This document shows, one piece after another, positions 1-64,000 of a DNA stretch of 64,000 bases. The stretch comes from Hyphobacterium indicum (GTDB lineage: Bacteria; Pseudomonadota; Alphaproteobacteria; Caulobacterales; Maricaulaceae). The stretch covers positions 434,001-498,000 of the forward strand of contig NZ_QBDX01000004.1 in NCBI RefSeq assembly GCF_003129605.1, written 5' to 3'. The notes beneath the pieces were generated by a model. That model was given only the letters and a program-made list of their open reading frames with translations. It made no database searches and had not been told where the DNA came from. Within the stretch, counting starts at the first letter, position 1; each line of letters opens with the position of its first letter. A program made the position numbers and the translations under genes.

Positions 1-687
1 AATATCACCGCGCTGACGCGGCGCATCGGCCGCGATCGTGGAAAATCGTGCCGCCAGCTCGCTTTCCTGCATATCGGTATCGCGCAATATGCTGATACCG
101 GCCGCTTCCAGTGAGGTCTGCACCAGGCCGGAACAATCCAGCCCCAGGCTTTCCTTGCCGCCCCACAGATAGGGCGTGCCCGCAAATCGTTCCGCCACGG
201 TCACATAATCCGGTTCTGCATGGTCTAGGGAAACCAGATGACCTTCAAATACCCAGCCTGACCCGCCCGCATCGACAAAGCGGCCCCGTTTTTCCCCCGC
301 ATTGATCTTGGCATTCATCGACAACAGGCAATGCGGCGCCGATTTCAGATCGGGCCCGGAGAACAGATAGGTGCGCAGCGCCGAAACCCGGTGCGTCACC
401 GGGCGGACGGGCGCGGACAGCGCCGCCATGTCGATATAGCCGACATAGCCGTCATGGCGCGAAAAACCCCACGCCCAGCCATCCTTTTCCTCCAGCACGG
501 CGAAGACCTCGCCAAACAGTGCCTGCGTATCCATCGGCCCGTCATCGCGGGGCGTGCGGCGGATGGCGGCCACACCGGCCGTGACCTGCATGTCCACCGG
601 CTCGACATAGCGCCCGGCCTCGATCTGTCCTTTCAGGTGGGCGGCCGCCACATCGCCGCGGGCCGCAAGCAGTCTCGGATGCGTCAT
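1..687 (-). CDS. NlpC/P60 family cell-wall hydrolase with SH3-like region (partial, 3' end outside window)
   Basis: The frame stays open from an ATG at 687 to base 1, giving 229 residues with the C-terminus cut off by the window. The last part reads GTPYLWGGKESLGLDCSGLV, the NlpC/P60 catalytic-cysteine motif (DCSG); the catalytic His would lie beyond the edge. The middle part (GEVFAVLEEKDGWAWGFSRH, then GYVGYIDMAAL) looks like bacterial SH3 repeats that bind peptidoglycan. No N-terminal signal peptide is evident. The ATG lies one base after the TAG of the M17 aminopeptidase upstream, so the two genes are probably translationally coupled. By family it would be a gamma-D-glutamyl-diamino acid endopeptidase acting on murein or murein peptides. 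Confidence 0.85.
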   Translation of the reverse strand, partial: MTHPRLLAARGDVAAAHLKGQIEAGRYVEPVDMQVTAGVAAIRRTPRDDGPMDTQALFGEVFAVLEEKDGWAWGFSRHDGYVGYIDMAALSAPVRPVTHRVSALRTYLFSGPDLKSAPHCLLSMNAKINAGEKRGRFVDAGGSGWVFEGHLVSLDHAEPDYVTVAERFAGTPYLWGGKESLGLDCSGLVQTSLEAAGISILRDTDMQESELAARFSTIAADAPRQRGDI

Positions 688-688
688 C

Positions 689-2056
689 CTATTTCCCGTA
701 CAGTGCTTTCAGGGCCTCCCAGGCCGCCCGTGACCCCAGCATTTCACCGCCCGTGGGACGGCCGGGCCGGTCCTTGGGATTCCAGGCGAAAATGTCGAAA
801 TGGCACCAGCGGCGGCCGCCGGTAAACCGGCGCAGGAAAAGCGCCGCCGTGATCGATCCGGCAAAACCGCTATCGCCCATGTTTTTCAGATCGGAAATCG
901 TGCCGTCGAGCTGGCTGTCATAGCCATCCCACAAGGGCATGCGCCAGACCGGGTCGGCGACTTTCGCCGCGCCCGCGCACAACGCCTCACCGAAGGCCGT
1001 ATCATCGGTATAGAAGGGCGCCAGGTCCGGGCCCAGCGCCACACGCGCCGCACCGGTCAGCGTGGCAAAATCGAGGATCAGATCCGGTTCGTCCTCGACC
1101 GCCCGCGTCAGCGCATCCCCCAGCACCAGCCGCCCCTCGGCATCGGTATTGTCGATTTCAACCGTCAGACCGAGTCGCGAGGTAAGAATATCGCCCGGCC
1201 GGAACGCCCCGGCACTGATCGCATTCTCCGCCGCCGCCACCAGCAGGTGCAGGCGCACGGGCAGCTTGCCATCCATGATCAGGCGGGCCAGCGCCAGCGC
1301 ATTGGCCGCCCCGCCCATATCCTTCTTCATCAGCCGCATGCCGGCCGACGCCTTGATGTCCAGCCCGCCGGAATCGAAGGTGATTCCCTTGCCGACAATG
1401 GCAAGGCGCGGATGGTCCGGATCCCCCCATTCCAGCTCGATCAGGCGCGGCGCACTGTGCGCGGCCCGTCCGACGGCATGCAACATGCCATAGCCTTGCT
1501 TCAGCAATTCGTCGCCGGTCGTGGTGCGGATGTCGGCCTTGAACTCCCGCGCCAGGGCTTCCGCCGCCGCCTGCAGGGCATCCGGGTCCATATCACCGGC
1601 TGGGGTGTTGACGAGATCGCGCGCCAGCCAGATCGACCGCACGACCCGCTCCGCTTCCGCCGCATCCGCCCCGGCAATCGGTGTCAGCCGGGCAGGCGCC
1701 CGGCCAGGCTTCTTGTATCGGGAGAACTGATAGGCACCGGCCCCGAAGGCCACCATCGCCAGCGTCGGATCGATTTCACCCAGATCGCCTTCCAGCGACC
1801 AGTCGCCTTCCGGAAGCTGTTTGGCGGCATCGCCCAGCGCAAAGGCGTCGGTTGCATTGCCCAGCCCGATAAGGGCGTCAACGCCGGCAGTCTCCGGCAT
1901 CACAACGATCTGTCCGGCCTCGCCCTTGAAGCTGTTGGCTCTGGCAATGGCCCGTCCCGTTTCGTTCAGCGGCGCGGGCAAATCCCCGGCCAGGCTGGCG
2001 GCCACTACCAGCAGGCGGCGGGCCGATGGAGAATTGGTCGGGAATATGTCGGTCAC
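689..2056 (-). CDS. M17 family leucyl aminopeptidase
   Basis: A 455-residue cytosolic metallo-aminopeptidase. The M17 catalytic core is clear: GKGITFDSGGLDIK (metal-binding Lys and Asp), then KKDMGGAANAL, and the family signature NTDAEGRLVLGDAL with metal-binding Asp and Glu. The N-terminal 130 residues form the variable domain seen in this family. It removes N-terminal amino acids from peptides using two metal ions. Length is close to the short alphaproteobacterial M17 type rather than E. coli PepA (503). It is followed after one base by the NlpC/P60 gene, which suggests joint use in peptide or muropeptide turnover. The start at 2056 is the first ATG and is not contradicted by an upstream gene. 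Confidence 0.92.
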   Translation of the reverse strand: MTDIFPTNSPSARRLLVVAASLAGDLPAPLNETGRAIARANSFKGEAGQIVVMPETAGVDALIGLGNATDAFALGDAAKQLPEGDWSLEGDLGEIDPTLAMVAFGAGAYQFSRYKKPGRAPARLTPIAGADAAEAERVVRSIWLARDLVNTPAGDMDPDALQAAAEALAREFKADIRTTTGDELLKQGYGMLHAVGRAAHSAPRLIELEWGDPDHPRLAIVGKGITFDSGGLDIKASAGMRLMKKDMGGAANALALARLIMDGKLPVRLHLLVAAAENAISAGAFRPGDILTSRLGLTVEIDNTDAEGRLVLGDALTRAVEDEPDLILDFATLTGAARVALGPDLAPFYTDDTAFGEALCAGAAKVADPVWRMPLWDGYDSQLDGTISDLKNMGDSGFAGSITAALFLRRFTGGRRWCHFDIFAWNPKDRPGRPTGGEMLGSRAAWEALKALYGK

Positions 2057-2171
2057 GGGCGCGGCTCCGGAAAATCTCTATGTGTTATCAAACCACCGGA
2101 ACAGATTAACGTAATCTTGACCGGCGCGGCGAAGACTAATCCCCTGATTCTGCCGGTAAAGGACTTCGCCC
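2057..2171. promoter_or_regulatory. Divergent promoter region with a CtrA-like half-site pair
   Basis: This 115-bp gap separates the divergent aminopeptidase and tadD-like genes. At 2106-2120 it holds TTAA-N7-TTGA, one mismatch from the CtrA consensus TTAA-N7-TTAA. A purine-rich ribosome-binding site (AAAGGA) sits about 10 bases before the tadD-like ATG. The CtrA assignment is a pattern match only. Confidence 0.3.
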
Positions 2172-2981
2172 ATGCGGACCCTGACGAAATTTACCCTGAT
2201 GGCATCAATCGCCATGCTGACGGCCTGCGCCACCGCGCGCACCGAACAGGAACAGGCCCTGGCCGAGGATCTCACCCAGCGCGCCTCCATTGTACCGGCC
2301 AGCGCCGCTGAACGGCAGGCGATCCGCAGCCAGGACCTGCTCACCCAGGCGGCATTCTGGGCCGAAGCCCATGAACTCAATCCCGGCGACCGCGAGGCCG
2401 CTGTCGAGCTCTCCCGCGTGCTGCGCAGCCTCGGCCAGACCCAGCGCGCCGCCACGGTGGCCCGGCAGGCCATGGCGCTCTTCCCGCAGGATGTCGACCT
2501 CCAGCTGGCCTATGGCACCGCCCTCACCGAAGCGGGACGCGGCGCCGCAGCCATTGAATCCCTCACTCGCGTGAATACCGCCCGCCCCGGCAACTGGCAG
2601 GTGCTGAATATTCTCGGCGTCGCCTATGAGCAGGCCGGGCTGCGCCAGCAATCCCGTCAGAAATATACCGAAGCCCTGCAGCTGGCGCCCGGCGAGCCGG
2701 CCATCCTGTCCAATCTGGCGCTGTCCTATGCCTTTGATGGCGAGGCGGAACGCGCGGAAAGCCTGCTGCGCGAAGCCATGGCGAGTCCGGCGGCCGCGGC
2801 CACCGTGCGCCAGAATCTGGCCCTGGTCATCGCCCTTCAGGGCCGCTTTGAAGAAGCCGAGGCCATGGCCCGTGTTGATGTCAGCCCGCAGACGGCAGAA
2901 GCCAATATGGCCTATATCCGTGCCATGCTGACCACCGGACGCCGCTGGGATGCCATTCGCGACGACAGCGGCGCGCCTTAG
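2172..2981 (+). CDS. tadD: TadD-like tetratricopeptide-repeat lipoprotein
   Basis: 269 residues. The N-terminus MRTLTKFTLMASIAMLTAC is a lipoprotein signal with lipobox LTAC (Cys19). Residues about 45-230 are consecutive TPR helices (for example a repeat at ELSRVLRSLGQTQRAATVAR and another at ILGVAYEQAGLRQQSRQKYT). TadD-type TPR lipoproteins help assemble the outer-membrane part of Tad/Flp pili. The gene lies at the distal end of the cpa/tad cluster but on the opposite strand, which supports the assignment; TPR lipoproteins in general are hard to name more exactly. Confidence 0.75.
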   Translation: MRTLTKFTLMASIAMLTACATARTEQEQALAEDLTQRASIVPASAAERQAIRSQDLLTQAAFWAEAHELNPGDREAAVELSRVLRSLGQTQRAATVARQAMALFPQDVDLQLAYGTALTEAGRGAAAIESLTRVNTARPGNWQVLNILGVAYEQAGLRQQSRQKYTEALQLAPGEPAILSNLALSYAFDGEAERAESLLREAMASPAAAATVRQNLALVIALQGRFEEAEAMARVDVSPQTAEANMAYIRAMLTTGRRWDAIRDDSGAP

Positions 2982-2987
2982 TCCCGG

Positions 2988-3488
2988 TCAGATTTCCGTC
3001 GATCCCATGCCCGCCGGAAACGGTGGTGGCGGAATGTCATCCGGCTTTTCCTCGACACGCTTGAGCGGAAACAGCGCCTTCAGCGCCGGATCGACCAGCG
3101 TCGTGTCAAAGCGGAAATTCTCGGCATGATCCCGCAAGGCCGAAGGCGGGCGGCCATCCCGCGTATTCTCGATCGCCCGGTAGAGCGCAAACAGGCGCAG
3201 ATAGCCCTTGTCGTCCCGCGACAGGCTGGTGTCGTCGAGCCGCTCGAACACCTTGATCAGCTGATTGAGGCCGTTTTTCGTCTTGCCGGCCGACAGATCC
3301 GTCAGGGCCAGCACCAGAGCCACTTTCCAGCCGGTTTCGGCAAACTCGATGCGTTTGGGGACCGCCGTCAGCTCGTCACGGGCACGCGCCACATCGCCAC
3401 CGCCCAACGCCTTGAGCGCGGCTTCACTGGCGCGGCTGGCAATCACATTGGATTGGGCCCGTTCTTCGCTTTTTCTGCGGCCTAGCAT
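2988..3488 (-). CDS. Uncharacterised tad-locus protein
   Basis: 166 residues, no signal peptide or membrane segment. The first 110 residues look helical and alanine-rich (ASEAALKALGGGDVARARDE, later LRLFALYRAIENTRDGRPPS), reminiscent of a degenerate TPR-like fold. The C-terminus is proline-rich (DDIPPPPFPAGMG). It lies 58 bp downstream of tadC on the same strand, so it may be the last gene of the pilus operon, and it ends 6 bp from the convergent tadD-like gene. I do not recognise a named family; a role in pilus assembly is inferred only from position. Confidence 0.6.
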   Translation of the reverse strand: MLGRRKSEERAQSNVIASRASEAALKALGGGDVARARDELTAVPKRIEFAETGWKVALVLALTDLSAGKTKNGLNQLIKVFERLDDTSLSRDDKGYLRLFALYRAIENTRDGRPPSALRDHAENFRFDTTLVDPALKALFPLKRVEEKPDDIPPPPFPAGMGSTEI

Positions 3489-3546
3489 GAGGTGTTTCTA
3501 GCATGCGAATAGAACTTGGCGAGCCTGAACGCCAGACAGGCGAAAC

Positions 3547-4524
3547 CTACATCGACTGGTAGCGCATGATGGCGGGGCCGAGAATGACCACGAAAAGCAC
3601 CGGCAGGAAGAAGACGATCATCGGAACCGTCAGCTTCGCCGGCAGGGCGGCCGCCTTCTTTTCGGCATTGGCGAGCCGCATATCGCGGTTTTCCTTCGCC
3701 ATCACCCGCAAGGCCTGTCCCAGCGGCGTACCATAGCGTTCCGCCTGGATAAGCGCCGTGGCCACGGCTTTCACGCCGGGATGATTGGTACGCTTGGCCA
3801 GATTCTCGTATGCCGTCCGCCGGTCCTGGAGATAGGAGAGCTCCGCCGTGGTCAGCGACAATTCCTCCGCCAGCTCGATCGATTGCGCCCCGACCTCGCC
3901 GGACACTTTCTGGAACGCTGCCTCAATCGACATGCCCGCCTCGACGCAGATCAGCAACAGGTCCAGCCCGTCGGGAAAGGCCTGCATGATGGATTGCTGG
4001 CGCTTGGCCGCCGCGTTGGTGAGATAGAGATTCGGCGCGTAATAGCCGGAAATACCGATACCGGCCGCCAGGCTCCAGCGTGTAATGGTCGGCAGGCCGA
4101 AATCATTGACGAAGAAGACATAGAGCGCGGCACCGCCAAACAGCAGGATCGGGGCCGCCAGCCGGAAGAAATAGAAGGTCATGACCGGGCCATTGCCGCG
4201 GAAACCGGCCTGGGTCAGCTTGTCCTTGAGATCCGGGTCCTCGAACAGTTTCTGGAGATTGAGGCTTTCCACAATCGTCTTGGTAACGCCCTTGTTTTCC
4301 TTGCCGCGCAGCTTGGAGGCATGGGCTTCCTCCATCGCTTCGCGCGATTTCCGGCGCAGCTCTTCCTTGCGGTTCTGGACACCCTTGATCCGCTTATCCA
4401 GCTTGTTCTGCCCCATCATGGGCGAGGTCAGCGTCACCACGGTGGCAAAGACCGCGATCGCGGCAATCACCGACCACAGGAATTGCGGGTTGGTGACGAG
4501 GTCAGCGATATCTGAAAAGCTCAT
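3547..4524 (-). CDS. tadC: Tad pilus inner-membrane platform protein TadC (T2SS GspF superfamily)
   Basis: 325 residues with membrane segments near residues 12-32, 125-145, 150-170 and 295-320, the layout of TadC. The cytoplasmic T2SSF domain includes AFPDGLDLLLICVEAGMSIE and FQKVSGEVGAQSIELAEELS, typical of GspF-like proteins. With TadB it forms the inner-membrane platform on which the CpaF/TadA ATPase drives pilin polymerisation. The start lies 9 bp after the end of tadB, in one operon. Confidence 0.92.
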   Translation of the reverse strand: MSFSDIADLVTNPQFLWSVIAAIAVFATVVTLTSPMMGQNKLDKRIKGVQNRKEELRRKSREAMEEAHASKLRGKENKGVTKTIVESLNLQKLFEDPDLKDKLTQAGFRGNGPVMTFYFFRLAAPILLFGGAALYVFFVNDFGLPTITRWSLAAGIGISGYYAPNLYLTNAAAKRQQSIMQAFPDGLDLLLICVEAGMSIEAAFQKVSGEVGAQSIELAEELSLTTAELSYLQDRRTAYENLAKRTNHPGVKAVATALIQAERYGTPLGQALRVMAKENRDMRLANAEKKAAALPAKLTVPMIVFFLPVLFVVILGPAIMRYQSM

Positions 4525-4533
4525 CGCCGCCCC

Positions 4534-5523
4534 CTAGTGCTTGAAGTTGATCATGCCGCGCATCATCAGGATGCCGAGCCCCATCCACAGCCCGCCGCCC
4601 AGCAGCATCAGCTGCCCCTTGGGTTCGACGAACATGGCGGTCATGTAGGACGGGGTTGTGAAATAGACGATGGCCAGAACACCCGGCGGCAAGGCCCCGA
4701 TGATCATGGCCGAAGCCTTGGCCTCGGACGACAGCGCGCTGATTTTCTCGCGCATCATCTTGCGGGCGCGCAGCACGGCGGACAGATTGCCCAGCGCTTC
4801 GGCCAGATTCCCGCCGGTCTTGGCCTGGATGGTCAGCACCGTGGCGAAGAAGTTGAGCTCCGGCAGCGGCATGCGCTGCACCATTTTCTTGATCGCATCT
4901 TCCAGCGAGACGCCGACCGCCTGCGCCTCGACCAGCTTTGTGAATTCGGACGCCACCGGCTCGGCGGATTCGCGCGCAATCACCTTGATGCATTCGTTCA
5001 GCGGCAAGCCCGACTTGATACCGCGCACGATAATGTCGAGCGCATTGGCGAATTCGCCAGTGAATTTCTTCTGCCGTCCGGCGCGGCGCATCCCCAGATA
5101 CCAGCGCGGCAGGCCCAGCCCGGCGGCAATCGATAATCCGGCCGCGATCAGCAGGCTCTGCCCGGTGATCACCGCGCCGAGAAAAGCCAGCACTGCCAGC
5201 ACACCGGACGCGATCCAGAAAGTCTTCGGCGAGAAGCTGAAGCCCGCCTGTTCGATCTGCGATTTCAGCGTCAGCGACTTTTTCTTCGCGCTTTTCTGCT
5301 TGTCCTCGATCTCTTTCAGCGAATCCTGCACCTGCTTGCGCCGCTGAACGGTCTGATCCGTCTGCTGCGCACGGGATTTGCGCGGTCCGTTGCTGGTCAC
5401 AACCGCCTTGCGGCGGGCGGCTTTCTGGCCATCGCCCATGGCTCCCGCCACGACCCAGCCGACACCGCCAACGGCGATGAAGGCGGCCACGGCAGCAAAC
5501 ATCAGGGGAAGCTGGCCTTGCAT
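4534..5523 (-). CDS. tadB: Tad pilus inner-membrane platform protein TadB
   Basis: 329 residues. An N-terminal membrane segment (PLMFAAVAAFIAVGGVGWVV) is followed by a basic, Lys/Gln-rich cytoplasmic stretch and two more hydrophobic segments around residues 105-140. The GspF-like domain contains ANALDIIVRGIKSGLPLNEC and FFATVLTIQAKTGGNLAEAL, and the C-terminus has two further membrane segments. It pairs with TadC. The gene begins 3 bp after cpaF ends. Confidence 0.92.
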   Translation of the reverse strand: MQGQLPLMFAAVAAFIAVGGVGWVVAGAMGDGQKAARRKAVVTSNGPRKSRAQQTDQTVQRRKQVQDSLKEIEDKQKSAKKKSLTLKSQIEQAGFSFSPKTFWIASGVLAVLAFLGAVITGQSLLIAAGLSIAAGLGLPRWYLGMRRAGRQKKFTGEFANALDIIVRGIKSGLPLNECIKVIARESAEPVASEFTKLVEAQAVGVSLEDAIKKMVQRMPLPELNFFATVLTIQAKTGGNLAEALGNLSAVLRARKMMREKISALSSEAKASAMIIGALPPGVLAIVYFTTPSYMTAMFVEPKGQLMLLGGGLWMGLGILMMRGMINFKH

Positions 5524-5526
5524 GGT

Positions 5527-7005
5527 CTAGTCCTCCGCCGCATCAAGCGCAGCCGCGAGTTCGCGCTCCAGGCCATAATAGCGGGCGCGGTCCCAGAAGC
5601 GCGGCCGGGCAATCCCGGTGGATTTGTGCTTGCCGAGGATCCGGCCATCGCCGTCTTCCCCGTCCATCTCGTAGACGAAAAGGTCCTGGGTGATGATGAC
5701 ATCGCCTTCCATGCCCATCACTTCGGTAATATGCGTGATTTTGCGTGAGCCATCGCGCATCCGCGAGGCCTGGATCACGACATCGATGGAACCGGAGATC
5801 ATTTCCCGGATGGTTTTCGAGGGCAGGCTGTAGCCGCCCATGGTGATCATCGATTCCAGCCGTGACAGGCCTTCGCGCGGACTGTTGGCGTGCAGCGTGC
5901 CCATCGAGCCGTCATGACCCGTATTCATGGCCTGCAGTAGATCGAAGGCTTCCGGGCCGCGCACCTCGCCGACAATGATCCGTTCCGGGCGCATCCGCAG
6001 GCAGTTCTTGACCAGATCCCGCATCGTGACCTCGCCCGATCCTTCCAGGTTTTTCGGACGCGTCTCCAGGCGCACCACATGCGGCTGCTGCAATTGCAGT
6101 TCCGCGGCGTCCTCGCAGGTGATGATCCGCTCTTCCTCGCCGATGAAAGCGGTCAGGCAGTTGAGCAGAGTCGTCTTGCCCGAACCGGTGCCGCCAGAGA
6201 TCAGCACGTTACAGCGCGACGCTCCGATAATAGACAAAACCTTGGCCCCTTCCGGCGTGATCGAGCCGAAATCGACCAGGTCCTGCATCCGCAGCTTGTC
6301 TTTCTTGAACTTCCGGATGGTGAGGGTCGGACCGTCCAGCGCCAGCGGCGGCGCGATGACATTCACCCGCGAGCCATCCGCCAGGCGGGCATCACAGATC
6401 GGGCTGGATTCATCCACCCGGCGGCCGACCTGGCTCACAATCCGCTGGCAGATATTCATCAACTGGCCATTGTCCCGGAAGCGGATATTGGTCTTCTCCA
6501 CCCGGCCGCCGACCTCAATGAACACATCACCCGCGCCATTGACCATGATGTCGGCAATATCGTCGCGGGCCAGCAAGGGCTCCAGCGGACCATAGCCGAG
6601 CACGTCATTGCAGATGTCCTGAAGCAGGCGTTCCTGCTCGGCAATCGACATCGCGACATTCTTGATCGAGATGATCTCGGTGACGATGTCGCGGATTTCC
6701 TCCGCAGCGGTTTCATTGTCCAGCTGTGCCAGCGCGCCAAGATCAATCGTGTCGATCAGCGCGTTGAAGATGGTCGTCTTGGTCGCGTAATATTCGTCGG
6801 TGCGCTTTGAATCCGCCGTTGTGGCTACGGGCTTCACCTTCGGGGCCGGCTTCGGACCGACCACTGCCGCGGGCTTCGCCGCCGGCTTGGGCGCAGCCGG
6901 CGCCTCGGTGCGGGCCGCCGGACGGCTCGCAGGCGCAGCGGAAGCCGGCGCGGGGGCCGGCTTCGGTTCTGGTCTTTGCGCTATGGCGTCGCGCTTACCG
7001 AACAT
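5527..7005 (-). CDS. cpaF: Tad pilus secretion ATPase CpaF/TadA
   Basis: 492 residues. An Ala/Pro/Lys-rich linker (about 10-55) precedes the GspE-superfamily ATPase. The Walker A loop is ISGGTGSGKTTLLNCL, and the Walker B/His-box region reads RPERIIVGEVRGPEAFDLLQ followed by MGTLHANSPREGLSRLE. The hexameric motor powers Flp pilus extension and, in Tad systems, retraction. It sits between cpaE and tadB with gaps of only 8 and 3 bp, the standard order in Caulobacter. Confidence 0.95.
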   Translation of the reverse strand: MFGKRDAIAQRPEPKPAPAPASAAPASRPAARTEAPAAPKPAAKPAAVVGPKPAPKVKPVATTADSKRTDEYYATKTTIFNALIDTIDLGALAQLDNETAAEEIRDIVTEIISIKNVAMSIAEQERLLQDICNDVLGYGPLEPLLARDDIADIMVNGAGDVFIEVGGRVEKTNIRFRDNGQLMNICQRIVSQVGRRVDESSPICDARLADGSRVNVIAPPLALDGPTLTIRKFKKDKLRMQDLVDFGSITPEGAKVLSIIGASRCNVLISGGTGSGKTTLLNCLTAFIGEEERIITCEDAAELQLQQPHVVRLETRPKNLEGSGEVTMRDLVKNCLRMRPERIIVGEVRGPEAFDLLQAMNTGHDGSMGTLHANSPREGLSRLESMITMGGYSLPSKTIREMISGSIDVVIQASRMRDGSRKITHITEVMGMEGDVIITQDLFVYEMDGEDGDGRILGKHKSTGIARPRFWDRARYYGLERELAAALDAAED

Positions 7006-7013
7006 GGCTTACA

Positions 7014-8555
7014 TCACTTTCCAAACAGGCCTCCGAAAAGACCTTTCTTTTGAGGCGCCGCAATCCGGCCGGACAGCAGCGCCGCCAGGTGCGAGAACCC
7101 TTCCGCGGCCTTCGATTTCGGATCGACCTCGGCAATCATCTGCCCGTCATTGGCCGCCTTGCCGAAGAGGTGGGGCTCGAATGGCAGAACCAGAGCCGGC
7201 TGAACGCCCAGCGCCTCGGCGAAATCCTTGACCGGGATTTCCGGGCGTTTGGCGATCCCCGCCATATTGACCACCACTTTCGGCGGCTCGTCATTCGGGC
7301 GTGAGGCGTGGATGAGATCAAACAGATTCTTGGCATTGCGCAGAGAGGCAAGCTCCGGTGTCACGGTCACCACGACCTGATCAGCAGCCAGAAGGGTGTG
7401 CTTCACCCAGGGCGACCAGGTATGCGGCAGATCCAGCGTGATGAAAGGCGCCTGACGCCGCACCTTGTCGAGCACGGTTTCATAGGCTTCCGGACCGAAA
7501 TCCCAGTCCTTGTCCAGCGTTGCCGGAGCCGAGAACAGGGACAGGCGCTCCGTGCAGCGTACCAGAAGGCGGTCAAGCAGGGCGTCATCCAGCCGATCCG
7601 GATCGGTCAGCGCATCGCCCAGCGTCTGCGCCGGGTCCTGGTTGAAATCGAGCCCCGCCGTGCCGAAAGACAGGTCCATATCGACCAGCACGCAGTCGGC
7701 TTGCGAATTCTCGGAAATGCACCAGGCCGTATTGTGTGCGACCGTCGATGCGCCGACACCGCCCTTGGCGCCGATAAAGGCAATCGTCTTGCCGGCAAAC
7801 GGCGCTTCGGGGTCGAGATAGAGGCCGGAAATCGTGCGGATCAGGTGCAGCGGCGACATGGGCGGCACCAGATATTCACTGACACCGCGCTTCATCAGCT
7901 CGCGGTAGAGCGAAATGTCATTGGCGGCACCGATGATGATGACCTTGGTACCCGGATCACAACTGCCGGCGAGTTCTTCAAGCTGGTCAAACAGCCCCTG
8001 CCCGCGCATGCCGGTCTCGATGATCAGGAGATCGGGTGTCGACTGGGTAGCGAAGCGTTCAATCGCCGCCGGCAATCCGCCCAGCTCGACATCGACATGG
8101 GTCTTGGACAAACGCCGGTCATTCGCGGCATTGTGGACCAGCGCACCGCTTTCCGGACGCTCGCAGAAGGCATGGATGGTGATCCGCGGAATCGGCTGGT
8201 CGGGAATATCGTCGTCGATCTCGCCGGAAAACGGATCAATCAGCTCCGGCGCAAAGGCATCCGGCTCGAAAGCGTCAAATTCGGCCTCTGGCGAGGAAAG
8301 CTCGGACGGCGCAACATCTTCTGGCTCGTCCCACTCCTCGCGCGGCGCTTCAACCGGCGCTTTGGGCGCAGCCGGCGCGGCACGTGAACCGAATGGGCGC
8401 GACTCTTCGGCCGGCTCGCTGAATCCGTCGAAATCGCCGAATTCCTCGAACCCGTCCTCGCCCCCATCGCTCAGCAGACGGCGTTCGACTTCTGCCGGAT
8501 CGAGAAACTCGTCCTCATCCAGGAAATCATCATCATATGTCTGTGGTTCAGCCAT
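7014..8555 (-). CDS. cpaE: Pilus assembly/localisation protein CpaE (TadZ, ParA/MinD superfamily)
   Basis: 513 residues. Residues 1-115 are very acidic and low-complexity. A receiver-like domain follows (about 120-250), then a MinD-type ATPase starting at the deviant Walker A GAKGGVGASTVAHNTAW. In Caulobacter CpaE is needed for polar positioning of the pilus machine. The acidic extension is longer than in many TadZ proteins. The gene is embedded in the operon between cpaD and cpaF. Confidence 0.93.
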   Translation of the reverse strand: MAEPQTYDDDFLDEDEFLDPAEVERRLLSDGGEDGFEEFGDFDGFSEPAEESRPFGSRAAPAAPKAPVEAPREEWDEPEDVAPSELSSPEAEFDAFEPDAFAPELIDPFSGEIDDDIPDQPIPRITIHAFCERPESGALVHNAANDRRLSKTHVDVELGGLPAAIERFATQSTPDLLIIETGMRGQGLFDQLEELAGSCDPGTKVIIIGAANDISLYRELMKRGVSEYLVPPMSPLHLIRTISGLYLDPEAPFAGKTIAFIGAKGGVGASTVAHNTAWCISENSQADCVLVDMDLSFGTAGLDFNQDPAQTLGDALTDPDRLDDALLDRLLVRCTERLSLFSAPATLDKDWDFGPEAYETVLDKVRRQAPFITLDLPHTWSPWVKHTLLAADQVVVTVTPELASLRNAKNLFDLIHASRPNDEPPKVVVNMAGIAKRPEIPVKDFAEALGVQPALVLPFEPHLFGKAANDGQMIAEVDPKSKAAEGFSHLAALLSGRIAAPQKKGLFGGLFGK

Positions 8556-8570
8556 TATGTCTATCCAGCT

Positions 8571-9245
8571 TTATTCAACCGCAGAGGAAACCGCGCCGCT
8601 TTCATCGTCGCGGCGCGGCGTGCCGGTGGGTTCACCCCGGCGATAAGTATCAAGCACGGTCTGACGGCGGACCCCGTCCGGATCGCCGGAACCGGTCGGC
8701 CCGGCCAGATGATAGGGGTCACCGACCATGGCAGCGCGGTTTTGCGCCATGAAGCAGCCAAACCCGGCATAGGCCTGGTTATCGCGTTCGCGGACCAGAT
8801 CATCCCAGCGCCGGTTTTCACATTCGGCCGGCATTTCCGCGACATAGTGCAGGAAGCTGACGATCAGCGGCGCATTGCCCATGCCGGACGCGTCATACGG
8901 GCCTTCTTCCGTGTATCGCGCGGAAACGCCCTGGGAATCGAGGAAGGCCCGCACTTCGCTCATCGCCGAACGGGCAGCCGCATCCTCGGCTCCGCCATGC
9001 GGATAGGAAACAACAATCGGGCCATGACCATTGGATTTGTAATGCTCGACAAAGACCTGGAACATGCCCAGCTGCGACCACAGCAGGCCATCGGCTTCGG
9101 CATCGACCAGCAGGTCCATGCGCGCGGTTTCCTGCACCGGACGGGCTTCTGGAAAGCCCATCAGATTGGTCGTCGTGGCCGTGGTCCCGCAGGCCGCCAG
9201 GAACAGGGCGGGGACAAGGGCGGTCAAAGCGTGTGTCATCTTCAT
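8571..9245 (-). CDS. cpaD: Pilus assembly lipoprotein CpaD
   Basis: 224 residues. The N-terminus ends in lipobox LAAC (Cys19), giving an outer-membrane-anchored periplasmic lipoprotein. The middle contains VVSYPHGGAEDAAARSAMSE and the C-terminal half GFGCFMAQNRAAMVGDPYHL, typical of CpaD. The Asp-Pro-rich tail after it matches the family. CpaD acts with the CpaC secretin at the outer membrane. It lies 13 bp downstream of cpaC. Confidence 0.9.
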   Translation of the reverse strand: MKMTHALTALVPALFLAACGTTATTTNLMGFPEARPVQETARMDLLVDAEADGLLWSQLGMFQVFVEHYKSNGHGPIVVSYPHGGAEDAAARSAMSEVRAFLDSQGVSARYTEEGPYDASGMGNAPLIVSFLHYVAEMPAECENRRWDDLVRERDNQAYAGFGCFMAQNRAAMVGDPYHLAGPTGSGDPDGVRRQTVLDTYRRGEPTGTPRRDDESGAVSSAVE

Positions 9246-9258
9246 CTTGCCGTCTCCC

Positions 9259-10716
9259 CTACTCGATCATGAAGCCGACAGGACCGGTCCAGGACCGGCC
9301 TTCGGTCTGCGCACCCGGCACCGCATAGGCGCGGTTGATATTGCCGAGGAAAAGCGTTTCCAGCTCGCTGGTCCGGACATAACCGTCCGCCGGCGTGGCG
9401 GCTTCATTCTGGTTGATCGGGTCCACCAGATAGGGTGTCACGATGATCACCAGCTCGGTTTCCCGGTTCTCGAAATCGCGGGAGCGGAACAGCGCGCCAA
9501 GGACTGGCAGGTTCTGGACACCGGGAACTCCATCCAGATTCTGCCGTGTCTCTTCCTGGATCAGGCCGGCGAGCACGAGGCTGCCACCGGAAGGCAATTC
9601 CACGGTTGTTTCCGCGCGATTGACGTTGAGGCCCGGGATCTGGAGGCCGGCAACCGTGCCGATGACATTGCCCTGATCATCAGTCACATCCTGCGCACCC
9701 AGCTGCAAAGACCCCTGATTGGTCAGTTCGGAGATCTCGGTCGAGATCCGCAATGAGATTCGGCCCTCCGAGAGGACGACCGGCGTAAAGCCGAGCCCGA
9801 CACCGAATTGCTTGTACTCCACGGTGATATTGCCATCGCGGTCACGGCCGACCGGCACCGGGAATTCTCCCCCGGCGAGGAAATTGGCCGCTTCCCCGGA
9901 AATCGCGGTCAGATTCGGTTCCGCCAGCGTGCGCACCAGGCCGACGCGTTCCAGCGCCTGGATCAGCGCCCCGGCGGTACGGATATCTCCACCCCCGGTA
10001 TTGGTATAGTCGAACTGGCCGCTGACACCGCTGAGAGCGCGGCCCACAAGGGAAAATTCCTGCTCGGTCGCGATATTGAAGGCGACATCATCCAGCTGAC
10101 CGGCGGCGGACAGATTGATCCCGAGCTGGCGGACAATGGTGCGCTGCATCTCGACGATGCGCACCGACAGCATGACCTGCTCCCGGCCTTCAATCGCCAG
10201 CATGGACAGGATATTCTCCGGATTGTCCGTCCAGCGCTGCGCCAGCCGCAGAGCCGTATCGGCTTCCGAGGCACTGCGCACCGATCCGGACAGGACGATA
10301 TGATTGTTCATGGCTTCTGCGGTAACGCGGCGATCCGGAAGGAAGCGGTCCATCGCCTCCTGCAAGGCGCGCATGTCACGCTCGACCCGGATATCCAGAT
10401 CGAGGATCAGATTGCCCTCGGCATCGAAGAAAAACGCATTGGTCTGACCGACCGCCTGACCCAGCAGATAGGCGCGGGTCGGCGTCCGGATCACGGCATC
10501 GGCCACTTCCGGATTGGTGACCAGCACATCCGCAGCATCGACGGGCAGGTGGATGATCGCCGCCTTGTTGAGCGGCAGCTCCAGCACTTCCGATGCCGGA
10601 CCGTAGCCCGCGCGGGTGATATAGACCTGCATGGTGGTCGATTCTGTTGCCGATTGTGCCAATGCCGTTCCCGCAGGAAGCATCGTCACCAGCGCGAGTA
10701 TGAGAGCGCGTAACAT
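9259..10716 (-). CDS. cpaC: Flp/Tad pilus outer-membrane secretin CpaC (RcpA)
   Basis: I place the start at 10716 (485 residues) because it begins a clean signal peptide (MLRALILALVTMLPAGTALA) and has AGGAGG 10 bases upstream, overlapping the cpaB stop; a longer upstream frame has no such features. Domains: pilus-assembly N-domain (about 30-105, ending in LGQAVGQTNAFFFDAEGNLI), a BON-like domain (110-175), then the secretin core with the GGEFPVPV motif and the VPGVQNLPVLGALFRSRDFE signature near the C-terminus. It forms the outer-membrane channel for the pilus. Confidence 0.94.
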   Translation of the reverse strand: MLRALILALVTMLPAGTALAQSATESTTMQVYITRAGYGPASEVLELPLNKAAIIHLPVDAADVLVTNPEVADAVIRTPTRAYLLGQAVGQTNAFFFDAEGNLILDLDIRVERDMRALQEAMDRFLPDRRVTAEAMNNHIVLSGSVRSASEADTALRLAQRWTDNPENILSMLAIEGREQVMLSVRIVEMQRTIVRQLGINLSAAGQLDDVAFNIATEQEFSLVGRALSGVSGQFDYTNTGGGDIRTAGALIQALERVGLVRTLAEPNLTAISGEAANFLAGGEFPVPVGRDRDGNITVEYKQFGVGLGFTPVVLSEGRISLRISTEISELTNQGSLQLGAQDVTDDQGNVIGTVAGLQIPGLNVNRAETTVELPSGGSLVLAGLIQEETRQNLDGVPGVQNLPVLGALFRSRDFENRETELVIIVTPYLVDPINQNEAATPADGYVRTSELETLFLGNINRAYAVPGAQTEGRSWTGPVGFMIE

Positions 10717-10726
10717 GTCCGGCCTC

Positions 10727-11575
10727 CTAGTTGTCACCGGCCGAGACCACGCGGGCCTGACCATAGCGATAGACAACCATCTGATCTTCGTCGCGCAGCG
10801 GTTCGACATTTTCCGGATCCGGGCGTGACAGGTTCGGGTTGGACTGGCGCGAAACCAGGCGCGGCCCGCCCTCGCCATCGGAAAGGCTGCGCAGCGACAG
10901 CGAGATTTCTCCGCGCGCGACCGCCAGAACGACCGCATTGGCTTGCTCCGGTGTCAGCTCCAGCGTCGCCGTCTCGCCAACCACTACACCTTCGGCATCG
11001 GGATCATCGCCAAAGGACTGGTCGATGGCCAGGATGCGCGCATTCTCGACAACGGTTTCGGCCACGAAGAAACGGCGGCGTGTCCCGCCCTCTTCCTCGG
11101 CTTCATAGGACACGATGACATCCACACGGTCACCCGGAAGAATAAAGCCGCCCGCACCCGTCTCCGCACTGATGGGAACCGATGTGGCGCGCATGCCCGG
11201 TCCGAGTACGGCCGACATGAAGCCGGCCTCTCCGGCCTGCAGAAGATGGCGCGCCGAAACCGGCTCGCCTTCCGAAACCGCGCTACGGACGACCGAACCG
11301 GCAAAGCTCTCGGCGGCATCCGGATTGCGGTCTCGCAACACTTGTGACGGATTGACGGCATCCTGCGGCCAAGCCTGCCAGTAGAGATCGCTGGCCTGCA
11401 CGCGGGAGCCGATCGGCAGATCGCGGCGCGCGGCCAGAACTTCAACCGTCGCCGCCTCAACGACCTGCGGCTCGGTGGTCACCGGTTCGCTGGAAGACGA
11501 CTGGTAGACAAAGTAGGCGGCAGCAGCAGCGGCCAGTGCAGCGGCGATCAGAACTATGATTCTTGCGGCGTTCAT
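10727..11575 (-). CDS. cpaB: Flp pilus assembly protein CpaB (RcpC)
   Basis: 282 residues. One N-terminal membrane anchor (IIVLIAAALAAAAAAYFVYQ) is followed by an SAF domain (AARRDLPIGSRVQASDLYWQ) and the RcpC/CpaB domain with FILPGDRVDVIVSYEAEEEG. CpaB is a periplasmic protein that stabilises the secretin. Its stop codon lies within the Shine-Dalgarno of cpaC, so the two are translationally coupled. Confidence 0.93.
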   Translation of the reverse strand: MNAARIIVLIAAALAAAAAAYFVYQSSSSEPVTTEPQVVEAATVEVLAARRDLPIGSRVQASDLYWQAWPQDAVNPSQVLRDRNPDAAESFAGSVVRSAVSEGEPVSARHLLQAGEAGFMSAVLGPGMRATSVPISAETGAGGFILPGDRVDVIVSYEAEEEGGTRRRFFVAETVVENARILAIDQSFGDDPDAEGVVVGETATLELTPEQANAVVLAVARGEISLSLRSLSDGEGGPRLVSRQSNPNLSRPDPENVEPLRDEDQMVVYRYGQARVVSAGDN

Positions 11576-11688
11576 CGGCGCGAATCCCCTCGGGTTACGC
11601 GCTCATCTCACCTGTAATTTCCAAAAGGGGAGTTAAGATTCAAATGTCATTGCAACCTATTGGGAAGATTTCTTCACAAACCGCCAAA

Positions 11689-12192
11689 TCAAAGCGCGGC
11701 GAGCAGGAAGATCTGGCTCTCCGGCAGGGTCCACAAAGCGCCTGCAGCAAGGGCAATCCCGTAAGGTGCCGGCGCGCCATCGGCCAGCAAGGTCCCGCTC
11801 ATCCAGCGCTGCGGTAATCCCGTTGCGGGTGCCGCGCGGCGCAGCATGATCAGTGCCACGGCCAGCAATCCGCCCATCAGCGCCGCTTTTCCGAGGAAAA
11901 TCATGGCATCCGGCCAGCCGAACCAGAGCGCCGCCGCGGCCACCAGCTTGGCATCGCCACCGCCGATCCATCCCGGCGCAAACAGGGCCATTCCGATGAG
12001 CAGGGCCACCACGCCCACCAGGAGGTGAAGACCGAAATCCATCCAGCTGAGGCCGAGCACAGCTGCGGCGAGCGGAAAGATCAGCGCCAGGGTGCCGCAC
12101 AGCCAGTTCGGAATGGTGAAACTCATGGCATCGCGGGCCGCCGCCAGCAGCATGAAGAACACAAAGACCAATATAGTGATCTGACCCGCCAT
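11689..12192 (-). CDS. cpaA: Prepilin peptidase CpaA (A24 family, short form)
   Basis: The start at 12192 (167 residues) is chosen because MAGQITILVFVFFMLLAAARDAMSF begins directly with the first membrane segment (first 20 residues quoted to the Asp region); upstream frame residues are charged and unlike the family. The two catalytic aspartates of A24 proteases are visible, one in AARDAMSFTIPNWL and one in GGGDAKLVAAAALW. It lacks the N-terminal methylase domain of GspO/PilD, as expected for CpaA. It cleaves the Flp pilin and TadE-like pseudopilins on the cytoplasmic side. Confidence 0.92.
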   Translation of the reverse strand: MAGQITILVFVFFMLLAAARDAMSFTIPNWLCGTLALIFPLAAAVLGLSWMDFGLHLLVGVVALLIGMALFAPGWIGGGDAKLVAAAALWFGWPDAMIFLGKAALMGGLLAVALIMLRRAAPATGLPQRWMSGTLLADGAPAPYGIALAAGALWTLPESQIFLLAAL

Positions 12193-12277
12193 CTCTTCAC
12201 TCCGGATGATTTCCGGTCTGTATAGCGCAACAGGCTTAACAATCGGTTGGCCCGGCCGGACTGCGTCCGGAAAGCAA

Positions 12278-12304
12278 AAGGGGCCGCCCGCTGGGCAGCC
12301 CCTT
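12278..12304 (-). terminator. Rho-independent terminator after pilA
   Basis: On the minus strand a 12-bp stem (AAGGGGCTGCCC against GGGCGGCCCCTT, one G-T pair) with a 3-base loop is followed by TTTTGCTTT. It begins 25 bp after the pilA stop and precedes cpaA. Such a terminator would let the pilin be made in excess over the assembly proteins by partial read-through. Confidence 0.8.
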
Positions 12305-12328
12305 GAATGCCTTGACGTTTGGCCGCGA

Positions 12329-12487
12329 CTAGATCGCGTCGGCAACCGTCTGCATGTTGTCACGAACGCCGGTCCCCAGCGCCGTCACGGCACCGATAAT
12401 GACCACGGCGATCAGGGCAGCGATCAGGCCATACTCGATAGCCGTTGCGCCAGATTCGTCTTTGAAAAAGCGAGATACGATTTGCAT
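12329..12487 (-). CDS. pilA: Flp-type major pilin PilA
   Basis: 52 residues from ATG 12487, which is preceded by GGGAGT at a good distance; a longer upstream frame is unlikely. The sequence FFKDESGATAIEYGLIAALI shows the short Flp leader with cleavage after Gly, the +5 Glu and adjacent Tyr (GATAIEYGLI), and a single hydrophobic helix. It is processed by CpaA and polymerised into the Tad pilus. It heads the operon and is separated from cpaA by a terminator. Confidence 0.95.
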   Translation of the reverse strand: MQIVSRFFKDESGATAIEYGLIAALIAVVIIGAVTALGTGVRDNMQTVADAI

Positions 12488-12610
12488 TGGGTCTACTCCC
12501 GTGTTGCTAGCCACACACATCCACTTCAAGGAGGCTTGTTTGTCCCGACCTCTCTTGTCGTGTGCAATGAATAAACCACAGGAGCCTTTAAAAGAGGTGA
12601 ATACTCATGA

Positions 12611-12662
12611 TTAATTATGTACTAATGGAAATTCCTGCGTCTTATAGTTAACAAGCTCTAAA
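12611..12662 (-). promoter_or_regulatory. Two CtrA-like boxes upstream of pilA
   Basis: Read on the minus strand, 12662-12647 is TTTA-N7-TTAAC and 12625-12611 is TTAG-N7-TTAA, each one mismatch from the CtrA consensus TTAA-N7-TTAA(C). They lie 124-175 bp before the pilA ATG, within the AT-rich 281-bp gap shared with the divergent gene at 12769. In Caulobacter pilA is CtrA-controlled, so this is plausible, but AT-rich DNA gives chance matches. Confidence 0.4.
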
Positions 12663-12768
12663 CAAAACAAGTGTAACTCAATTATGATCTTCGAACCATT
12701 CTGTTTAGAAAGTCTTCACGCGGACGCGCTCTTATAAGAGGTGAATGTGACACCTGTGGAGCACGCCC

Positions 12769-13254
12769 ATGCGTAACGCCCTCACCGCCCTAGCCTGTCT
12801 GCTGATCGCTCCGGCCCTGGCCGCTGCGGACCAGATGCTGGAAGTCGAACATGCCGATGTGGTCCGTCTGCCATCATCGGCCTCGACCGTGATCGTCGGC
12901 AATCCGGCCATCGCCGACGCCGTGATCCACGACCGCCGCACACTGATCGTCACCGGACGCCTGTTCGGCCGCACCAATATCATCGCCATGGATCGCCAGG
13001 GCCGCGTGATTTTCGCCGAGGATTTTGTCGTCGGCCCGTCAACGTCAGGCCAGCTGGTACTGCAACGCGGCACGGCCCGCACGACCATGACCTGCACCCC
13101 CAATTGCGCTGCCAGCCCGACCGTGGGCGATGATTCTGAAACCTTTGACACGCTGACCGGCCAGCAGAGCGCCCGCATCGGTATCGCCGGCGAAGCGGCG
13201 GCCATCACCGAGGATTCGCAAAGCCCGCGCGCGCTCGAAGGCGGCCGGGAATAG
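12769..13254 (+). CDS. Secreted protein with pilus-assembly/secretin N-terminal domain
   Basis: 161 residues. Signal peptide MRNALTALACLLIAPALAAA, then one complete copy of the domain found at the N-terminus of CpaC (compare VVRLPSSASTVIVGNPAIAD and TGRLFGRTNIIAMDRQGRVI with CpaC residues 40-100). No secretin core follows; instead there is a short tail with two cysteines (TCTPNCAA). It is encoded divergently from pilA inside the tad locus. I infer a periplasmic accessory of the CpaC secretin. The two Cys residues could form a disulfide. Confidence 0.8.
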   Translation: MRNALTALACLLIAPALAAADQMLEVEHADVVRLPSSASTVIVGNPAIADAVIHDRRTLIVTGRLFGRTNIIAMDRQGRVIFAEDFVVGPSTSGQLVLQRGTARTTMTCTPNCAASPTVGDDSETFDTLTGQQSARIGIAGEAAAITEDSQSPRALEGGRE

Positions 13255-13342
13255 GGCCGGTAGCGTCCTGTTAACCGTGCCTCTTCACGCGGGTTTAAGC
13301 GCTTGGCCCTTATAGAGAGAGCCTGATTTCCGGAGCCGGATC

Positions 13343-13870
13343 ATGCGCAGGGCAGGCTTTTTCAAATCCTTCCGAAAAAATCGCGATGGCGCGACCGCCG
13401 TCGAGTTTGCGCTGATCGCTGGTCCCTTCTTCTTTTTCCTGATGGCGCTGATCGAGGTCGCCGCCGTGTTCTTCGCCGGAACGGTGATCGAGAATGCGGT
13501 CCTGGAATCCGCCCGCCTCATCCGCACTGGCCAGCTCCAGGGTGGTGGCGGAGGTGCCGCCAGCTTCCGCACCGAAGTCTGCGATCGCATCGAGGTGATT
13601 GCCGATTGCGACCAGATGGTCTTCGAGGTCGCGGTTTTCCAGGATTTTGACGATGTCAACCCGACCCCGCCCATCGCCGAGGATGGCACGCTGAACGGCG
13701 GCAATATGGGCTTCGACCCCGGCCGCGCGGGCGATATCGTTCTGGTGCGGGTCTATTACAGCTATCCGCTGATCCTGCCCGACATGTTCGGCTCGGTCGG
13801 AAACCTTCCGGACAATCGCCGGCTCATCCAGTCCTCCACCGTCTTCCGCAACGAGCCTTTCGATGACTAG
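13343..13870 (+). CDS. TadE-like pseudopilin
   Basis: 175 residues. Residues 10-45 carry the TadE motif DGATAVEFALIAGPFFFFLM with the +5 Glu after a prepilin-type cleavage site, then one transmembrane helix. The periplasmic part includes a glycine run and two cysteines (VCDRIEVIADCDQ). TadE/TadF-type pseudopilins are cleaved by the CpaA peptidase and are required for Flp pilus formation. It overlaps the next pseudopilin gene by 8 bp. Confidence 0.88.
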   Translation: MRRAGFFKSFRKNRDGATAVEFALIAGPFFFFLMALIEVAAVFFAGTVIENAVLESARLIRTGQLQGGGGGAASFRTEVCDRIEVIADCDQMVFEVAVFQDFDDVNPTPPIAEDGTLNGGNMGFDPGRAGDIVLVRVYYSYPLILPDMFGSVGNLPDNRRLIQSSTVFRNEPFDD

Positions 13871-14399
13871 GTCCGTGCGCCATTTCCTCCGCCGTCTGGC
13901 CGGCAATCGCGAGGGCGTCTCCGCCGTGGAGTTCGCGCTGATCGCCCCGGTCATGGTGCTATTGTATCTGGGCATGGTCGAAATCTCGCTGGCCCTGTCG
14001 GTCGACCGCAAGGTCACCAATGCTGCCAGCGCCATCGCCGATCTCATTGCTCAGGATGATGTCATTACCGATGACGAGATGGTCGATATCCTGAACGCCA
14101 GCGGCGCGATCATCGCGCCCTTCGATGTGGCCAATTTCTCCGTCCGCATCTCCAGTGTTTCGATGGATCTGACCGGCGATGTCGAAGTCGACTGGAGCGA
14201 TGCGCGCGGCACGCTGGCCCGGGCCCCGGGCTCCCAGCCAACCCTTCCGGCCGGTGTTCTGACCAATGGACGCTCGATCATCTGGGTGGAAGTCGCCTAT
14301 GCCTATCAAGCGCCCTTCCGGGAAGTCACCGGCGATTTCAATATCGAGGAAGAATTCTTCCTGCGCCCGCGTCAGTCGCTGGTCGTCAGCCGCGACTGA
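13863..14399 (+). CDS. TadE/TadG-like pseudopilin
   Basis: 178 residues. The N-terminus has EGVSAVEFALIAPVMVLLYL, the same prepilin-like motif as its neighbour, followed by a periplasmic domain (VTNAASAIADLIAQDDVITD). It starts within the 3' end of the preceding gene, so the two are co-translated. Its TGA directly abuts the stop codon of convergent pabC with no intergenic base. Confidence 0.88.
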   Translation: MTRSVRHFLRRLAGNREGVSAVEFALIAPVMVLLYLGMVEISLALSVDRKVTNAASAIADLIAQDDVITDDEMVDILNASGAIIAPFDVANFSVRISSVSMDLTGDVEVDWSDARGTLARAPGSQPTLPAGVLTNGRSIIWVEVAYAYQAPFREVTGDFNIEEEFFLRPRQSLVVSRD

Positions 14400-15203
14400 T
14401 CACAGCGCCGCCGCCCGCATTCTTTCATACAGCGAATCTGCGACCGGCAGGGCGCGCCCGTCAATCTCCGAGACCGGCACTACGCCAATCACCGTATTGG
14501 TCACCCAGACAAGATCGGCCTTTTCCAGCGCGCCGGGACCAGCCGCGACCTCCACGGCCGGCAGGGCCTGGCCATCCAGCCAGGACAGAACCTGCTGACG
14601 CATCACGCCATTGCGGATACCGCACGCCAGGGACGGCGTCTGCACCTCTCCGCCCGTACGCCAGAACAGGTTGGCACTGTCACCGCCGGACACAAGCCCG
14701 CTTTCGGTCAGCAATAGCGCCATGTCCGCGCCCCGGCTCGCCGCCTCCCGCCGGGCCGCCAGATTGTCAACATAGCTTAGTGTCTTGAACCGAGCCGAAA
14801 GGCTGGTAGCCGACCTTCGGATGGTAGCGGTCGACAGGCGAAGCGCCTGCGGCACGTCCGGAAAGGGCGAGAATTGCAGATAGAGCGCTTCCTGCGGCGC
14901 CGTCACAGGTGCAAGGCCGCGCCCGCCCGCCCCCCGCGTGACCTGCACTTTTCCGATTGCCGCGTCCGGACCAGCTGCCAGCCTGGCCACCGCCCGCTCG
15001 ATGTCGTCCCAGTCCGGCGGTGCGAGTTGAAGGGCGGCACACGCCGCATCGAGACGTCTGTGATGCAGGCGGGAATGCCGGATGGATCCGTTCACGATCC
15101 GGAAGGTCTCGAACACCCCGTCGCCGAGCTGGAGACCGCGATCCTCCAGCAGGCGCGCCGCCGTGCCGGCCGCTGTCCAGCCATCCTGATCCCGCCGGAA
15201 CAT
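14400..15203 (-). CDS. pabC: Class IV aminotransferase fold, probable 4-amino-4-deoxychorismate lyase
   Basis: 267 residues. Fold-type IV PLP features are present: LEDRGLQLGDGVFETFRI near the N-terminus, the likely PLP lysine in RFKTLSYVDNLAARREA, and ESGLVSGGDSANLFWRTGG. It follows pabB by 2 bp, so the product is most likely the lyase that converts aminodeoxychorismate to p-aminobenzoate for folate synthesis. Branched-chain or D-amino acid aminotransferase activity cannot be excluded from sequence alone. Confidence 0.8.
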   Translation of the reverse strand: MFRRDQDGWTAAGTAARLLEDRGLQLGDGVFETFRIVNGSIRHSRLHHRRLDAACAALQLAPPDWDDIERAVARLAAGPDAAIGKVQVTRGAGGRGLAPVTAPQEALYLQFSPFPDVPQALRLSTATIRRSATSLSARFKTLSYVDNLAARREAASRGADMALLLTESGLVSGGDSANLFWRTGGEVQTPSLACGIRNGVMRQQVLSWLDGQALPAVEVAAGPGALEKADLVWVTNTVIGVVPVSEIDGRALPVADSLYERMRAAAL

Positions 15204-15205
15204 GC

Positions 15206-16474
15206 CTATCCTTTCAGCGCCGCTTCCAGCGCGCTCAGTTTTTGCAGCGTCTCTTCATACTCGGCCTGCGGATCGGAATCGATGGTGATGGCCCCGCCCG
15301 ACCGCGCCGTCACATGCCAGTCAGCATCGGTGCGGATCAGGTCCAGCGTCCGGATCATGACATTCAGGTCCATCGCCTGACCGCCCTCGCCAATCCATCC
15401 CAGCGCCCCGCAATAGGGTCCGCGCCGCTCCTCCTCCGCCGCCGCGATCAACTCCATCGCCCGGATTTTCGGCGCCCCGGTGATCGAGCCGGGCGGGAAG
15501 GCGGCGAGGATCAGATCGAGCGCATCCCGGCCCGCCTGCAATTGTCCCTCAACGGTCGAAACCAGATGGTGGACATTGGCATAGCTTTCCAGAGCATTGA
15601 GACGCGGCACCTTCACACTGCCGGGCTGGCAGACGCGCGACAGATCATGCCGCACCAGATCGACAATCATCAGGTTTTCAGCCCGGTCCTTGGCGCTCGC
15701 AAAAAGCGCTTCAGCCTCTGCCCGGTCTTCTGCCGGATCAGTGCGGCGCGGCCGCGTCCCCTTGACCGGACGGCTCTCCACCCGCCCGTTTTCCAGCCGC
15801 AGGAAACGTTCAGGCGAATTGGTCATAACCACATGATCCTGTCCGGACCGGAACCAGGCGGCGTGTGGTGCATCGCTGCGCGCGATCAGCCGCAGGAAGA
15901 CCGTCCAGGGATCGCCCCGGAGCCGGCCCGAAAAGCCCTGCGAGAGATTGGCCTGATAGATGTCACCGGCGCGGATATGATCGACAAGCGTGCGGCAAGC
16001 GTCGAGATAGCGCTCCCGCGGCCAGTTGGCCGTGATCTGCGCACTGGCCGGCTGGGCCGGCGGTCTGCCGGTATGCAGCCCGGTTTTCAGCCGCGCGCGG
16101 CCCGCTTCATCGCCATGAAGCGTCAGCGTCCTGCCGGACGGATCAAACACCGCCCAGGCCGGATAGACGCCCAGTTGCACCAGCGGAAACCATTTGTGGG
16201 GAGGCGGCAGTTTGGCTTCCAGAACATGACCGAATTCATAGGAAAACAGACCGGCCAGCTGATGCCCTGCCGCCAGCGCCGCGCGGGCTTGGGTCAGAAA
16301 AACATCCAGATCATCGCCCGGCCGGAATTCCAGCCAGTCCGTCGCCAGAGCATAGAGCCGGGATTGTGATCTCAGTCCGCCATGCAGCAAGAGCGCGCTG
16401 TCCTGCATCCGGAAGACGGCAAAGGCTTTTTCAGGTTCGATCCAGTCCAGCTGTTCCGGGACTATGTCGCTCAC
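15206..16474 (-). CDS. pabB: Aminodeoxychorismate synthase component I
   Basis: 422 residues. The chorismate-binding core is clear: SRPVKGTRPRRTDPAEDRAE contains the PVKGT lysine of aminodeoxychorismate synthases (anthranilate synthases have PIAGT), followed by ENLMIVDLVRHDLSRVCQPG and PPGSITGAPKIRAMELIAAA. It adds ammonia to chorismate together with a glutaminase (PabA), which is not encoded here. The gene overlaps the phosphatase gene upstream by 4 bp and leads into pabC. Confidence 0.92.
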   Translation of the reverse strand: MSDIVPEQLDWIEPEKAFAVFRMQDSALLLHGGLRSQSRLYALATDWLEFRPGDDLDVFLTQARAALAAGHQLAGLFSYEFGHVLEAKLPPPHKWFPLVQLGVYPAWAVFDPSGRTLTLHGDEAGRARLKTGLHTGRPPAQPASAQITANWPRERYLDACRTLVDHIRAGDIYQANLSQGFSGRLRGDPWTVFLRLIARSDAPHAAWFRSGQDHVVMTNSPERFLRLENGRVESRPVKGTRPRRTDPAEDRAEAEALFASAKDRAENLMIVDLVRHDLSRVCQPGSVKVPRLNALESYANVHHLVSTVEGQLQAGRDALDLILAAFPPGSITGAPKIRAMELIAAAEEERRGPYCGALGWIGEGGQAMDLNVMIRTLDLIRTDADWHVTARSGGAITIDSDPQAEYEETLQKLSALEAALKG

Positions 16475-17235
16475 GCCGCTATCAGATTGGCCCGGACCGC
16501 CTCGATTTCCGCTTCGGTCAGTCCCAGAACATCAGCGGCATAGCTTTCCGCAGAACCGATTTCGTCAAACGCCTCGTCGAGATAATCGGCTTCCACGCCC
16601 AGAAAGACCCGCATCGACTCCTCGGGCACCTTGCGTTCGTAGGTGTCCTCGATCCGCTTGTGGATCAGCGGCACCAGCGCGTCGTAATCGACTGCGGTAT
16701 TGGTCATCAGATAATCATCATAGATGTCATCCTTTGACGCCCCTGCCAGCGACAGGGCCAGCGCACAGAAAAGCCCGGTACGGTCCTTTCCGGCGGCGCA
16801 ATGGACAACGAAGCCTTCTTCGCTGCCATGGATAGCCAGTTCGCGCAATCCGGCGGCGAAAACCTCCTGATTGCCCTTTTCGTTCGGAAGCCGGCGATAA
16901 GTGGCGCGCATGAAGGCGGCGACCCCGTCCGCACTCATATCGCCCGTGCGCAAAAACCGCATATGCGGCGGCTCGGCATGGCCGGCCACATCCGATTGCA
17001 GGATGCGGAAGCCCTCACCCCAGCTCGAGGGTTCATTGTCGCGTTCGCGCGGCCGCCTGAGATCGGCAACCACCGAGATTTTCAGCTCTTTCAGCCGCGC
17101 CCGGTCAGCTTCGGTGGCATTGTGAAAATGCCCTGACCGGTAGAGCCCGGAGCGCACACGGCGGCCATCCAGCGCGGTATAATCCCCGAAATGGCGGAAA
17201 TTGCGAATACCTTCAAAGGGCAGAACACGGCTCAT
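16471..17235 (-). CDS. Tyrosine-protein phosphatase (Y_phosphatase3-like)
   Basis: 254 residues, cytosolic. The catalytic P-loop is VVHCAAGKDRTGLFCAL (C-x5-R). The N-terminus GIRNFRHFGDYTALDGRRVR SGLYRSG is typical of bacterial Y_phosphatase3 proteins, and VVADLRRPRERDNEPS corresponds to the general-acid side of the family. The substrate is unknown; members dephosphorylate phosphotyrosine or phosphoinositides. The stop overlaps the pabB start by 4 bp. Confidence 0.88.
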   Translation of the reverse strand: MSRVLPFEGIRNFRHFGDYTALDGRRVRSGLYRSGHFHNATEADRARLKELKISVVADLRRPRERDNEPSSWGEGFRILQSDVAGHAEPPHMRFLRTGDMSADGVAAFMRATYRRLPNEKGNQEVFAAGLRELAIHGSEEGFVVHCAAGKDRTGLFCALALSLAGASKDDIYDDYLMTNTAVDYDALVPLIHKRIEDTYERKVPEESMRVFLGVEADYLDEAFDEIGSAESYAADVLGLTEAEIEAVRANLIAA

Positions 17236-17332
17236 GCCAGTCTGCTATCGGAAGGGGGAAGAAAGGGCAAGACGAACCGTAAGCGATCACCCCGTTGTGT
17301 AACGAAAACAGCACTCCGAAATCTGGATTGCC

Positions 17333-18796
17333 CTACCTGAACGGCGGTTCGTCAAAGCTGCGCAGTTTGCGCGAATGCAGGGCGTTCGCCTCATTGCTGC
17401 GCAAGATCTCGACGGTTTCAATCCCCGCCATCAGATGTTCGGAGACCGATTTCTGATAGAAGAGATTGGCCGCGCCCGGCAGTTTCAGCTCGCCATGCAG
17501 CGGCTTGTCCGAAACACAGAGCAGCGTGCCATAGGGCACACGCAGGCGGAAGCCATTGGCCGCTATCGTCGCCGATTCCATATCCACCGCGATCGCCCGG
17601 GACTGGTTGATGCGGCGCGCCTCGGCGTGATAGCGCAGCTCCCAGTTCCGGTCCGCATAGGTCGCCACCGTGCCGGTGCGCAGGCGCCGCTTGATATCGG
17701 CGCGGCTGTCGCCGGAGACGCGCTTCACCGCATCCGCCAGCGCGATCTGGATCTCGGCAATCGGCGGCACCGGAATTTCCAGCGGCAGATCGCGGTCCAG
17801 CACACGGTCATAACGCAAGTAAGCGTGCGCCAGCACATAATCGCCCAGACGCTGGGAATGACGCAGCCCCCCGCAATGGCCGATCATCAGCCAGCATTGC
17901 GGACGCAGCACGGCGAGGTGATCAGTGATGGTTTTCGCATTCGAGGGGCCGACACCGATATTGACCAGCGTGATGCCGCGTCCGCCGGGGGCTTTCAGAT
18001 GATAGGCCGGCATCTGGTAGCGCCGCCAGGGCGCAGCCTCGACATCGGCGCGGGCATTCCGGCTCGAGCCGTCAACCTCGACGAACCCGGCTGCGGAAAA
18101 GGATTCGTACTCATTATCCGCCTTCAGCTGCCCGATCGCCCAGGCCACGAAGGCATCCACATAGCGGTGATAATTGGTGAACAGGATGAATTGCTGGAAA
18201 TCCTCATACGGGCTGCCGGTATAATGCTTCAGCCGCTGCAGCGAATAATCCACCCGCGGCGCATCAAACAGGGTTAGCGGTTTCGGCGCGCCGGGTTGCG
18301 GCGTGCGCTCGCCATTGGGCAGGGCATCGTCGATTCTCGCCAGATCCGCATAGGGGAAATTGCGTACCAGATCGGCCACCGAGGCCGCATCGAGGTCAAG
18401 ATCCTCGGCCCCGTCCAGCACGGTCGAGAAAGCGATTTCGTCCGATGACGGTCCGGTCTCGATGGTGATATCATACTGGTCATCCAGCAGGGTCAGCTGC
18501 TCGATCAGATAATCGCGGAAGAGCTCCGGCTCGGTGATAGAGGTGGCATAAAGCCCGGGTTCGGAAAATTTGCCGAAAGCGCGGCTGACCGGCGGCGGCG
18601 AGCCTTCCGGCTCATAGCGGACGCGCAATTCGGGATAGGCAAAGGCCCCGGCCTCGCGGGCCTTCGCATCGGGCGCAATGCCCTTGTCCAGATAGGCGCG
18701 CAAGGCGTCACGAAGCGCGGCGACGGATTTCCGGTGAAGGCTGGCCAGCCGGTCAACAGCCTCCGCCGGCGTTTCTGCGATTTCAAACGTTTTCAT
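17333..18796 (-). CDS. amn: AMP nucleosidase
   Basis: 487 residues, close to E. coli Amn (484). The N-terminal domain begins ETPAEAVDRLASLHRKSVAA; the C-terminal nucleoside-phosphorylase-like domain carries TLVNIGVGPSNAKTITDHLA, MIGHCGGLRHSQRLGDYVLA and the nucleoside-binding AVDMESATIAANGFRLRVPY. It hydrolyses AMP to adenine and ribose 5-phosphate and takes part in purine balance. It stands alone between the phosphatase and nrdB on the same strand. Confidence 0.93.
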   Translation of the reverse strand: MKTFEIAETPAEAVDRLASLHRKSVAALRDALRAYLDKGIAPDAKAREAGAFAYPELRVRYEPEGSPPPVSRAFGKFSEPGLYATSITEPELFRDYLIEQLTLLDDQYDITIETGPSSDEIAFSTVLDGAEDLDLDAASVADLVRNFPYADLARIDDALPNGERTPQPGAPKPLTLFDAPRVDYSLQRLKHYTGSPYEDFQQFILFTNYHRYVDAFVAWAIGQLKADNEYESFSAAGFVEVDGSSRNARADVEAAPWRRYQMPAYHLKAPGGRGITLVNIGVGPSNAKTITDHLAVLRPQCWLMIGHCGGLRHSQRLGDYVLAHAYLRYDRVLDRDLPLEIPVPPIAEIQIALADAVKRVSGDSRADIKRRLRTGTVATYADRNWELRYHAEARRINQSRAIAVDMESATIAANGFRLRVPYGTLLCVSDKPLHGELKLPGAANLFYQKSVSEHLMAGIETVEILRSNEANALHSRKLRSFDEPPFR

Positions 18797-18839
18797 GGCC
18801 AGCTAATGCCGGAAACGGCAGGTGCGGGCAAGACGAAAC

Positions 18840-19877
18840 CTATTCCGCCGGCAGATCGTTGGCGGTTTTGTGCTTTTGCCATTTGTCGAAATTCGACCAC
18901 ACGCCCTCTTCGCCATGCCATTCGCCCTTGGTCGCACCCTTGGAATATTCCGTCGCGCGCGCCTCGAAGAAATTGGCGTGCTCCACCCCGTTGAGGATTT
19001 CCGTCAGCCAGGGCAGCGGGTGTTTCTCGATCCCGTAGATCGGCTCCAGCTTCAGCTGCCGCAGCCGCCAGTCGGCGATATAGCGGATATAGCGCTTGAT
19101 ATCGTCCGGCGTCATGCCCTCGACATCGCCCATCTCGAAAGCAAGGTCGATGAATTTGTCTTCCAGCATCACGACATGTTTGCAATTGGCGACAATGTCG
19201 GCCTTGACCGCATCGGTCAGCGCACCGGTCTCGTCGGCAAATTCGTGGAACATGCGGATCATGCCCTCGCAGTGCAGCGATTCATCGCGCACCGACCAGG
19301 ATACGATCTGCCCCATCCCCTTCATCTTGTTGAAGCGCGGGAAATTCATCAGCATGGCGAAGGAGGCAAACAGCTGCAGGCCTTCGGTGAACGCCCCGAA
19401 CATGGCCAGCGTGCGCAGAATGTCCTCATTCGTCTCGACGCCGAATTCCTGCATGTAGTCATGCTTCGCCTTCATCGCCTCGTATTCCATGAAGGCGGAG
19501 AATTCCGAATCCGGCATGCCGATGGTTTCCAGGAGCAGCGCATAGGCGGCGATATGGATGGTTTCCATATTCGAGAACGCCGACAGCATCATCTTCACCT
19601 CGGTCGGTTTGAAGACGCGCGCATAGCGTTCCATGTAATTGTCATTCACTTCCACGTCCGACTGCGTGAAGAAGCGGAAGATCTGGGTCAGGAGATTGCG
19701 CTCCTGATCATTGAGCTTGGTCGCCCAGTCCTTGCAGTCCTCGCCCAGCGGCACCTCTTCCGGCATCCAGTGAACCTGCTGCTGCTTCTTCCAGAAGTCG
19801 TGCGCCCACGGATAGCGGAACGGCTTGTAGGAATGACTGGAGGTCATGAGGCCTGGAAGATAAGCAGAATCGGACAT
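18840..19877 (-). CDS. nrdB: Class I ribonucleotide reductase beta subunit
   Basis: Start chosen at 19877 (MSDSAYLPGLMTSS, 345 residues), since upstream in-frame residues are unlike the family. By alignment to E. coli R2 the iron ligands and radical tyrosine are present: Asp74 (QSDVEVNDN), Glu105 and His108 in METIHIAAYALL with Tyr112 as the radical site, then FTEGLQLFASFAML and RDESLHCEG. So it is a tyrosyl-radical (Ia-type) enzyme. There is no N-terminal ATP-cone. It works with NrdA, encoded separately 2 kb away on the same strand. Confidence 0.94.
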   Translation of the reverse strand: MSDSAYLPGLMTSSHSYKPFRYPWAHDFWKKQQQVHWMPEEVPLGEDCKDWATKLNDQERNLLTQIFRFFTQSDVEVNDNYMERYARVFKPTEVKMMLSAFSNMETIHIAAYALLLETIGMPDSEFSAFMEYEAMKAKHDYMQEFGVETNEDILRTLAMFGAFTEGLQLFASFAMLMNFPRFNKMKGMGQIVSWSVRDESLHCEGMIRMFHEFADETGALTDAVKADIVANCKHVVMLEDKFIDLAFEMGDVEGMTPDDIKRYIRYIADWRLRQLKLEPIYGIEKHPLPWLTEILNGVEHANFFEARATEYSKGATKGEWHGEEGVWSNFDKWQKHKTANDLPAE

Positions 19878-19929
19878 GGATAACCCCGGAATGACTGTTA
19901 GAGCGACTCGCCCGGATGGCGGAGCCCTA

Positions 19930-19945
19930 TCACTACATATTGGGG
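19930..19945. promoter_or_regulatory. NrdR-box-like palindrome upstream of nrdB
   Basis: TCACTACATATTGGGG matches the NrdR consensus (acaCwAtATaTwGtgt) at 12 of 16 positions and lies 53-68 bp before the nrdB start. NrdR boxes usually come in pairs about 31 bp apart; I found no convincing second copy here. The support comes mainly from the better pair upstream of nrdA. Confidence 0.45.
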
Positions 19946-20013
19946 TTAAAGCGCCCTGAACGTCCAGTGCTGGTAGGCACACTCTTCACAGGAAAATGGC
20001 GTTTTGTGGAAAA

Positions 20014-20835
20014 CTACCAGCGCCGGCTGAGCGAGAAGGCGGCGAAATCGTCGGCTGCATCATAATCGTCAATGCCGATCCGGGCATTACGTTCGCGGCG
20101 GACATAGGCGAAGGAGAGATCATTGTCGCCGAGCCGCAGGGCCACGCCGGCCTGCGCATCCCCGACAACCGCATAGGGTTCGAACGTCATCGCCCCCTGC
20201 ATGTTGAATCCCTCGCGCGGATCATAGAGCAGGGCATGACGCTCCGCTCCGGCGAAGAAATACCAGGATGGCCGGACGCCGGCATCCTGCAGATAGCGGC
20301 CAATGCGGACTTCAGCCCCGGCTCCGGCGCCCGAACCGTCCGGTCCGAAACTCAGACCCGCGCGCGGCTCGAATGACAGGTCAAGCCCGTCCGCACCGCC
20401 CGGCGAATCAAAACGGGTGACATAATCGACCGCAACCGATGACCGGGTTTCCCGGACCGGCCGCACAATGGCCGAATCAACATCCGATTCGGCATCAAAC
20501 AGTCGATTGGCCCGGGACGGCAGCGCCGGGTCAAACACCCGGACCTCGATCCGTGACGCGTCATCCAGTTGACTGACCGATGCGGAATAGCCGGAAAAGG
20601 CAGTCAGCGCGCCGATGTTGAGACCGGTTTCGCTCAGCACGCCGGAAGCCACAACCGCGGCATTATCGGCATCGGGAAACGGGTTTTCCGCCGCCTCATT
20701 CATGAAGGGCGTCCGGATGGCGAGATCGACATCGAAAATCGCCGGAGCGCGTCCGTCATCCTGCGCCATGGCCGCAGCGGTGGTTCCGAGAACCGCCAGC
20801 AGGGCTATTGCAGAAATTCCGTCAATGCGCGTCAC
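20014..20835 (-). CDS. Predicted outer-membrane beta-barrel protein, LpxR/DUF2219-like C-terminus
   Basis: 273 residues with signal peptide MTRIDGISAIALLAVLGTTA to AMAQ. The C-terminal half has alternating amphipathic strands (GAEVRIGRYLQDAGVRPSWY, FFAGAERHALLYDPREGF) and ends in a terminal aromatic residue (FSLSRRW), typical of outer-membrane barrels and resembling the lipid A-modifying LpxR family. The N-terminal Asn-Asp catalytic motif of LpxR is not obvious, so enzymatic activity is doubtful. It stands alone, upstream of nrdB on the same strand. Confidence 0.55.
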   Translation of the reverse strand: MTRIDGISAIALLAVLGTTAAAMAQDDGRAPAIFDVDLAIRTPFMNEAAENPFPDADNAAVVASGVLSETGLNIGALTAFSGYSASVSQLDDASRIEVRVFDPALPSRANRLFDAESDVDSAIVRPVRETRSSVAVDYVTRFDSPGGADGLDLSFEPRAGLSFGPDGSGAGAGAEVRIGRYLQDAGVRPSWYFFAGAERHALLYDPREGFNMQGAMTFEPYAVVGDAQAGVALRLGDNDLSFAYVRRERNARIGIDDYDAADDFAAFSLSRRW

Positions 20836-21053
20836 AGACTGTCTCCGGTATATTCACGTCATGCCAGACTAGCACGGCTTCGGCCACCATATACAGAAAT
20901 ACGCGTTAAAACCGGCTTTCCTTCTGGTCGTGGTAAAGGATTTTTTGAAAGCGTGACTCGAAACCCACATGCTGCGGCGCAACAATTTCACTCACGCCCA
21001 CGTGATTTGATTTCCCTGACCGGCGTGCAATGAGCGCCGCAGGAGAAGCTGAT

Positions 21054-21956
21054 ATGATCTCAAGCTTTATGTTATTGGCCTTGTTCGCAACCGTGCAAAC
21101 GGACGGCGCTGCCATCCGCGATCATGCGCCTGCCCTTTCACCCGATGGACGGTCCATCGCGTATTATTCCTACCGCAACGGATTGCCCGATATTTATGTG
21201 TTTGACCGCCAGACAGGCGAGATTCGCCAGCTGACAGACACACCGGAGCTCTGGGAAATCGAGCCTTTCTGGTCAACGGATGGCACGCAACTGGCGTTTC
21301 CGGCCGGAATCAGCATGCGGCGGCTGGCGTTCCGGATGGCGGACATCGCGACCGGCACAACCCATTCCGTACCCTTCGGGTTGCGCGTCACCGGCCCGGC
21401 AAGCCTGTCGGCAGACGGGCAGGCTTTCTTTTTCTTTGAGCGCCATGTCGACGGCGATCGTCTCTGGCGCGCAGATATCAATGGCGTGGGGCACCTTGTT
21501 TCCAACCGGCTGCCGGAAGGGCGCAATTCCATCCCGCAAGCGACTCCGGACGGGCAATCCCTGGTGTTTCTCAACACCGCGCCCGATGCAGACGCCGCCG
21601 ACATCTACGCACTGGATCTGGCGACCGGTGCGATCCGGCAGATTTCCGAAACGCCTTGGGATGAAGGCTATCTCGGCATCACGCCGGATTCCTTGCGGGT
21701 CACATTTTCCGCTGAAATCGAAGGCGGCACGCGCGATCTCTACAGCTTGCCGCTGGACGAACACGCCGTCGCGCGCCATCGGCCCGCCCCGCTCCTGTCG
21801 TTTGAGGGCAATACCCGCTTCTTTTCCAGCATCGGTCCCGATGGCACGATTGCGTATGATGAAGTCGCCGACGACGGCGGGGCGCGCATCTGGATCCTGG
21901 ACCCCGATGCGCTACGCCCGCAAATGTTGCCGCTGGACAGCTACGCGCACTACTGA
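21054..21956 (+). CDS. Periplasmic TolB-like beta-propeller protein
   Basis: 300 residues from ATG 21054, which has AGGAGAAG at a good distance and starts a short signal peptide (MISSFMLLALFATVQT). The body consists of PD40/WD40-like blades with repeated PDG motifs: ALSPDGRSIAYYSYRNGLPD, WSTDGTQLAFPAG, LSADGQAFFFF, TPDGQSLVFLN, GPDGTIAYDE. About six blades make a propeller. Such proteins act as binding platforms in the periplasm; no partner gene is evident. Its 3' end overlaps the stop of convergent nrdA by 7 bp. Confidence 0.75.
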   Translation: MISSFMLLALFATVQTDGAAIRDHAPALSPDGRSIAYYSYRNGLPDIYVFDRQTGEIRQLTDTPELWEIEPFWSTDGTQLAFPAGISMRRLAFRMADIATGTTHSVPFGLRVTGPASLSADGQAFFFFERHVDGDRLWRADINGVGHLVSNRLPEGRNSIPQATPDGQSLVFLNTAPDADAADIYALDLATGAIRQISETPWDEGYLGITPDSLRVTFSAEIEGGTRDLYSLPLDEHAVARHRPAPLLSFEGNTRFFSSIGPDGTIAYDEVADDGGARIWILDPDALRPQMLPLDSYAHY

Positions 21957-23842
21957 CAGGCGAGGCATTCCTCGTAATCGGTCTTGGCCGCCTCGATCAT
22001 CGACGTTTCGGCGTCCGTCTTGTCGGCCGATCCGGCATAGGAGGCCCGCTGGATCGATTTCGACCGGCAGTAATAGAGCGACTTCACGCCCTTCTCCCAC
22101 GCCGTCCAGTGCAGCATGTGCAGGTCCCATTTGTCGACATCACCGGGCAGGAAAATATTGAGGGATTGCGACTGGCAGACATAGGGGGTCCGGTCCGCCG
22201 CATGCTCGATCACCCAGCGCTGGTCAATCTCGAAAGCGGTCTTGAACAGGTCTTTCTCGTTCTGGTCCAGGCAATCGAGATGCTGGACCGAGCCTTCATG
22301 CTCCAGGATCGAGATCCAGACCTCTTCGGTATCCATGCCTTTTGCCTGCAGGACTTTCGTCAATTGCGGGTTTTTCACCGAGAAGGATCCCGACAGCGTC
22401 TTGTGGACATAGAAATTGGCCGGGATCGGCTCGATGCCCGCGGACGTACCGCCGCAAATGATCGAAATCGACGCGGTCGGTGCAATCGCCAGCTTGTGCG
22501 AGAAGCGCGCCTTCACGCCGGCTTCCTCGGCATCCGGACAGGCCCCGCGCTCCTCCGCCAGCCGCACCGACGCCTTGTCGGCTTCCTGGCGGATATGCCG
22601 GAACATTTTCAGATTCCACGACTTGGCCATCGGTGATTCAAACGGCGCATTCATGGCTTGCAGGAAGGAGTGGAACCCCATCAGGCCCAGACCCACAGAG
22701 CGCTCGCGTTGGGCGGAATAGACCGCCCGCGCCATCTCGTCCGGCGCGCGCTCGATGAAGTCTTCCAGAACATTGTCGAGGAAGCGGAATATGTCCTCGA
22801 TGAAGCGCGGATCATCTTTCCACTCGAGGAATTTCTCGGCATTGAGCGAGGACAGGCAGCACACCGCCGTGCGGTCGCGGCCATGCTTGTCGACACCGGT
22901 CGGCAGCATGATTTCCGCGCACAGATTGGACTGGCGGACTTTCAGCCCCTGCTTTTTCTGATGCGCCGGCAGCGCTTCATTCACGGTATCGGAGAAGATG
23001 ATATAGGGCTCGCCGGTCTGCAGCCGCAGATCAAGGATTTTCTGCCAGATCTTGCGGGCGGATACCGAACGGACCACCTCACCCGTGCGCGGGGATTTGA
23101 GCTCGTACTCGTCATCCCTGCGGACGGCATCCATGAAGGCATCGGTGACATTGAGGCCGTGGTGCAGGTTCAGGCTCTTGCGGTTGAAATCACCGGACGG
23201 TTTGCGGATTTCGAGGAATTCCTCGATTTCCGGGTGGTGAACATCAAGATAGACGGCGGCCGAACCGCGGCGCAGCGAGCCCTGGGAAATGGCCAGGGTC
23301 AGCGAATCCATCACCCGGATAAAGGGAATGATGCCGGAGGTCTGTCCATTCTGGCCGATTTTCTCGCCGATCGAGCGGACTTCGCCCCAATAGGTGCCGA
23401 TACCGCCGCCATTCGATGCCAGCCAGACATTCTCGTTCCAGGTGTTGACGATGTCATTCAGGGAATCGCCAACCGTGTTCAGGAAGCAGGAGATCGGCAG
23501 GCCCCGGGTGGCGCCGCCATTCGACAGGACCGGCGTCGCCGGCATGAACCACAGATTCGAGATGTAGTCATAAAGACGCTGGGCATGGTCGGTGTCGTCG
23601 GCATAGGCTTTCGCCACACGCGCGAACATGTCCTGATAGGATTCCCCTGGCAGGAGATAACGGTCCACCAGCGTCTTCTTGCCGAAATCGGTCAGCAAGG
23701 CGTCGCGCGACGGGTCGATCTCGACCTGCTTGACCAGTTTCAGATCCGGTTTCTGGGCGCGGGGCTTGCCCGGGCGCAATGTCTCTTCCGGGTTGGTTTC
23801 CATCGGATTCTTGGCCAATGCTGCAGCGTCATAAGGCGTCAT
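21950..23842 (-). CDS. nrdA: Class I ribonucleotide reductase alpha subunit
   Basis: 630 residues. Active-site features: RGLPISCFLNTVGDSL (redox Cys), RQSNLCAEIMLPTG (Asn, radical Cys and Glu), RTAVCCLSSLN (second redox Cys), GVKSLYYCRS (paired tyrosines of the radical pathway) and the C-terminal thioredoxin-reducible YEECLACQ. It reduces ribonucleoside diphosphates with NrdB. At 630 residues it is about 130 shorter than E. coli NrdA; the N-terminus goes straight into the ten-stranded barrel region (TDFGKKTLVDRYLLPGES), so the regulatory ATP-cone is missing. Confidence 0.95.
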   Translation of the reverse strand: MTPYDAAALAKNPMETNPEETLRPGKPRAQKPDLKLVKQVEIDPSRDALLTDFGKKTLVDRYLLPGESYQDMFARVAKAYADDTDHAQRLYDYISNLWFMPATPVLSNGGATRGLPISCFLNTVGDSLNDIVNTWNENVWLASNGGGIGTYWGEVRSIGEKIGQNGQTSGIIPFIRVMDSLTLAISQGSLRRGSAAVYLDVHHPEIEEFLEIRKPSGDFNRKSLNLHHGLNVTDAFMDAVRRDDEYELKSPRTGEVVRSVSARKIWQKILDLRLQTGEPYIIFSDTVNEALPAHQKKQGLKVRQSNLCAEIMLPTGVDKHGRDRTAVCCLSSLNAEKFLEWKDDPRFIEDIFRFLDNVLEDFIERAPDEMARAVYSAQRERSVGLGLMGFHSFLQAMNAPFESPMAKSWNLKMFRHIRQEADKASVRLAEERGACPDAEEAGVKARFSHKLAIAPTASISIICGGTSAGIEPIPANFYVHKTLSGSFSVKNPQLTKVLQAKGMDTEEVWISILEHEGSVQHLDCLDQNEKDLFKTAFEIDQRWVIEHAADRTPYVCQSQSLNIFLPGDVDKWDLHMLHWTAWEKGVKSLYYCRSKSIQRASYAGSADKTDAETSMIEAAKTDYEECLACQ

Positions 23843-23924
23843 TTTTAACTCGTCTCCCCCCGGAAATCAGAGCGCAGCTTGCCGGTCGCGCGGAACGCGC
23901 GCGTTCGCGCCGCTGCTCTGAAAA

Positions 23925-23971
23925 TCCCATGATGGTGTGTCCGCTGTCTCAGCCGACCCAACATATAGTGC
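23925..23971. promoter_or_regulatory. Pair of NrdR-box-like palindromes upstream of nrdA
   Basis: ACCCAACATATAGTGC at 23956-23971 matches the NrdR consensus at 13 of 16 positions, and TCCCATGATGGTGTGT at 23925-23940 at 10 of 16 with a complete GTGT arm. Their spacing is exactly 31 bp, the known distance between paired NrdR boxes. They lie 83-129 bp before the nrdA start. A similar single site precedes nrdB, so joint control by NrdR is likely. Confidence 0.6.
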
Positions 23972-24107
23972 TCAAGACAGCCGCCATGGTCAACACGGAT
24001 AATGGTCCGAAAACGGATTTTTTGGTTAACGAACCGCTAATGCCCTGTGCTCACTGACAAACTCCGGTAATGCTTTTTACAGTAGGGTTTTTTGACCCCC
24101 TGAAACG

Positions 24108-27100
24108 TCAAAGACTTAGCAATTCCGGATCGCCGCCCTGTGCCGAAATGTTAACGGTGACCGTCCGCTCTGTGGCAAAACGCGGCACATAATTCGGCCC
24201 GCCCGCCTTCGGCCCGGTGCCGGACAGCCCCTCTCCGCCAAACGGCTGCACGCCCACAATCGCACCGGTGATATTCCGGTTCACATAGACATTGCCCGCC
24301 GGCACCGCCGCCATGATCTCCTCGTGGAAGCGCGACAGGCGCGAATGAATGCCCAGCGTCAGCCCGTAGCCTTTTGCCGCCAGCTCGGCCGCCAGCCGGC
24401 CGACATCCTTGCGCTTGTAGCGGACGATATGGAGAATCGGTCCGAAGATTTCCCTCTCCATCAGGTCCAGCGATGGCAGCTCGATCATGGCCGGCGCGAA
24501 GAAATGCCCGTCCGCCGCCAGCGGGCCGGGATTGGCCTGCTTCAGCACTTTCGCATTCACCCGCATGCGGGTCATGTGCTGGTCGAGCACGCCCTTGGCC
24601 TCCTCGTCGATCACCGGTCCGACATCGGTGAAGGCATCCGCCGGATCGCCCAGCGCCAGCACATCCATGGCTCCCATCAGCCCTTCGATGAAGGAATCCG
24701 CCGTGTCTTCCGGCAGGAAAAGAATGCGCAGGGCCGAACAGCGCTGGCCCGCAGAGCCGAAGGCCGACACGATGACATCGTCGATGACCTGTTCCTTCAG
24801 GGCCGAGGTATCGACAAACATGCCGTTCAGCCCGCCGGTCTCGGCGATGAAGGGCACGATCGGCCCGTCCTTTTCCGACAGCGACTTGTTGATGATGCGG
24901 GCGACTTCCGTCGAACCGGTAAAACACACTCCGCCCGTGCGCGGATCATTGACCAGCGCGGCGCCGGCGCGGCCATCGCCGGTAATCAGATGCAGCACAT
25001 CTTTCGGCAGGCCGGCCTTCTGGAACAGCTTGACCGCTTCACACGCAATCAGCGGCGTCTGTTCCGCCGGCTTGGCGACCACGGCATTCCCGGCCGCCAG
25101 CGCTGCGGCCAGCTGTCCGGTAAAAATCGCCAGCGGGAAATTCCACGGGCTGATACAGACAAAAACACCGCGGCCGCGCAATTCGAGATGATTGGTCTCG
25201 CCCGCCGGTCCCGGCAGGCGGACCGGGCCGGCAAAGCGCGTCTCGGCCTCGTTCGCGTAATAGCGGCAGAAATCCACCGCTTCGCGCACTTCGGCCACAC
25301 CATCGGCCAGCGTCTTGCCGCCCTCGCGGGTCATGATCGCGATCAGACGGTCGGTATCCGCCTCCAGCGCATCGCCCATGGCGCGCAGGATTTCAGCGCG
25401 CCGGGGACCGCCGAGCTTGTCCCAGCCGGGTTGGGCCTCCTGCGCCGACTCGAAAGCCGTCTCGATCAGCTCGTCATCGGCATTGCTGATGATCGAAACC
25501 AGCTCGTGCTGGTTGATCGGGCTGGCATGTTTGAACGGGTCGGTCTTGTACATCTTGCCATTGACGATGGGCCCGGCGGGCAGCGGCAATTTTTCGTCCA
25601 GCTCTGCCTGGACTTTCGCCAGCCGTTTGCGGACAGCCGCCTGGCTCAGATCCACACCGGCGGAATTGGCGCGGTGTTCGCCATAAAGCCGGGGCGGCGT
25701 GGGAATGAAGGGATGCCGGTCGATAATGTCGGCCCCGTCAAACGGACCGCTGGCCACGTCCTCGGCCGGCACATCCTTGTCGAGGAAGGAGTGCACGAAG
25801 GAGGTATTGGCCCCGTTCTCGAGCAGCCGCCGCACCAGATAGGGCAGCAGGTCTTCATGACTGCCCACCGGCGCATAGATGCGCACCGGATTGCCGCCAT
25901 ACGCATCCTCGGCCGCCTTGTAGAGCGGCTCGCCCATGCCGTGCAGGCGCTGGAATTCATAACGTTCGACGCCGGCTTTCTGCGCCAGCAGGCGCACCGC
26001 GCACAGGGTAAAGGCATTATGCGTGGCAAACTGGGCATAGATCGCGTCCGGCGCGGTCAGCATCAGTTTCGCGCAGGCCAGATAATTGAGGTCGGTGGCC
26101 GGCTTGGTCGACCAGACCGGGAAATCCGGCCAGCCCATCTGCTGCGCAAACTTGATCTCGGTATCCCAATAGGCGCCCTTCACCAGACGCACGAGGAAAC
26201 GCCGCCCGGTTTCGCGGCCCAGCGCGATCACCGTCTCGATGACCGCTTCGCAGCGCTTCTGATAGGCCTGGATGGCGAGGCCCAGCCCGTCCCATCCGGC
26301 CAGCGAGGGTTCGCGCGCCAGGCGTTCCAAAATCTTCAGCGAGATGATCAGCCGGTCGGTTTCCTCGGCATCAAGGCAGAGCCCGATATTGACGGATTTC
26401 GCCGCTTCGGCCTGCTCCAGAACCAGCGGATAGAGCTCTTCGAAGACCGATTTTTCCTTCACCGCATGATAGCGCGGATGCAACGCCGAGAGCTTGACGG
26501 AGACACCGTCCACCAGCTCGATCGGACCCTCGCCGCGATTCTTGCCGACCGCCGCAATGGCTTCCAGATAGCGGGAATGATAGCGCGCCGCATCGTCATG
26601 CGTGCGGGCGCCCTCGCCCAGCATGTCGAAGGAGTGCAGGCGGCCTTCCGTCCGGTGGCCGCGCTTGATCGCGGCATTAATCGTGCGGCCCAGCACGAAT
26701 TGCTCGCCCAGGATTTTCATCGCCTGCATCGTCGCCGCGCGGATCACCGGTTCGCCCAGGCGCTGGGTCAGGCGCTTCATATAGACGCCGGGATTCTTCT
26801 TGGCCTCGCGGTCCACCCCGACCACCGAGCCGGTCAGCATCAGCCCCAGGGTCGAGGCATTGACCAGCCAGTGTTCCGACTTGCCGACATGCCCGCCCCA
26901 CTCGCCGGAACTGATCCGCTCGGCGATCAGCTTGTCCACCGTCTCGGCATCCGGCACCCGCAAAAGCGCTTCGGCCAGGCACATCAGCGCCAGGCCTTCC
27001 TTGTTGGACAGGCCGAATTCCTGGAGGAAGGATTCCATCAGCCCGGCAACCTTGGTCGAGGCGCGGGCGCGCTCCACCAGATCAACGGCCTGTTTGCGGG

Positions 27101-27227
27101 CTTCCGCACGATCAGCCTCGTCAAAGCCGATCTTGCCGGCCAGCGCGCGCGCCGCTTCTGATTCGTCAGCAAATTTGAGCGCGTCGATCCGGTCCCAGTC
27201 GAGACGGATGGGGGCGGTATCAGGCAT
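24108..27227 (-). CDS. putA: Bifunctional proline dehydrogenase / delta-1-pyrroline-5-carboxylate dehydrogenase PutA
   Basis: 1039 residues from ATG 27227 (MPDTAPIRLDWDRI), with GGAG upstream. PRODH barrel: RRFLVRLVKGAYWDTEIKFA and RIYAPVGSHEDLLPYLVRRL. Linker, then the aldehyde dehydrogenase domain with ISPWNFPLAIFTGQLAAALA, the Glu in FIAETGGLNGMF and the catalytic Cys in AGQRCSALR. It oxidises proline to glutamate in two channelled steps using FAD and NAD. The length matches the minimal type-A PutA of alphaproteobacteria, without the DNA-binding ribbon-helix-helix domain of E. coli PutA. Confidence 0.95.
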   Translation of the reverse strand: MPDTAPIRLDWDRIDALKFADESEAARALAGKIGFDEADRAEARKQAVDLVERARASTKVAGLMESFLQEFGLSNKEGLALMCLAEALLRVPDAETVDKLIAERISSGEWGGHVGKSEHWLVNASTLGLMLTGSVVGVDREAKKNPGVYMKRLTQRLGEPVIRAATMQAMKILGEQFVLGRTINAAIKRGHRTEGRLHSFDMLGEGARTHDDAARYHSRYLEAIAAVGKNRGEGPIELVDGVSVKLSALHPRYHAVKEKSVFEELYPLVLEQAEAAKSVNIGLCLDAEETDRLIISLKILERLAREPSLAGWDGLGLAIQAYQKRCEAVIETVIALGRETGRRFLVRLVKGAYWDTEIKFAQQMGWPDFPVWSTKPATDLNYLACAKLMLTAPDAIYAQFATHNAFTLCAVRLLAQKAGVERYEFQRLHGMGEPLYKAAEDAYGGNPVRIYAPVGSHEDLLPYLVRRLLENGANTSFVHSFLDKDVPAEDVASGPFDGADIIDRHPFIPTPPRLYGEHRANSAGVDLSQAAVRKRLAKVQAELDEKLPLPAGPIVNGKMYKTDPFKHASPINQHELVSIISNADDELIETAFESAQEAQPGWDKLGGPRRAEILRAMGDALEADTDRLIAIMTREGGKTLADGVAEVREAVDFCRYYANEAETRFAGPVRLPGPAGETNHLELRGRGVFVCISPWNFPLAIFTGQLAAALAAGNAVVAKPAEQTPLIACEAVKLFQKAGLPKDVLHLITGDGRAGAALVNDPRTGGVCFTGSTEVARIINKSLSEKDGPIVPFIAETGGLNGMFVDTSALKEQVIDDVIVSAFGSAGQRCSALRILFLPEDTADSFIEGLMGAMDVLALGDPADAFTDVGPVIDEEAKGVLDQHMTRMRVNAKVLKQANPGPLAADGHFFAPAMIELPSLDLMEREIFGPILHIVRYKRKDVGRLAAELAAKGYGLTLGIHSRLSRFHEEIMAAVPAGNVYVNRNITGAIVGVQPFGGEGLSGTGPKAGGPNYVPRFATERTVTVNISAQGGDPELLSL

Positions 27228-27345
27228 GGCAAATCTCCGCAGCGGCCAGACCACAATCCCGATCCATTCACCATGCAAGCGGCCTGCTGGCAAGAGGCTG
27301 AAACGCCTCTTCGCCATGTGCGTATTATGGTTTATGGAGATCGGT

Positions 27346-28500
27346 ATGAGCGAAGATCTGAACGAAATTGAGCCGGACGAGGAGATCGAGGCCGGCTTCG
27401 AGGACAAGCCCAAGCGCATCATGCTGGTCACCGACGCATGGGAGCCGCAGGTCAATGGCGTTGTCCGCACCCTCACCCGCACCACAGAGGAGTGCCGGGC
27501 CATGGGCCATGAGGTGGAAGTCATCCATCCCGGCCTCGGCTACAAGACCTGGCCCCTGCCGACCTATCCGGAAATCCAGCTGGCGCTCGGCGCCCGCAAG
27601 GATATCGAGGAGCGCTTCAAGGCGTTCGAGCCGGAAGCCATTCACATCTCCACCGAAGGCACGCTGGGCATGGCCGCGCGCGCGGTCTGCCTGAAATGGA
27701 AGCTGCCCTTCACCACGAGCTACCACACCAAATTCCCCGAATATGTGCATGCCCGCTTTCCCTTCATTCCGCTGTCGGCGGGCTATGCTTTCATGCGCTG
27801 GTTCCATAATGCCGGGGGCCGGCTGATGGTCGCCACGCCCTCCATGCGCGATGATCTGGCGGCGCGCGGTTTCAAGAACATCACGCCCTGGGCGCGCGGC
27901 GTGGATACCGTGCTCTTCAATCCTGATAAACGCGGGATTGATGGCGGCGTCTATCAGGAGCTGGAAGGGCCCATCTGGGTCTATGTCGGCCGCGTTTCGG
28001 TCGAGAAGAATATCGAGGCCTTCCTCGATTGCGAACTGCCCGGCACCAAGGTCGTCATCGGCCCCGGCCCGCAGCTCGACCAGTTGCGCAAGGAATACCC
28101 GGACATCCAGTTCCTCGGACCCAGATATGGCGACGAGCTCGCCCGCTATTTTGCCGACGCTGACGTCTTCGTCTTCCCCAGCCTGACCGACACATTCGGC
28201 CTGGTGATCCTGGAATCCATGGCCTGCGGCACGCCGGTCGCCGCTTTCCCGGCCCCGGGCCCGAAAGACCTCATCCCCGGAACAGGGGCGGGCGCCGTCT
28301 CGGAAGATTTGCAGGAAGCCTGTCTGGAAGCGCTGAAGATGAAGCGCGAACGCTGCCGCGAATATGCGGAAACCTTCTCCTGGAAAGCCTGTGCCGAAGA
28401 ATTCGTGAAAAACCTCAAACCCCAGCCCAAGCCGGAGGGCCGGCGCTTCTGGCGCCGCCTGCGCCGTCTCGGCCGCCGGGAACAGAAACCGCTTTTCTAG
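27346..28500 (+). CDS. Glycosyltransferase family 1/4 (GT-B)
   Basis: 384 residues from ATG 27346, which has GGAG 6 bases upstream. N-terminal acceptor domain RIMLVTDAWEPQVNGVVRTL; the C-terminal donor domain has IWVYVGRVSVEKNIEAFLD and FVFPSLTDTFGLVILESMAC, the GT4 nucleotide-sugar site, with Asp in place of the first Glu of the usual E-x7-E. No membrane segment; the C-terminus is strongly basic (RRFWRRLRRLGRREQK), consistent with membrane contact. Related enzymes transfer mannosyl, glucosyl or sulfoquinovosyl groups to lipids. It is divergent from putA. The exact substrate is unknown. Confidence 0.85.
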   Translation: MSEDLNEIEPDEEIEAGFEDKPKRIMLVTDAWEPQVNGVVRTLTRTTEECRAMGHEVEVIHPGLGYKTWPLPTYPEIQLALGARKDIEERFKAFEPEAIHISTEGTLGMAARAVCLKWKLPFTTSYHTKFPEYVHARFPFIPLSAGYAFMRWFHNAGGRLMVATPSMRDDLAARGFKNITPWARGVDTVLFNPDKRGIDGGVYQELEGPIWVYVGRVSVEKNIEAFLDCELPGTKVVIGPGPQLDQLRKEYPDIQFLGPRYGDELARYFADADVFVFPSLTDTFGLVILESMACGTPVAAFPAPGPKDLIPGTGAGAVSEDLQEACLEALKMKRERCREYAETFSWKACAEEFVKNLKPQPKPEGRRFWRRLRRLGRREQKPLF

Positions 28501-28533
28501 GGGCCGGACCGGAGAAACCCTCCGCTTCCGGAG

Positions 28534-28556
28534 ACCCTCCGGTCAAGCCGGAGGGT
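28534..28556 (+). terminator. Stem-loop after the glycosyltransferase gene
   Basis: ACCCTCCGG-tcaag-CCGGAGGGT forms a perfect 9-bp stem 34 bp after the stop codon. No T-run follows immediately, so it is only a candidate terminator. Confidence 0.45.
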
Positions 28557-28584
28557 CACAATGGATTTTGTAAGATAAGAGCGC

Positions 28585-28706
28585 TTTCCCCTCCCCCTGG
28601 TGGGGAGGGGCAGGGGTGGGGGGGTAATTACCGGCATGGCATTTGCCATCATCACCCCACCCTGACGGCTGCGCCGTCTTCCCTCCCCATCAAGGGGAGG
28701 GGAAGG
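28585..28706. repeat. GC-rich palindromic intergenic repeat
   Basis: The element begins with a stem-loop of CCCCTCCCC / GGGGAGGGG (28588-28610) and ends with CCCTCCCC / GGGGAGGG (28681-28701). The inner part (CAGGGGTGGGG on the left, CCCCACCCTG on the right) is also complementary, so the whole 120 bp is one imperfect inverted repeat. It contains no gene. A similar but not identical element lies at 53797-53912. Such palindromic elements are scattered between genes in many alphaproteobacteria. Confidence 0.7.
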
Positions 28707-28737
28707 AGGAAGATCAGCACAAGTCCCTGAAAGCGTC

Positions 28738-29835
28738 CTAATGCCCTTCCGGCGCTTCCGTCATCGTCTCCAGCGCATTGACGCGCTCGACCAATTCCAT
28801 GCGCCGGGCTTCCGGCAGCGGGATCAGGCCGCGATTGGTCAGATAGCCGAATTCTCCCCAGGCTTCGTCCGAGGCAAATTCCTGCAGATACTCCTGGATG
28901 CCCGGCACCACGCCGACATGCTGGACCTTGGCATAGACAAACATGGAGCGCGAAATCGGGTATTCGCCGCTTGCGATGGCATCGAATTCCGGTGCCACGC
29001 CATCAACGCGCGCCGCCTGGATGCGGTCGCCATTCTGCGCCAGGAAGGAATAGCCGAACACGCCATAGGCGGTCGGTGTGTTCACCAGCGTCTGGACGAT
29101 GGCATTGTCATTCTCGCCGCTGTCAATCCAGGCACCGTCTTCGCGGATCCGCGCTGCCGCCTCATCGGAAATCTCGCAACCGGTCTCGGCGGTCACGTCC
29201 TCGGCCCCGGCTTCCATGCCCAGTTCCACGAACGCATCGCGCGTGCCGGAAGTCGGCGGCGGTCCGAAGACTTCAATCCGCAGATCCGGCAGCGACGCAT
29301 CAATGTCCGACCAGCTGACATAGGGGTTGTCGATCATGGTGCAGTCATCCGCCGGCACTTGCGCAGCCAGGGCGCGCCATATCTGGCTCCGGGAAATATC
29401 GAGCTGCGGGCCGGTCGACACATTGGCGATGACAATGCCGTCAAAACCGATCGGCAATTCGACGATATCGCGGACCCCATTGGTCTGGCACAACGCATAT
29501 TCGCTGGGCGTCATCCGCCGCGACGCGCCGGTCAGGTCCGGGCGGTCAACACCGACGCCCGAGCAGAAAAGCTGCATACCACCGCCCGTGCCCGTCGATT
29601 CGACAACCGGAGTCGGAAAATCGGTGCGCGCGCCGAAGCTTTCCGCAACCGCCGTGGTGAACGGAAACACGGTCGAGGACCCGACAATGCGCACCACATT
29701 GCGCGAGCCGGATCCGGCCCCGCCGCTGGAAGCCGGGGCGGATGCCGTGCCGGATGAGCCGGTGCCGGCATCCGAGCAGGCCGCCAGGGCCAGAAGGCCC
29801 GAGCCGATGACGCTGGTAAGAAGGAGTTTTTTCAT
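28738..29835 (-). CDS. PstS-like phosphate-binding lipoprotein
   Basis: 365 residues. Lipoprotein signal with lipobox LAAC, then a Ser/Gly/Ala-rich linker and the PstS fold: VRIVGSSTVFPFTTAVAESF (phosphate loop), ESTGTGGGMQLFCSGVG, DLTGASRRMTPSEYALC and GPPPTSGTRDAFVELGMEAG. It is a high-affinity phosphate receptor of the SphX/PstS type. No pstCAB genes follow within the window; the gene is the last of the phosphate/phosphonate group, 80 bp after the porin gene on the same strand, probably in one transcript. Confidence 0.88.
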   Translation of the reverse strand: MKKLLLTSVIGSGLLALAACSDAGTGSSGTASAPASSGGAGSGSRNVVRIVGSSTVFPFTTAVAESFGARTDFPTPVVESTGTGGGMQLFCSGVGVDRPDLTGASRRMTPSEYALCQTNGVRDIVELPIGFDGIVIANVSTGPQLDISRSQIWRALAAQVPADDCTMIDNPYVSWSDIDASLPDLRIEVFGPPPTSGTRDAFVELGMEAGAEDVTAETGCEISDEAAARIREDGAWIDSGENDNAIVQTLVNTPTAYGVFGYSFLAQNGDRIQAARVDGVAPEFDAIASGEYPISRSMFVYAKVQHVGVVPGIQEYLQEFASDEAWGEFGYLTNRGLIPLPEARRMELVERVNALETMTEAPEGH

Positions 29836-29915
29836 GGTGTGAATTCCCGTTTTCTGTTTGGGACCGGATTTTTGCGATGTTTAGACTGTCTGCCGTGTGG
29901 CGGTGTGTGAATTTT

Positions 29916-31037
29916 TTATGGCCAGGTCAGCTGGAAGCGCATCTGGAAGCCCTGGAAGTCGCCTTCACCGAAGCGGGCCGGGCCTTCAACATCCGCCAGG
30001 ATGACATTGGCCATGACGCGGACATTGCGTTCCACCTGCCAGTTCAGGCCGGCTGTATAGGCGGTCTGGCGACCGGCGCTGTCGGTATCGAGCTGGTCGA
30101 TTCGCCCCACGATTTCCCACGCCCCCCAACCGCCATTGCTCAGCGATTGCGCCGGGGTCACGCCGCGCATGACACCATCGGAGGCGCGGTAGACGCGGCT
30201 CTCACCGGTCAGCATCCAGCCCCCTGACACCCCCCAGGCCGTGGCATCGGCCGCGCCCTCGGCATCTTCGGTGGCGAGCTCGGCCAGCACGTGAAACGGG
30301 CCGTTGATGTAAAGCGCTTCAACGCCGATCAGGGTCGAGTTCTCCGCCGTCGTGCGCTGGTCGACATAGCGATCCGCGAGGCTTGCCCCGGGACGGGCAC
30401 GGAACCGGATGCTCTGCGGCTCGCCGGCATCGCGATGATACTGGCGTGCATGCACGCCCAGGTGCAGGACGCGGCCGGTTTCATTGATCGGCGCGAATGT
30501 GGCACGCCCGGCAATGACCGTGGAGTCCGAAATATCGAAATCGGCCGTGCTGTCACCGATTGATCCGCCGAACACGCCGGCGGCGACGGAGTAGTTTTCG
30601 CCCGAATGATCGACCAGAATTCCGATGCGCCGGTCATAGCGGAACGCCTGCGCCGGCTGCGCGCGTTCCATGAAGGTATTGACGGTCGAGGAGGTGATAT
30701 ACTCGATCGAGTTCGGGGTTTTCTGGTTGCCGAAAGTGATGCGGAAATTCTCACCGCTCCAGCGCAGGCGGACATCCTTGAACGACACCTTGTCGCCGCC
30801 GAAGTCCAGTTCCGCGACAAAGCTGAAATCATCCCATCCGCCCTGCAATCCCATGCGGGCCGCGCGAAGTGTGGAATCCTCCGCGCTGTTCTGGCGGGCC
30901 GCGAAATCTTCCTCGAAGCTCGCGACATCCACAAAAATGCGGCCGCGCGCTTCAATGGTGAAAGCTTCCTGCGCCACGGCAGGGCCGGCCGATGCCAGAA
31001 GCGCGAGAAGCGCGAGAAGCGAAACAAGACGGAACAT
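29916..31037 (-). CDS. OprP/OprO-like phosphate-selective porin
   Basis: 373 residues from ATG 31037, chosen because it begins a typical signal peptide (FRLVSLLALLALLASAGPAVA). The mature part is a 16-strand porin-type barrel: LRAARMGLQGGWDDFSFVAE, DVRLRWSGENFRITFGNQKT, DRRIGILVDHSGENYSVAAG, and it ends in a strand FQMRFQLTWP. The family takes up phosphate or polyphosphate across the outer membrane. It sits between the phosphonate transporter and the PstS-like gene, which fits phosphate-starvation use. Confidence 0.85.
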   Translation of the reverse strand: MFRLVSLLALLALLASAGPAVAQEAFTIEARGRIFVDVASFEEDFAARQNSAEDSTLRAARMGLQGGWDDFSFVAELDFGGDKVSFKDVRLRWSGENFRITFGNQKTPNSIEYITSSTVNTFMERAQPAQAFRYDRRIGILVDHSGENYSVAAGVFGGSIGDSTADFDISDSTVIAGRATFAPINETGRVLHLGVHARQYHRDAGEPQSIRFRARPGASLADRYVDQRTTAENSTLIGVEALYINGPFHVLAELATEDAEGAADATAWGVSGGWMLTGESRVYRASDGVMRGVTPAQSLSNGGWGAWEIVGRIDQLDTDSAGRQTAYTAGLNWQVERNVRVMANVILADVEGPARFGEGDFQGFQMRFQLTWP

Positions 31038-31225
31038 GGAGCAATCCTTCAAGGCTGCGTCGCCCTTCCATGACACTTCGGTATCAGAACGACGACAAAT
31101 TCGCCGCCGCTCTATGAAGGTTTGACTGCATATTTTTGACGGATGCGCGAAGCTTTTGTGACAACGCCAGAGGCCGGACCGGCCTCTTGCCGGCCCGCTC
31201 TCCGGGCATCCAAAATCACGAAACC

Positions 31226-33295
31226 CTACATCAGGCGCTTGCGCAGAACCTGTGACAGCATGTCGACCAGCGTCACGGCAATGATGATGATGCCGATGAT
31301 GACCGCCGTCTTGCCGTATTCGAAGGACCGGATGTTCTCGATCAGAACCTGTCCGATACCGCCAGCCCCGATCAGGCCGAGAATCGTCGCCGAGCGCGTA
31401 TTCGATTCGAACCGGTAGAGCGCATAGGACGCCCACAGCGGGATGACTTGCGGCACCACCGCCCAGGTGACCTCGTTCATCGGACCGGCACCGGTGGCGC
31501 GAACCCCCTCGACCGGGCCTTCATCAATGGATTCCACGGCCTCGGAGAACAGCTTGCCCAGGACGCCGGCCGTGTGGAAGGCAAGGGCCAGAACACCGGC
31601 AAACGGGCCGAGTCCCACAGCGGCAACAAACACCGCCGCGACCACCAGTTCATTGATCGCCCGCAGCCCGTCCATGACGATCCGCACCGGACGCCGGATC
31701 CAGAAGGGTGCGATATTCGACGCCCCCAGAAGGCCGAGCGGAATGGCCAGAACGACGGCGAAGAAGGTGCCCCACAGCGCGATCTGGATGGTGACCAGGA
31801 TCTGCTCCATATAGGTCTGCCATTCGGTGAAGTCCGGCCGCGCAAAACCCGCCAGATATTCGCCCATGCGGTCCGCATTGGCACCGAGCAGCGGGAATTT
31901 GAACACTTCCGCCGGCCAGAAGCTCCAGATCAGCAAGCCGAAGAAGCCGCCCCAGATCACCGCATCAATCAGCCGGTCGGTGAACAGCCGCGCCGGCGCG
32001 TGCCGGGGCGGGCGGCTGACAAACAGCACAAGGCCGAAAACAAGGAGGCCCACCAGCAGGCCGATAAAGGCGCGGCGCAGGGTGGGGTCGGCTTCTGCGT
32101 CCCGGTTGCCCATGAGCTGGACCGATTGCGGCGGCGGCACGCCCTGGTCCTGCAGGAATGTGCTGACCAGATCGCTGACCGCATCCTGGTTCTGGCCCGG
32201 ATTGGCCAGCATGCTGGCGCGGGCGGATTCAATCGCCAGCGAGACTTCCTGCGTCGCAATGGCCCGCTCCTGGAGCGCGACCTCTGCCAGCTCGGTCTCG
32301 ATCTCCGCCAGCCGGTCGCCAAGCGCCGTCAGCTCTTCCTCGCGGAGCACGTCATTCATATCCGTATCGGCCTGAAGTCTCGCGATCGACGCCAGCGTGC
32401 TGGCACGCCGGTCGATCAGTTCGAGCCGCTGGATCGGCAGGAAATGGTCATTTGTGGCTGGCAGGAAGCCGCCCATTTCCAGCTCGCGCAGCACCGCCTG
32501 TTCGCGGGCCCGCTGCTCGGCATCCCCGCGCCAGCCATAGGTCAGGAAGAATTCCTGGATGCGGGCGCGCGCTTCGGCGGGAAGGTCGGTGCGCCACATG
32601 ATCGGATCGGTCTGGATCAGGGGCGAGCGCCAGATGATCCGGATGTTTTCCAGCACTTCCGGACGGGTCCGCGACAGGCGCTCGATATTCGTCGTATTAT
32701 TGGTGGCCGCATCCAGCTGTTCATTCGCCACCGTCAGCAGGTTGGATTCATGGCTGGCGCGGGTGACCTGGTTGAAGCAGTCCTGCGGATCGATTCCACG
32801 CGGCGAAAAGACATAGGCGTTGGGAACCAGCGTGCCGGATGTCGACAAGGGATCGCCGAAGCCGAAATCGATGCTGCCATCGCACACCAGCAGATCATCC
32901 AGAGTCTGCAGGGGGCTGTTGGCGGGCACGATGATGATGGAACGATAGCCGAGCTGTCCGTCCGGATAGATGAATTTGGCAAAGACTTCGGCATTGGCCC
33001 GGCGGGCCGCTTCAAGGCCGGACCGGTTGGTCAGCCAGGCAATATGCACCTGATTGGCGCGCATCGCCTCGACCACGCCGGTATAATCCCCGGCCGAGCG
33101 CAATTCGATATCATAGCCCGTATCCCGGGTCATATCCTCGACAAACGGTTCCCACAGGGCCAGCACGTTTTCCGACTGCTCGGTCGCCACAACGCCGAAC
33201 ACAATCCGGTTTCCCTCGTCCTGTGCAGAAGCGGCCGCAGCCAGGCCAAGAACGGCCAGGCCGGCGAGAAGGCGGGCCAGACACCGGATCATCAT
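31226..33295 (-). CDS. Fused phosphonate/phosphate ABC transporter: PhnD-like binding protein + PhnE-like permease
   Basis: 689 residues in one open frame. Signal peptide 1-24. Residues 30-285 are a PhnD-type binding domain (IVFGVVATEQSENVLALWEP; ligand loop GDPLSTSGTLVPNAYVF). Residues 290-360 are charged and helical, probably coiled coil. Membrane segments at about 408-426 and 442-460 lead to the PhnE permease (about 490-689), with the EAA loop FSEAVESIDEGPVEGVRATG and GGIGQVLIENIRSF. Its start overlaps phnC by 4 bp. Binding protein and permease are normally separate genes; no break or stop lies between them here. Confidence 0.88.
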   Translation of the reverse strand: MMIRCLARLLAGLAVLGLAAAASAQDEGNRIVFGVVATEQSENVLALWEPFVEDMTRDTGYDIELRSAGDYTGVVEAMRANQVHIAWLTNRSGLEAARRANAEVFAKFIYPDGQLGYRSIIIVPANSPLQTLDDLLVCDGSIDFGFGDPLSTSGTLVPNAYVFSPRGIDPQDCFNQVTRASHESNLLTVANEQLDAATNNTTNIERLSRTRPEVLENIRIIWRSPLIQTDPIMWRTDLPAEARARIQEFFLTYGWRGDAEQRAREQAVLRELEMGGFLPATNDHFLPIQRLELIDRRASTLASIARLQADTDMNDVLREEELTALGDRLAEIETELAEVALQERAIATQEVSLAIESARASMLANPGQNQDAVSDLVSTFLQDQGVPPPQSVQLMGNRDAEADPTLRRAFIGLLVGLLVFGLVLFVSRPPRHAPARLFTDRLIDAVIWGGFFGLLIWSFWPAEVFKFPLLGANADRMGEYLAGFARPDFTEWQTYMEQILVTIQIALWGTFFAVVLAIPLGLLGASNIAPFWIRRPVRIVMDGLRAINELVVAAVFVAAVGLGPFAGVLALAFHTAGVLGKLFSEAVESIDEGPVEGVRATGAGPMNEVTWAVVPQVIPLWASYALYRFESNTRSATILGLIGAGGIGQVLIENIRSFEYGKTAVIIGIIIIAVTLVDMLSQVLRKRLM

Positions 33296-34092
33296 GCCAG
33301 CTCTCCTTCTTCATCCATGACGCCGATATATTCATCGCCATAGATCTCGATCAGCCGTTCACGGGTCAGCCCGTTTGTCGGACCGTCATAAATGATTTCG
33401 CCGGCTTTCAGTGCCACAGCGCGGCGGCAATATTTCAGTGCATAATCAACCTGGTGGAGCGTCACCACCACGGTGATGCCGTCTTCCGCGTTCAATTCGG
33501 ACAGGAGCCGCATGACATTGCGGGCCGAGACCGGGTCAAGCGAGGCAATGGGTTCATCGGCGAAAATCGCCTTCGCGCCCTGGACCATGGCGCGCGCAAT
33601 GGCGCCGCGCTGCTGCTGGCCACCGGACAGATTGGCGGCGCGATTACCGGCATATTCGACAATGCCGACGCGTTCGAGCGAATCCATCGCCTTCTTGCGG
33701 TCGGCCGGAGAAAAGCGTCCCAGCACACCTTTCCATTGCGGCATGCGGCCCAGCGCACCCAGCAGCACATTGGAATAGAGGCTGATGCGCTTGACCAGAT
33801 TGAATTGCTGGAAAATGAAACCGACCTGGGCGCGGGCCCGGCGGACGCCGCGTGACAGCTTGCCCGCCTCCTGCACCCGGTCACCGAACAGGCGCGTGAC
33901 CCCGGACGAGGAATCCGCGATCTGCAGGCCGGCCCCGACGCGCAGTAGCGTCGATTTGCCCGAGCCGGACGGCCCGATCAGGGCGACCATTTCGCCTTTT
34001 TCAACGGTCAGCGAGACACCTTTCAGCGCCTGAGTCGTCCCGAAGGTCACACTGATATTTTCGGCCAGAAGTGCCGGTGCCGAGTCAGACAT
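33292..34092 (-). CDS. phnC: Phosphonate/phosphate ABC transporter ATPase PhnC
   Basis: 266 residues. Walker A GPSGSGKSTLL, ABC signature NLSGGQQQRGAIARAM, Walker B KAIFADEPIASLDP and the H-loop VVTLHQVDYALKYC. It energises the fused PhnD-PhnE protein encoded immediately downstream with a 4-bp overlap. A Pho box lies 48 bp upstream of its start. Confidence 0.94.
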   Translation of the reverse strand: MSDSAPALLAENISVTFGTTQALKGVSLTVEKGEMVALIGPSGSGKSTLLRVGAGLQIADSSSGVTRLFGDRVQEAGKLSRGVRRARAQVGFIFQQFNLVKRISLYSNVLLGALGRMPQWKGVLGRFSPADRKKAMDSLERVGIVEYAGNRAANLSGGQQQRGAIARAMVQGAKAIFADEPIASLDPVSARNVMRLLSELNAEDGITVVVTLHQVDYALKYCRRAVALKAGEIIYDGPTNGLTRERLIEIYGDEYIGVMDEEGELA

Positions 34093-34139
34093 GAAGGCAA
34101 AGCCCCTGTTTGCGATCCATTTTCCCTTGCCGGTCTTGC

Positions 34140-34157
34140 GTGACAGTTTTGTGAAAT
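34140..34157 (-). promoter_or_regulatory. Pho box upstream of phnC
   Basis: Read on the minus strand this is ATTTCACAAAACTGTCAC, matching the PhoB consensus CTGTCAT-AAAA-CTGTCAT at 14 of 18 positions with a perfect central AAAACTGTCA. It lies 48-65 bp before the phnC ATG and right after the end of the upstream gene, so the phnC transcript is probably switched on by phosphate starvation. Confidence 0.65.
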
Positions 34158-34161
34158 CCCC

Positions 34162-34614
34162 TCACCTGTCAGCAGCTTCCCGGCAACTTATCAGCCCCAT
34201 TAGCGGAGAAACCTCTTCGGCACCACCCGGCAGAGTCCGCCGCAATAGTGCGCGGCCGATCACCGCCTCGCCCTCACGCGCAGCCGTGATCTCGCCCTCG
34301 ATCGAAATGACCTCACCCGATGGCAGCCGGTAGGCCCTCGAAACGCGCTGCCCGGCAGCATAGGGACCGGAGCGCGCGGTCGTGCCCAGTTCCAGGATTT
34401 CCCCTGCCCGCCAGAGGCGCGCTTGACCGCGGCTCTCATTCTCGAACAGGCGTAGTGGATTGGGTTCGGCCCGGTCCCAGAAAAACGCGCCGCACTCTCC
34501 GGCTGGCAGGTCCTGCGGCGGCAATCCCGGTTCCGCGTCCTGGGCCTTTGCCATGACAGGCAGAACCAGAAGAAAGACGAGCGCCGCGCAGCCTTTTGAA
34601 GCCAGCCTGTTCAT
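34162..34614 (-). CDS. Small secreted protein at the end of the gsp operon
   Basis: 150 residues with signal peptide ALVFLLVLPVMAKA. The mature part has two cysteines (AGECGAFFWDR and LISCREAADR) that could form a disulfide, a likely beta-rich fold, and no family I recognise. Its start overlaps the gspN stop by 4 bp, so it is translated as the last gene of the type II secretion operon. It may be an accessory factor or substrate of the secretion system; this is inferred from position. Confidence 0.65.
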   Translation of the reverse strand: MNRLASKGCAALVFLLVLPVMAKAQDAEPGLPPQDLPAGECGAFFWDRAEPNPLRLFENESRGQARLWRAGEILELGTTARSGPYAAGQRVSRAYRLPSGEVISIEGEITAAREGEAVIGRALLRRTLPGGAEEVSPLMGLISCREAADR

Positions 34615-35342
34615 GCCAATTGCCCTTCGCCGCGATGCCGCCAGACTGGCCCGTCCTGCGTGAAACCGGCGGCAGAGAAGACCGGAGTCAGGGAGGCGTC
34701 AATCAGAACCGCCTCCGCCGACCAGCGGTAAAGCCCGGACGGGGTCACAGAAACAGTCAGGCGGAGTTCCATGTCCGCGCTGGCCCCGGACAGGTCGGCA
34801 AACAGCACGCCGCCATCACAGGAGAGCGGCCCTTGCAGGAGCGGCGCGTCCACCTCGTAGCGGGAAGCGATGCCGATCAGCGCCGATGTCCGGACCTCGC
34901 CCTCGGCTTGCACACAGCCCGCATCGGTCACCGCAAGCGTGCCAATCTCCAGCGATAGCGTATCGTCCGCCCCCACGCCCGGCAGCGGCAGCCCCAGCGC
35001 GTGGAAGGTCCCGCTCAGGCGCGTCTCGCGCAGCCCGGCCGATGCCAGGCCGGCATAGGCCACACCTGCGCCGCGCGCCCCGGAATCGGAGACCTGCCAG
35101 TCAAACACCGCCTGCCCGGTCAGCAACGCGCCCGGCAGGAGGGCGACGTCCACACGTTCGAACCGTGCCGGCCCCGCCGAAGCGGTATAGAGGCGGCCAT
35201 TCCACACCGGGCCGAACGCACTGGCGTCACGCCCCAGCGGGCCCCCGGCCAGCCCGTGCACAAGGGCCAGCGGCATCAGCGCAAGGGCAAAGGCCATCAG
35301 CAGCAAAGCACCTACCATCAGCATCCATCGCCAGGACATCAT
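34611..35342 (-). CDS. gspN: Type II secretion system protein GspN
   Basis: 243 residues. One N-terminal membrane segment (WMLMVGALLLMAFALALMPL) followed by a periplasmic beta-rich domain (GPVWNGRLYTASAGPARFER, LLPGALLTGQAVFDW), characteristic of T2SSN. It has a 4-bp overlap with gspM. Confidence 0.82.
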   Translation of the reverse strand: MMSWRWMLMVGALLLMAFALALMPLALVHGLAGGPLGRDASAFGPVWNGRLYTASAGPARFERVDVALLPGALLTGQAVFDWQVSDSGARGAGVAYAGLASAGLRETRLSGTFHALGLPLPGVGADDTLSLEIGTLAVTDAGCVQAEGEVRTSALIGIASRYEVDAPLLQGPLSCDGGVLFADLSGASADMELRLTVSVTPSGLYRWSAEAVLIDASLTPVFSAAGFTQDGPVWRHRGEGQLA

Positions 35343-35839
35343 CCGCCGCTCCGTTCCAGCACGATCTGTGCCCGCGCCCGGCCATCACCCTCGCGGTCGA
35401 TATTGGCGCGGATGGCGGTAATGGCATGACGCTGTTCCAGATCGGCCAGCCAGTCCATCAACTGCCCGGCATCGGCATTGCCGGTCCAGACATTCAGACG
35501 CCCCGCCTCATCCGGCACCATGCGCGACAGCGGCAAATCCATCGCTGCGGCCCGCTCGGCAACAAGGGTCCGCAAGGGGCGGTCATCGGCAGAGGCCGCC
35601 CGGCCCGCCTCGCCCGCAACCGCCTGATAGCGGGCCAGCCCCACGCTCAGCTCGCGATAGCGCTCGACCGAATCGACATAGGCCGCGCGTGATGTATTGC
35701 GGAACTCGATCAGCGGCGCGGCCACAAGCGACCACAGCACCAGCGCCGCGATCACCAGCGACAATGCGCCCAGCAGGATCTGCTCGCGCGGGCTGCGCCC
35801 GGCCCAGGCCGTACCCAGAAGACTCAAGAAAGACGTCAT
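35339..35839 (-). CDS. gspM: Type II secretion system protein GspM
   Basis: 166 residues. Cytoplasmic tail AWAGRSPREQILLGALSLVI, a single membrane helix, then a helical ferredoxin-like periplasmic domain ending in a strand (RDGRARAQIVLERSGG-like end). GspM binds GspL in the inner-membrane platform. It overlaps gspL and gspN by 4 bp each. Confidence 0.85.
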   Translation of the reverse strand: MTSFLSLLGTAWAGRSPREQILLGALSLVIAALVLWSLVAAPLIEFRNTSRAAYVDSVERYRELSVGLARYQAVAGEAGRAASADDRPLRTLVAERAAAMDLPLSRMVPDEAGRLNVWTGNADAGQLMDWLADLEQRHAITAIRANIDREGDGRARAQIVLERSGG

Positions 35840-37029
35840 GGCAGCCTCACCGCAAAATCACCATTCAGCACATCGCCATTCTGGCGCACACCGCCATCCT
35901 CCAGCGTCACGCCGATTGAAGCCGCGGCTGCATTCAGCGCCTCGAAATCGGCAAAGTCGGAATAGGTCGCCGACACGTTCAGCACGTTGAGGGAGCGGTC
36001 AAAGCGCAGCGTGTCGATCTGCACGGTCTCGACCTGCCGGCCCAGCTCCGCCACGGCCCGCGCCAGCACCAGGAAATCCGATCCGCCCGTGCCTTCCTGC
36101 GCCGCCAGCCTCTGCCGCAGCTGGACTTCCGGATTGACGATGCGCGTCTCCGGAAAAGCCGAGGCAAACAACGCCGTCCCGGCATCATCGATGGCGCTGC
36201 GCTGCTGGCGGTAGTAAATCCCCTCCCCCGCCATCATCAGACCGGCCACGACAGCCGCCGCCAGGGCCAGAAGTCCGGCCCGGCGGAAGGGGGTGATGAA
36301 CGCCACCCAGCGCGCCGCGGATGTAGATTTTTCCATGAAGCCCGGCAGTTTCGCCAGCGTCTCCGGGGCCAGCCCGGCGATCTGCACGGCCAGGTCAAAC
36401 GCTGCAAACCGCCGCGGCCGGGGCAGCGGCACACCGGCAATCTCGGTCCATTCGACATTTTCACTGACCGCCAGCGTGTCCGGATTCGAAGCCGTCAGCA
36501 GCACCGGCAGCGTTTCGGCCAGCATATCGGAATCCAGCCGCATAGCGGGCCGGTCATGCCGCGGGCGGCAGAGCAGGAGATCGCCATCCTCGCCGAATAT
36601 GACGAGATCCTCTGCCGCCTCGAGAACCGCAAAAGCGTCGGGAACAAAATACACGCGGCGCGCCGGAAGCGGCTCGGCCAGCCTGCGCCAGTGATCCACC
36701 AGCGGCCTGCGGGCAGCATAGATCCAGCGCATGCCATCCTCCGCCGCCGGGCCCACGGCAAACGCCGTCGCCTCGACCGGGGCGGCCAGCTCGTCCTCGA
36801 TGACAAAGGGGGCCGCCTGCCGCGCCTCCCGGTCCGACCGCGCCGCCAGGTGAATCCGGGACACGAACAATTCGCTCGATGGCAATACCACGATCAGGCG
36901 GTCAAACGCCTCCTCCGGCACGGGCGGCAGGCCCTCGCCGGACCGCTTGCGCCGGCCCGCCTCCACGCGCGCCCAGCGTATCGGGCCGCCGTCCTGCGCC
37001 GGAGCGAAGAGAACAAGGTCACGGCTCAT
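35836..37029 (-). CDS. gspL: Type II secretion system protein GspL
   Basis: 397 residues. The cytoplasmic actin-like domain (FDRLIVVLPSSELFVSRIHL, then AAPFVIEDELAAPVEATAFA) is followed by a membrane helix around residues 262-282 and a periplasmic ferredoxin-like domain (VQIDTLRFDRSLNVLNVSAT). GspL anchors the GspE ATPase to the membrane. Confidence 0.88.
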   Translation of the reverse strand: MSRDLVLFAPAQDGGPIRWARVEAGRRKRSGEGLPPVPEEAFDRLIVVLPSSELFVSRIHLAARSDREARQAAPFVIEDELAAPVEATAFAVGPAAEDGMRWIYAARRPLVDHWRRLAEPLPARRVYFVPDAFAVLEAAEDLVIFGEDGDLLLCRPRHDRPAMRLDSDMLAETLPVLLTASNPDTLAVSENVEWTEIAGVPLPRPRRFAAFDLAVQIAGLAPETLAKLPGFMEKSTSAARWVAFITPFRRAGLLALAAAVVAGLMMAGEGIYYRQQRSAIDDAGTALFASAFPETRIVNPEVQLRQRLAAQEGTGGSDFLVLARAVAELGRQVETVQIDTLRFDRSLNVLNVSATYSDFADFEALNAAAASIGVTLEDGGVRQNGDVLNGDFAVRLP

Positions 37030-38012
37030 GAAAACACTCCGAAGCGCTGGCTGTGCCGGGTCAGGCGGCCTGTGCTGTCCAGTTCGACCGATTCCCGCAG
37101 GCGGTAACGCGTTTCCCCCTGCAGGACATCGACATGGATTTCAAAAAAGCGGCTGGTCAGCGTAAAGAGCGGGCGCGCGTCCGGTGCCAGCTCCAGATCA
37201 GCCAGCAAGGGCTCCTGCCAGACCGCCTCCAAATCCGCATATCCCGTTGTTGGCCGCCGGGAAATCAGCAGCGCCGCGTCTGACAGGGACAGGCGGTTGT
37301 CCAGCGCCGCAGCCAGCAGGGCCGCCTGGTCCGGGCGCAGCGTATTGGGATTGAGCGGTATCTGTTCGGTCACCGGATGCGCACAGACCAGCGGCGCCAG
37401 CAGGGTGAAATAGGCCGGATTCATCGCCGGCAGGGCGAGCATTTCCCCGGCCTCGGTGAACAGCGTATTGGCCGCACGATGCGGCACAGGGCGTTGGGCA
37501 TATTGCATGTCTTCCGCGCCGCGCGCCTCCGGACGTGTGTCGGAATCGATCCAGTCCGTGGCCTGCGCGGCAATCGCCTGCGCCTCACCCGCCGGAATGT
37601 TCAGCGCCTGCATCAGGGCGATAAACGCCTCTGCGGCCGCTTCATCACCCGTGTAGCCACTACGCCCGGCCTGCGTCACCAGCGCATTGAGATTGAAGCA
37701 ATTATTGGCATCGCGCACCTCGCCGGTCAGCGCGCCATTCTCGATCTCGAACCGGCGCGCCCCCTGCGCCCAGGCATCGGTGGGGCGCATGGGCTCGCCC
37801 GAGGGCGGCAAGGACCGCAGCAGGGCGCTTTCGGCGAAATCGCGCGCGCCCACCGCATACCAGTAGGCCTGGTCACGGTCCGCGATATGGCCGCTGCGGC
37901 CAATGGCAAAGAACAGGGATTGCGACAGGCCGACCGCCACCGTCGACATCACCGCCGTGATCATCAGCGCCGTGATCAGGGCCGTGCCGCGCTTGTCCGA
38001 CCGGTGCGTCAT
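37026..38012 (-). CDS. gspK: Type II secretion minor pseudopilin GspK
   Basis: 328 residues. The N-terminus RGTALITALMITAVMSTVAV is a pseudopilin helix lacking the +5 Glu, as is normal for GspK. The large periplasmic domain includes DANNCFNLNALVTQAGR and ATDWIDSDTRPEARGAED, hallmarks of GspK. It caps the pseudopilus tip with GspI and GspJ. Confidence 0.9.
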   Translation of the reverse strand: MTHRSDKRGTALITALMITAVMSTVAVGLSQSLFFAIGRSGHIADRDQAYWYAVGARDFAESALLRSLPPSGEPMRPTDAWAQGARRFEIENGALTGEVRDANNCFNLNALVTQAGRSGYTGDEAAAEAFIALMQALNIPAGEAQAIAAQATDWIDSDTRPEARGAEDMQYAQRPVPHRAANTLFTEAGEMLALPAMNPAYFTLLAPLVCAHPVTEQIPLNPNTLRPDQAALLAAALDNRLSLSDAALLISRRPTTGYADLEAVWQEPLLADLELAPDARPLFTLTSRFFEIHVDVLQGETRYRLRESVELDSTGRLTRHSQRFGVFS

Positions 38013-38647
38013 GACGGAAACTCCGGCGTCAGCAGTATAAATTCCAGATCCGTCTGGTCACGCATCACCGCGCGCAAGCGCACCGCACGCGGGAGGCGCG
38101 ACGCCTGCCCCTCTGCCGGACCGGACACAAGGCCCGTCACCCAGCTGTTGAGGCTGAGAAAACCGGCCTCGATCTCGTCGATACCGGACAACAGCACAAA
38201 TTCGCTGGCCGGGGTGTCAAACTGCCGGTCCGGATAGGCCCAGCTGCGGCGGATGAGGCGGTCGTCCAGACGGACATATTCGACATATTGCAGCGAGCCG
38301 CGCGGTTGCACAGCGCCCGGATTGGGCCGCCCGGCCCGTGTAAACGCGATCAGCGTTTGCCCGGAACCGGCCGGACTGGTTACGCCCGAACCGGATCCGG
38401 CAAACCCCGCCTCGCTGGCGCGGCCATCCATCTGCCGGACCGGGCGATTGACGAGCTGGCCGAAATCCTCGCGCATCAGCAATCGCGCACGGTCGATCAT
38501 TTCGGCCCGGCCCGCACTCGCCATATTGATCTCGCGCGCGGTCAGCGAGGCATTCAGCATGCCCGTGGCGATGACGCCGATAATCGCGAACATCATCACC
38601 GAGACGAGCACCTCGACAAGGCTGAAGCCGGCGCGCGCCACCATCAT
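38009..38647 (-). CDS. gspJ: Type II secretion minor pseudopilin GspJ
   Basis: 212 residues. Prepilin motif RAGFSLVEVLVSVMMFAIIG with cleavage after Gly and +5 Glu. The body has REDFGQLVNRPVRQMDG and ends with a strand EFILLTPEFPS, typical of GspJ. It overlaps gspI and gspK by 4 bp. Confidence 0.88.
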   Translation of the reverse strand: MMVARAGFSLVEVLVSVMMFAIIGVIATGMLNASLTAREINMASAGRAEMIDRARLLMREDFGQLVNRPVRQMDGRASEAGFAGSGSGVTSPAGSGQTLIAFTRAGRPNPGAVQPRGSLQYVEYVRLDDRLIRRSWAYPDRQFDTPASEFVLLSGIDEIEAGFLSLNSWVTGLVSGPAEGQASRLPRAVRLRAVMRDQTDLEFILLTPEFPS

Positions 38648-39003
38648 GACGCCCTCCGGAACGTCACGAGCCGGTGTGAACGTCCGCCGGGCGTCTCGGC
38701 AATGTCGAGCTGGACGCGCAGCAGGCCGGCATCCGGCGTCGGCAGGACGCTCAGCGACCAGTCAAAGACCTGACCGGCCATTTCATACCGGCCGCTGGTG
38801 GACACCAGTGAATGCCCGGACTGTTCGATCAGTTCCGAATTGAGCACATTCTCGCCCGCCAGTGCCAGCACGCTGCGCGAGGCAATGATTTGAGCCCCCC
38901 GCGTCGATTGCTGGGTGGCGGCCATCAGTGCCATGCCGGCAATCGCCAGGATCGACAGGGCGACCAGTATTTCGATGAGGGAAAATCCGGCGCGGGCAGA
39001 CAT
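38644..39003 (-). CDS. gspI: Type II secretion minor pseudopilin GspI
   Basis: 119 residues, the usual GspI size. Prepilin motif RAGFSLIEILVALSILAIAG, then ALAGENVLNSELIEQSG. Its ATG shares one base with the gspH TGA (TGATG), which indicates coupled translation. Confidence 0.9.
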   Translation of the reverse strand: MSARAGFSLIEILVALSILAIAGMALMAATQQSTRGAQIIASRSVLALAGENVLNSELIEQSGHSLVSTSGRYEMAGQVFDWSLSVLPTPDAGLLRVQLDIAETPGGRSHRLVTFRRAS

Positions 39004-39497
39004 CAGCTTGCGCCTCCGGACATCCGCGTGCCACCGAGCCCGCCCGCGGACACCTGCCAGCGCGACTCGCCCGATTGCAGGGTGAAACGGGCCGCATCAT
39101 TCGCCCCGGTCGGGTCAAACCAGTAATCCGGCACAACAGCCTGACCCTCACGCCCGGAGACCGGTGCAAACGAGGCCAGCAGGGTCACACTGTCCGGCAG
39201 GACCCGCGCCGCAAGGGCAGACCGCCGCTCCATCGGCACCCATGTGCCGCCCTCGTAGATCAGGAAATCATAGCCGTGCGCATGCGTGCGCAGGCCGATA
39301 AAGCTGCCGCGCGTCACCGCCAGGGTTTCGGCGCGCGCCAGATCCAGTTGCATCTGTTCGGCCGCCACACGCGCAGGATCGTGGGCAGGCCGCATCGTCA
39401 GATACACCGCGCCGGTCATCAGACCGGTAATGGCCAGCGCCACGAGCACCTCGACCAGAGAGAGCCCGGCACGGCCTGTATCAGCGCCGGTGATCAC
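39003..39497 (-). CDS. gspH: Type II secretion minor pseudopilin GspH (GTG start)
   Basis: 164 residues if translation starts at GTG 39497, which overlaps the gspG stop (GTGA). Upstream frame residues are basic and unlike a pseudopilin leader. Prepilin motif GRAGLSLVEVLVALAITGLM; the rest (RAETLAVTRGSFIGLRTHAH, YWFDPTGANDAARFTLQSGE) matches GspH. Confidence 0.87.
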   Translation of the reverse strand: MITGADTGRAGLSLVEVLVALAITGLMTGAVYLTMRPAHDPARVAAEQMQLDLARAETLAVTRGSFIGLRTHAHGYDFLIYEGGTWVPMERRSALAARVLPDSVTLLASFAPVSGREGQAVVPDYWFDPTGANDAARFTLQSGESRWQVSAGGLGGTRMSGGAS

Positions 39498-39937
39498 TCT
39501 TCCCAATTGCCGATATCGGCATCGAGGCCCTCGCCACCGGCCCGGCCATCCGCGCCCAGCGTGAAAATATCGAACTCTCCGTGTTCGCCGGGATGCAGAT
39601 ATTGATAGGGATTGCCCCACGGATCGGCTGGCAGGCGGCGGATAAAACCATTGGCCGGAAAGCGCGCGGCACGGGCCGCATCCGACGGGCCTTCCACCAG
39701 CGCTTCCAGCCCGTCATCCGTGGTCGGATAGGCCAGCAATTCGAGGCGATAGAGCTCCACCGCCTGTTCCAGCGTGCTGATATCCGTGCGCGCTTTTTCG
39801 ACCATTGCCCGGTCCTGGCTGGGCAGCACATTGAGCACCACAACCGTCGCCAGAATGCCCATGATGACAATGACGACCATCAATTCCAGCAGCGAGAAAC
39901 CGGCCTTGTTCGAGGCTTTTCCAGACGGTGTTTTCAT
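39494..39937 (-). CDS. gspG: Type II secretion major pseudopilin GspG
   Basis: 147 residues from ATG 39937, with AGGAG upstream. Prepilin motif KAGFSLLELMVVIVIMGILA, followed by QAVELYRLELLAYPTTDDGL and a C-terminal calcium-site region (DPWGNPYQYLHPGEHGEFDI, GADGRAGGEG). It is the major subunit of the secretion pseudopilus. Confidence 0.95.
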   Translation of the reverse strand: MKTPSGKASNKAGFSLLELMVVIVIMGILATVVVLNVLPSQDRAMVEKARTDISTLEQAVELYRLELLAYPTTDDGLEALVEGPSDAARAARFPANGFIRRLPADPWGNPYQYLHPGEHGEFDIFTLGADGRAGGEGLDADIGNWEE

Positions 39938-39948
39938 GTCGGCATCTC

Positions 39949-41175
39949 CTATCCGAGGGCAAGCGTATTGAGGCGCAGGATCGGCAACAGGATCGACAGA
40001 ATGATCCCCGTGACGATCGCGCCCATGGTGATGATGATGGCAGGCTCCAGAAGGTTCATGGCGGTGGCGGTGCGGCCATCCACATCCTGCTCGAGCTGAT
40101 GGGCAGCGCGGTCGAACATGTCGCCCAGTGCACCGGAGCGTTCGCCCGCCGCCACCATGTGAACCAGCAGACCCGGAAACCAGTCGCTCTTGCGCAAGGC
40201 TTCCGAAAGACCGGTTCCGGTCTCGACATCCGCAACCACCGCCTCGAGGGTTCCGGCGAAGGCGCGATTGCCGGCCGCGCGCCCGGACGCCCGCAAGGCA
40301 TCGGGCAGCACGGCACCGGATTGAATCAGGATGGCCATGGTCCGGGCAAAGCGCGCCGCTTCCATATCGCGCGTCCATCCGCCGGTCACGGGCAGGCCGC
40401 GCAGGAGGCGGTCGCGTTGATGCCGGGCCGGTTCGGACCGCAAGGCGAAAAGCGCCAGCAGGACACACATCGCCAGGCCGGCCAGCAGCACAACGCCATA
40501 CTCCTGCAGCAAGCCGGACAGGCTGATCATCAGCCGGGTCGGCAGGGGCAGGGAAACACCTGTACCCTCGAACTGCTCGGCAATGCGCGGCACAATGAAG
40601 ACCAGCAGGGCGGAGACAACCGCAATCGCTGTCACCGCCAGCGCCGCCGGATAGATCAGGGCCGCCTGTATCTTGCGGCGGATGACATCGGCTTTTTCCA
40701 GATAGTCGGCGAGCCGGTTGAGCACCCGGCCCAGGCCGCCGGCGCTCTCCCCGGCTGAAACCATGGCGCGATAGACCGCCGGGAAGGAGTGCGGATGATC
40801 CCCCAGCGCATCGGCCAGCCTGCCCCCTTCCTGTACCCGCGAGCGGGCGGAGGAGAGCACACGGCGCAGCGCCGGTGTTTCCGCCTGCCGCGACAACAGG
40901 CCCAGGGTTTCTTCAACCGGAATACCGGCCTCGATGAGGCTGGCCAGCTGCCGCGTGAACACCATCAGATCGCGCCGGCCCAGATTCCGCGGCCGGGACA
41001 GGCTCAGCGACACGCCGGCGGAGCGGACCCGCTTGCCTTCCGCGCGTCCGACTTTCAGCGGTGCAAGATTGCGGCGGCGCAATTCACGGCGGGCGGCGAC
41101 TTCCGAATCCGCATTCAGATAGCCACGGCTGCGCTTTCCGCCGGTGTCGAGCGCGACATATTCAAACGCCGGCAT
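39949..41175 (-). CDS. gspF: Type II secretion inner-membrane platform protein GspF
   Basis: 408 residues from ATG 41175 (MPAFEYVALDTGGKRSRGYL), the standard GspF start; it overlaps gspE by 14 bp. Two T2SSF domains: LMVFTRQLASLIEAGIPVEE and ARFARTMAILIQSGAVLPDA, with membrane helices around 170-190, 220-240 and 375-400. Confidence 0.94.
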   Translation of the reverse strand: MPAFEYVALDTGGKRSRGYLNADSEVAARRELRRRNLAPLKVGRAEGKRVRSAGVSLSLSRPRNLGRRDLMVFTRQLASLIEAGIPVEETLGLLSRQAETPALRRVLSSARSRVQEGGRLADALGDHPHSFPAVYRAMVSAGESAGGLGRVLNRLADYLEKADVIRRKIQAALIYPAALAVTAIAVVSALLVFIVPRIAEQFEGTGVSLPLPTRLMISLSGLLQEYGVVLLAGLAMCVLLALFALRSEPARHQRDRLLRGLPVTGGWTRDMEAARFARTMAILIQSGAVLPDALRASGRAAGNRAFAGTLEAVVADVETGTGLSEALRKSDWFPGLLVHMVAAGERSGALGDMFDRAAHQLEQDVDGRTATAMNLLEPAIIITMGAIVTGIILSILLPILRLNTLALG

Positions 41176-42652
41176 GACGCTCGCCCTCCTCGCGGCAGAC
41201 CCGCAGCACTTCTGACAGGCTGGTTTCACCGTTCAGCGCCGCAGAGACTCCATCCTGGAAAAGATGTTTGCGATTGCGGAAAGCATGATCGTAGAGCGCC
41301 TTTTCGGACGCATTGTCATGGATCAGCGCGCGCAGGCCCTCATCCACCGTCACCACTTCATACAGACCGACGCGGCCCGAATATCCCAGCCCCTTGCAGG
41401 ACGGGCAACCCGTGGAGCGATACAGCACGACCGGACCGTTTGCCGTGATCCCCATCGCGCTGCGTTCAGCCGCACTGGCAGAATAGCTCTCCCGGCAATG
41501 ACCGCAGAGCCGCCGCACCAGGCGCTGGGCGACAATCGCCGACAGGGTGGAGGCCAGAAGGAAGCTCTCAATGCCCATATCGCGCAGGCGCGCCACCGCC
41601 GCGACGGCGGAATTCGTGTGCACGGTCGACAGCACCAGATGGCCGGTCAGGCTGGCCTGCACTGCAATGCCGGCGGTTTCCACATCGCGGATCTCGCCGA
41701 CCATCACCACGTCCGGGTCCTGCCGCAGAATGGCCCGCAACCCGGCAGCGAACGTCATGCCGACCTTGGCATTGACCTGGGTCTGGCCGACCCCGTCGAG
41801 CGCATATTCGACCGGGTCCTCGACGGTGAGGATGTTGCGCGAGGAATCATTGAGCAGGTTCAGCGCCGCATATAGCGTCGTCGTCTTTCCCGCCCCGGTC
41901 GGACCGGTGACGAGGATAATGCCATTGGGCTGAGCCAGCGCCTGTTTCATCGCCGTCAGATTGGCCGGCCCCATGCCCAATTGATCCAGCGTGAAACGCG
42001 CCTGATCCTTGTCCAGAAGACGCAGGACCACCCGCTCGCCAAAGCGCGATGGCAGCGTGGCGACCCGCACATCCACCCCCTTGCCGCCCAGCGTCAGGGA
42101 CAGGCGGCCATCCTGCGGCACCCGTTTTTCGGCAATATCGAGACGCGACATCACCTTGATCCGCGACACCAGCGGCGAGGCCAGCGCCGGGGCGAGGCTG
42201 GCGCGTTCGGACAGGACACCATCAATCCGGTAGCGCACCGAAACGCGGTCTTCATAGGGTTCGACATGAATATCCGACGCGGCGGTGCGGATCGCTTCGG
42301 CAATCAGCCCGTTGATCAGCCGGATGATGGGCGCATCGGACGCCGAATCCAGCAGGTCCGCGGTGGGCGGGATTTCATCTATAATGCTCGACAGGCTCTC
42401 GCCTTCGGCCTGGTCCCCGAGACTGCCGGCCTCGGCATCGGAAAATGCATAGATGTCCGAGAGCGCGCGTTCGAACTGGGGCCCGTCCACCTCTTCGACC
42501 GGCCAGGTCCGCCCGACCGCGCGCCGCGCTTCCAGCAGCGCCAGCCGGTCGCCGCCACGCTTGATCAGGAAGGCAGGCGTCTCCCCGCCACGGAAAAGAA
42601 TGCCGCGGGATTTGGCAAAGCCATAGGCGAGACGGTCCGGCGCTTCGGTCAT
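41162..42652 (-). CDS. gspE: Type II secretion ATPase GspE
   Basis: 496 residues. Walker A VTGPTGAGKTTTLYAALNLL, Asp box and Walker B RQDPDVVMVGEIRDVETAGI, His box GHLVLSTVHTNSAVAAVARL, and the zinc tetracysteine CGHC...CPSC. It hydrolyses ATP to drive pseudopilus growth and docks on GspL. Confidence 0.96.
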   Translation of the reverse strand: MTEAPDRLAYGFAKSRGILFRGGETPAFLIKRGGDRLALLEARRAVGRTWPVEEVDGPQFERALSDIYAFSDAEAGSLGDQAEGESLSSIIDEIPPTADLLDSASDAPIIRLINGLIAEAIRTAASDIHVEPYEDRVSVRYRIDGVLSERASLAPALASPLVSRIKVMSRLDIAEKRVPQDGRLSLTLGGKGVDVRVATLPSRFGERVVLRLLDKDQARFTLDQLGMGPANLTAMKQALAQPNGIILVTGPTGAGKTTTLYAALNLLNDSSRNILTVEDPVEYALDGVGQTQVNAKVGMTFAAGLRAILRQDPDVVMVGEIRDVETAGIAVQASLTGHLVLSTVHTNSAVAAVARLRDMGIESFLLASTLSAIVAQRLVRRLCGHCRESYSASAAERSAMGITANGPVVLYRSTGCPSCKGLGYSGRVGLYEVVTVDEGLRALIHDNASEKALYDHAFRNRKHLFQDGVSAALNGETSLSEVLRVCREEGERHAGV

Positions 42653-44586
42653 TGCGGGCGCGGCGCTCCGGCTGAACCGGTGAGAAGGTCGGCAATCGCG
42701 TCGAGATCATTGACGCCCGTGCGTTCATCGCCGCGCGGGCCGCGGATACGGCCATAGCTGCGCCCTGTGACATCGCGCATATCGGCTTCATTGCGGACAA
42801 TGGTCGGACGGATGAAGACCATCAGATTGCGCTGCACCACCGACTCGCCCTCCGAGCGGAACAGGCGGCCGACACCGGGCAGGCGGCCCAGCCCCGGCAC
42901 ACCGCTGGCCGTGGTCTGCCGGTCCTGTTCGATCAGCCCGCCGAGCACGATGATCTCGCCATTATCCGCCAGAACCGTCGTGGAAATCTCGCGCTGATTG
43001 GTGATCAGCTCGTTCGAGGAAGCGCTGACCGTTCCCGCCACGCTGGAGACTTCCTGCCGGATGGCCAGGCGGATCGTATCGCCATCATTGATCTGGGGCC
43101 GGACTTCCAGCCGCACGCCGACATCGCGGCGCTCGATGGTGCGGAACGGATTGACATTGTTGGCACCCAGCGCCTCGCCGGTGGTGACCGGGATCTGCTG
43201 ACCGACGAGAATATAGGCTTCCTCATTGTCCAGCGTCAGCAATTGCGGCGTCGACAGCACATTGGAATTCTGGTCCTGCTCCACCGCATTCAGCACCAGG
43301 CCGAACAGATTCCCGCTGGAATCCTGCCCGCCGAACCCGGCGGTGATCCCGGTTGCGCCGAGCAGCGAATTGAGCGCCAGCGACCGCAGCGAGGGCGTGA
43401 CGCCATCGCCGCTGCCATCATCGATTTCGGCAATCGCGCCGGTCAGCGCCAGAATGTCGGGATTGGCGCGGTTGAAACGGCTCATCACCAGCGGCGCATC
43501 GCCGTCCTGGTCGCCGGAGAACAGGAATTGCACGCCCAGCTCCTCGGCCACCGTGTCGGAGATTTCCACGATGATCGCCTCGACCAGCACCTGCGGGCGG
43601 CGGATATCGAGCTGACGCACGACCTGTTCGATCTGCCGCTGCGCATCGGCCGGGGCATTGATGATCAGCGAATTGGTCGGCGCGTGGTGGGAGATCGAAA
43701 TCGGCCCGCCCGTGGCCGCCTCTCCGCCCGGGGCCAGCGACGCCGCCACATCTTCCAGAATCGGCAGGATGGATTCGCCATCCGTATGGCTGAGATAGAT
43801 CACGCGGTAATCCTGATTGGACTCGCTGACCGCATCGATCTGCCGCGCCAGCCGCATCATCTCGGCGATCTGGCCCTCATCGCCGCGAAACAGCAGCGAA
43901 TTCGACGAGGCGACCGGAACAATGGTGACGGCCGGGCTGCGTTGGCTCTCGCCGGATTGTGATCCGGGGCGCGAGGCATCGAGGATGCGGGCCATGTCCG
44001 CGGCGGAGACATTTTCCAGCGCCAGCATCTCGAACACCGAGCTGTCGCGGTCGAGATTGGCCAGCACCGAGCGGGCGCGCTGCACATTCGAGGCATAATC
44101 GACAATCACCACCGCATTGCCGGAATCGATCGCATTGACGATGCCCTGCGCGCTGGTCAGCGGACGCAATATATCCTGCGCCTCGCGCGCACTGGCATGC
44201 TGCAGCCGGATCACGCTGGTGACGATCTGGTCGCCGGAGGCCGGCCCGGCCCCGCCCGTGCGCGTGCCGTCCTGCTCGGGCACGATCTGATAGGCCCCGC
44301 TGCTGGAACGGATCACCGCATAGCCCTGCACCCGCATGACCGAGAGAAACACTTCGAACACGCCTTCATCGGTCAGCGGCGTCTGTGACGTGATATTGAC
44401 CACGCCGCGCACATCCGGATCGACGATGAACGTGTATCCGGTGAGGATGGAGACATCGTCGATGAAGGCGCGGATATCCGCATCGACGAAGTTCAGCGTG
44501 CTTTCCTGCTGGGCGCGCGTGGCCCCGGGCAGCGCCATCAAAAGCGCCGCGGCGAGGCTCAGAACGCGGAGAGGTTGGGTGATCAT
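42649..44586 (-). CDS. gspD: Type II secretion outer-membrane secretin GspD
   Basis: 645 residues. Signal peptide to GATRAQ; N0 domain LNFVDADIRAFIDDVSILTG, three N1-N3 repeats (for example VIRLQHASAREAQDILRPLT), then the secretin core with LTLDNEEAYILVGQQIPVTT and ASGVPGLGRLPGVGRLFRSE. It forms the 15-mer outer-membrane channel. It overlaps both gspC and gspE by 4 bp. Confidence 0.96.
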   Translation of the reverse strand: MITQPLRVLSLAAALLMALPGATRAQQESTLNFVDADIRAFIDDVSILTGYTFIVDPDVRGVVNITSQTPLTDEGVFEVFLSVMRVQGYAVIRSSSGAYQIVPEQDGTRTGGAGPASGDQIVTSVIRLQHASAREAQDILRPLTSAQGIVNAIDSGNAVVIVDYASNVQRARSVLANLDRDSSVFEMLALENVSAADMARILDASRPGSQSGESQRSPAVTIVPVASSNSLLFRGDEGQIAEMMRLARQIDAVSESNQDYRVIYLSHTDGESILPILEDVAASLAPGGEAATGGPISISHHAPTNSLIINAPADAQRQIEQVVRQLDIRRPQVLVEAIIVEISDTVAEELGVQFLFSGDQDGDAPLVMSRFNRANPDILALTGAIAEIDDGSGDGVTPSLRSLALNSLLGATGITAGFGGQDSSGNLFGLVLNAVEQDQNSNVLSTPQLLTLDNEEAYILVGQQIPVTTGEALGANNVNPFRTIERRDVGVRLEVRPQINDGDTIRLAIRQEVSSVAGTVSASSNELITNQREISTTVLADNGEIIVLGGLIEQDRQTTASGVPGLGRLPGVGRLFRSEGESVVQRNLMVFIRPTIVRNEADMRDVTGRSYGRIRGPRGDERTGVNDLDAIADLLTGSAGAPRPQ

Positions 44587-45398
44587 CGGGAGACATCCAG
44601 AGTGACCCGTTCACCTTCACGGCGCACGGTAAGTTGAAGGGAAGTGGTCTGGCGCAATTGCGGGAACAGCCGGGCGGCCGCCTCGGCATCCTGCGGCAGG
44701 GGGCGGCCATTGATTTCCAGAATGATATCGCCGCGCTCCAGACCCAGAGCGGACAGGGCGGGCGCAGTGTCTGCCGCATTGACGCGGAAGCCGATCAGAT
44801 TGCCGCTTTCGAAATAGGGCTGCAGCGACAGATCCGTGATCAGCGTGTCCGGATAGACCACCGCGCCGGAACTGGGCGGCGTCAGGGCTGTGCGTTCGGC
44901 CTCCTCGCGCAGAAACAGTACTTCGCGCACCCCGCCGCGGCGGATCACGATGCGGTCGGCATAGACCGCCGCCAGCACCGCCTCGCCGGTGATCTCCTGC
45001 CCCACCGCATAGGTGCGCTGGCCATTGGCACCGGCTTCGACAATCGCCGTGCCGGTCTCGGGATCCGCCCCGGTGCGCACCCCGAAGAGGCGCAGCTGCA
45101 GCCTTGTCTCCGGCAGCGTGTCGATATCGGCAAGAACCGCCGGACCGGCGCGGCCGGAAAACAGCCCTTCGAAGGATTGCGGTGTGGCTTGCAGACGGGT
45201 GTCGCGGATCGCCGGCCGGTCATCCGGCTCGGCAAAGTCGAACGGCTCGGCATAGGCGCCATAGGCGATGAACCAGAGCGCCTTCGCCAGAAGGAAAGCG
45301 AGAACCGCCAGCACCAACAGCTCCACAGCCGTCACCACGGCCCGCATCAGCGGGCGGGTGTTTTCCGGACGGGAGGTGGAAACGGTCAGCATGGTCAT
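44583..45398 (-). CDS. gspC: Type II secretion protein GspC with PDZ domain
   Basis: 271 residues. A membrane helix (AVVTAVELLVLAVLAFLLAK) near the N-terminus, a homology region (LQLRLFGVRTGADPETGTAI) and a C-terminal PDZ domain (GLERGDIILEINGRPLPQDA). GspC links the inner-membrane platform to the GspD secretin. It is the first gene of the gsp operon. Confidence 0.92.
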   Translation of the reverse strand: MTMLTVSTSRPENTRPLMRAVVTAVELLVLAVLAFLLAKALWFIAYGAYAEPFDFAEPDDRPAIRDTRLQATPQSFEGLFSGRAGPAVLADIDTLPETRLQLRLFGVRTGADPETGTAIVEAGANGQRTYAVGQEITGEAVLAAVYADRIVIRRGGVREVLFLREEAERTALTPPSSGAVVYPDTLITDLSLQPYFESGNLIGFRVNAADTAPALSALGLERGDIILEINGRPLPQDAEAAARLFPQLRQTTSLQLTVRREGERVTLDVSR

Positions 45399-45494
45399 CC
45401 ACGACGGGGGTTGCGATGCCCGGGGCAGGCCCGGACTGCCCCGCGTTTACGACAGTATTTTTCAGGCTTTGCGTCAGTTTTGATTCATTAATGT

Positions 45495-45523
45495 GACGGC
45501 CCGCCCGCAAGGGGCAGGCCGTC
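45495..45523 (-). terminator. Stem-loop between the TonB receptor and gspC
   Basis: A 12-bp stem (GACGGCCTGCCC / GGGCGGGCCGTC on the minus strand, one G-T pair) with a 5-base loop, 19 bp after the TonB-receptor stop. No T-run follows, so it may attenuate rather than end transcription into gspC. Confidence 0.55.
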
Positions 45524-45541
45524 TCATTTATGCCGCACGTA

Positions 45542-48142
45542 TCAGAAGCGGGCGGTGAGGCTCATCGAGATCGTCGTGCCGCGCTCATAGGTGTTGAAAT
45601 TCGTCACACCAATCGTCGGGTTACGCTGGAATTCGATGTGATCCTCATTCAGCAGGTTGCGGGCATTCAGTCCGAATGTCACCGGCTGCTCGAAGAGATC
45701 GAAATCCCGGCTGTAGCTGAGATCAAGCTGGAAGCCCGGATCTTCAAGCACATCCGGCAGCTCCGCACCCGGCTGACTGAGACCGCGCTGAAGCACGCGC
45801 TCATCCACCCAGTTCAGCAGCAGGGTCAGCTGTTCCACATCGCTTTCCCAGCCGATCTGGGCATTGACGATGTTTTCCGGAGTCCCCTGCAGAACCGAAC
45901 CGTCGAGATTGAAGAGCGAGGCCGCACGCAAGGTCTGGGTGATCGGATCGAACACCACGTCATTGGCCCCGGCCTGCACTTCGGAGTCGGTATAGGTGTA
46001 GTTCACCGAGAAGCGGAAATCACGATCCGAGAAGAAGGGCGCGAAATAGCCCGTCTCGACCGGAATGGTGAAATACCGGCGGAATTCCAGCTCCGCACCC
46101 TGCACGATGGCTTCCGGCGAGTTGATGAAAGTGGTCTCGAACACGAAGGTCGAGGTCGAGAACTGCACTTCCTCGATCGGGTTTTCCAGCCGCTTGTAGA
46201 AGACCGCACCGGTAATGAACTGATCGCGGCCCATATAGTATTCCAGACGGGCATCGAAGTTCTGGATGGTGGAATCCACCAGCCCGGCATTACCGCGATA
46301 GAGGCGCTCCGATTCCGGATCGAAGAAGGCCGAACGGGCCAGCTCGCGGAATTGCGGACGGGCAATCGTTTCCGAATAACCGGCGCGCAATTGCAGATCG
46401 TCGGCAAAGTTCCAGGTCACGGTCAGAGCCGGCAGGACATAGTCATTGGCCAGCGCCGAACCGGCACCTTGTGTACCGAAACGGTCGAAGGTCTGCACAT
46501 TCTGTTCGGCTTCCTCGTAACGGGCCCCCGCGGTCAGGCGGATGAAGTCGGTCACGTCAAAATCGGCTTGCACGTAGAAGGCATCGACATCCAGATTGGC
46601 CCGGTAGGAATCGTTCGGTGTCACGATTTCCGTCAGCACGAACCGGTTGGGATCGATATTGTCCGGTCCGAACAGGAAGTCGGGACGGGCCACTTTCACG
46701 TCATCCGGCAACGAGTTGCCGCCGGCAAAACGGAAGGCGTAGAAATTATAGTCCCGCTCTGTCCGCGAAACATCAAAGCCGCCCGCCAGGACCAGTTCGC
46801 GGCCATTCGCCAGATCGAATCTCCGCTGCACGTCAAGACCGATATTGTTGAGGTCGTCCGTCAGATCCGAGAAGCGGATGGCATAGTTGTTGGCCACTTC
46901 ATAGGAAGGAACGCCCGTCGCCGCATCCGGGAAACGGCGGAGTGAGCGCTCATATGGCGCATCCCGCGTGGCCCGGGCAATCGAGCCGCGCCAGTCGATC
47001 TCGAAATCGCCCAGCAGATGCTCGCCAGAGAGCTGGAACATCCGCAGATCGCGTTCATACCAGCCGGTGGATTCGTCATGCACCTGACCGGTCTGACCCG
47101 GGGCGTTGAAATCCCGGCCCGTATCAATCTGCGATTCCTTGGCCGTGCTGTGGACATAGAAGCCCGTGGCTTGCAGCAGGTGATGACCATTCTCGAACGA
47201 CACCGAACCCAGCGCATTGCTCTGGATGTTGAGCGTCGTTTCGGTGGTCTGGAATTCACTGCCGATAATGTCGCCCAGCACAAACTGGCGGGTCGCCCGC
47301 TGGGTTTCCCAGTTATGGCTGTAACCGGCCGCACCGATCACGCCCACATCCCAGTCGCCCAGGCGGAAAGCCCGGCCGGCATCCAAGGAGAAGGACGTGT
47401 TGGGATGCAAACGGCCCGACTGGATCACCGAAACCGGCGTGTTGGTGAACGATTCGCCGATCTGCTCGACAATCGCCGGGTCCTGCGAGGACAGGGTTTG
47501 ATTGGTGACGATCAGGTTTCGGATGCCGCTTGGCAAACGGCGGACGCCGCTGTCATAGCCGGTCCAGTCCTCGTCAGAGCCATAATGGAAAAGACCGGTT
47601 TCATGGGTCGTTTCCGTATTGAAGCTGGTGCTGGCCGAGATATTGGTGAAGTTCTCGATCGGACGGCGCAGCGTGCGCAGATCGATCAGACCCCCGCCGA
47701 ATTCGCCCTGATAGTTGGCGGAATAGGTTTTCTGCACGGCAATCCGGTCCAGAACACCGGACGGGAACAGATCCAGCGGCACGGTCCGGCGGAGGGGTTC
47801 CGGGCTGGGCAGCGGTGAGCCGTTGAGGAGGGCCGCGGAATACCGGTCGCCCAGTCCGCGGACATAGGCAAAGCGGCCGCCGACAATCGACAGGCCGGAC
47901 ACGCGGGTCAGCGCAATGGCTGCCGAGCTGTCTCCGGACCGTTGCAGGTCCTCATTGGTGACGAAACTGGCCACCTGCGCCGTCTGGCGCTGGGGCTCGG
48001 GGATGAACTGGCCGCGGACGACAATCGTATCGCCTTCGGTCTGTTCTGCGGCAGCTTCCGCTTGCTGTGCCATCGCGGCCGAAGGCGCGAGGAACATCGT
48101 GCTTGCGAGAAGCGCACCGCTGAATTTTAGGACGGTTTTCAT
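45542..48142 (-). CDS. TonB-dependent outer-membrane receptor
   Basis: 866 residues from ATG 48142, which starts a signal peptide (LKFSGALLASTMFLAPSAAM to AQQA). Plug domain: VNED-like DLQRSGDSSAAIALTRVSGL, RFAYVRGLGDRYSAALLNGS and VQKTYSANYQGEFGGGLIDL. The barrel ends with GTTISMSLTARF, with terminal Phe. It lies 80 bp downstream of the tandem-domain lipoprotein on the same strand, so the two probably work together at the cell surface. Substrate unknown. Confidence 0.92.
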   Translation of the reverse strand: MKTVLKFSGALLASTMFLAPSAAMAQQAEAAAEQTEGDTIVVRGQFIPEPQRQTAQVASFVTNEDLQRSGDSSAAIALTRVSGLSIVGGRFAYVRGLGDRYSAALLNGSPLPSPEPLRRTVPLDLFPSGVLDRIAVQKTYSANYQGEFGGGLIDLRTLRRPIENFTNISASTSFNTETTHETGLFHYGSDEDWTGYDSGVRRLPSGIRNLIVTNQTLSSQDPAIVEQIGESFTNTPVSVIQSGRLHPNTSFSLDAGRAFRLGDWDVGVIGAAGYSHNWETQRATRQFVLGDIIGSEFQTTETTLNIQSNALGSVSFENGHHLLQATGFYVHSTAKESQIDTGRDFNAPGQTGQVHDESTGWYERDLRMFQLSGEHLLGDFEIDWRGSIARATRDAPYERSLRRFPDAATGVPSYEVANNYAIRFSDLTDDLNNIGLDVQRRFDLANGRELVLAGGFDVSRTERDYNFYAFRFAGGNSLPDDVKVARPDFLFGPDNIDPNRFVLTEIVTPNDSYRANLDVDAFYVQADFDVTDFIRLTAGARYEEAEQNVQTFDRFGTQGAGSALANDYVLPALTVTWNFADDLQLRAGYSETIARPQFRELARSAFFDPESERLYRGNAGLVDSTIQNFDARLEYYMGRDQFITGAVFYKRLENPIEEVQFSTSTFVFETTFINSPEAIVQGAELEFRRYFTIPVETGYFAPFFSDRDFRFSVNYTYTDSEVQAGANDVVFDPITQTLRAASLFNLDGSVLQGTPENIVNAQIGWESDVEQLTLLLNWVDERVLQRGLSQPGAELPDVLEDPGFQLDLSYSRDFDLFEQPVTFGLNARNLLNEDHIEFQRNPTIGVTNFNTYERGTTISMSLTARF

Positions 48143-48222
48143 GGCTTCAACCTTTGAAATTCGAGAGCGTGTGGGGCGGATGACGGGGCGCGCCGGCCAG
48201 CATGACCGGCGCGCCTTGTCGC

Positions 48223-51018
48223 CTAGCAGGGAGTTGCGGCCTCGAGGCCACAGCTCCAGCCCGCCCACCAGCGGTCCTGGTTGTTCTGTACCGCACCGGC
48301 ATAGGTCGCCGGCTGGAACCAGGCATTGACAGTCGCCGGGTCAATCGCCGTGACAGCTGCTTCATTGGCACCGTTGATGAAGGTCGCGGACAGCGAGCTG
48401 GCACCGACCACATTGTTGGTCCCGCCATTGATGGCAGCCTGGGCCGTTCCCGCTTCCGAGTTGGCGGTTTCGATACCACCGGCACAGTCGAACAGCACCG
48501 AGTCGAAGCTCGGATCCTGGCCAATGCCCTGATACCCGGCCGTGCCGTTACCGGCAGAGCTCTGGTAGCGGAAGCACGCATCGCCCTGCTCGTTCAGCAC
48601 ACCGTTGATGTAGCGGCCAACCGTACCCGAATTCAGGCGGAAGCCGTTACCGCCACCGGCGCGGGCAACGAAGGTGAAGTTGGACACATTGGCATTCGAC
48701 AGCGGCGTGACGCCATTACCGGCCGAGGAGGCCTCGACAACATTGTCCCCGCCATTGGCGCGCTGGACCACAATCGCGAACTGGATGTTGCCCTGATAGC
48801 CATTGTCGGTGTCGATGGAGTCATCGTCATTGCCAGACAGTACCAGGTTGCGGACATTGACGTTGCCGCCGAAGAATTCGACGCCGTCATCCGAGTTGTT
48901 GTGCACCTGGATGTTGTTGACCGTCGTGCCATTGCCGACACCGCCGAAAGTGATGCCATTCAGCTCATTGCCTTGCGTATTGATGGCAAAGCCCGCGAAC
49001 TGGACCCGGGTATAGGTCAGCGAACCCGAGGAGTCATTGGGGGTGGCACCACCGTAGATCGCGTCCGGATTGGTCACGCCTTCGACGATGTTTTCACACT
49101 GGACCGTACCCGGTGTGGCGGCATCGCGGCAGCGGTTGATCGGGGCCCGGCCGAGGATGACGAGACCACCCCATTCGGAGATCGCATCAATGCGGTCCCC
49201 GGCGGCATTGGTCACGTCATTTTCAGACGTCATGATGACCGGAGCGGCCGCTGTGCCGTTCGAGAAGATTTGCGAACCGCGATTGACGACAATGTAGTCA
49301 GCACCGCTGTCACCGAAGAGCGTCACGCCCGATTCGATGGTCAGCGACGCCGGGTCACCACCGGCGGCCGTGCCATCAGCACCGACATCGATGCCGACAT
49401 CAATACGGCCGGCGATCTCGTAGAGATTGCCGCGGGTGAGGCGGATATCGTCCGTGATGATACCGCTGAGGCGGCACACATTCGTGCCGTTGATTTCAAT
49501 GCTCGTATCGGTCGTGCCGACGGGGCAGACCGGGTCCGGGAACAGGGCGAAGGTCCAGCCGGCAGCCCAGTTCTGGGTCTCGGTATCATTCGGGCCGAAA
49601 GCGCCGACATAGCCGAGATTTTGCAGGAAGCCGTCAACCGCCGACGGATCGGTGGCGGTCATGCCGTTTTCATTCGGCCCCGGGAACAGGCGGGCAGCCA
49701 GCGAGCTGGCACCGACCACATTGTTCGCATTCGCATTGACCGCACCGGTCGCAGCGGCCGCATCCGAATTGCCCGTGGAGAGACCACCGTCGCAATCAAA
49801 CAGAACGGACTGGAAGCTCGGATCCACGCCGACGCCGCCATAACCGGCCACGCCGTCACCGGCGCTCGACTGGTAGCGGAAGCATTCCTGACCGTAATCG
49901 ATCACGCCATTCATATAGAGGCCGACCGTGCCGGTGTTCAGACGCATGGCATTCGAACGATTACCCACAATGGTAAAGTTCGAGATCGAAGCGTTGGACA
50001 GCGGGGTCACACCATTACCGGCCGAAGAGGCTTCGACGCCGTTGTCGCCGCCATCGGCCCGCTGAACGATGATCAGATTCTGCAACGCGCCCTGCCAGCC
50101 ATTATCGGTGTCGAGCGAATCGTCATCATTGCCCGTCAGCACGACATTGCGGAGGTTCGCCGTACCGCCGAACATTTCAACGCCATCATCGGAATTGTTG
50201 TGGACCTGGATATTTTCCACGGTCGTGCCGTCGCCGACGCCGCCCATGGTGATACCGTTGAGCTCATTGCCTTGGGTGTTGATGGCAAAGCCGGCGAACT
50301 GGACGCGGACATAACGCAGAATGCCGGAATTGTCGTTCGGCAGTCCGCCGCCATAGATCGCGTCCGGATTGGTCACGCCTTCGATGATGTTTTCACACTG
50401 GGCCGTACCCGGCGTCGCCGCATCACGGCAGCGGTTGATCGGCGCGCGGCCGAGAATCACAAGGCCACCCCATTCCGAGATATTCGAACCACCGTCATCA
50501 TTCGACGGGTCATTGTCGGCGCGGCGCTCGAGATCAGCCTGGCTGGTCATCACGATCGGATTGGCCGCTGTGCCATTGGCTTCGATCTGCGAGCCGCGGT
50601 TGATGACGAGATAGTCGGCACCGCTATTGCCGAAGAGCACGGCACCGGGCTCGATCGTCAGGCGGGCAGCTGTGCCGCCGGCATTTCCGTCAGCGCCGAC
50701 ATCGGAACCGATATCGACCCGGCCATCAATGCGGTAGGCAACGCCTTGCACCGCCGGAATGGTCAGATTGGCGAGAACCGCGCCGGACAGCAGGGCCACC
50801 GTATTGCCGGCCACCGGAGTCGCGGCACAGGTGAAGCCGGCCGGACAGGTGGCGGCACCGCCGCCCCCCGTACCGCCGCCACCGCCACCGCCGCCACCGG
50901 GAGGGGTGCCAGGATTGGTGGTGCCGGGTGACGCGATGTTGGAACCCTGCGAACAGGCGGCGAGTGTGCCGGCCGCTGCAATCAGCAACAGCTTTTTGAA
51001 AGAGATGCCCAAGGACAT
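48223..51018 (-). CDS. Tandem-domain surface lipoprotein, possibly ElpS-like
   Basis: 931 residues from ATG 51018. Signal peptide with lipobox LAAC (Cys22), a Pro/Gly linker with long glycine runs, then two homologous ~430-residue halves (about 58-491 and 498-931). Each half has the same blocks, e.g. SEWGGLVILGRAPINRCRDA and VQFAGFAINTQGNELNGIT, rich in Asp and Asn, as in right-handed beta-helices. Caulobacter exports the lipoprotein ElpS through its type II system from a locus of similar layout (lipoprotein, TonB receptor, gsp genes); equivalence here is inferred from context. Catalytic residues are not recognised. Confidence 0.8.
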   Translation of the reverse strand: MSLGISFKKLLLIAAAGTLAACSQGSNIASPGTTNPGTPPGGGGGGGGGTGGGGAATCPAGFTCAATPVAGNTVALLSGAVLANLTIPAVQGVAYRIDGRVDIGSDVGADGNAGGTAARLTIEPGAVLFGNSGADYLVINRGSQIEANGTAANPIVMTSQADLERRADNDPSNDDGGSNISEWGGLVILGRAPINRCRDAATPGTAQCENIIEGVTNPDAIYGGGLPNDNSGILRYVRVQFAGFAINTQGNELNGITMGGVGDGTTVENIQVHNNSDDGVEMFGGTANLRNVVLTGNDDDSLDTDNGWQGALQNLIIVQRADGGDNGVEASSAGNGVTPLSNASISNFTIVGNRSNAMRLNTGTVGLYMNGVIDYGQECFRYQSSAGDGVAGYGGVGVDPSFQSVLFDCDGGLSTGNSDAAAATGAVNANANNVVGASSLAARLFPGPNENGMTATDPSAVDGFLQNLGYVGAFGPNDTETQNWAAGWTFALFPDPVCPVGTTDTSIEINGTNVCRLSGIITDDIRLTRGNLYEIAGRIDVGIDVGADGTAAGGDPASLTIESGVTLFGDSGADYIVVNRGSQIFSNGTAAAPVIMTSENDVTNAAGDRIDAISEWGGLVILGRAPINRCRDAATPGTVQCENIVEGVTNPDAIYGGATPNDSSGSLTYTRVQFAGFAINTQGNELNGITFGGVGNGTTVNNIQVHNNSDDGVEFFGGNVNVRNLVLSGNDDDSIDTDNGYQGNIQFAIVVQRANGGDNVVEASSAGNGVTPLSNANVSNFTFVARAGGGNGFRLNSGTVGRYINGVLNEQGDACFRYQSSAGNGTAGYQGIGQDPSFDSVLFDCAGGIETANSEAGTAQAAINGGTNNVVGASSLSATFINGANEAAVTAIDPATVNAWFQPATYAGAVQNNQDRWWAGWSCGLEAATPC

Positions 51019-51427
51019 GAAAGACCCCCAATGAAGAGCGCAGTACAAACAGGTCGCACGAAGGCCTCATTACCCACGCACGTGATCGGGGCGGACCAAA
51101 TCGGAGAGTTGCAACAAACCGATGACGGTTCTGCATCGGTTTTTTGTCAGCGCGCCCGAGCGTCAGGGAATCCGCTGGGCGGACGGATTGCGCTCGGACT
51201 TATATATTGAATTATAAGTGTTTTTATACTGTGTGGCGGTGAAGCCGCGCACTGCAGGAGCTTCTATTAAATTTGTGTGACAGGCCTCTGCCGTGTTATG
51301 CGGATCGCCACCTGGAGACGGCATCATATTTTCCGCTTTACAGCCGGATTATTTGGAAATAAATGCGTCTTCCCGGCGGAGGTGACGATGCCGGATTGGG
51401 TTAATAGCTGTCAGGGGGTTTCGTGCG
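51019..51427. promoter_or_regulatory. Divergent regulatory region without genes
   Basis: 409 bp between the divergent lipoprotein and decarboxylase genes. The centre (51198-51230) is AT-rich, with TATATATTGAATTATAAG, and could hold promoters for both sides. Near the end, AGGGGG lies before the TTG start at 51428. No Pho box or small ORF with good support was found. Confidence 0.4.
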
Positions 51428-52663
51428 TTGGACACGTTCAATACGCCCCTGGACCTGGTCCGCAATCGGCCCGTCGAGGTCCCGAACATTTGTGTTCGTC
51501 AGGATCGACTGTCCGTAGCGGTTCGCTGGTTCCAGGACAACTTTAGTGGCGAAGTGCTGTATGCGGTGAAGGCCAATCCTTCCGCATGGGTCATTGATGG
51601 CCTGTACGCATCCGGACAACGCTGGTTCGATGTCGCCTCCCTGCCAGAGGTGCGGCTGATCGCGGAACGCTGCCCGGAGGCCGTCATGGCCTTCCTGCAC
51701 CCGGTCAAGAGCCGTCATGCGATTCGTACCGCCTATTTTGAATACGGCGTGCGGATTTTCGCCCTCGATTGCGAGGATGAGCTCGCCAAGATTCTCGAGT
51801 CCACGGACAATGCCCAGGACCTGACGCTGATCGTGCGTCTCGGCGTCTCCAATGCCGGAGCCGTCCTGCCGCTGGCCGGCAAGTTCGGCGCCAGCACGTT
51901 CGACGCGCCGGCCCTGATCGAGAAGGCCCGCCATGCCGCCGACGAGCTGGGTGTCAGCTTCCATGTCGGCAGCCAGTGCATGGATCCGATGGCCTATCGC
52001 GCCGCCATGATGGAAGCCAGCCGCCTGATCGCGCGCGCCGGAGTCACCGTCGACATTGTCGATGTCGGGGGCGGATTCCCGTCCGTCTATCCGGGTCTAA
52101 CCCCGCCGCCGCTGCACGATTATATCGACGCCATCGAGGATGCGTTCGAGGAAATGATGGTGCTGGAGAACGCCGATCTGTGGTGTGAGCCCGGCCGCGC
52201 CCTGGTCGCCGAGGCCAGCTCCCTCCTCACCCGGGTGGAGCTGCGCAAGGGCGATGCGCTCTATCTCAATGACGGCGCCTATGGCAGCCTGTTTGACGCC
52301 ACCCACGCCAAATGGCCCTTCCCTATGCGCGTCTTCCGCGAGAGCGGTGAGGTGAAAGGCGAGGTCTCGCCCTTCCGGCTGTTCGGCCCGACCTGCGATT
52401 CGATCGATTCCATGCCCGGACCGTATGATCTGCCGGCCGATATCCGCGAAGGCGATGTCATCGAGATCGGCATGCTGGGCGCCTATGGCGAAGCCATGGC
52501 CACGCGCTTCAACGGCTTCGGGGACTATACCTGGGCAGCGGTCCGTGATTTTCCTTGGGAAAGCCTGTATGTTGCCCGCCCGGCCCGCCGGATCTCCGAG
52601 GGAGCCGAAATCGTCGCCTTTCCGCGCACAAAACGCCGCCGCGAGCGGTTGCGCCGCCGCTAA
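51428..52663 (+). CDS. Type III PLP-dependent ornithine/lysine decarboxylase (TTG start)
   Basis: 411 residues with a TTG start preceded by AGGGGG. Fold-type III features: VLYAVKANPSAWVIDGLYAS (PLP lysine), SFHVGSQCMDP, DIVDVGGGFPSVYPGL, WCEPGRALVAE and the C-terminal FGPTCDSIDSM, whose Cys belongs to the active site of the neighbouring subunit. It makes putrescine (or cadaverine). The next gene, 18 bp downstream, is deoxyhypusine-synthase-like, which together suggests homospermidine synthesis. Confidence 0.88.
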   Translation: MDTFNTPLDLVRNRPVEVPNICVRQDRLSVAVRWFQDNFSGEVLYAVKANPSAWVIDGLYASGQRWFDVASLPEVRLIAERCPEAVMAFLHPVKSRHAIRTAYFEYGVRIFALDCEDELAKILESTDNAQDLTLIVRLGVSNAGAVLPLAGKFGASTFDAPALIEKARHAADELGVSFHVGSQCMDPMAYRAAMMEASRLIARAGVTVDIVDVGGGFPSVYPGLTPPPLHDYIDAIEDAFEEMMVLENADLWCEPGRALVAEASSLLTRVELRKGDALYLNDGAYGSLFDATHAKWPFPMRVFRESGEVKGEVSPFRLFGPTCDSIDSMPGPYDLPADIREGDVIEIGMLGAYGEAMATRFNGFGDYTWAAVRDFPWESLYVARPARRISEGAEIVAFPRTKRRRERLRRR

Positions 52664-52681
52664 TCAGAAGACGGGTTTTAC

Positions 52682-53728
52682 ATGACTGACAAGACCAACC
52701 GGAAGGCAGAGCTTCTGTCGTCCCCCATCGAGCATATCGACATCACCCAATTCGATGCCCGCCCGGTTATCGATGCCTGGGAGAAGATGTCCTTCACCTC
52801 GCGCGATGCCGCCCGTGCGGCGCGCATCCTCAATGCCGCGGTGTCGGATCCCGATTGCTCGGTGATTCTCACTCTCGCCGGCTCCACCTCGGCGGGCGGC
52901 TGCATGCATGTCTGGCGCGACATGGTGCGCAACAACATGGTCGATGCCATCGTCGCCACCGGCGCCTCCATCGTCGACATGGATTTCTTCGAGGCTCTCG
53001 GCTTCAAGCACTACCAGGCCAAGGACATCCCGGACGACCGCATCCTGCGCGACCTCTATATCGACCGCATCTACGACACCTATATCGACGAGGAAGAGCT
53101 GCAGGCCTGCGACCACACCATTGGTGAAATCGCCGACAGCCTGCCCGCAAAGCCGATCTCCTCGCGCGCCTTCATCCACGCCATGGGCAAATGGCTGGCC
53201 GATGGCAATGCCAAGAAAGAAGGCTCGCTGATCCAGGACTGTTATGAGCATGGTGTGCCGATCTTCGTGCCGGCCTTTGCCGATTGCTCCGCCGGTTTCG
53301 GCCTGGTTAAGCACCAGGTCGAGCGCATGAAGGCGAACAAGCCCTATCTTTCCATCGACGCGGTGGCCGATTTCCGCGAGCTGACCGACATCAAGATCAA
53401 GGCGGGTGTGACCGGCCTGTTCATGGTCGGCGGCGGCGTGCCGAAGAATTTCGCCCAGGACACCGTCGTCTGTGCGGAAATCCTCGGCCATGAAGTACCG
53501 ATGCACGCCTATGCGGTGCAGATCACCGTCGCCGATGTGCGCGACGGGGCGTGTTCCTCCTCGACGCTGAAAGAGGCCTGCTCGTGGGGCAAGGTCGATG
53601 TGACGCTGGAACAGATGGTATTTGCCGAAGCCACCACCGTGGCCCCGCTCATCGTCTCCGACGTCTATCACCGCGAGGCCTGGAAGGGCCGCAAGAAGCG
53701 GCGGTTTGCGGACATGTTTGAAGACTAG
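52682..53728 (+). CDS. Deoxyhypusine synthase-like protein, probable homospermidine synthase
   Basis: 348 residues. NAD-binding region AGSTSAGGCMHVWRDMVRNN and IVATGASIVDMDFFEALGF; the catalytic lysine motif of deoxyhypusine synthase is present (KEACSWGKVDVTLEQ). Bacteria lack eIF5A; bacterial members have been shown to make homospermidine from putrescine. It sits in an operon with the decarboxylase that would supply putrescine. Confidence 0.88.
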   Translation: MTDKTNRKAELLSSPIEHIDITQFDARPVIDAWEKMSFTSRDAARAARILNAAVSDPDCSVILTLAGSTSAGGCMHVWRDMVRNNMVDAIVATGASIVDMDFFEALGFKHYQAKDIPDDRILRDLYIDRIYDTYIDEEELQACDHTIGEIADSLPAKPISSRAFIHAMGKWLADGNAKKEGSLIQDCYEHGVPIFVPAFADCSAGFGLVKHQVERMKANKPYLSIDAVADFRELTDIKIKAGVTGLFMVGGGVPKNFAQDTVVCAEILGHEVPMHAYAVQITVADVRDGACSSSTLKEACSWGKVDVTLEQMVFAEATTVAPLIVSDVYHREAWKGRKKRRFADMFED

Positions 53729-53796
53729 GGTTTTCGGACTTCCTGTCGCATCACCACAGGGCGAAGTCCCCGTGGTCCATGGACGATATAGGTTTT

Positions 53797-53912
53797 CCTC
53801 CCCCGTTCACGGGGGAGGGGGACCACGAAGTGGTGGAGGGGGGACGCCCCCCTCGCCGCTTGCCCCGCTTTCGCGGGGCCGGGCGCGGCACTCCCCCCGC
53901 AGGCGGGGGGAG
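53797..53912. repeat. GC-rich palindromic intergenic repeat (second family member)
   Basis: Consists of successive stem-loops: CCTCCCCCG / CGGGGGAGG (53797-53818), CCAC-gaa-GTGG (53823-53833), GCCCCGC / GCGGGGC around 53862-53879 and CTCCCCCCGC / GCGGGGGGAG (53891-53912). Its outline resembles the element at 28585-28706 (CCTCCCC arms at both ends). No coding sequence is found within. It lies between convergent genes and may help end transcripts from both sides, though no good T-run is present. Confidence 0.6.
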
Positions 53913-53936
53913 AAAAAAGACCCCTCACCTCAAGCC

Positions 53937-54245
53937 TCACCCCCGCTTCCGCGTCTCCATCGCCTTCAGTTGTTCCGGCGTCGCCGGCGTCTGGAAGTTC
54001 GCTTTCCAGTCCTCATACGTCATCCCGTAGATCCGCGCCCGCGCCTCGGCATCGGAAATGTCGAGGCCGTTTGCCTCACCGGCGGCGCGGTACCATTTCG
54101 CCAGGCAGTTCCGGCAGAAATCGGCGAGGATCATCAGATCGATATTCTGCACATCCTTGCGGCTATCCAGATGCGCGATCAGCCGGCGGAAAGCCGCCGC
54201 ATCCACGGCATCCTGTTCGGCGGGGCTCAAATCCTCATGTTTCAT
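53937..54245 (-). CDS. DUF1244 domain protein
   Basis: 102 residues, cytosolic. The central conserved segment FRRLIAHLDSRKDVQNIDLM then DFCRNCLAKWYRAAGEANG, with the invariant Cys-Asn-Cys, is the DUF1244 hallmark. The function is not established. The gene is convergent with the deoxyhypusine-synthase-like gene and divergent from the Rieske oxygenase. Confidence 0.88.
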   Translation of the reverse strand: MKHEDLSPAEQDAVDAAAFRRLIAHLDSRKDVQNIDLMILADFCRNCLAKWYRAAGEANGLDISDAEARARIYGMTYEDWKANFQTPATPEQLKAMETRKRG

Positions 54246-54365
54246 GGCATCTCTCCAGCAGGCCGGGCGTGCAGGCTAACCCCGGCCCGGCGCGGCTGAC
54301 AATGCAGCCCTGCACGGCCCAGCTTTTTCTTGCCGCCGGCGCGGAAACCGGCGTAGCGTCCGGCC

Positions 54366-55436
54366 ATGGGGAACGGGGACTATCACATCGGCGCCAATGA
54401 TCCGGTCCGCCCGCTCAACGAGGCGCGCGCGCTGGATCCGTCCTTCTATCTGGGACAGGCCGCCCACGATTTTGACCAGCAGCACATCCTCGCCCCCGGC
54501 TGGCAGATCATCGCCCCCGCCGCCCTTGTGGCCGCGCCCGGCGATCATGTGGTGCGGGAGATCGGCGGCAAGCCGGTCCTCATCGTGCGCAATACGCAAG
54601 GCCGCCTCAACGGCTTTTTCAATGTCTGCCGCCACCGCGCCGGACCGATTGCGCTGTGCGATGGCAGGGGCGCGAAACGCCTGCGCTGTGCCTATCATGG
54701 CTGGATCTATGATCTCGACGGCCAGCTGAAAGTGACGCCGCAAATGGACGGCGCGAAGGATTTCGACATTTCCGGCATAAGCCTCGCCCCCATCGAGGTG
54801 GCGGAATGGTGCGGCCTTGTCTTTGCCCGCGTCGGCAGCGGCCCCGCCTTCGACGACTTCATCGCCGATATCGCCCCCTTCTGCGCGCCGGACCACATCG
54901 CGAAAATGCGCTGGTCGCATTCGCGCACCTACACCGTGGCCGCCAACTGGAAAGTCTATCTCGACAATTATCTGGAAGGTTATCACGTCCCCGTCGTGCA
55001 TGACGGGCTGAACGCGATTATTGATTATGGCGACTATCGCATCGACCTGTCGCAATGGGCCTCGGTGCAGAGATCGCCCATGGATGATGCCGGCCTCTAT
55101 GGCACGGGCGAGGCGCGCTATGTGACGCTCTGGCCCAATTCCATGCTCAATATCTTGCCCGGCCGCCTGCAGACCAATCGCGTCATCGCCACCGGGCCGG
55201 ACAGCTGCGCGGTGGAGTTTTCCTACTATTACCTGCCGGGCGAAGAGGCCCGCGCCGACGCCGACGATGCCTTTTCCAGCGAGGTGCAGGCAGAGGACGC
55301 CATGATCTGCGAGCGCGTCCAGCAGGGCCTCGCCTCCGGCGCCTATACGCCCGGCCGCCTCTCCCCCGCACAGGAATCGGCCGTCTGGCATTTTCACAAC
55401 CTCCTCCGGCGCGCCTATGGCGCGGATAAGGCCTGA
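54366..55436 (+). CDS. Rieske non-heme iron oxygenase, alpha subunit type
   Basis: 356 residues. The Rieske cluster ligands are CRHRAGPI and CAYHGWIYD (Cys-X-His, 17-residue spacing region, Cys-X2-His). The mononuclear iron site is DNYLEGYHVPVVHDGL (two His; the third carboxylate expected further on), typical of aromatic ring-hydroxylating or choline-monooxygenase-like enzymes. Electron-transfer partners are not encoded nearby. It is followed by a permease 4 bp later, which might import the substrate. Substrate unknown. Confidence 0.85.
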   Translation: MGNGDYHIGANDPVRPLNEARALDPSFYLGQAAHDFDQQHILAPGWQIIAPAALVAAPGDHVVREIGGKPVLIVRNTQGRLNGFFNVCRHRAGPIALCDGRGAKRLRCAYHGWIYDLDGQLKVTPQMDGAKDFDISGISLAPIEVAEWCGLVFARVGSGPAFDDFIADIAPFCAPDHIAKMRWSHSRTYTVAANWKVYLDNYLEGYHVPVVHDGLNAIIDYGDYRIDLSQWASVQRSPMDDAGLYGTGEARYVTLWPNSMLNILPGRLQTNRVIATGPDSCAVEFSYYYLPGEEARADADDAFSSEVQAEDAMICERVQQGLASGAYTPGRLSPAQESAVWHFHNLLRRAYGADKA

Positions 55437-55440
55437 TCCC

Positions 55441-56763
55441 ATGACCACAGAAACCCCCGGCGAAACAGACACCGGCCTCCCGCCCCTGCCCAATCCCGCG
55501 CTCAAGCCGCTGGGCTTCTGGGGCTGCTGGTCGCTGACCGTCGGGGTGATGATCGGCTCGGGCATTTTCCTCCTGCCCACCGTGCTCGCCCCTTATGGTC
55601 TGATGAGTTTCGGCGGCTGGCTGCTGACCGGCGGATCCTCCATCCTGCTCGCCCTCGTGCTGGCGCGCCTCGCCGGACGCACAACGCGCACCGGCGGCCC
55701 CTATGCCTATGCGGCCGATGCTTTCGGGGATCTGCCGGGCTTTCTCATCGCCTGGGGCTATTGGGCTTCGGTCTGGATCGCGACGCCCACCATCGCCCTC
55801 GCCTTTGTCGGCTATCTCGGCGTCTTCTTCCCGCAGCTGAATGACGCGCCGGTGGCACAGGCCGCCATCGCGCTCGGCCTGTTATGGACGCTCACCCTCA
55901 TCTCCATTCGCGGCGTGCGGGAGGCGGGCCTCGTCCAGCTGGTCATGACCTTCCTCAAGCTCATCCCGCTGATTCTCATCATCATCGCCGGGCTGGCCTT
56001 CGGCTCGGCCGACAACCTGCCGGAGCTCAACCCCACGGGCGGCCACCCTCTGGCTATCCTCGCCACCACGGCGCTGCTCACCATGTGGGCCTTCGCCGGC
56101 ATGGAGGCCGGCGTCATCCCGGCGGGCGAGGTCGCCAATCCGCAAAAGACCATGCCGCGCGCCATCTTTACCGGCGTCCTCACCGTGGCGCTGGTCTATA
56201 TCGGCTCCACCGCCGCAGTGATGATGCTGGTGCCCGCAGATCAGCTCGCCGCCTCCACCTCGCCCTTTTCCGATGCCGCCCGCGTGCTCGGCACATGGGG
56301 GCCGCCCCTGGTCGCCATCGGCGCGCTGGTCTCGACGGCGGGCTCGCTCAACGGCAATATCTTCACCTCGGGGCAGATGCCACTGGCCGTAGCGCTGGAC
56401 CGGCTCGCGCCGAAATTTCTCGCCATCCGCAACAAGGGCCATGCGCCCTACTGGGCGCTCATCCTCGCCACCTCGGTCTCGTCCATATTGCTGTTGCTGA
56501 ACTTCTCGCGCGGCCTGGTCGGCGCCTTCACCTTCCTGTTGATGATGAGCACGCTCACCACCCTCATCCCCATGCTGATCAGCGCCCTGGCCGAGTTCAA
56601 ACACTCCTGGGCGTCGGCCAGAGGCTGGGCCGCGGTGGCGGTCGCCGGAGCGCTCTATTCGGTGTTTGCCATTCTCGGCTCGGGCCTTGAAGTCCTCGCC
56701 TGGGGCGCCCTCCTCCTCGCCGCCGGCGTGCCGGTGTTTTATCTGGGGCGGCAAAGGGGGTGA
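55441..56763 (+). CDS. APC superfamily amino acid/polyamine permease
   Basis: 440 residues from ATG 55441. The first helix carries the APC signature SLTVGVMIGSGIFLLPTVLA; about 12 membrane segments follow (for example FLKLIPLILIIIAGLAFGSA, AFAGMEAGVIPAGEVANPQK). The family exchanges or takes up amino acids or amines. The start lies 4 bp after the Rieske gene, so the two are one operon. It is the last gene of normal GC content before the AT-rich island. Confidence 0.9.
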   Translation: MTTETPGETDTGLPPLPNPALKPLGFWGCWSLTVGVMIGSGIFLLPTVLAPYGLMSFGGWLLTGGSSILLALVLARLAGRTTRTGGPYAYAADAFGDLPGFLIAWGYWASVWIATPTIALAFVGYLGVFFPQLNDAPVAQAAIALGLLWTLTLISIRGVREAGLVQLVMTFLKLIPLILIIIAGLAFGSADNLPELNPTGGHPLAILATTALLTMWAFAGMEAGVIPAGEVANPQKTMPRAIFTGVLTVALVYIGSTAAVMMLVPADQLAASTSPFSDAARVLGTWGPPLVAIGALVSTAGSLNGNIFTSGQMPLAVALDRLAPKFLAIRNKGHAPYWALILATSVSSILLLLNFSRGLVGAFTFLLMMSTLTTLIPMLISALAEFKHSWASARGWAAVAVAGALYSVFAILGSGLEVLAWGALLLAAGVPVFYLGRQRG

Positions 56764-56880
56764 CCTTGACTTCGATCATTGCAGCATAGAATTTCCAAGT
56801 ACTTTATAATCAAAGAATTATTTATAATAATAATTCGGTAACTGTTCTGACATATTAATTTTATTTTAAATAATTATGGT

Positions 56881-57321
56881 TTAATCAGAATGATCTGCAC
56901 ACTGTAGACACAGTATGTTGTTGCTACGCCACATATCTACAACAGACTTTCTGTCGTCAACAACAAATGCAATATCGCTACCTTTTCGTAATAATTTTGC
57001 TAACATCTCGGCCTTGATCTTATAGTCTGGACGATAATCACCATCGGGCCGCATCATTAGATGATCAAACTCTATTTCATTTGAAGCCAACCATTTTTCT
57101 GTAACCGGGCGGTACCTTTCTGGTCGCCCTGTAGCAATTATAGAATTAAATAGCTTAGTGCCATGAATTAACTTGTACAACTCAACGATTTCTGTATTCG
57201 GTTTATCGTCGATCATTCTACTAAAAAATAGTTCCCAGTTTATCGGCTGCTTTGCAAGGACTTCACGCCTATGGTCTATGTTAGCTAGAGTGCCATCTAT
57301 ATCAAATATAATTGTACGCAA
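56881..57321 (-). CDS. HAD phosphatase of the T4 Pnkp 3'-phosphatase type
   Basis: 146 residues with a TTG start at 57321; no ATG or GTG lies in the short upstream extension. The HAD motifs are all present: I, FDIDGTLANIDHR; II, IIATGRPERYRPVTEKWL; III/IV, MRPDGDYRPDYKIKAEML and AFVVDDRKSVVDMWR. The combination of MRPDGDYRPD, VVDMWR and a Leu-Gln tail matches phage and bacterial polynucleotide 3'-phosphatases of the T4 Pnkp family, without a kinase domain. Expected activity: removal of 3' or 2',3'-cyclic phosphates from nucleic acid ends. It is AT-rich, unlike its flanks, and divergent from the next two genes. Confidence 0.82.
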   Translation of the reverse strand: MRTIIFDIDGTLANIDHRREVLAKQPINWELFFSRMIDDKPNTEIVELYKLIHGTKLFNSIIATGRPERYRPVTEKWLASNEIEFDHLMMRPDGDYRPDYKIKAEMLAKLLRKGSDIAFVVDDRKSVVDMWRSNNILCLQCADHSD

Positions 57322-57537
57322 CTTTTCTGCCCAATCACGTAGTTTCTGATACAGCTTATATGGAACCTATTGCCAATGCAATTTTTTGAACAGTTTTTTA
57401 AATTGCTTCAAAAACACTTGACCGCCCCTTCGGCGTAGAAAGTCAGGAACTTAGGCTTGATTTCATAACCATTGTATCGCAGGTTAAATTATCATGTAGA
57501 TCGTAAATTACATTGGCCCTTGAACCAATTTTTTTGT

Positions 57538-58815
57538 ATGGCCGAGCCTCGTCCTTCAATTGGCAACCTACTTCCCGCAGATTACGTCAATCTGCTTGAC
57601 GGCCTAGAGCAAGCCCTAGGTGTTAAAGTTTACCTTTATGGCGGTTGGGTGCTTTCTGCACTGCTGAGTAAACCGTACTTCGGCGATATTGATATAGTAA
57701 CGGAGTTACCTCTATCTGATTTGAGCGATGCATTAGCTTCCTTGGGAGTCAAAACGGGCACTCGTTTAAACGACATATTACGCATCAGACTCGCCGATGG
57801 GAATTTTATCGATGCGAACTCACTATACTTCCGGCGAAAGAAGCTCTCGCTAAAAGCTTTCCTATCCAGGAAAACGTTTTCGGTAAACGCGTGTGCGATC
57901 GACATTGGCACCGGGAAATATACTTTCACCGAGCAGTGTGAACGCGACATACTCGAAAGAAATTTTCGGGTTAATCCGAACGCTGAAATGGAGGGGCAAC
58001 GGCCTCTTTCAGTTCTCCGTACTTGGCACGAAATGAAATGCCACTACGGCTTAGAGTTTGTTGCTACCAACGGCTTCGAGGAGCAATATTTTGAAACCCT
58101 TGATAAAAACTGGCCCACAAATCAGATAGGAACCGGCTCGACTGAGCAATGTCTGAAAAGCACGCTTGAACCTTTCTTACCGAAGCAGTTTGATAAATAT
58201 CTTACCAAGGGCGCGGTTCGCAGTATTATACTTAATAGCTTCACGGTCTGGGACGACGTCGACGTGATCGTGAAATGTGACCGACGAGAAATTGTGCGTC
58301 ACCTTCAGTCTTTTAATGCAGAGTTTTCGCTGAATCACTATGGCAACCCCAAAATTTCACTGCCGGTCGGCCAGTTTGTTGATGTAATCCCTATTGGCAA
58401 AAATGGAAACTTGGCAGAAACATTGGAAAGTTTTTTTCACGAAAGTGATCGGCTAATTTGGGACTGGCAAACTGAGCATATAGAAGATCCCGTGAGTGTT
58501 CGGGATAATTTATCCAAGAAAGTAATTACCTTCCCGAAGCCACTTTTCCTTTCGCTTGCCGAGGAAGACATAGCTTATTTTGCACTGAAGTCGGTTTATC
58601 TAATTGTCCGGCATGATTTTGAACATGACTCACAAACGATGCGACACATAAATTCGCCTCAAGCATTCACTCCACATCATCGCCGCCTCTGTGTTTCTAT
58701 GGTTAAAGAATTGATTTGCACGCAACCTAAAGCGCTTCTAAAAAATCGTATATATCGGCTGGATGCCGGGATTAGGTCTAGCGCCACTTCGCTATTTTTG
58801 AGTTATTTACAGTAG
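57538..58815 (+). CDS. Protein with two CCA-adding/poly(A)-polymerase-type nucleotidyltransferase modules
   Basis: 425 residues from ATG 57538 (a TTG at 57472 would add 22). Module 1: YLYGGWVLSALL, DID at 50-52, third Asp at 92, then RKTFSVNACAIDI and RPLSVLRTWHEMKCHYGLEF, which match the RRDFTINA and DPLRLLRA segments of class II CCA-adding enzymes. Module 2: TKGAVRSIIL, DVD at 240-242, third Asp at 282, then HIEDPVSVRDNLSKKVITFP. Catalytic aspartates thus look intact in both. Expected activity is adding nucleotides to RNA 3' ends. It is AT-rich and 34 bp before the 2H gene. Confidence 0.72.
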   Translation: MAEPRPSIGNLLPADYVNLLDGLEQALGVKVYLYGGWVLSALLSKPYFGDIDIVTELPLSDLSDALASLGVKTGTRLNDILRIRLADGNFIDANSLYFRRKKLSLKAFLSRKTFSVNACAIDIGTGKYTFTEQCERDILERNFRVNPNAEMEGQRPLSVLRTWHEMKCHYGLEFVATNGFEEQYFETLDKNWPTNQIGTGSTEQCLKSTLEPFLPKQFDKYLTKGAVRSIILNSFTVWDDVDVIVKCDRREIVRHLQSFNAEFSLNHYGNPKISLPVGQFVDVIPIGKNGNLAETLESFFHESDRLIWDWQTEHIEDPVSVRDNLSKKVITFPKPLFLSLAEEDIAYFALKSVYLIVRHDFEHDSQTMRHINSPQAFTPHHRRLCVSMVKELICTQPKALLKNRIYRLDAGIRSSATSLFLSYLQ

Positions 58816-58849
58816 GTATAGATAGCAAGAATATAAGAGAGATATAAAG

Positions 58850-60034
58850 ATGCAACCTTATAGATATGATATTAAAAAATTTATCGCCATATCTGCCGTT
58901 ATAGCAATTATTACAAATTGGCTTACTTCATGGATTTTTTCTGCGTTTGGCGCATCAACATTTCTTAATTTAGGGTTATCAACTTCCATAGTAGGCTTAT
59001 TTTGGTTTTTATTTGACCAGTATTTTTGGAAAATGGATGTTTTTCGACGTCTGGGCATTTCAGAATTGCCTGATATTAACGGCGTCTGGGTCGGTGATGT
59101 GAATCGGTTGGGTGAGAACAATCCACATCGTTTTGAGCTAAGAGTGTTTCAAACCTATACAAAAATTTCGATTCAAACAAATAGCGAAAATTCCAAAGGA
59201 AATAGCGTCTGCGCAACCTTCCTAACAGATGAAACGCGTAGGAATTTTGATTTAGTGAACTACTGGTCGAGCAGAACAAAAACGCGTGACCCAGACAAAA
59301 ATTTCCATGAAGAGTTTCGGGGTGTTTCATTGATTGATATCCGAAATCATGACGATCAAATTTCTTTGGAGGACTACTATTTTACAGACCGAAATCCGTC
59401 GACAAAGGGGAAAGTACGCTTACATCGCGTTTCAAAAAAATTGCCGGTAAAAAACAATATGGATTTTGGTGAAACTTTTTTATCCAAGATTTTAGGGTTT
59501 ATAGTCAAAAATGTGCGCTACACTTTAAATAAACACGATGAAAAATTTAGAGTTAGTCGATCTATGAATAAGAAAAGGGCGACATATTTGGATTTAGAGA
59601 CTTCGATAATTTCGAACAAATCGGGAAAACCATATCTCGGCTGCAAGCTTGAAAAAGCGAATATTAAGCAATACCTTGAGCAGGTATCGGACATTCTAGG
59701 CAGTGACTTTCAGTATTTTGAAAATAATCGTCGCGATCGCGATGGGGTAGATTATCATGTGACAATCTTGAGTCCGGAAGAGTACCGACAACTGGTGGAA
59801 CGTGAGAAAAATAACCTTATACCGTTCGTAGGAAAATTAATTCGCTTTGAGATATTGGGCGTAGGTCGTGCTGTACATAACGATGATGAAGCTTTTTTCG
59901 TGGTTCTTGAATCAAGCGAAGCTGATGCTCTTAGGAAGCAGCTTGCCATTGGAGATAGGGATTTTCACATAACGATTGGCTTCTCGGAAGCTGATGTGCA
60001 TGGAGTTTCGAAAGGCAAAGATGCTCTGATCTGA
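58850..60034 (+). CDS. Membrane protein: Cap15-like 2TM/beta-barrel domain fused to a 2H phosphoesterase
   Basis: 394 residues, start preceded by GAGAGAT. Two membrane helices (about 9-31 and 38-58), then a beta-rich domain (70-195) with LPDINGVWVGDV, FQTYTKISIQTNSENSKGNS and LEDYYFTDRNPSTKGKVRLH, the pattern of the S-2TM-beta effector (Cap15) of CBASS anti-phage systems. The C-terminal domain (about 245-394) has two HxT motifs, DYHVTILSPEE (His303) and DFHITIGFSEADVHGVSKG (His373), typical of 2H phosphoesterases acting on cyclic phosphates or 2'-5' bonds. AT-rich, co-directional with the nucleotidyltransferase gene. Confidence 0.75.
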   Translation: MQPYRYDIKKFIAISAVIAIITNWLTSWIFSAFGASTFLNLGLSTSIVGLFWFLFDQYFWKMDVFRRLGISELPDINGVWVGDVNRLGENNPHRFELRVFQTYTKISIQTNSENSKGNSVCATFLTDETRRNFDLVNYWSSRTKTRDPDKNFHEEFRGVSLIDIRNHDDQISLEDYYFTDRNPSTKGKVRLHRVSKKLPVKNNMDFGETFLSKILGFIVKNVRYTLNKHDEKFRVSRSMNKKRATYLDLETSIISNKSGKPYLGCKLEKANIKQYLEQVSDILGSDFQYFENNRRDRDGVDYHVTILSPEEYRQLVEREKNNLIPFVGKLIRFEILGVGRAVHNDDEAFFVVLESSEADALRKQLAIGDRDFHITIGFSEADVHGVSKGKDALI

Positions 60035-60455
60035 ATGCGAACATCTACTTGTAGTGGCTTCAATCATCTGTGTTGATACATTCCAACATGGGAAGTTCCT
60101 TCGGGACTTGGCCTTCCCCCTTATCCCCACCCCCGCATTTCCGCTTACACTCCCTGCCCGTCTCCGCGCGCCCAAGTCTGCGCGCCCGGGCGGCCCCGCA
60201 CCGCCGGTCCTGGAAATTACGGGGATAAAACTGGAATCGCTCTAATGACCGTCATCGCCTTGCCCCACACGCCCCTCCGCCCCGCCAGCGCCTGCGCAGT
60301 TGTAGGAGTTGTAGTAGGAGACAAATTGTCCCGATTCCAGTTTTATCCCCGCTTCTTCGGCGAACCGGCCCGCTCATACCGGGAATGCAAAAGCGGGTAT
60401 CGCCAGGCGGGGGCCCGCATGCTAGGGCGCAAGCAGACAATCGCCGGAGCCTGAC
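60035..60455. other. Intergenic region at the right border of the AT-rich island
   Basis: 421 bp. The first 70 bp remain AT-rich; GC content rises from about 60110 on. It contains the perfect 19-bp inverted repeat described separately and no supported gene. GGAG about 10 bases before 60456 serves as the marC ribosome-binding site. Confidence 0.5.
60221..60350. repeat. 130-bp element bounded by perfect 19-bp inverted repeats
   Basis: GGGGATAAAACTGGAATCG (60221-60239) and its exact reverse complement (60332-60350) enclose 92 bp. Just outside the left arm is GGAAATTAC. Sequences of this kind (GGAAATTACGGGGA...) accompany REP-type/IS200-like (RAYT) elements in many bacteria, so this may be a non-autonomous mobile element or a remnant. 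No transposase is present. Confidence 0.6.
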
Positions 60456-61112
60456 ATGGACGCTTTCGACCTCGCCCTTCTGACCGCCAGCTTCGTCACC
60501 TTCTTCGTGGTGATCGACCCGATCGGCGTGGCCCCGATCTTTGCCGCCCTCACCGATGGCTCCACCCCCGCCCACCGCCGCACCATGGCGGTCAAGTCGG
60601 TCGCCATTGCCACCGGGGTTCTGATCGCCTTTGCCTATGGCGGCGAATGGCTCTTGGGCGCGCTGCATATCAGCCTCGACGCTTTCCGCGCCGCCGGGGG
60701 CGTTCTCTTGTTCCTCATCGCGCTGGAGATGATTTTCGAGAAGCGCACCGAACGCCGCGAGGAACGTGCCGACAAAATGTCCCATGAGGACCCGACCATT
60801 GCCGGCACGAATGAGGACATCTCCGTCTTCCCCATGGCCATTCCGATGCTGGCCGGGCCGGGGGCGATTGCCTCCATCATGCTGTTCATGTCCGGGGATG
60901 GCGGATCGGTCATGGGCCAGGCCGCCATTTTCCTCGGCCTCGGCGCCAACTTGCTGGCCTGCCTGTTGATTTTCCTCGCCGTCGGTCCGCTGATGCGGCT
61001 GATGGGCGATACGCTGGCCGCGATGATCACCCGCATTCTCGGCGTCATCCTCGCCGCCCTCGCCGCGCAATTCATCTTCGACGGTATCCGGGGGGCGCTG
61101 CTGGGCGGATAA
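60456..61112 (+). CDS. MarC family integral membrane protein
   Basis: 218 residues with six predicted membrane helices, starting LALLTASFVTFFVVIDPIGV (MarC signature with ViDP-GxAPiF) and including FPMAIPMLAGPGAIASIMLF near the middle. A charged loop (EKRTERREERADKMSHEDP) separates the halves. Function is not known; the old link to multidrug resistance is not upheld. The start has GGAG at a good distance. Confidence 0.92.
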   Translation: MDAFDLALLTASFVTFFVVIDPIGVAPIFAALTDGSTPAHRRTMAVKSVAIATGVLIAFAYGGEWLLGALHISLDAFRAAGGVLLFLIALEMIFEKRTERREERADKMSHEDPTIAGTNEDISVFPMAIPMLAGPGAIASIMLFMSGDGGSVMGQAAIFLGLGANLLACLLIFLAVGPLMRLMGDTLAAMITRILGVILAALAAQFIFDGIRGALLGG

Positions 61113-61196
61113 GGGCCGCGGCGGCGTCAAAATTTCGCCGCAAGCGTTTTTTAAAGACTTTTTGCTAGGGTGGCCGCGGTTGGAAAGGGTGAGGCG

Positions 61197-61370
61197 ATGG
61201 TACGGCTCGCAGTATTCCTGACAGTATTGGGGCTGGTTCTGACCGGCGTGACCGCCAGTGCGCTGGCCTTTTCACACGGCCATATCGACGCCGGCATCGC
61301 CTTCCTCTGGCCCGCCCTCGCCATCGCCCTGGTGCTCGGCATCGCCATGCCGGGCCGGCAGCGGACCTAG
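61197..61370 (+). CDS. Small two-helix membrane protein
   Basis: 57 residues from ATG 61197, preceded by GGGTGAGG; a GTG at 61170 is an alternative. Two hydrophobic segments (RLAVFLTVLGLVLTGVTASA and IAFLWPALAIALVLGIAMPG) are separated by a short His-rich turn (FSHGHIDAG). No known family. It ends 4 bp inside the 3' end of the convergent amidohydrolase gene. Confidence 0.6.
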   Translation: MVRLAVFLTVLGLVLTGVTASALAFSHGHIDAGIAFLWPALAIALVLGIAMPGRQRT

Positions 61371-62920
61371 CGCTTGTTCCAGACCACGCGGTAAAGGTCG
61401 AAGCGCCGGTCGCGCAGATTGCGCACCGTGCCCGATTGCCGCGCCGCCGTCAGATCATCCAGCCGCACATCGGCGACCACAATGGTCTCGACATTCTCCG
61501 CCGCCACCGCCGCCAGACCATCGCGCGCAAACGGGAAATCACAGGGCGTGATGATGGCGCTCTCGGCGTAATTCACATCCATGTTCTCAACATCCGGCAG
61601 ATTGCCGACATTGCCCGCCGTCACCACATAGACCTGGTTCTCGATTGCCCGCGCATGGGCGCAATAGCGCACCCGCAAATGCCCAGTCCGGTCATCCGTC
61701 GCATAGGGCACGAACAATATGCCCGCCCCCTCATCCGCCAGCTTGCGCGCCAGCTCCGGGAATTCGGCGTCGTAACAGATCAGCACCCCGATCGGCCCGC
61801 AATCGGTCTGGATGGTGCGCACCTCATTGCCGCCCTTGATCCCCCACCAGAATTTCTCGTTCGGGGTGGGGTGGATCTTCTCCTGCGCATGCACCGAGCC
61901 GTCGCGCAGGAAGACATAGGCCACGTTCTGGATGTCGCCGTCATCGGTCTGGGTCGGATGCGATCCGCCTATGATGTTGATATTGTATCCCACCGCCAGG
62001 CTGCGCATGAATTCAATGAAGCCGGGCGTATGTTTCGTCAGCGCCTGGATGGATTCCTCCGGCGTCAGCTTGCGCTTTTCCAGCGCCAGCAAAGCCACGG
62101 TGAACATCTCCGGAAACACGCAGAAATCCGCCCGGTAGTCCGAACAGACATCCACGAAATACTCGATATTGCGCTCGAACGCTTCAAGACTGTCTTCCGC
62201 CCGCGCCTGAAACTGCACCGCGGCCACACGCACCGTGCGCGGCTCCGGCCGGACCGGCGCTTTTTCATCCTCGACCCAGGACGGATTGTGCCAGGCCATC
62301 AACAGGGCATAGCCGAGGGAATCCCTGTCCTCGTCATAATACCCTTTCATCAGCCGCACCGGCTCGAAGCCCTGCCGCGCCTGGAAGGCATAGACCGGGT
62401 CCCGGGCCTTCTTGGCCTTCACCGCCTCCAGATAATTCTCCGGCGTGCCGTATTCCTTGACCTTGCGGCGCAGCGACGGGAAGCGCGCGCCATAGACAAT
62501 GCCCTTCAGACCCCAGTCCTCGCACAGACCGCGTCGTGCATCATACAGGCGTTGCCCCAGCCGGATGCGGCGCACATTGGGGTCGACACAGACTTCCGCG
62601 CCATACAGCCAGTCGCCATCCGGATTATGCAGCGTGCCATAGCCATGGCCGGTAATGCTGTCGAGCGTATGGTCCTCGAATGCCAGCGCCTCGTCGACGA
62701 TGAAGGTCGAGGCCCATCCCGCCAGCTCGCCATCCAGCTCGACCACGAACTGGCCTTCCGGAAAACGTTCCAGCCGGCCCTTGATCATGCCCGGCGCATC
62801 CGGCTCCAGCTTCGGAAAAGCCCGTTTCTGCAGCGCGATAATGTCGTCTATATCGCCGGCCTCCGCATTGCGGATGACCAGGCGCGCGGACTTTTTGTGC
62901 GCATTATCAGCTGCGGGCAT
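61367..62920 (-). CDS. GNAT acetyltransferase-nitrilase (carbon-nitrogen hydrolase) fusion
   Basis: 517 residues. Residues 1-200 are a GNAT domain (DIDDIIALQKRAFPKLEPDA; acetyl-CoA region VDPNVRRIRLGQRLYDARRG). Residues about 230-510 are a nitrilase-superfamily hydrolase with catalytic Glu in FCVFPEMFTVA, Lys in HPTPNEKFWWGIKGG and Cys in IGVLICYDAEFPELARKLAD. This fusion occurs in several bacterial groups; substrates are unknown. It is encoded 8 bp downstream of the N-carbamoylputrescine amidase gene, hinting at amine metabolism. Confidence 0.9.
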   Translation of the reverse strand: MPAADNAHKKSARLVIRNAEAGDIDDIIALQKRAFPKLEPDAPGMIKGRLERFPEGQFVVELDGELAGWASTFIVDEALAFEDHTLDSITGHGYGTLHNPDGDWLYGAEVCVDPNVRRIRLGQRLYDARRGLCEDWGLKGIVYGARFPSLRRKVKEYGTPENYLEAVKAKKARDPVYAFQARQGFEPVRLMKGYYDEDRDSLGYALLMAWHNPSWVEDEKAPVRPEPRTVRVAAVQFQARAEDSLEAFERNIEYFVDVCSDYRADFCVFPEMFTVALLALEKRKLTPEESIQALTKHTPGFIEFMRSLAVGYNINIIGGSHPTQTDDGDIQNVAYVFLRDGSVHAQEKIHPTPNEKFWWGIKGGNEVRTIQTDCGPIGVLICYDAEFPELARKLADEGAGILFVPYATDDRTGHLRVRYCAHARAIENQVYVVTAGNVGNLPDVENMDVNYAESAIITPCDFPFARDGLAAVAAENVETIVVADVRLDDLTAARQSGTVRNLRDRRFDLYRVVWNKR

Positions 62921-62928
62921 GAATCATC

Positions 62929-63765
62929 CTATTTGTAGAATTCGGGGCGGCGGTCCCGGAAAAAACCCCAGGCCGCGCGATGGCGATTGAGAAATTCGAG
63001 ATCGAAGCTTGCGGTAATGAAACCGGTTTCGGCCCGGTCCAGTTCCGCGACAATCGCCCCGGCATGATCGGCAATGAAGGACGTTCCATAAAAAACCTGT
63101 CCGTCTTCATCCCCGACGCGGTTGGCTGCAACCACGGGCATGACGTTGGAAACGGCATGGCCCTGCATGGCCCGGCGCCAGCGCGCCGCCGTGTCGAGGC
63201 TGTCATCATGCGGTTCCGAACCGATCGCCGTCGGATACATCAGGACATCTGCGCCCATCAGCGCCATGGCGCGCGCGCTTTCCGGGAACCACTGGTCCCA
63301 GCAAATGCCCACGCCGATCCTGCCGTGCCGGGTCGTCCAGACCTTGAAACCGGTATCACCGGGGCGGAAATAGTATTTCTCCTGATAGCCGGGACCATCC
63401 GGAATATGGCTCTTGCGATAGACGCCAAGTGCCGCGCCATCCGCATCCAGCATGACCAGCGAGTTATAATAACAGGGACCGTCCTTCTCGAAGATCGAGA
63501 CCGGAATGACCACGCCCAGATCCCTGGCCAGTGGCTGCAATGCGGTCACGCAGGGATGCTCCAGCGCCGGGAAAGCGTGCGCAAACCAGTGTTCTTCCTG
63601 TGTCTTGCAGAAATACGGCCCCTGGAACAATTCGGGCGGCAAGATGACGTGCGCCCCCGCATCCGCGGCCTGCCGGATCAGGCCGGCCACGGTCTCGATA
63701 TTCGCGTGGATATCATTCCCGAAGGACGCCTGAAGCGCCGCAACGGTCAGTTTCTGATCGGGCAT
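62929..63765 (-). CDS. aguB: N-carbamoylputrescine amidase
   Basis: 278 residues from ATG 63765 (MPDQKLTVAALQASFGNDI), which agrees with the family start. Nitrilase triad: Glu in VILPPELFQGPYFC, Lys in VYRKSHIPDGPGYQEKYYF and Cys in IGVGICWDQWFPESARAMAL. PGYQEKYYFRPGDTGF and RHRAAWGFFRDRRPEFYK are typical of AguB. It hydrolyses N-carbamoylputrescine to putrescine in the arginine-agmatine route, giving a second source of putrescine beside the decarboxylase at 51428. Confidence 0.93.
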   Translation of the reverse strand: MPDQKLTVAALQASFGNDIHANIETVAGLIRQAADAGAHVILPPELFQGPYFCKTQEEHWFAHAFPALEHPCVTALQPLARDLGVVIPVSIFEKDGPCYYNSLVMLDADGAALGVYRKSHIPDGPGYQEKYYFRPGDTGFKVWTTRHGRIGVGICWDQWFPESARAMALMGADVLMYPTAIGSEPHDDSLDTAARWRRAMQGHAVSNVMPVVAANRVGDEDGQVFYGTSFIADHAGAIVAELDRAETGFITASFDLEFLNRHRAAWGFFRDRRPEFYK

Positions 63766-63778
63766 GAAAGTGTCCGTT

Positions 63779-64000
63779 CTATTCGTCGAGCTGGTCGAGC
63801 CAGTCGCCGGGGCCATCGCCCGTCCGCAAATCCATCAGCGTCGGAAACAGCCACCAAGGCGCATCACCATCCGCATTCCATAGTCCCACATAAGCAAATC
63901 CGGTCGCGGGTTCCAGATAGATTTGTGCACCATAGCCGGAAAGATAGCCGGAATGTGTCAGAAGCTCGCGCCCGTTCCAGTTATAGGTGCGCCAGCCCAG
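63779..64000 (-). CDS. Serine hydrolase, beta-lactamase/AmpC-like (C-terminal end only)
   Basis: 73 residues up to a TAG at 63779; the 5' part lies outside the window. The segment LLTHSGYLSGYGAQIYLEPA carries the His-Ser-Gly version of the third active-site motif of serine beta-lactamase-fold enzymes, followed by TGFAYVGLWNADG. It ends 13 bp before the aguB start on the same strand. Confidence 0.75.
   Translation of the reverse strand: MGWRTYNWNGRELLTHSGYLSGYGAQIYLEPATGFAYVGLWNADGDAPWWLFPTLMDLRTGDGPGDWLDQLDE

Follow-up and report, generated by a model that had tools for sequence, protein, structure and literature searches.

A tandem of two class II CCA-type head-neck modules encoded beside a 2TM-Cap15-2H fusion protein in a low-GC cassette of Hyphobacterium indicum

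In a stretch of 64,000 nucleotides of the Hyphobacterium indicum genome (contig NZ_QBDX01000004.1, positions 434,001 to 498,000 of the forward strand; assembly GCF_003129605.1), which we refer to as the window, one gene appears to encode two nucleotidyltransferase modules in a single chain. A preliminary description of the sequence took both modules to be of the CCA-adding type, noted genes for a phosphatase and a 2H enzyme next to them and concluded that the protein has a dedicated, non-housekeeping role. This raises the questions of whether the second module is a true member of the family, whether the enzyme still belongs to the CCA-adding enzymes and what it could do in the company of its neighbors. 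The features of the locus are compiled in Table 1.

Table 1. Features of the cassette in the window and of related two-gene units
Feature	Position	Strand	Remarks
Inserted low-GC island with three genes	56764..60050		40% GC versus 62-67% around it
HAD phosphatase, PNKP 3'-phosphatase family	56881..57321	-	TTG start; divergently transcribed
Twin-headed nucleotidyltransferase gene	57538..58815	+	425 aa; head 1, neck 1, head 2, neck 2, helical tail
Module 1 PolyA_pol/CCA head	57628..57975	+	aa 31-146; Pfam PF01743, E 5.4e-5
Module 1 catalytic residues	57685, 57691, 57811		D50, D52, D92; motif B-like RKTFSVNA
Module 1 neck segment	57985..58053	+	aa 150-172; RPLSVLR
Module 2 head	58189..58536	+	aa 218-333; GAVR; profile comparison and AlphaFold2 model/Foldseek
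Module 2 catalytic residues	58255, 58261, 58381		D240, D242, D282
Module 2 neck-like helix (EEDIAYFALKSVYL) and conserved helical tail (SPQAFTPHHRRLC)	58555..58812	+	
2TM + Cap15 beta-barrel receptor + 2H-SAK phosphoesterase fusion	58850..60034	+	394 aa
Two transmembrane helices	58877..59029	+	aa 10-60, approximate
Cap15-type cyclic-nucleotide receptor barrel	59063..59431	+	aa 72-194
2H-SAK phosphoesterase domain	59603..60031	+	aa 252-394
2TM-Cap15 + 2H-SAK two-gene units	L021:9381-10435; L023:9394-10402		

Two CCA-type modules in one chain

The open reading frame encodes 425 amino acids if translation starts at the ATG and 447 if it starts at an upstream TTG. Module 1 was barely above the cut-off of the Pfam PolyA_pol family (24.0 versus 23 bits; E 5e-5), and module 2 gave no match in the Pfam search. 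Therefore, we tested module 2 by profile comparison with hhalign, using a profile built from 12 CCA-type enzymes, of which ten are encoded on phage contigs and two in bacterial genomes, and 150 column shuffles as controls. Module 2 was aligned with the CCA profile with a score of 43.8 over 146 columns comprising head and neck, whereas the shuffled columns averaged 15.5 and did not exceed 22.5. The score of module 1 with the same profile was 58.4 over 149 columns (shuffle maximum, 24.4), and the two modules matched each other with a score of 33.1 over 63 columns (shuffle maximum, 19.8). The real score was not reached by any shuffle in any of the three comparisons, which bears out the proposal of two CCA-type modules in one chain, similar to each other as well as to CCA enzymes.

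An AlphaFold2 model of module 2 had a mean pLDDT of 85.9, and each of the 45 PDB entries that it matched at E ≤ 1e-3 is the structure of a CCA-adding enzyme or tRNA nucleotidyltransferase. The model would thus place the second D-x-D in a CCA-type fold, as had been supposed, but since CCA sequences were present in the input alignment, it is biased and indicates compatibility rather than independent proof. The full-length model of the enzyme, calculated from two sequences, was poor (pLDDT 39.8). The six catalytic Asp residues are exactly where the preliminary description had put them (Table 1), and the G-x-V signature was indeed found in both halves, as GGWV (aa 35 to 38) in module 1 and GAVR (aa 225 to 228) in module 2. 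All six Asp residues are invariant in the only full-length relative found (locus L018, see below), which is 45% identical, and both catalytic centers therefore appear to be intact. A chance occurrence of D-x-D in module 2 was ruled out by the shuffle controls together with this conservation. These data confirm that two class II CCA/poly(A)-polymerase head-neck modules follow each other in the 425-aa protein.

Secondary motif residues are less well preserved. Module 1 keeps the GG, but the R of VRD and the D of RRD are missing from it. Of the two segments likened before to the CCA motifs RRDFTINA and DPLRLLRA, RPLSVLR (aa 155 to 161) matches the neck motif, whereas RKTFSVNA (aa 111 to 118) is only a partial match to motif B. 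In module 2, GAVR is kept and the second G of GG is missing, and only the aligned Asp is present in the region of motif B (RRDFTINA). If these losses had rendered one head catalytically dead, it would serve as a scaffold or RNA-binding platform only and the protein would be a single-site enzyme. There is precedent for this in viral poly(A) polymerases, in which the second NT fold is non-functional (PMC11646218). On the other hand, neither Asp triad differs in any residue from that of the relative, although the two proteins are only 45% identical; we argue from this that both sites are used, and a dead head is unlikely.

Is the twin-headed protein, then, a CCA-adding enzyme? With class II CCA enzymes and bacterial poly(A) polymerase it has in common the head fold, the neck helix motif and the D-x-D with a third acidic residue, the last being present in both modules, while the GG that precedes it is found in module 1 only. 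In class II CCA enzymes, motif D templates C and A. This motif (E-R-x-x-x-E) is absent after neck 1, which continues into module 2, and no Pfam match to the RNAbd or tail domains was found in the twin-headed enzyme; the place of body and tail is occupied by the second head-neck unit. The genome's own, ordinary CCA enzyme does carry motif D (SAERVWMETKK), and with this other enzyme encoded in the genome, a housekeeping CCA function of the twin-headed enzyme is ruled out. Thus, the protein is CCA-like in fold but falls outside the class II CCA-adding enzymes with respect to motif D, body and tail, and it differs from them further in having two head-neck modules and in being a non-housekeeping copy. 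The term "CCA-adding" was too specific, given the missing parts and the secondary motif residues lost in both modules, but the dedicated, non-housekeeping role is upheld by the separate CCA enzyme with motif D and by the location of the gene in a recurring, horizontally acquired cassette. Since motif D, the tRNA-binding body and the tail are lacking, ordinary tRNA is probably not the acceptor. The twin-headed enzyme gave no match to CD-NTases in PADLOC or Pfam, and no mCpol is present among the three genes of the cassette; an identity as CD-NTase or mCpol was rejected, the enzyme being CCA type by profile and fold. Two related NT-fold domains in one chain are also present in GlnE, the glutamine synthetase adenylyltransferase (PMC11646218), but GlnE belongs to another clade of the NT fold, has a protein substrate and is found in a different context.

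The cassette, its chromosomal slot and its relatives

The phosphatase and the 2H enzyme reported as neighbors are both present, but it had been missed that the 2H domain is fused to a 2TM-Cap15 receptor, and this fusion is the main clue to function. The fusion gene lies 34 bp downstream of the nucleotidyltransferase gene on the same strand. Its product matched the Pfam families Cap15_CD_rec (1e-13) and 2H-SAK (3e-19), the 2TM CBASS effector of PADLOC (4e-27; the 2TM models span aa 12 to 196) and the crystal structure of Cap15 (7n34; E 1.8e-4), and its barrel has residues in common with members from CBASS and Panoptes. Judged by its sequence, the protein would be a nucleotide-gated effector of a known Cap type. 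Both HxT motifs of the 2H-SAK domain (H303/T305 and H373/T375) are intact and invariant across the relatives. The third gene product, the HAD phosphatase, matched Pfam HAD_PNKP (E 3e-29) and, in profile searches, Pnkp1 (4xrp; 1.6e-30) and T4 Pnk (1ltq), the phosphatase domains of Pnkp being its closest match. Its catalytic residues (DxDGT, GR, K103 and DD) are intact, in PNKP-like order and invariant in the HAD alignment. Plasmid matches to the HAD protein alone were discarded, as their neighborhoods were unrelated to the cassette.

The island that holds the three genes begins directly after the stop codon of an amino-acid permease gene. The genes on either side of it have 64 to 67% GC. Searches of the window for Rfam and tRNA features gave no match, and integration at a tRNA is therefore not indicated. 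In the genome of one sister species in the genus (G428), the slot holds only about 420 bp, including an open reading frame for 88 amino acids (L064:4781-5044) that resembles, by eye, a small HicA-like protein and had no Pfam or PADLOC match. In another sister species (G1108), a SIR2-APAZ-type gene and a short prokaryotic Argonaute occupy the same slot (L065:1646-4851), with PADLOC matches of 7e-168 and 1.5e-177. Because of this SIR2/short-Argonaute system, the slot looks like a small defense hotspot of the genus, which supports, without proving, an anti-phage role of the cassette.

On its right flank, the island is followed by a perfect 20-bp inverted repeat (CGGGGATAAAACTGGAATCG; positions 60220 to 60351) with arms about 90 bp apart. 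A similar pair is present on another contig of the genome (C3, 67134 to 67264) and single copies occur elsewhere; the repeat is possibly a small non-autonomous repeat element. Farther downstream (61367 to 62920, minus strand), a 517-aa protein is encoded that looks, by eye, like a fusion of a GNAT acetyltransferase at the N terminus to a nitrilase-type amidohydrolase, and it lies near polyamine-type genes (51428 to 53728 and 62929 to 63816).

A second copy of the whole cassette, identical in gene order and orientation, is present on a contig of a Sphingomonadales metagenome-assembled genome (L018), which was reached via the 2H alignment only. The identities to the window are 56% for the HAD phosphatase, 45% for the nucleotidyltransferase, 69% for the Cap15 part and 46% for the 2H domain. 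This copy is also low in GC (about 45% versus 60%), and its neighbors differ from those in the window. The cassette is rare, these two being the only complete ones known: a search with profile A2 gave no further copy in 398 genomes of the order, and searches of phages, plasmids, viral and genome contigs and some 1,290 genome draws, sets that overlap, yielded no full-length relative of the nucleotidyltransferase but only ordinary CCA-type enzymes aligned to module 1.

Parts of the cassette are found in other combinations. In Rheinheimera (L021) and Halobeggiatoa (L023), a 2TM-Cap15 gene directly precedes a 2H gene, with neither a nucleotidyltransferase nor the HAD gene near the pair; in L021, the start and stop codons of the two genes overlap and the GC content is 37% versus about 49%. 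Since these loci lack the nucleotidyltransferase, the Cap15-2H pair can work without the twin-headed enzyme. In 21 of the 30 viral 2H-SAK loci retrieved, an ordinary CCA enzyme is encoded on the same strand no more than 2.5 kb upstream, and the linkage persists in 12 of 18 loci after clustering at 60% identity. On the viral contigs L031/L032 (5476-7668) and L050/L051 (5878-7987), the CCA enzyme is present as two open reading frames about 0.9 to 1.1 kb apart, which suggests an intron, intein or insertion. Apparent N-terminal signal peptides were seen on 2H-SAK proteins of Colwellia/Thalassotalea-type genomes (L019, L024, L026, L069 and L070), hinting at a periplasmic 2H branch; in L019, L024 and L026, the genes are downstream of ligA.

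Possible functions of the cassette

The interpretation starts from what can be read in the DNA, that is, the domains, their intact catalytic residues, the conservation of the cassette and its insertion at what looks like a defense hotspot. We tentatively favor the explanation that the cassette is a mobile anti-phage module, akin in its logic to CBASS and Panoptes and run by a nucleotide signal, which the twin-headed enzyme would make, the Cap15-2TM part would read and the 2H and HAD enzymes would remove. Having two class II CCA-type head-neck modules instead of a tRNA-binding body, the enzyme would use its heads as a built-in pseudo-dimer to make a small nucleotide as the ligand, probably a dinucleotide or oligonucleotide. 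The Cap15 barrel would read this ligand and thereby control the assembly of the two transmembrane helices and the breach of the membrane. The 2H phosphoesterase on the same chain would cleave it, so that sensor, effector and off-switch would be one protein, and the HAD phosphatase may dephosphorylate the ends of the cleavage products or of RNA. Along with the anti-phage role, we infer the existence and identity of such a ligand and its trigger, and the ligand could act by CBASS-like activation or by Panoptes-like restraint of the effector.

This explanation is favored because Cap15 and OptE are switched by nucleotides, because the twin-headed protein is the sole enzyme of the cassette able to polymerize nucleotides and because it lacks the parts that hold and measure tRNA. 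Cap15 multimerizes upon ligand binding and disrupts the membrane, and OptE is restrained by 2',3'-c-di-AMP (PMC12657230, PMC12657218). Moreover, in OptS two protomers contribute to each active site (PMC12657218), and two heads in one chain could form shared active sites in a similar manner. The recurrence of the cassette at 45 to 69% identity, as low-GC DNA in both places, is further support. Signals of this kind are degraded by members of the 2H family, such as phage Acb1 and the viral enzymes that degrade 2-5A. On the other side, we know of no class II CCA-type enzyme that makes a signaling nucleotide, the Cap15-2H pairs of L021 and L023 have no synthase nearby, and the phage 2H-SAK genes beside CCA enzymes as well as the 3'-phosphatase family of the HAD protein point to RNA ends. 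That the two CCA-type heads are a pseudo-dimer synthase of a soluble nucleotide for a Cap15 effector with its own signal-destroying 2H domain is a proposal that we make with considerable doubt.

If RNA ends are the substrate, the cassette could couple the repair of RNA 3' ends to a sensor of damage; this is the main rival, which we regard as possible though doubtful. The 2H enzyme would open 2',3'-cyclic phosphate ends, the HAD enzyme would remove the phosphate and the twin-headed enzyme would restore lost nucleotides of tRNA or another RNA, whereas the Cap15-2TM part would detect small nucleotides arising from RNA damage and kill the cell if repair fails. The three activities make up a complete 3'-end healing chain, and the same succession of 2H, HAD phosphatase and Pol-beta nucleotidyltransferase has been suggested to act in the RNA repair of jumbo phages (PMC7824862). 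The linkage of CCA and 2H-SAK genes in viruses and the proximity of the HAD protein to Pnkp phosphatase domains argue for repair, and the synthase-free pairs of L021 and L023, which suit the sensing of a pre-existing ligand, fit it better. However, the cassette encodes no ligase or kinase, and since the enzyme lacks motif D, the tRNA-binding body and the tail, it should not build CCA in the known way. Repair also explains neither the two heads nor the fusion of a nucleotide-gated membrane effector to the 2H domain. The repair sets of jumbo phages contain the same three enzyme types (2H, HAD/PNKP phosphatase and a CCA or RlaP nucleotidyltransferase; PMC7824862), but the cassette differs from them in its missing ligase, its two-headed enzyme, the fusion of 2H to a membrane receptor and its bacterial defense slot.

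A toxin that adds nucleotides to tRNA 3' ends and so blocks charging, as MenT does, with the phosphatase and 2H enzymes as antidotes or regulators, is improbable: Pol-beta-fold tRNA nucleotidyltransferase toxins do exist, MenT3 being one (PMC11541572), and the genes sit in a defense hotspot, but a toxin-antitoxin pairing is not evident, no reversal of nucleotide addition by HAD or 2H enzymes is known, MenT belongs to another branch of the fold and the Cap15-2TM fusion would be left unexplained.

Returning to the nucleotide-signal explanation, the ligands of the 2TM-Cap15 effector systems known in bacteria are, to our knowledge, made by CD-NTases or mCpol. If the explanation is true, the CCA-type tandem would be a third type of synthase feeding such effectors, RNA 3'-end chemistry would be tied to nucleotide-gated cell death and it would be suggested how repair enzymes became immune signaling enzymes. 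The effector belongs to a known class, and the novelty would be categorical only if the enzyme makes the signal. To judge from the open-license papers searched, neither a class II CCA-type enzyme in tandem form nor a fusion of Cap15 to 2H has been described, and we likewise found no account of a repair set linked to a death effector.

With Cap15-containing CBASS, the cassette has in common the 2TM-Cap15 effector beside a Pol-beta-fold nucleotidyltransferase and the location in a defense hotspot, gating being predicted here. In contrast to CBASS, its candidate synthase is of the class II CCA type and not a CD-NTase (cGAS/DncV-like), its effector carries a 2H phosphoesterase and a PNKP-type phosphatase is added. 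Like Panoptes (mCpol/OptS and 2TM-beta/OptE), it is a small module of one nucleotide-making enzyme, with synthesis predicted in the case of the cassette, and one 2TM-beta effector, but it lacks mCpol and has the extra 2H and HAD enzymes. A Panoptes-type pair was seen on a plasmid of Shewanella baltica (L017:4519-5630), where a gene annotated as diadenylate cyclase adjoins a 2TM-Cap15-like gene.
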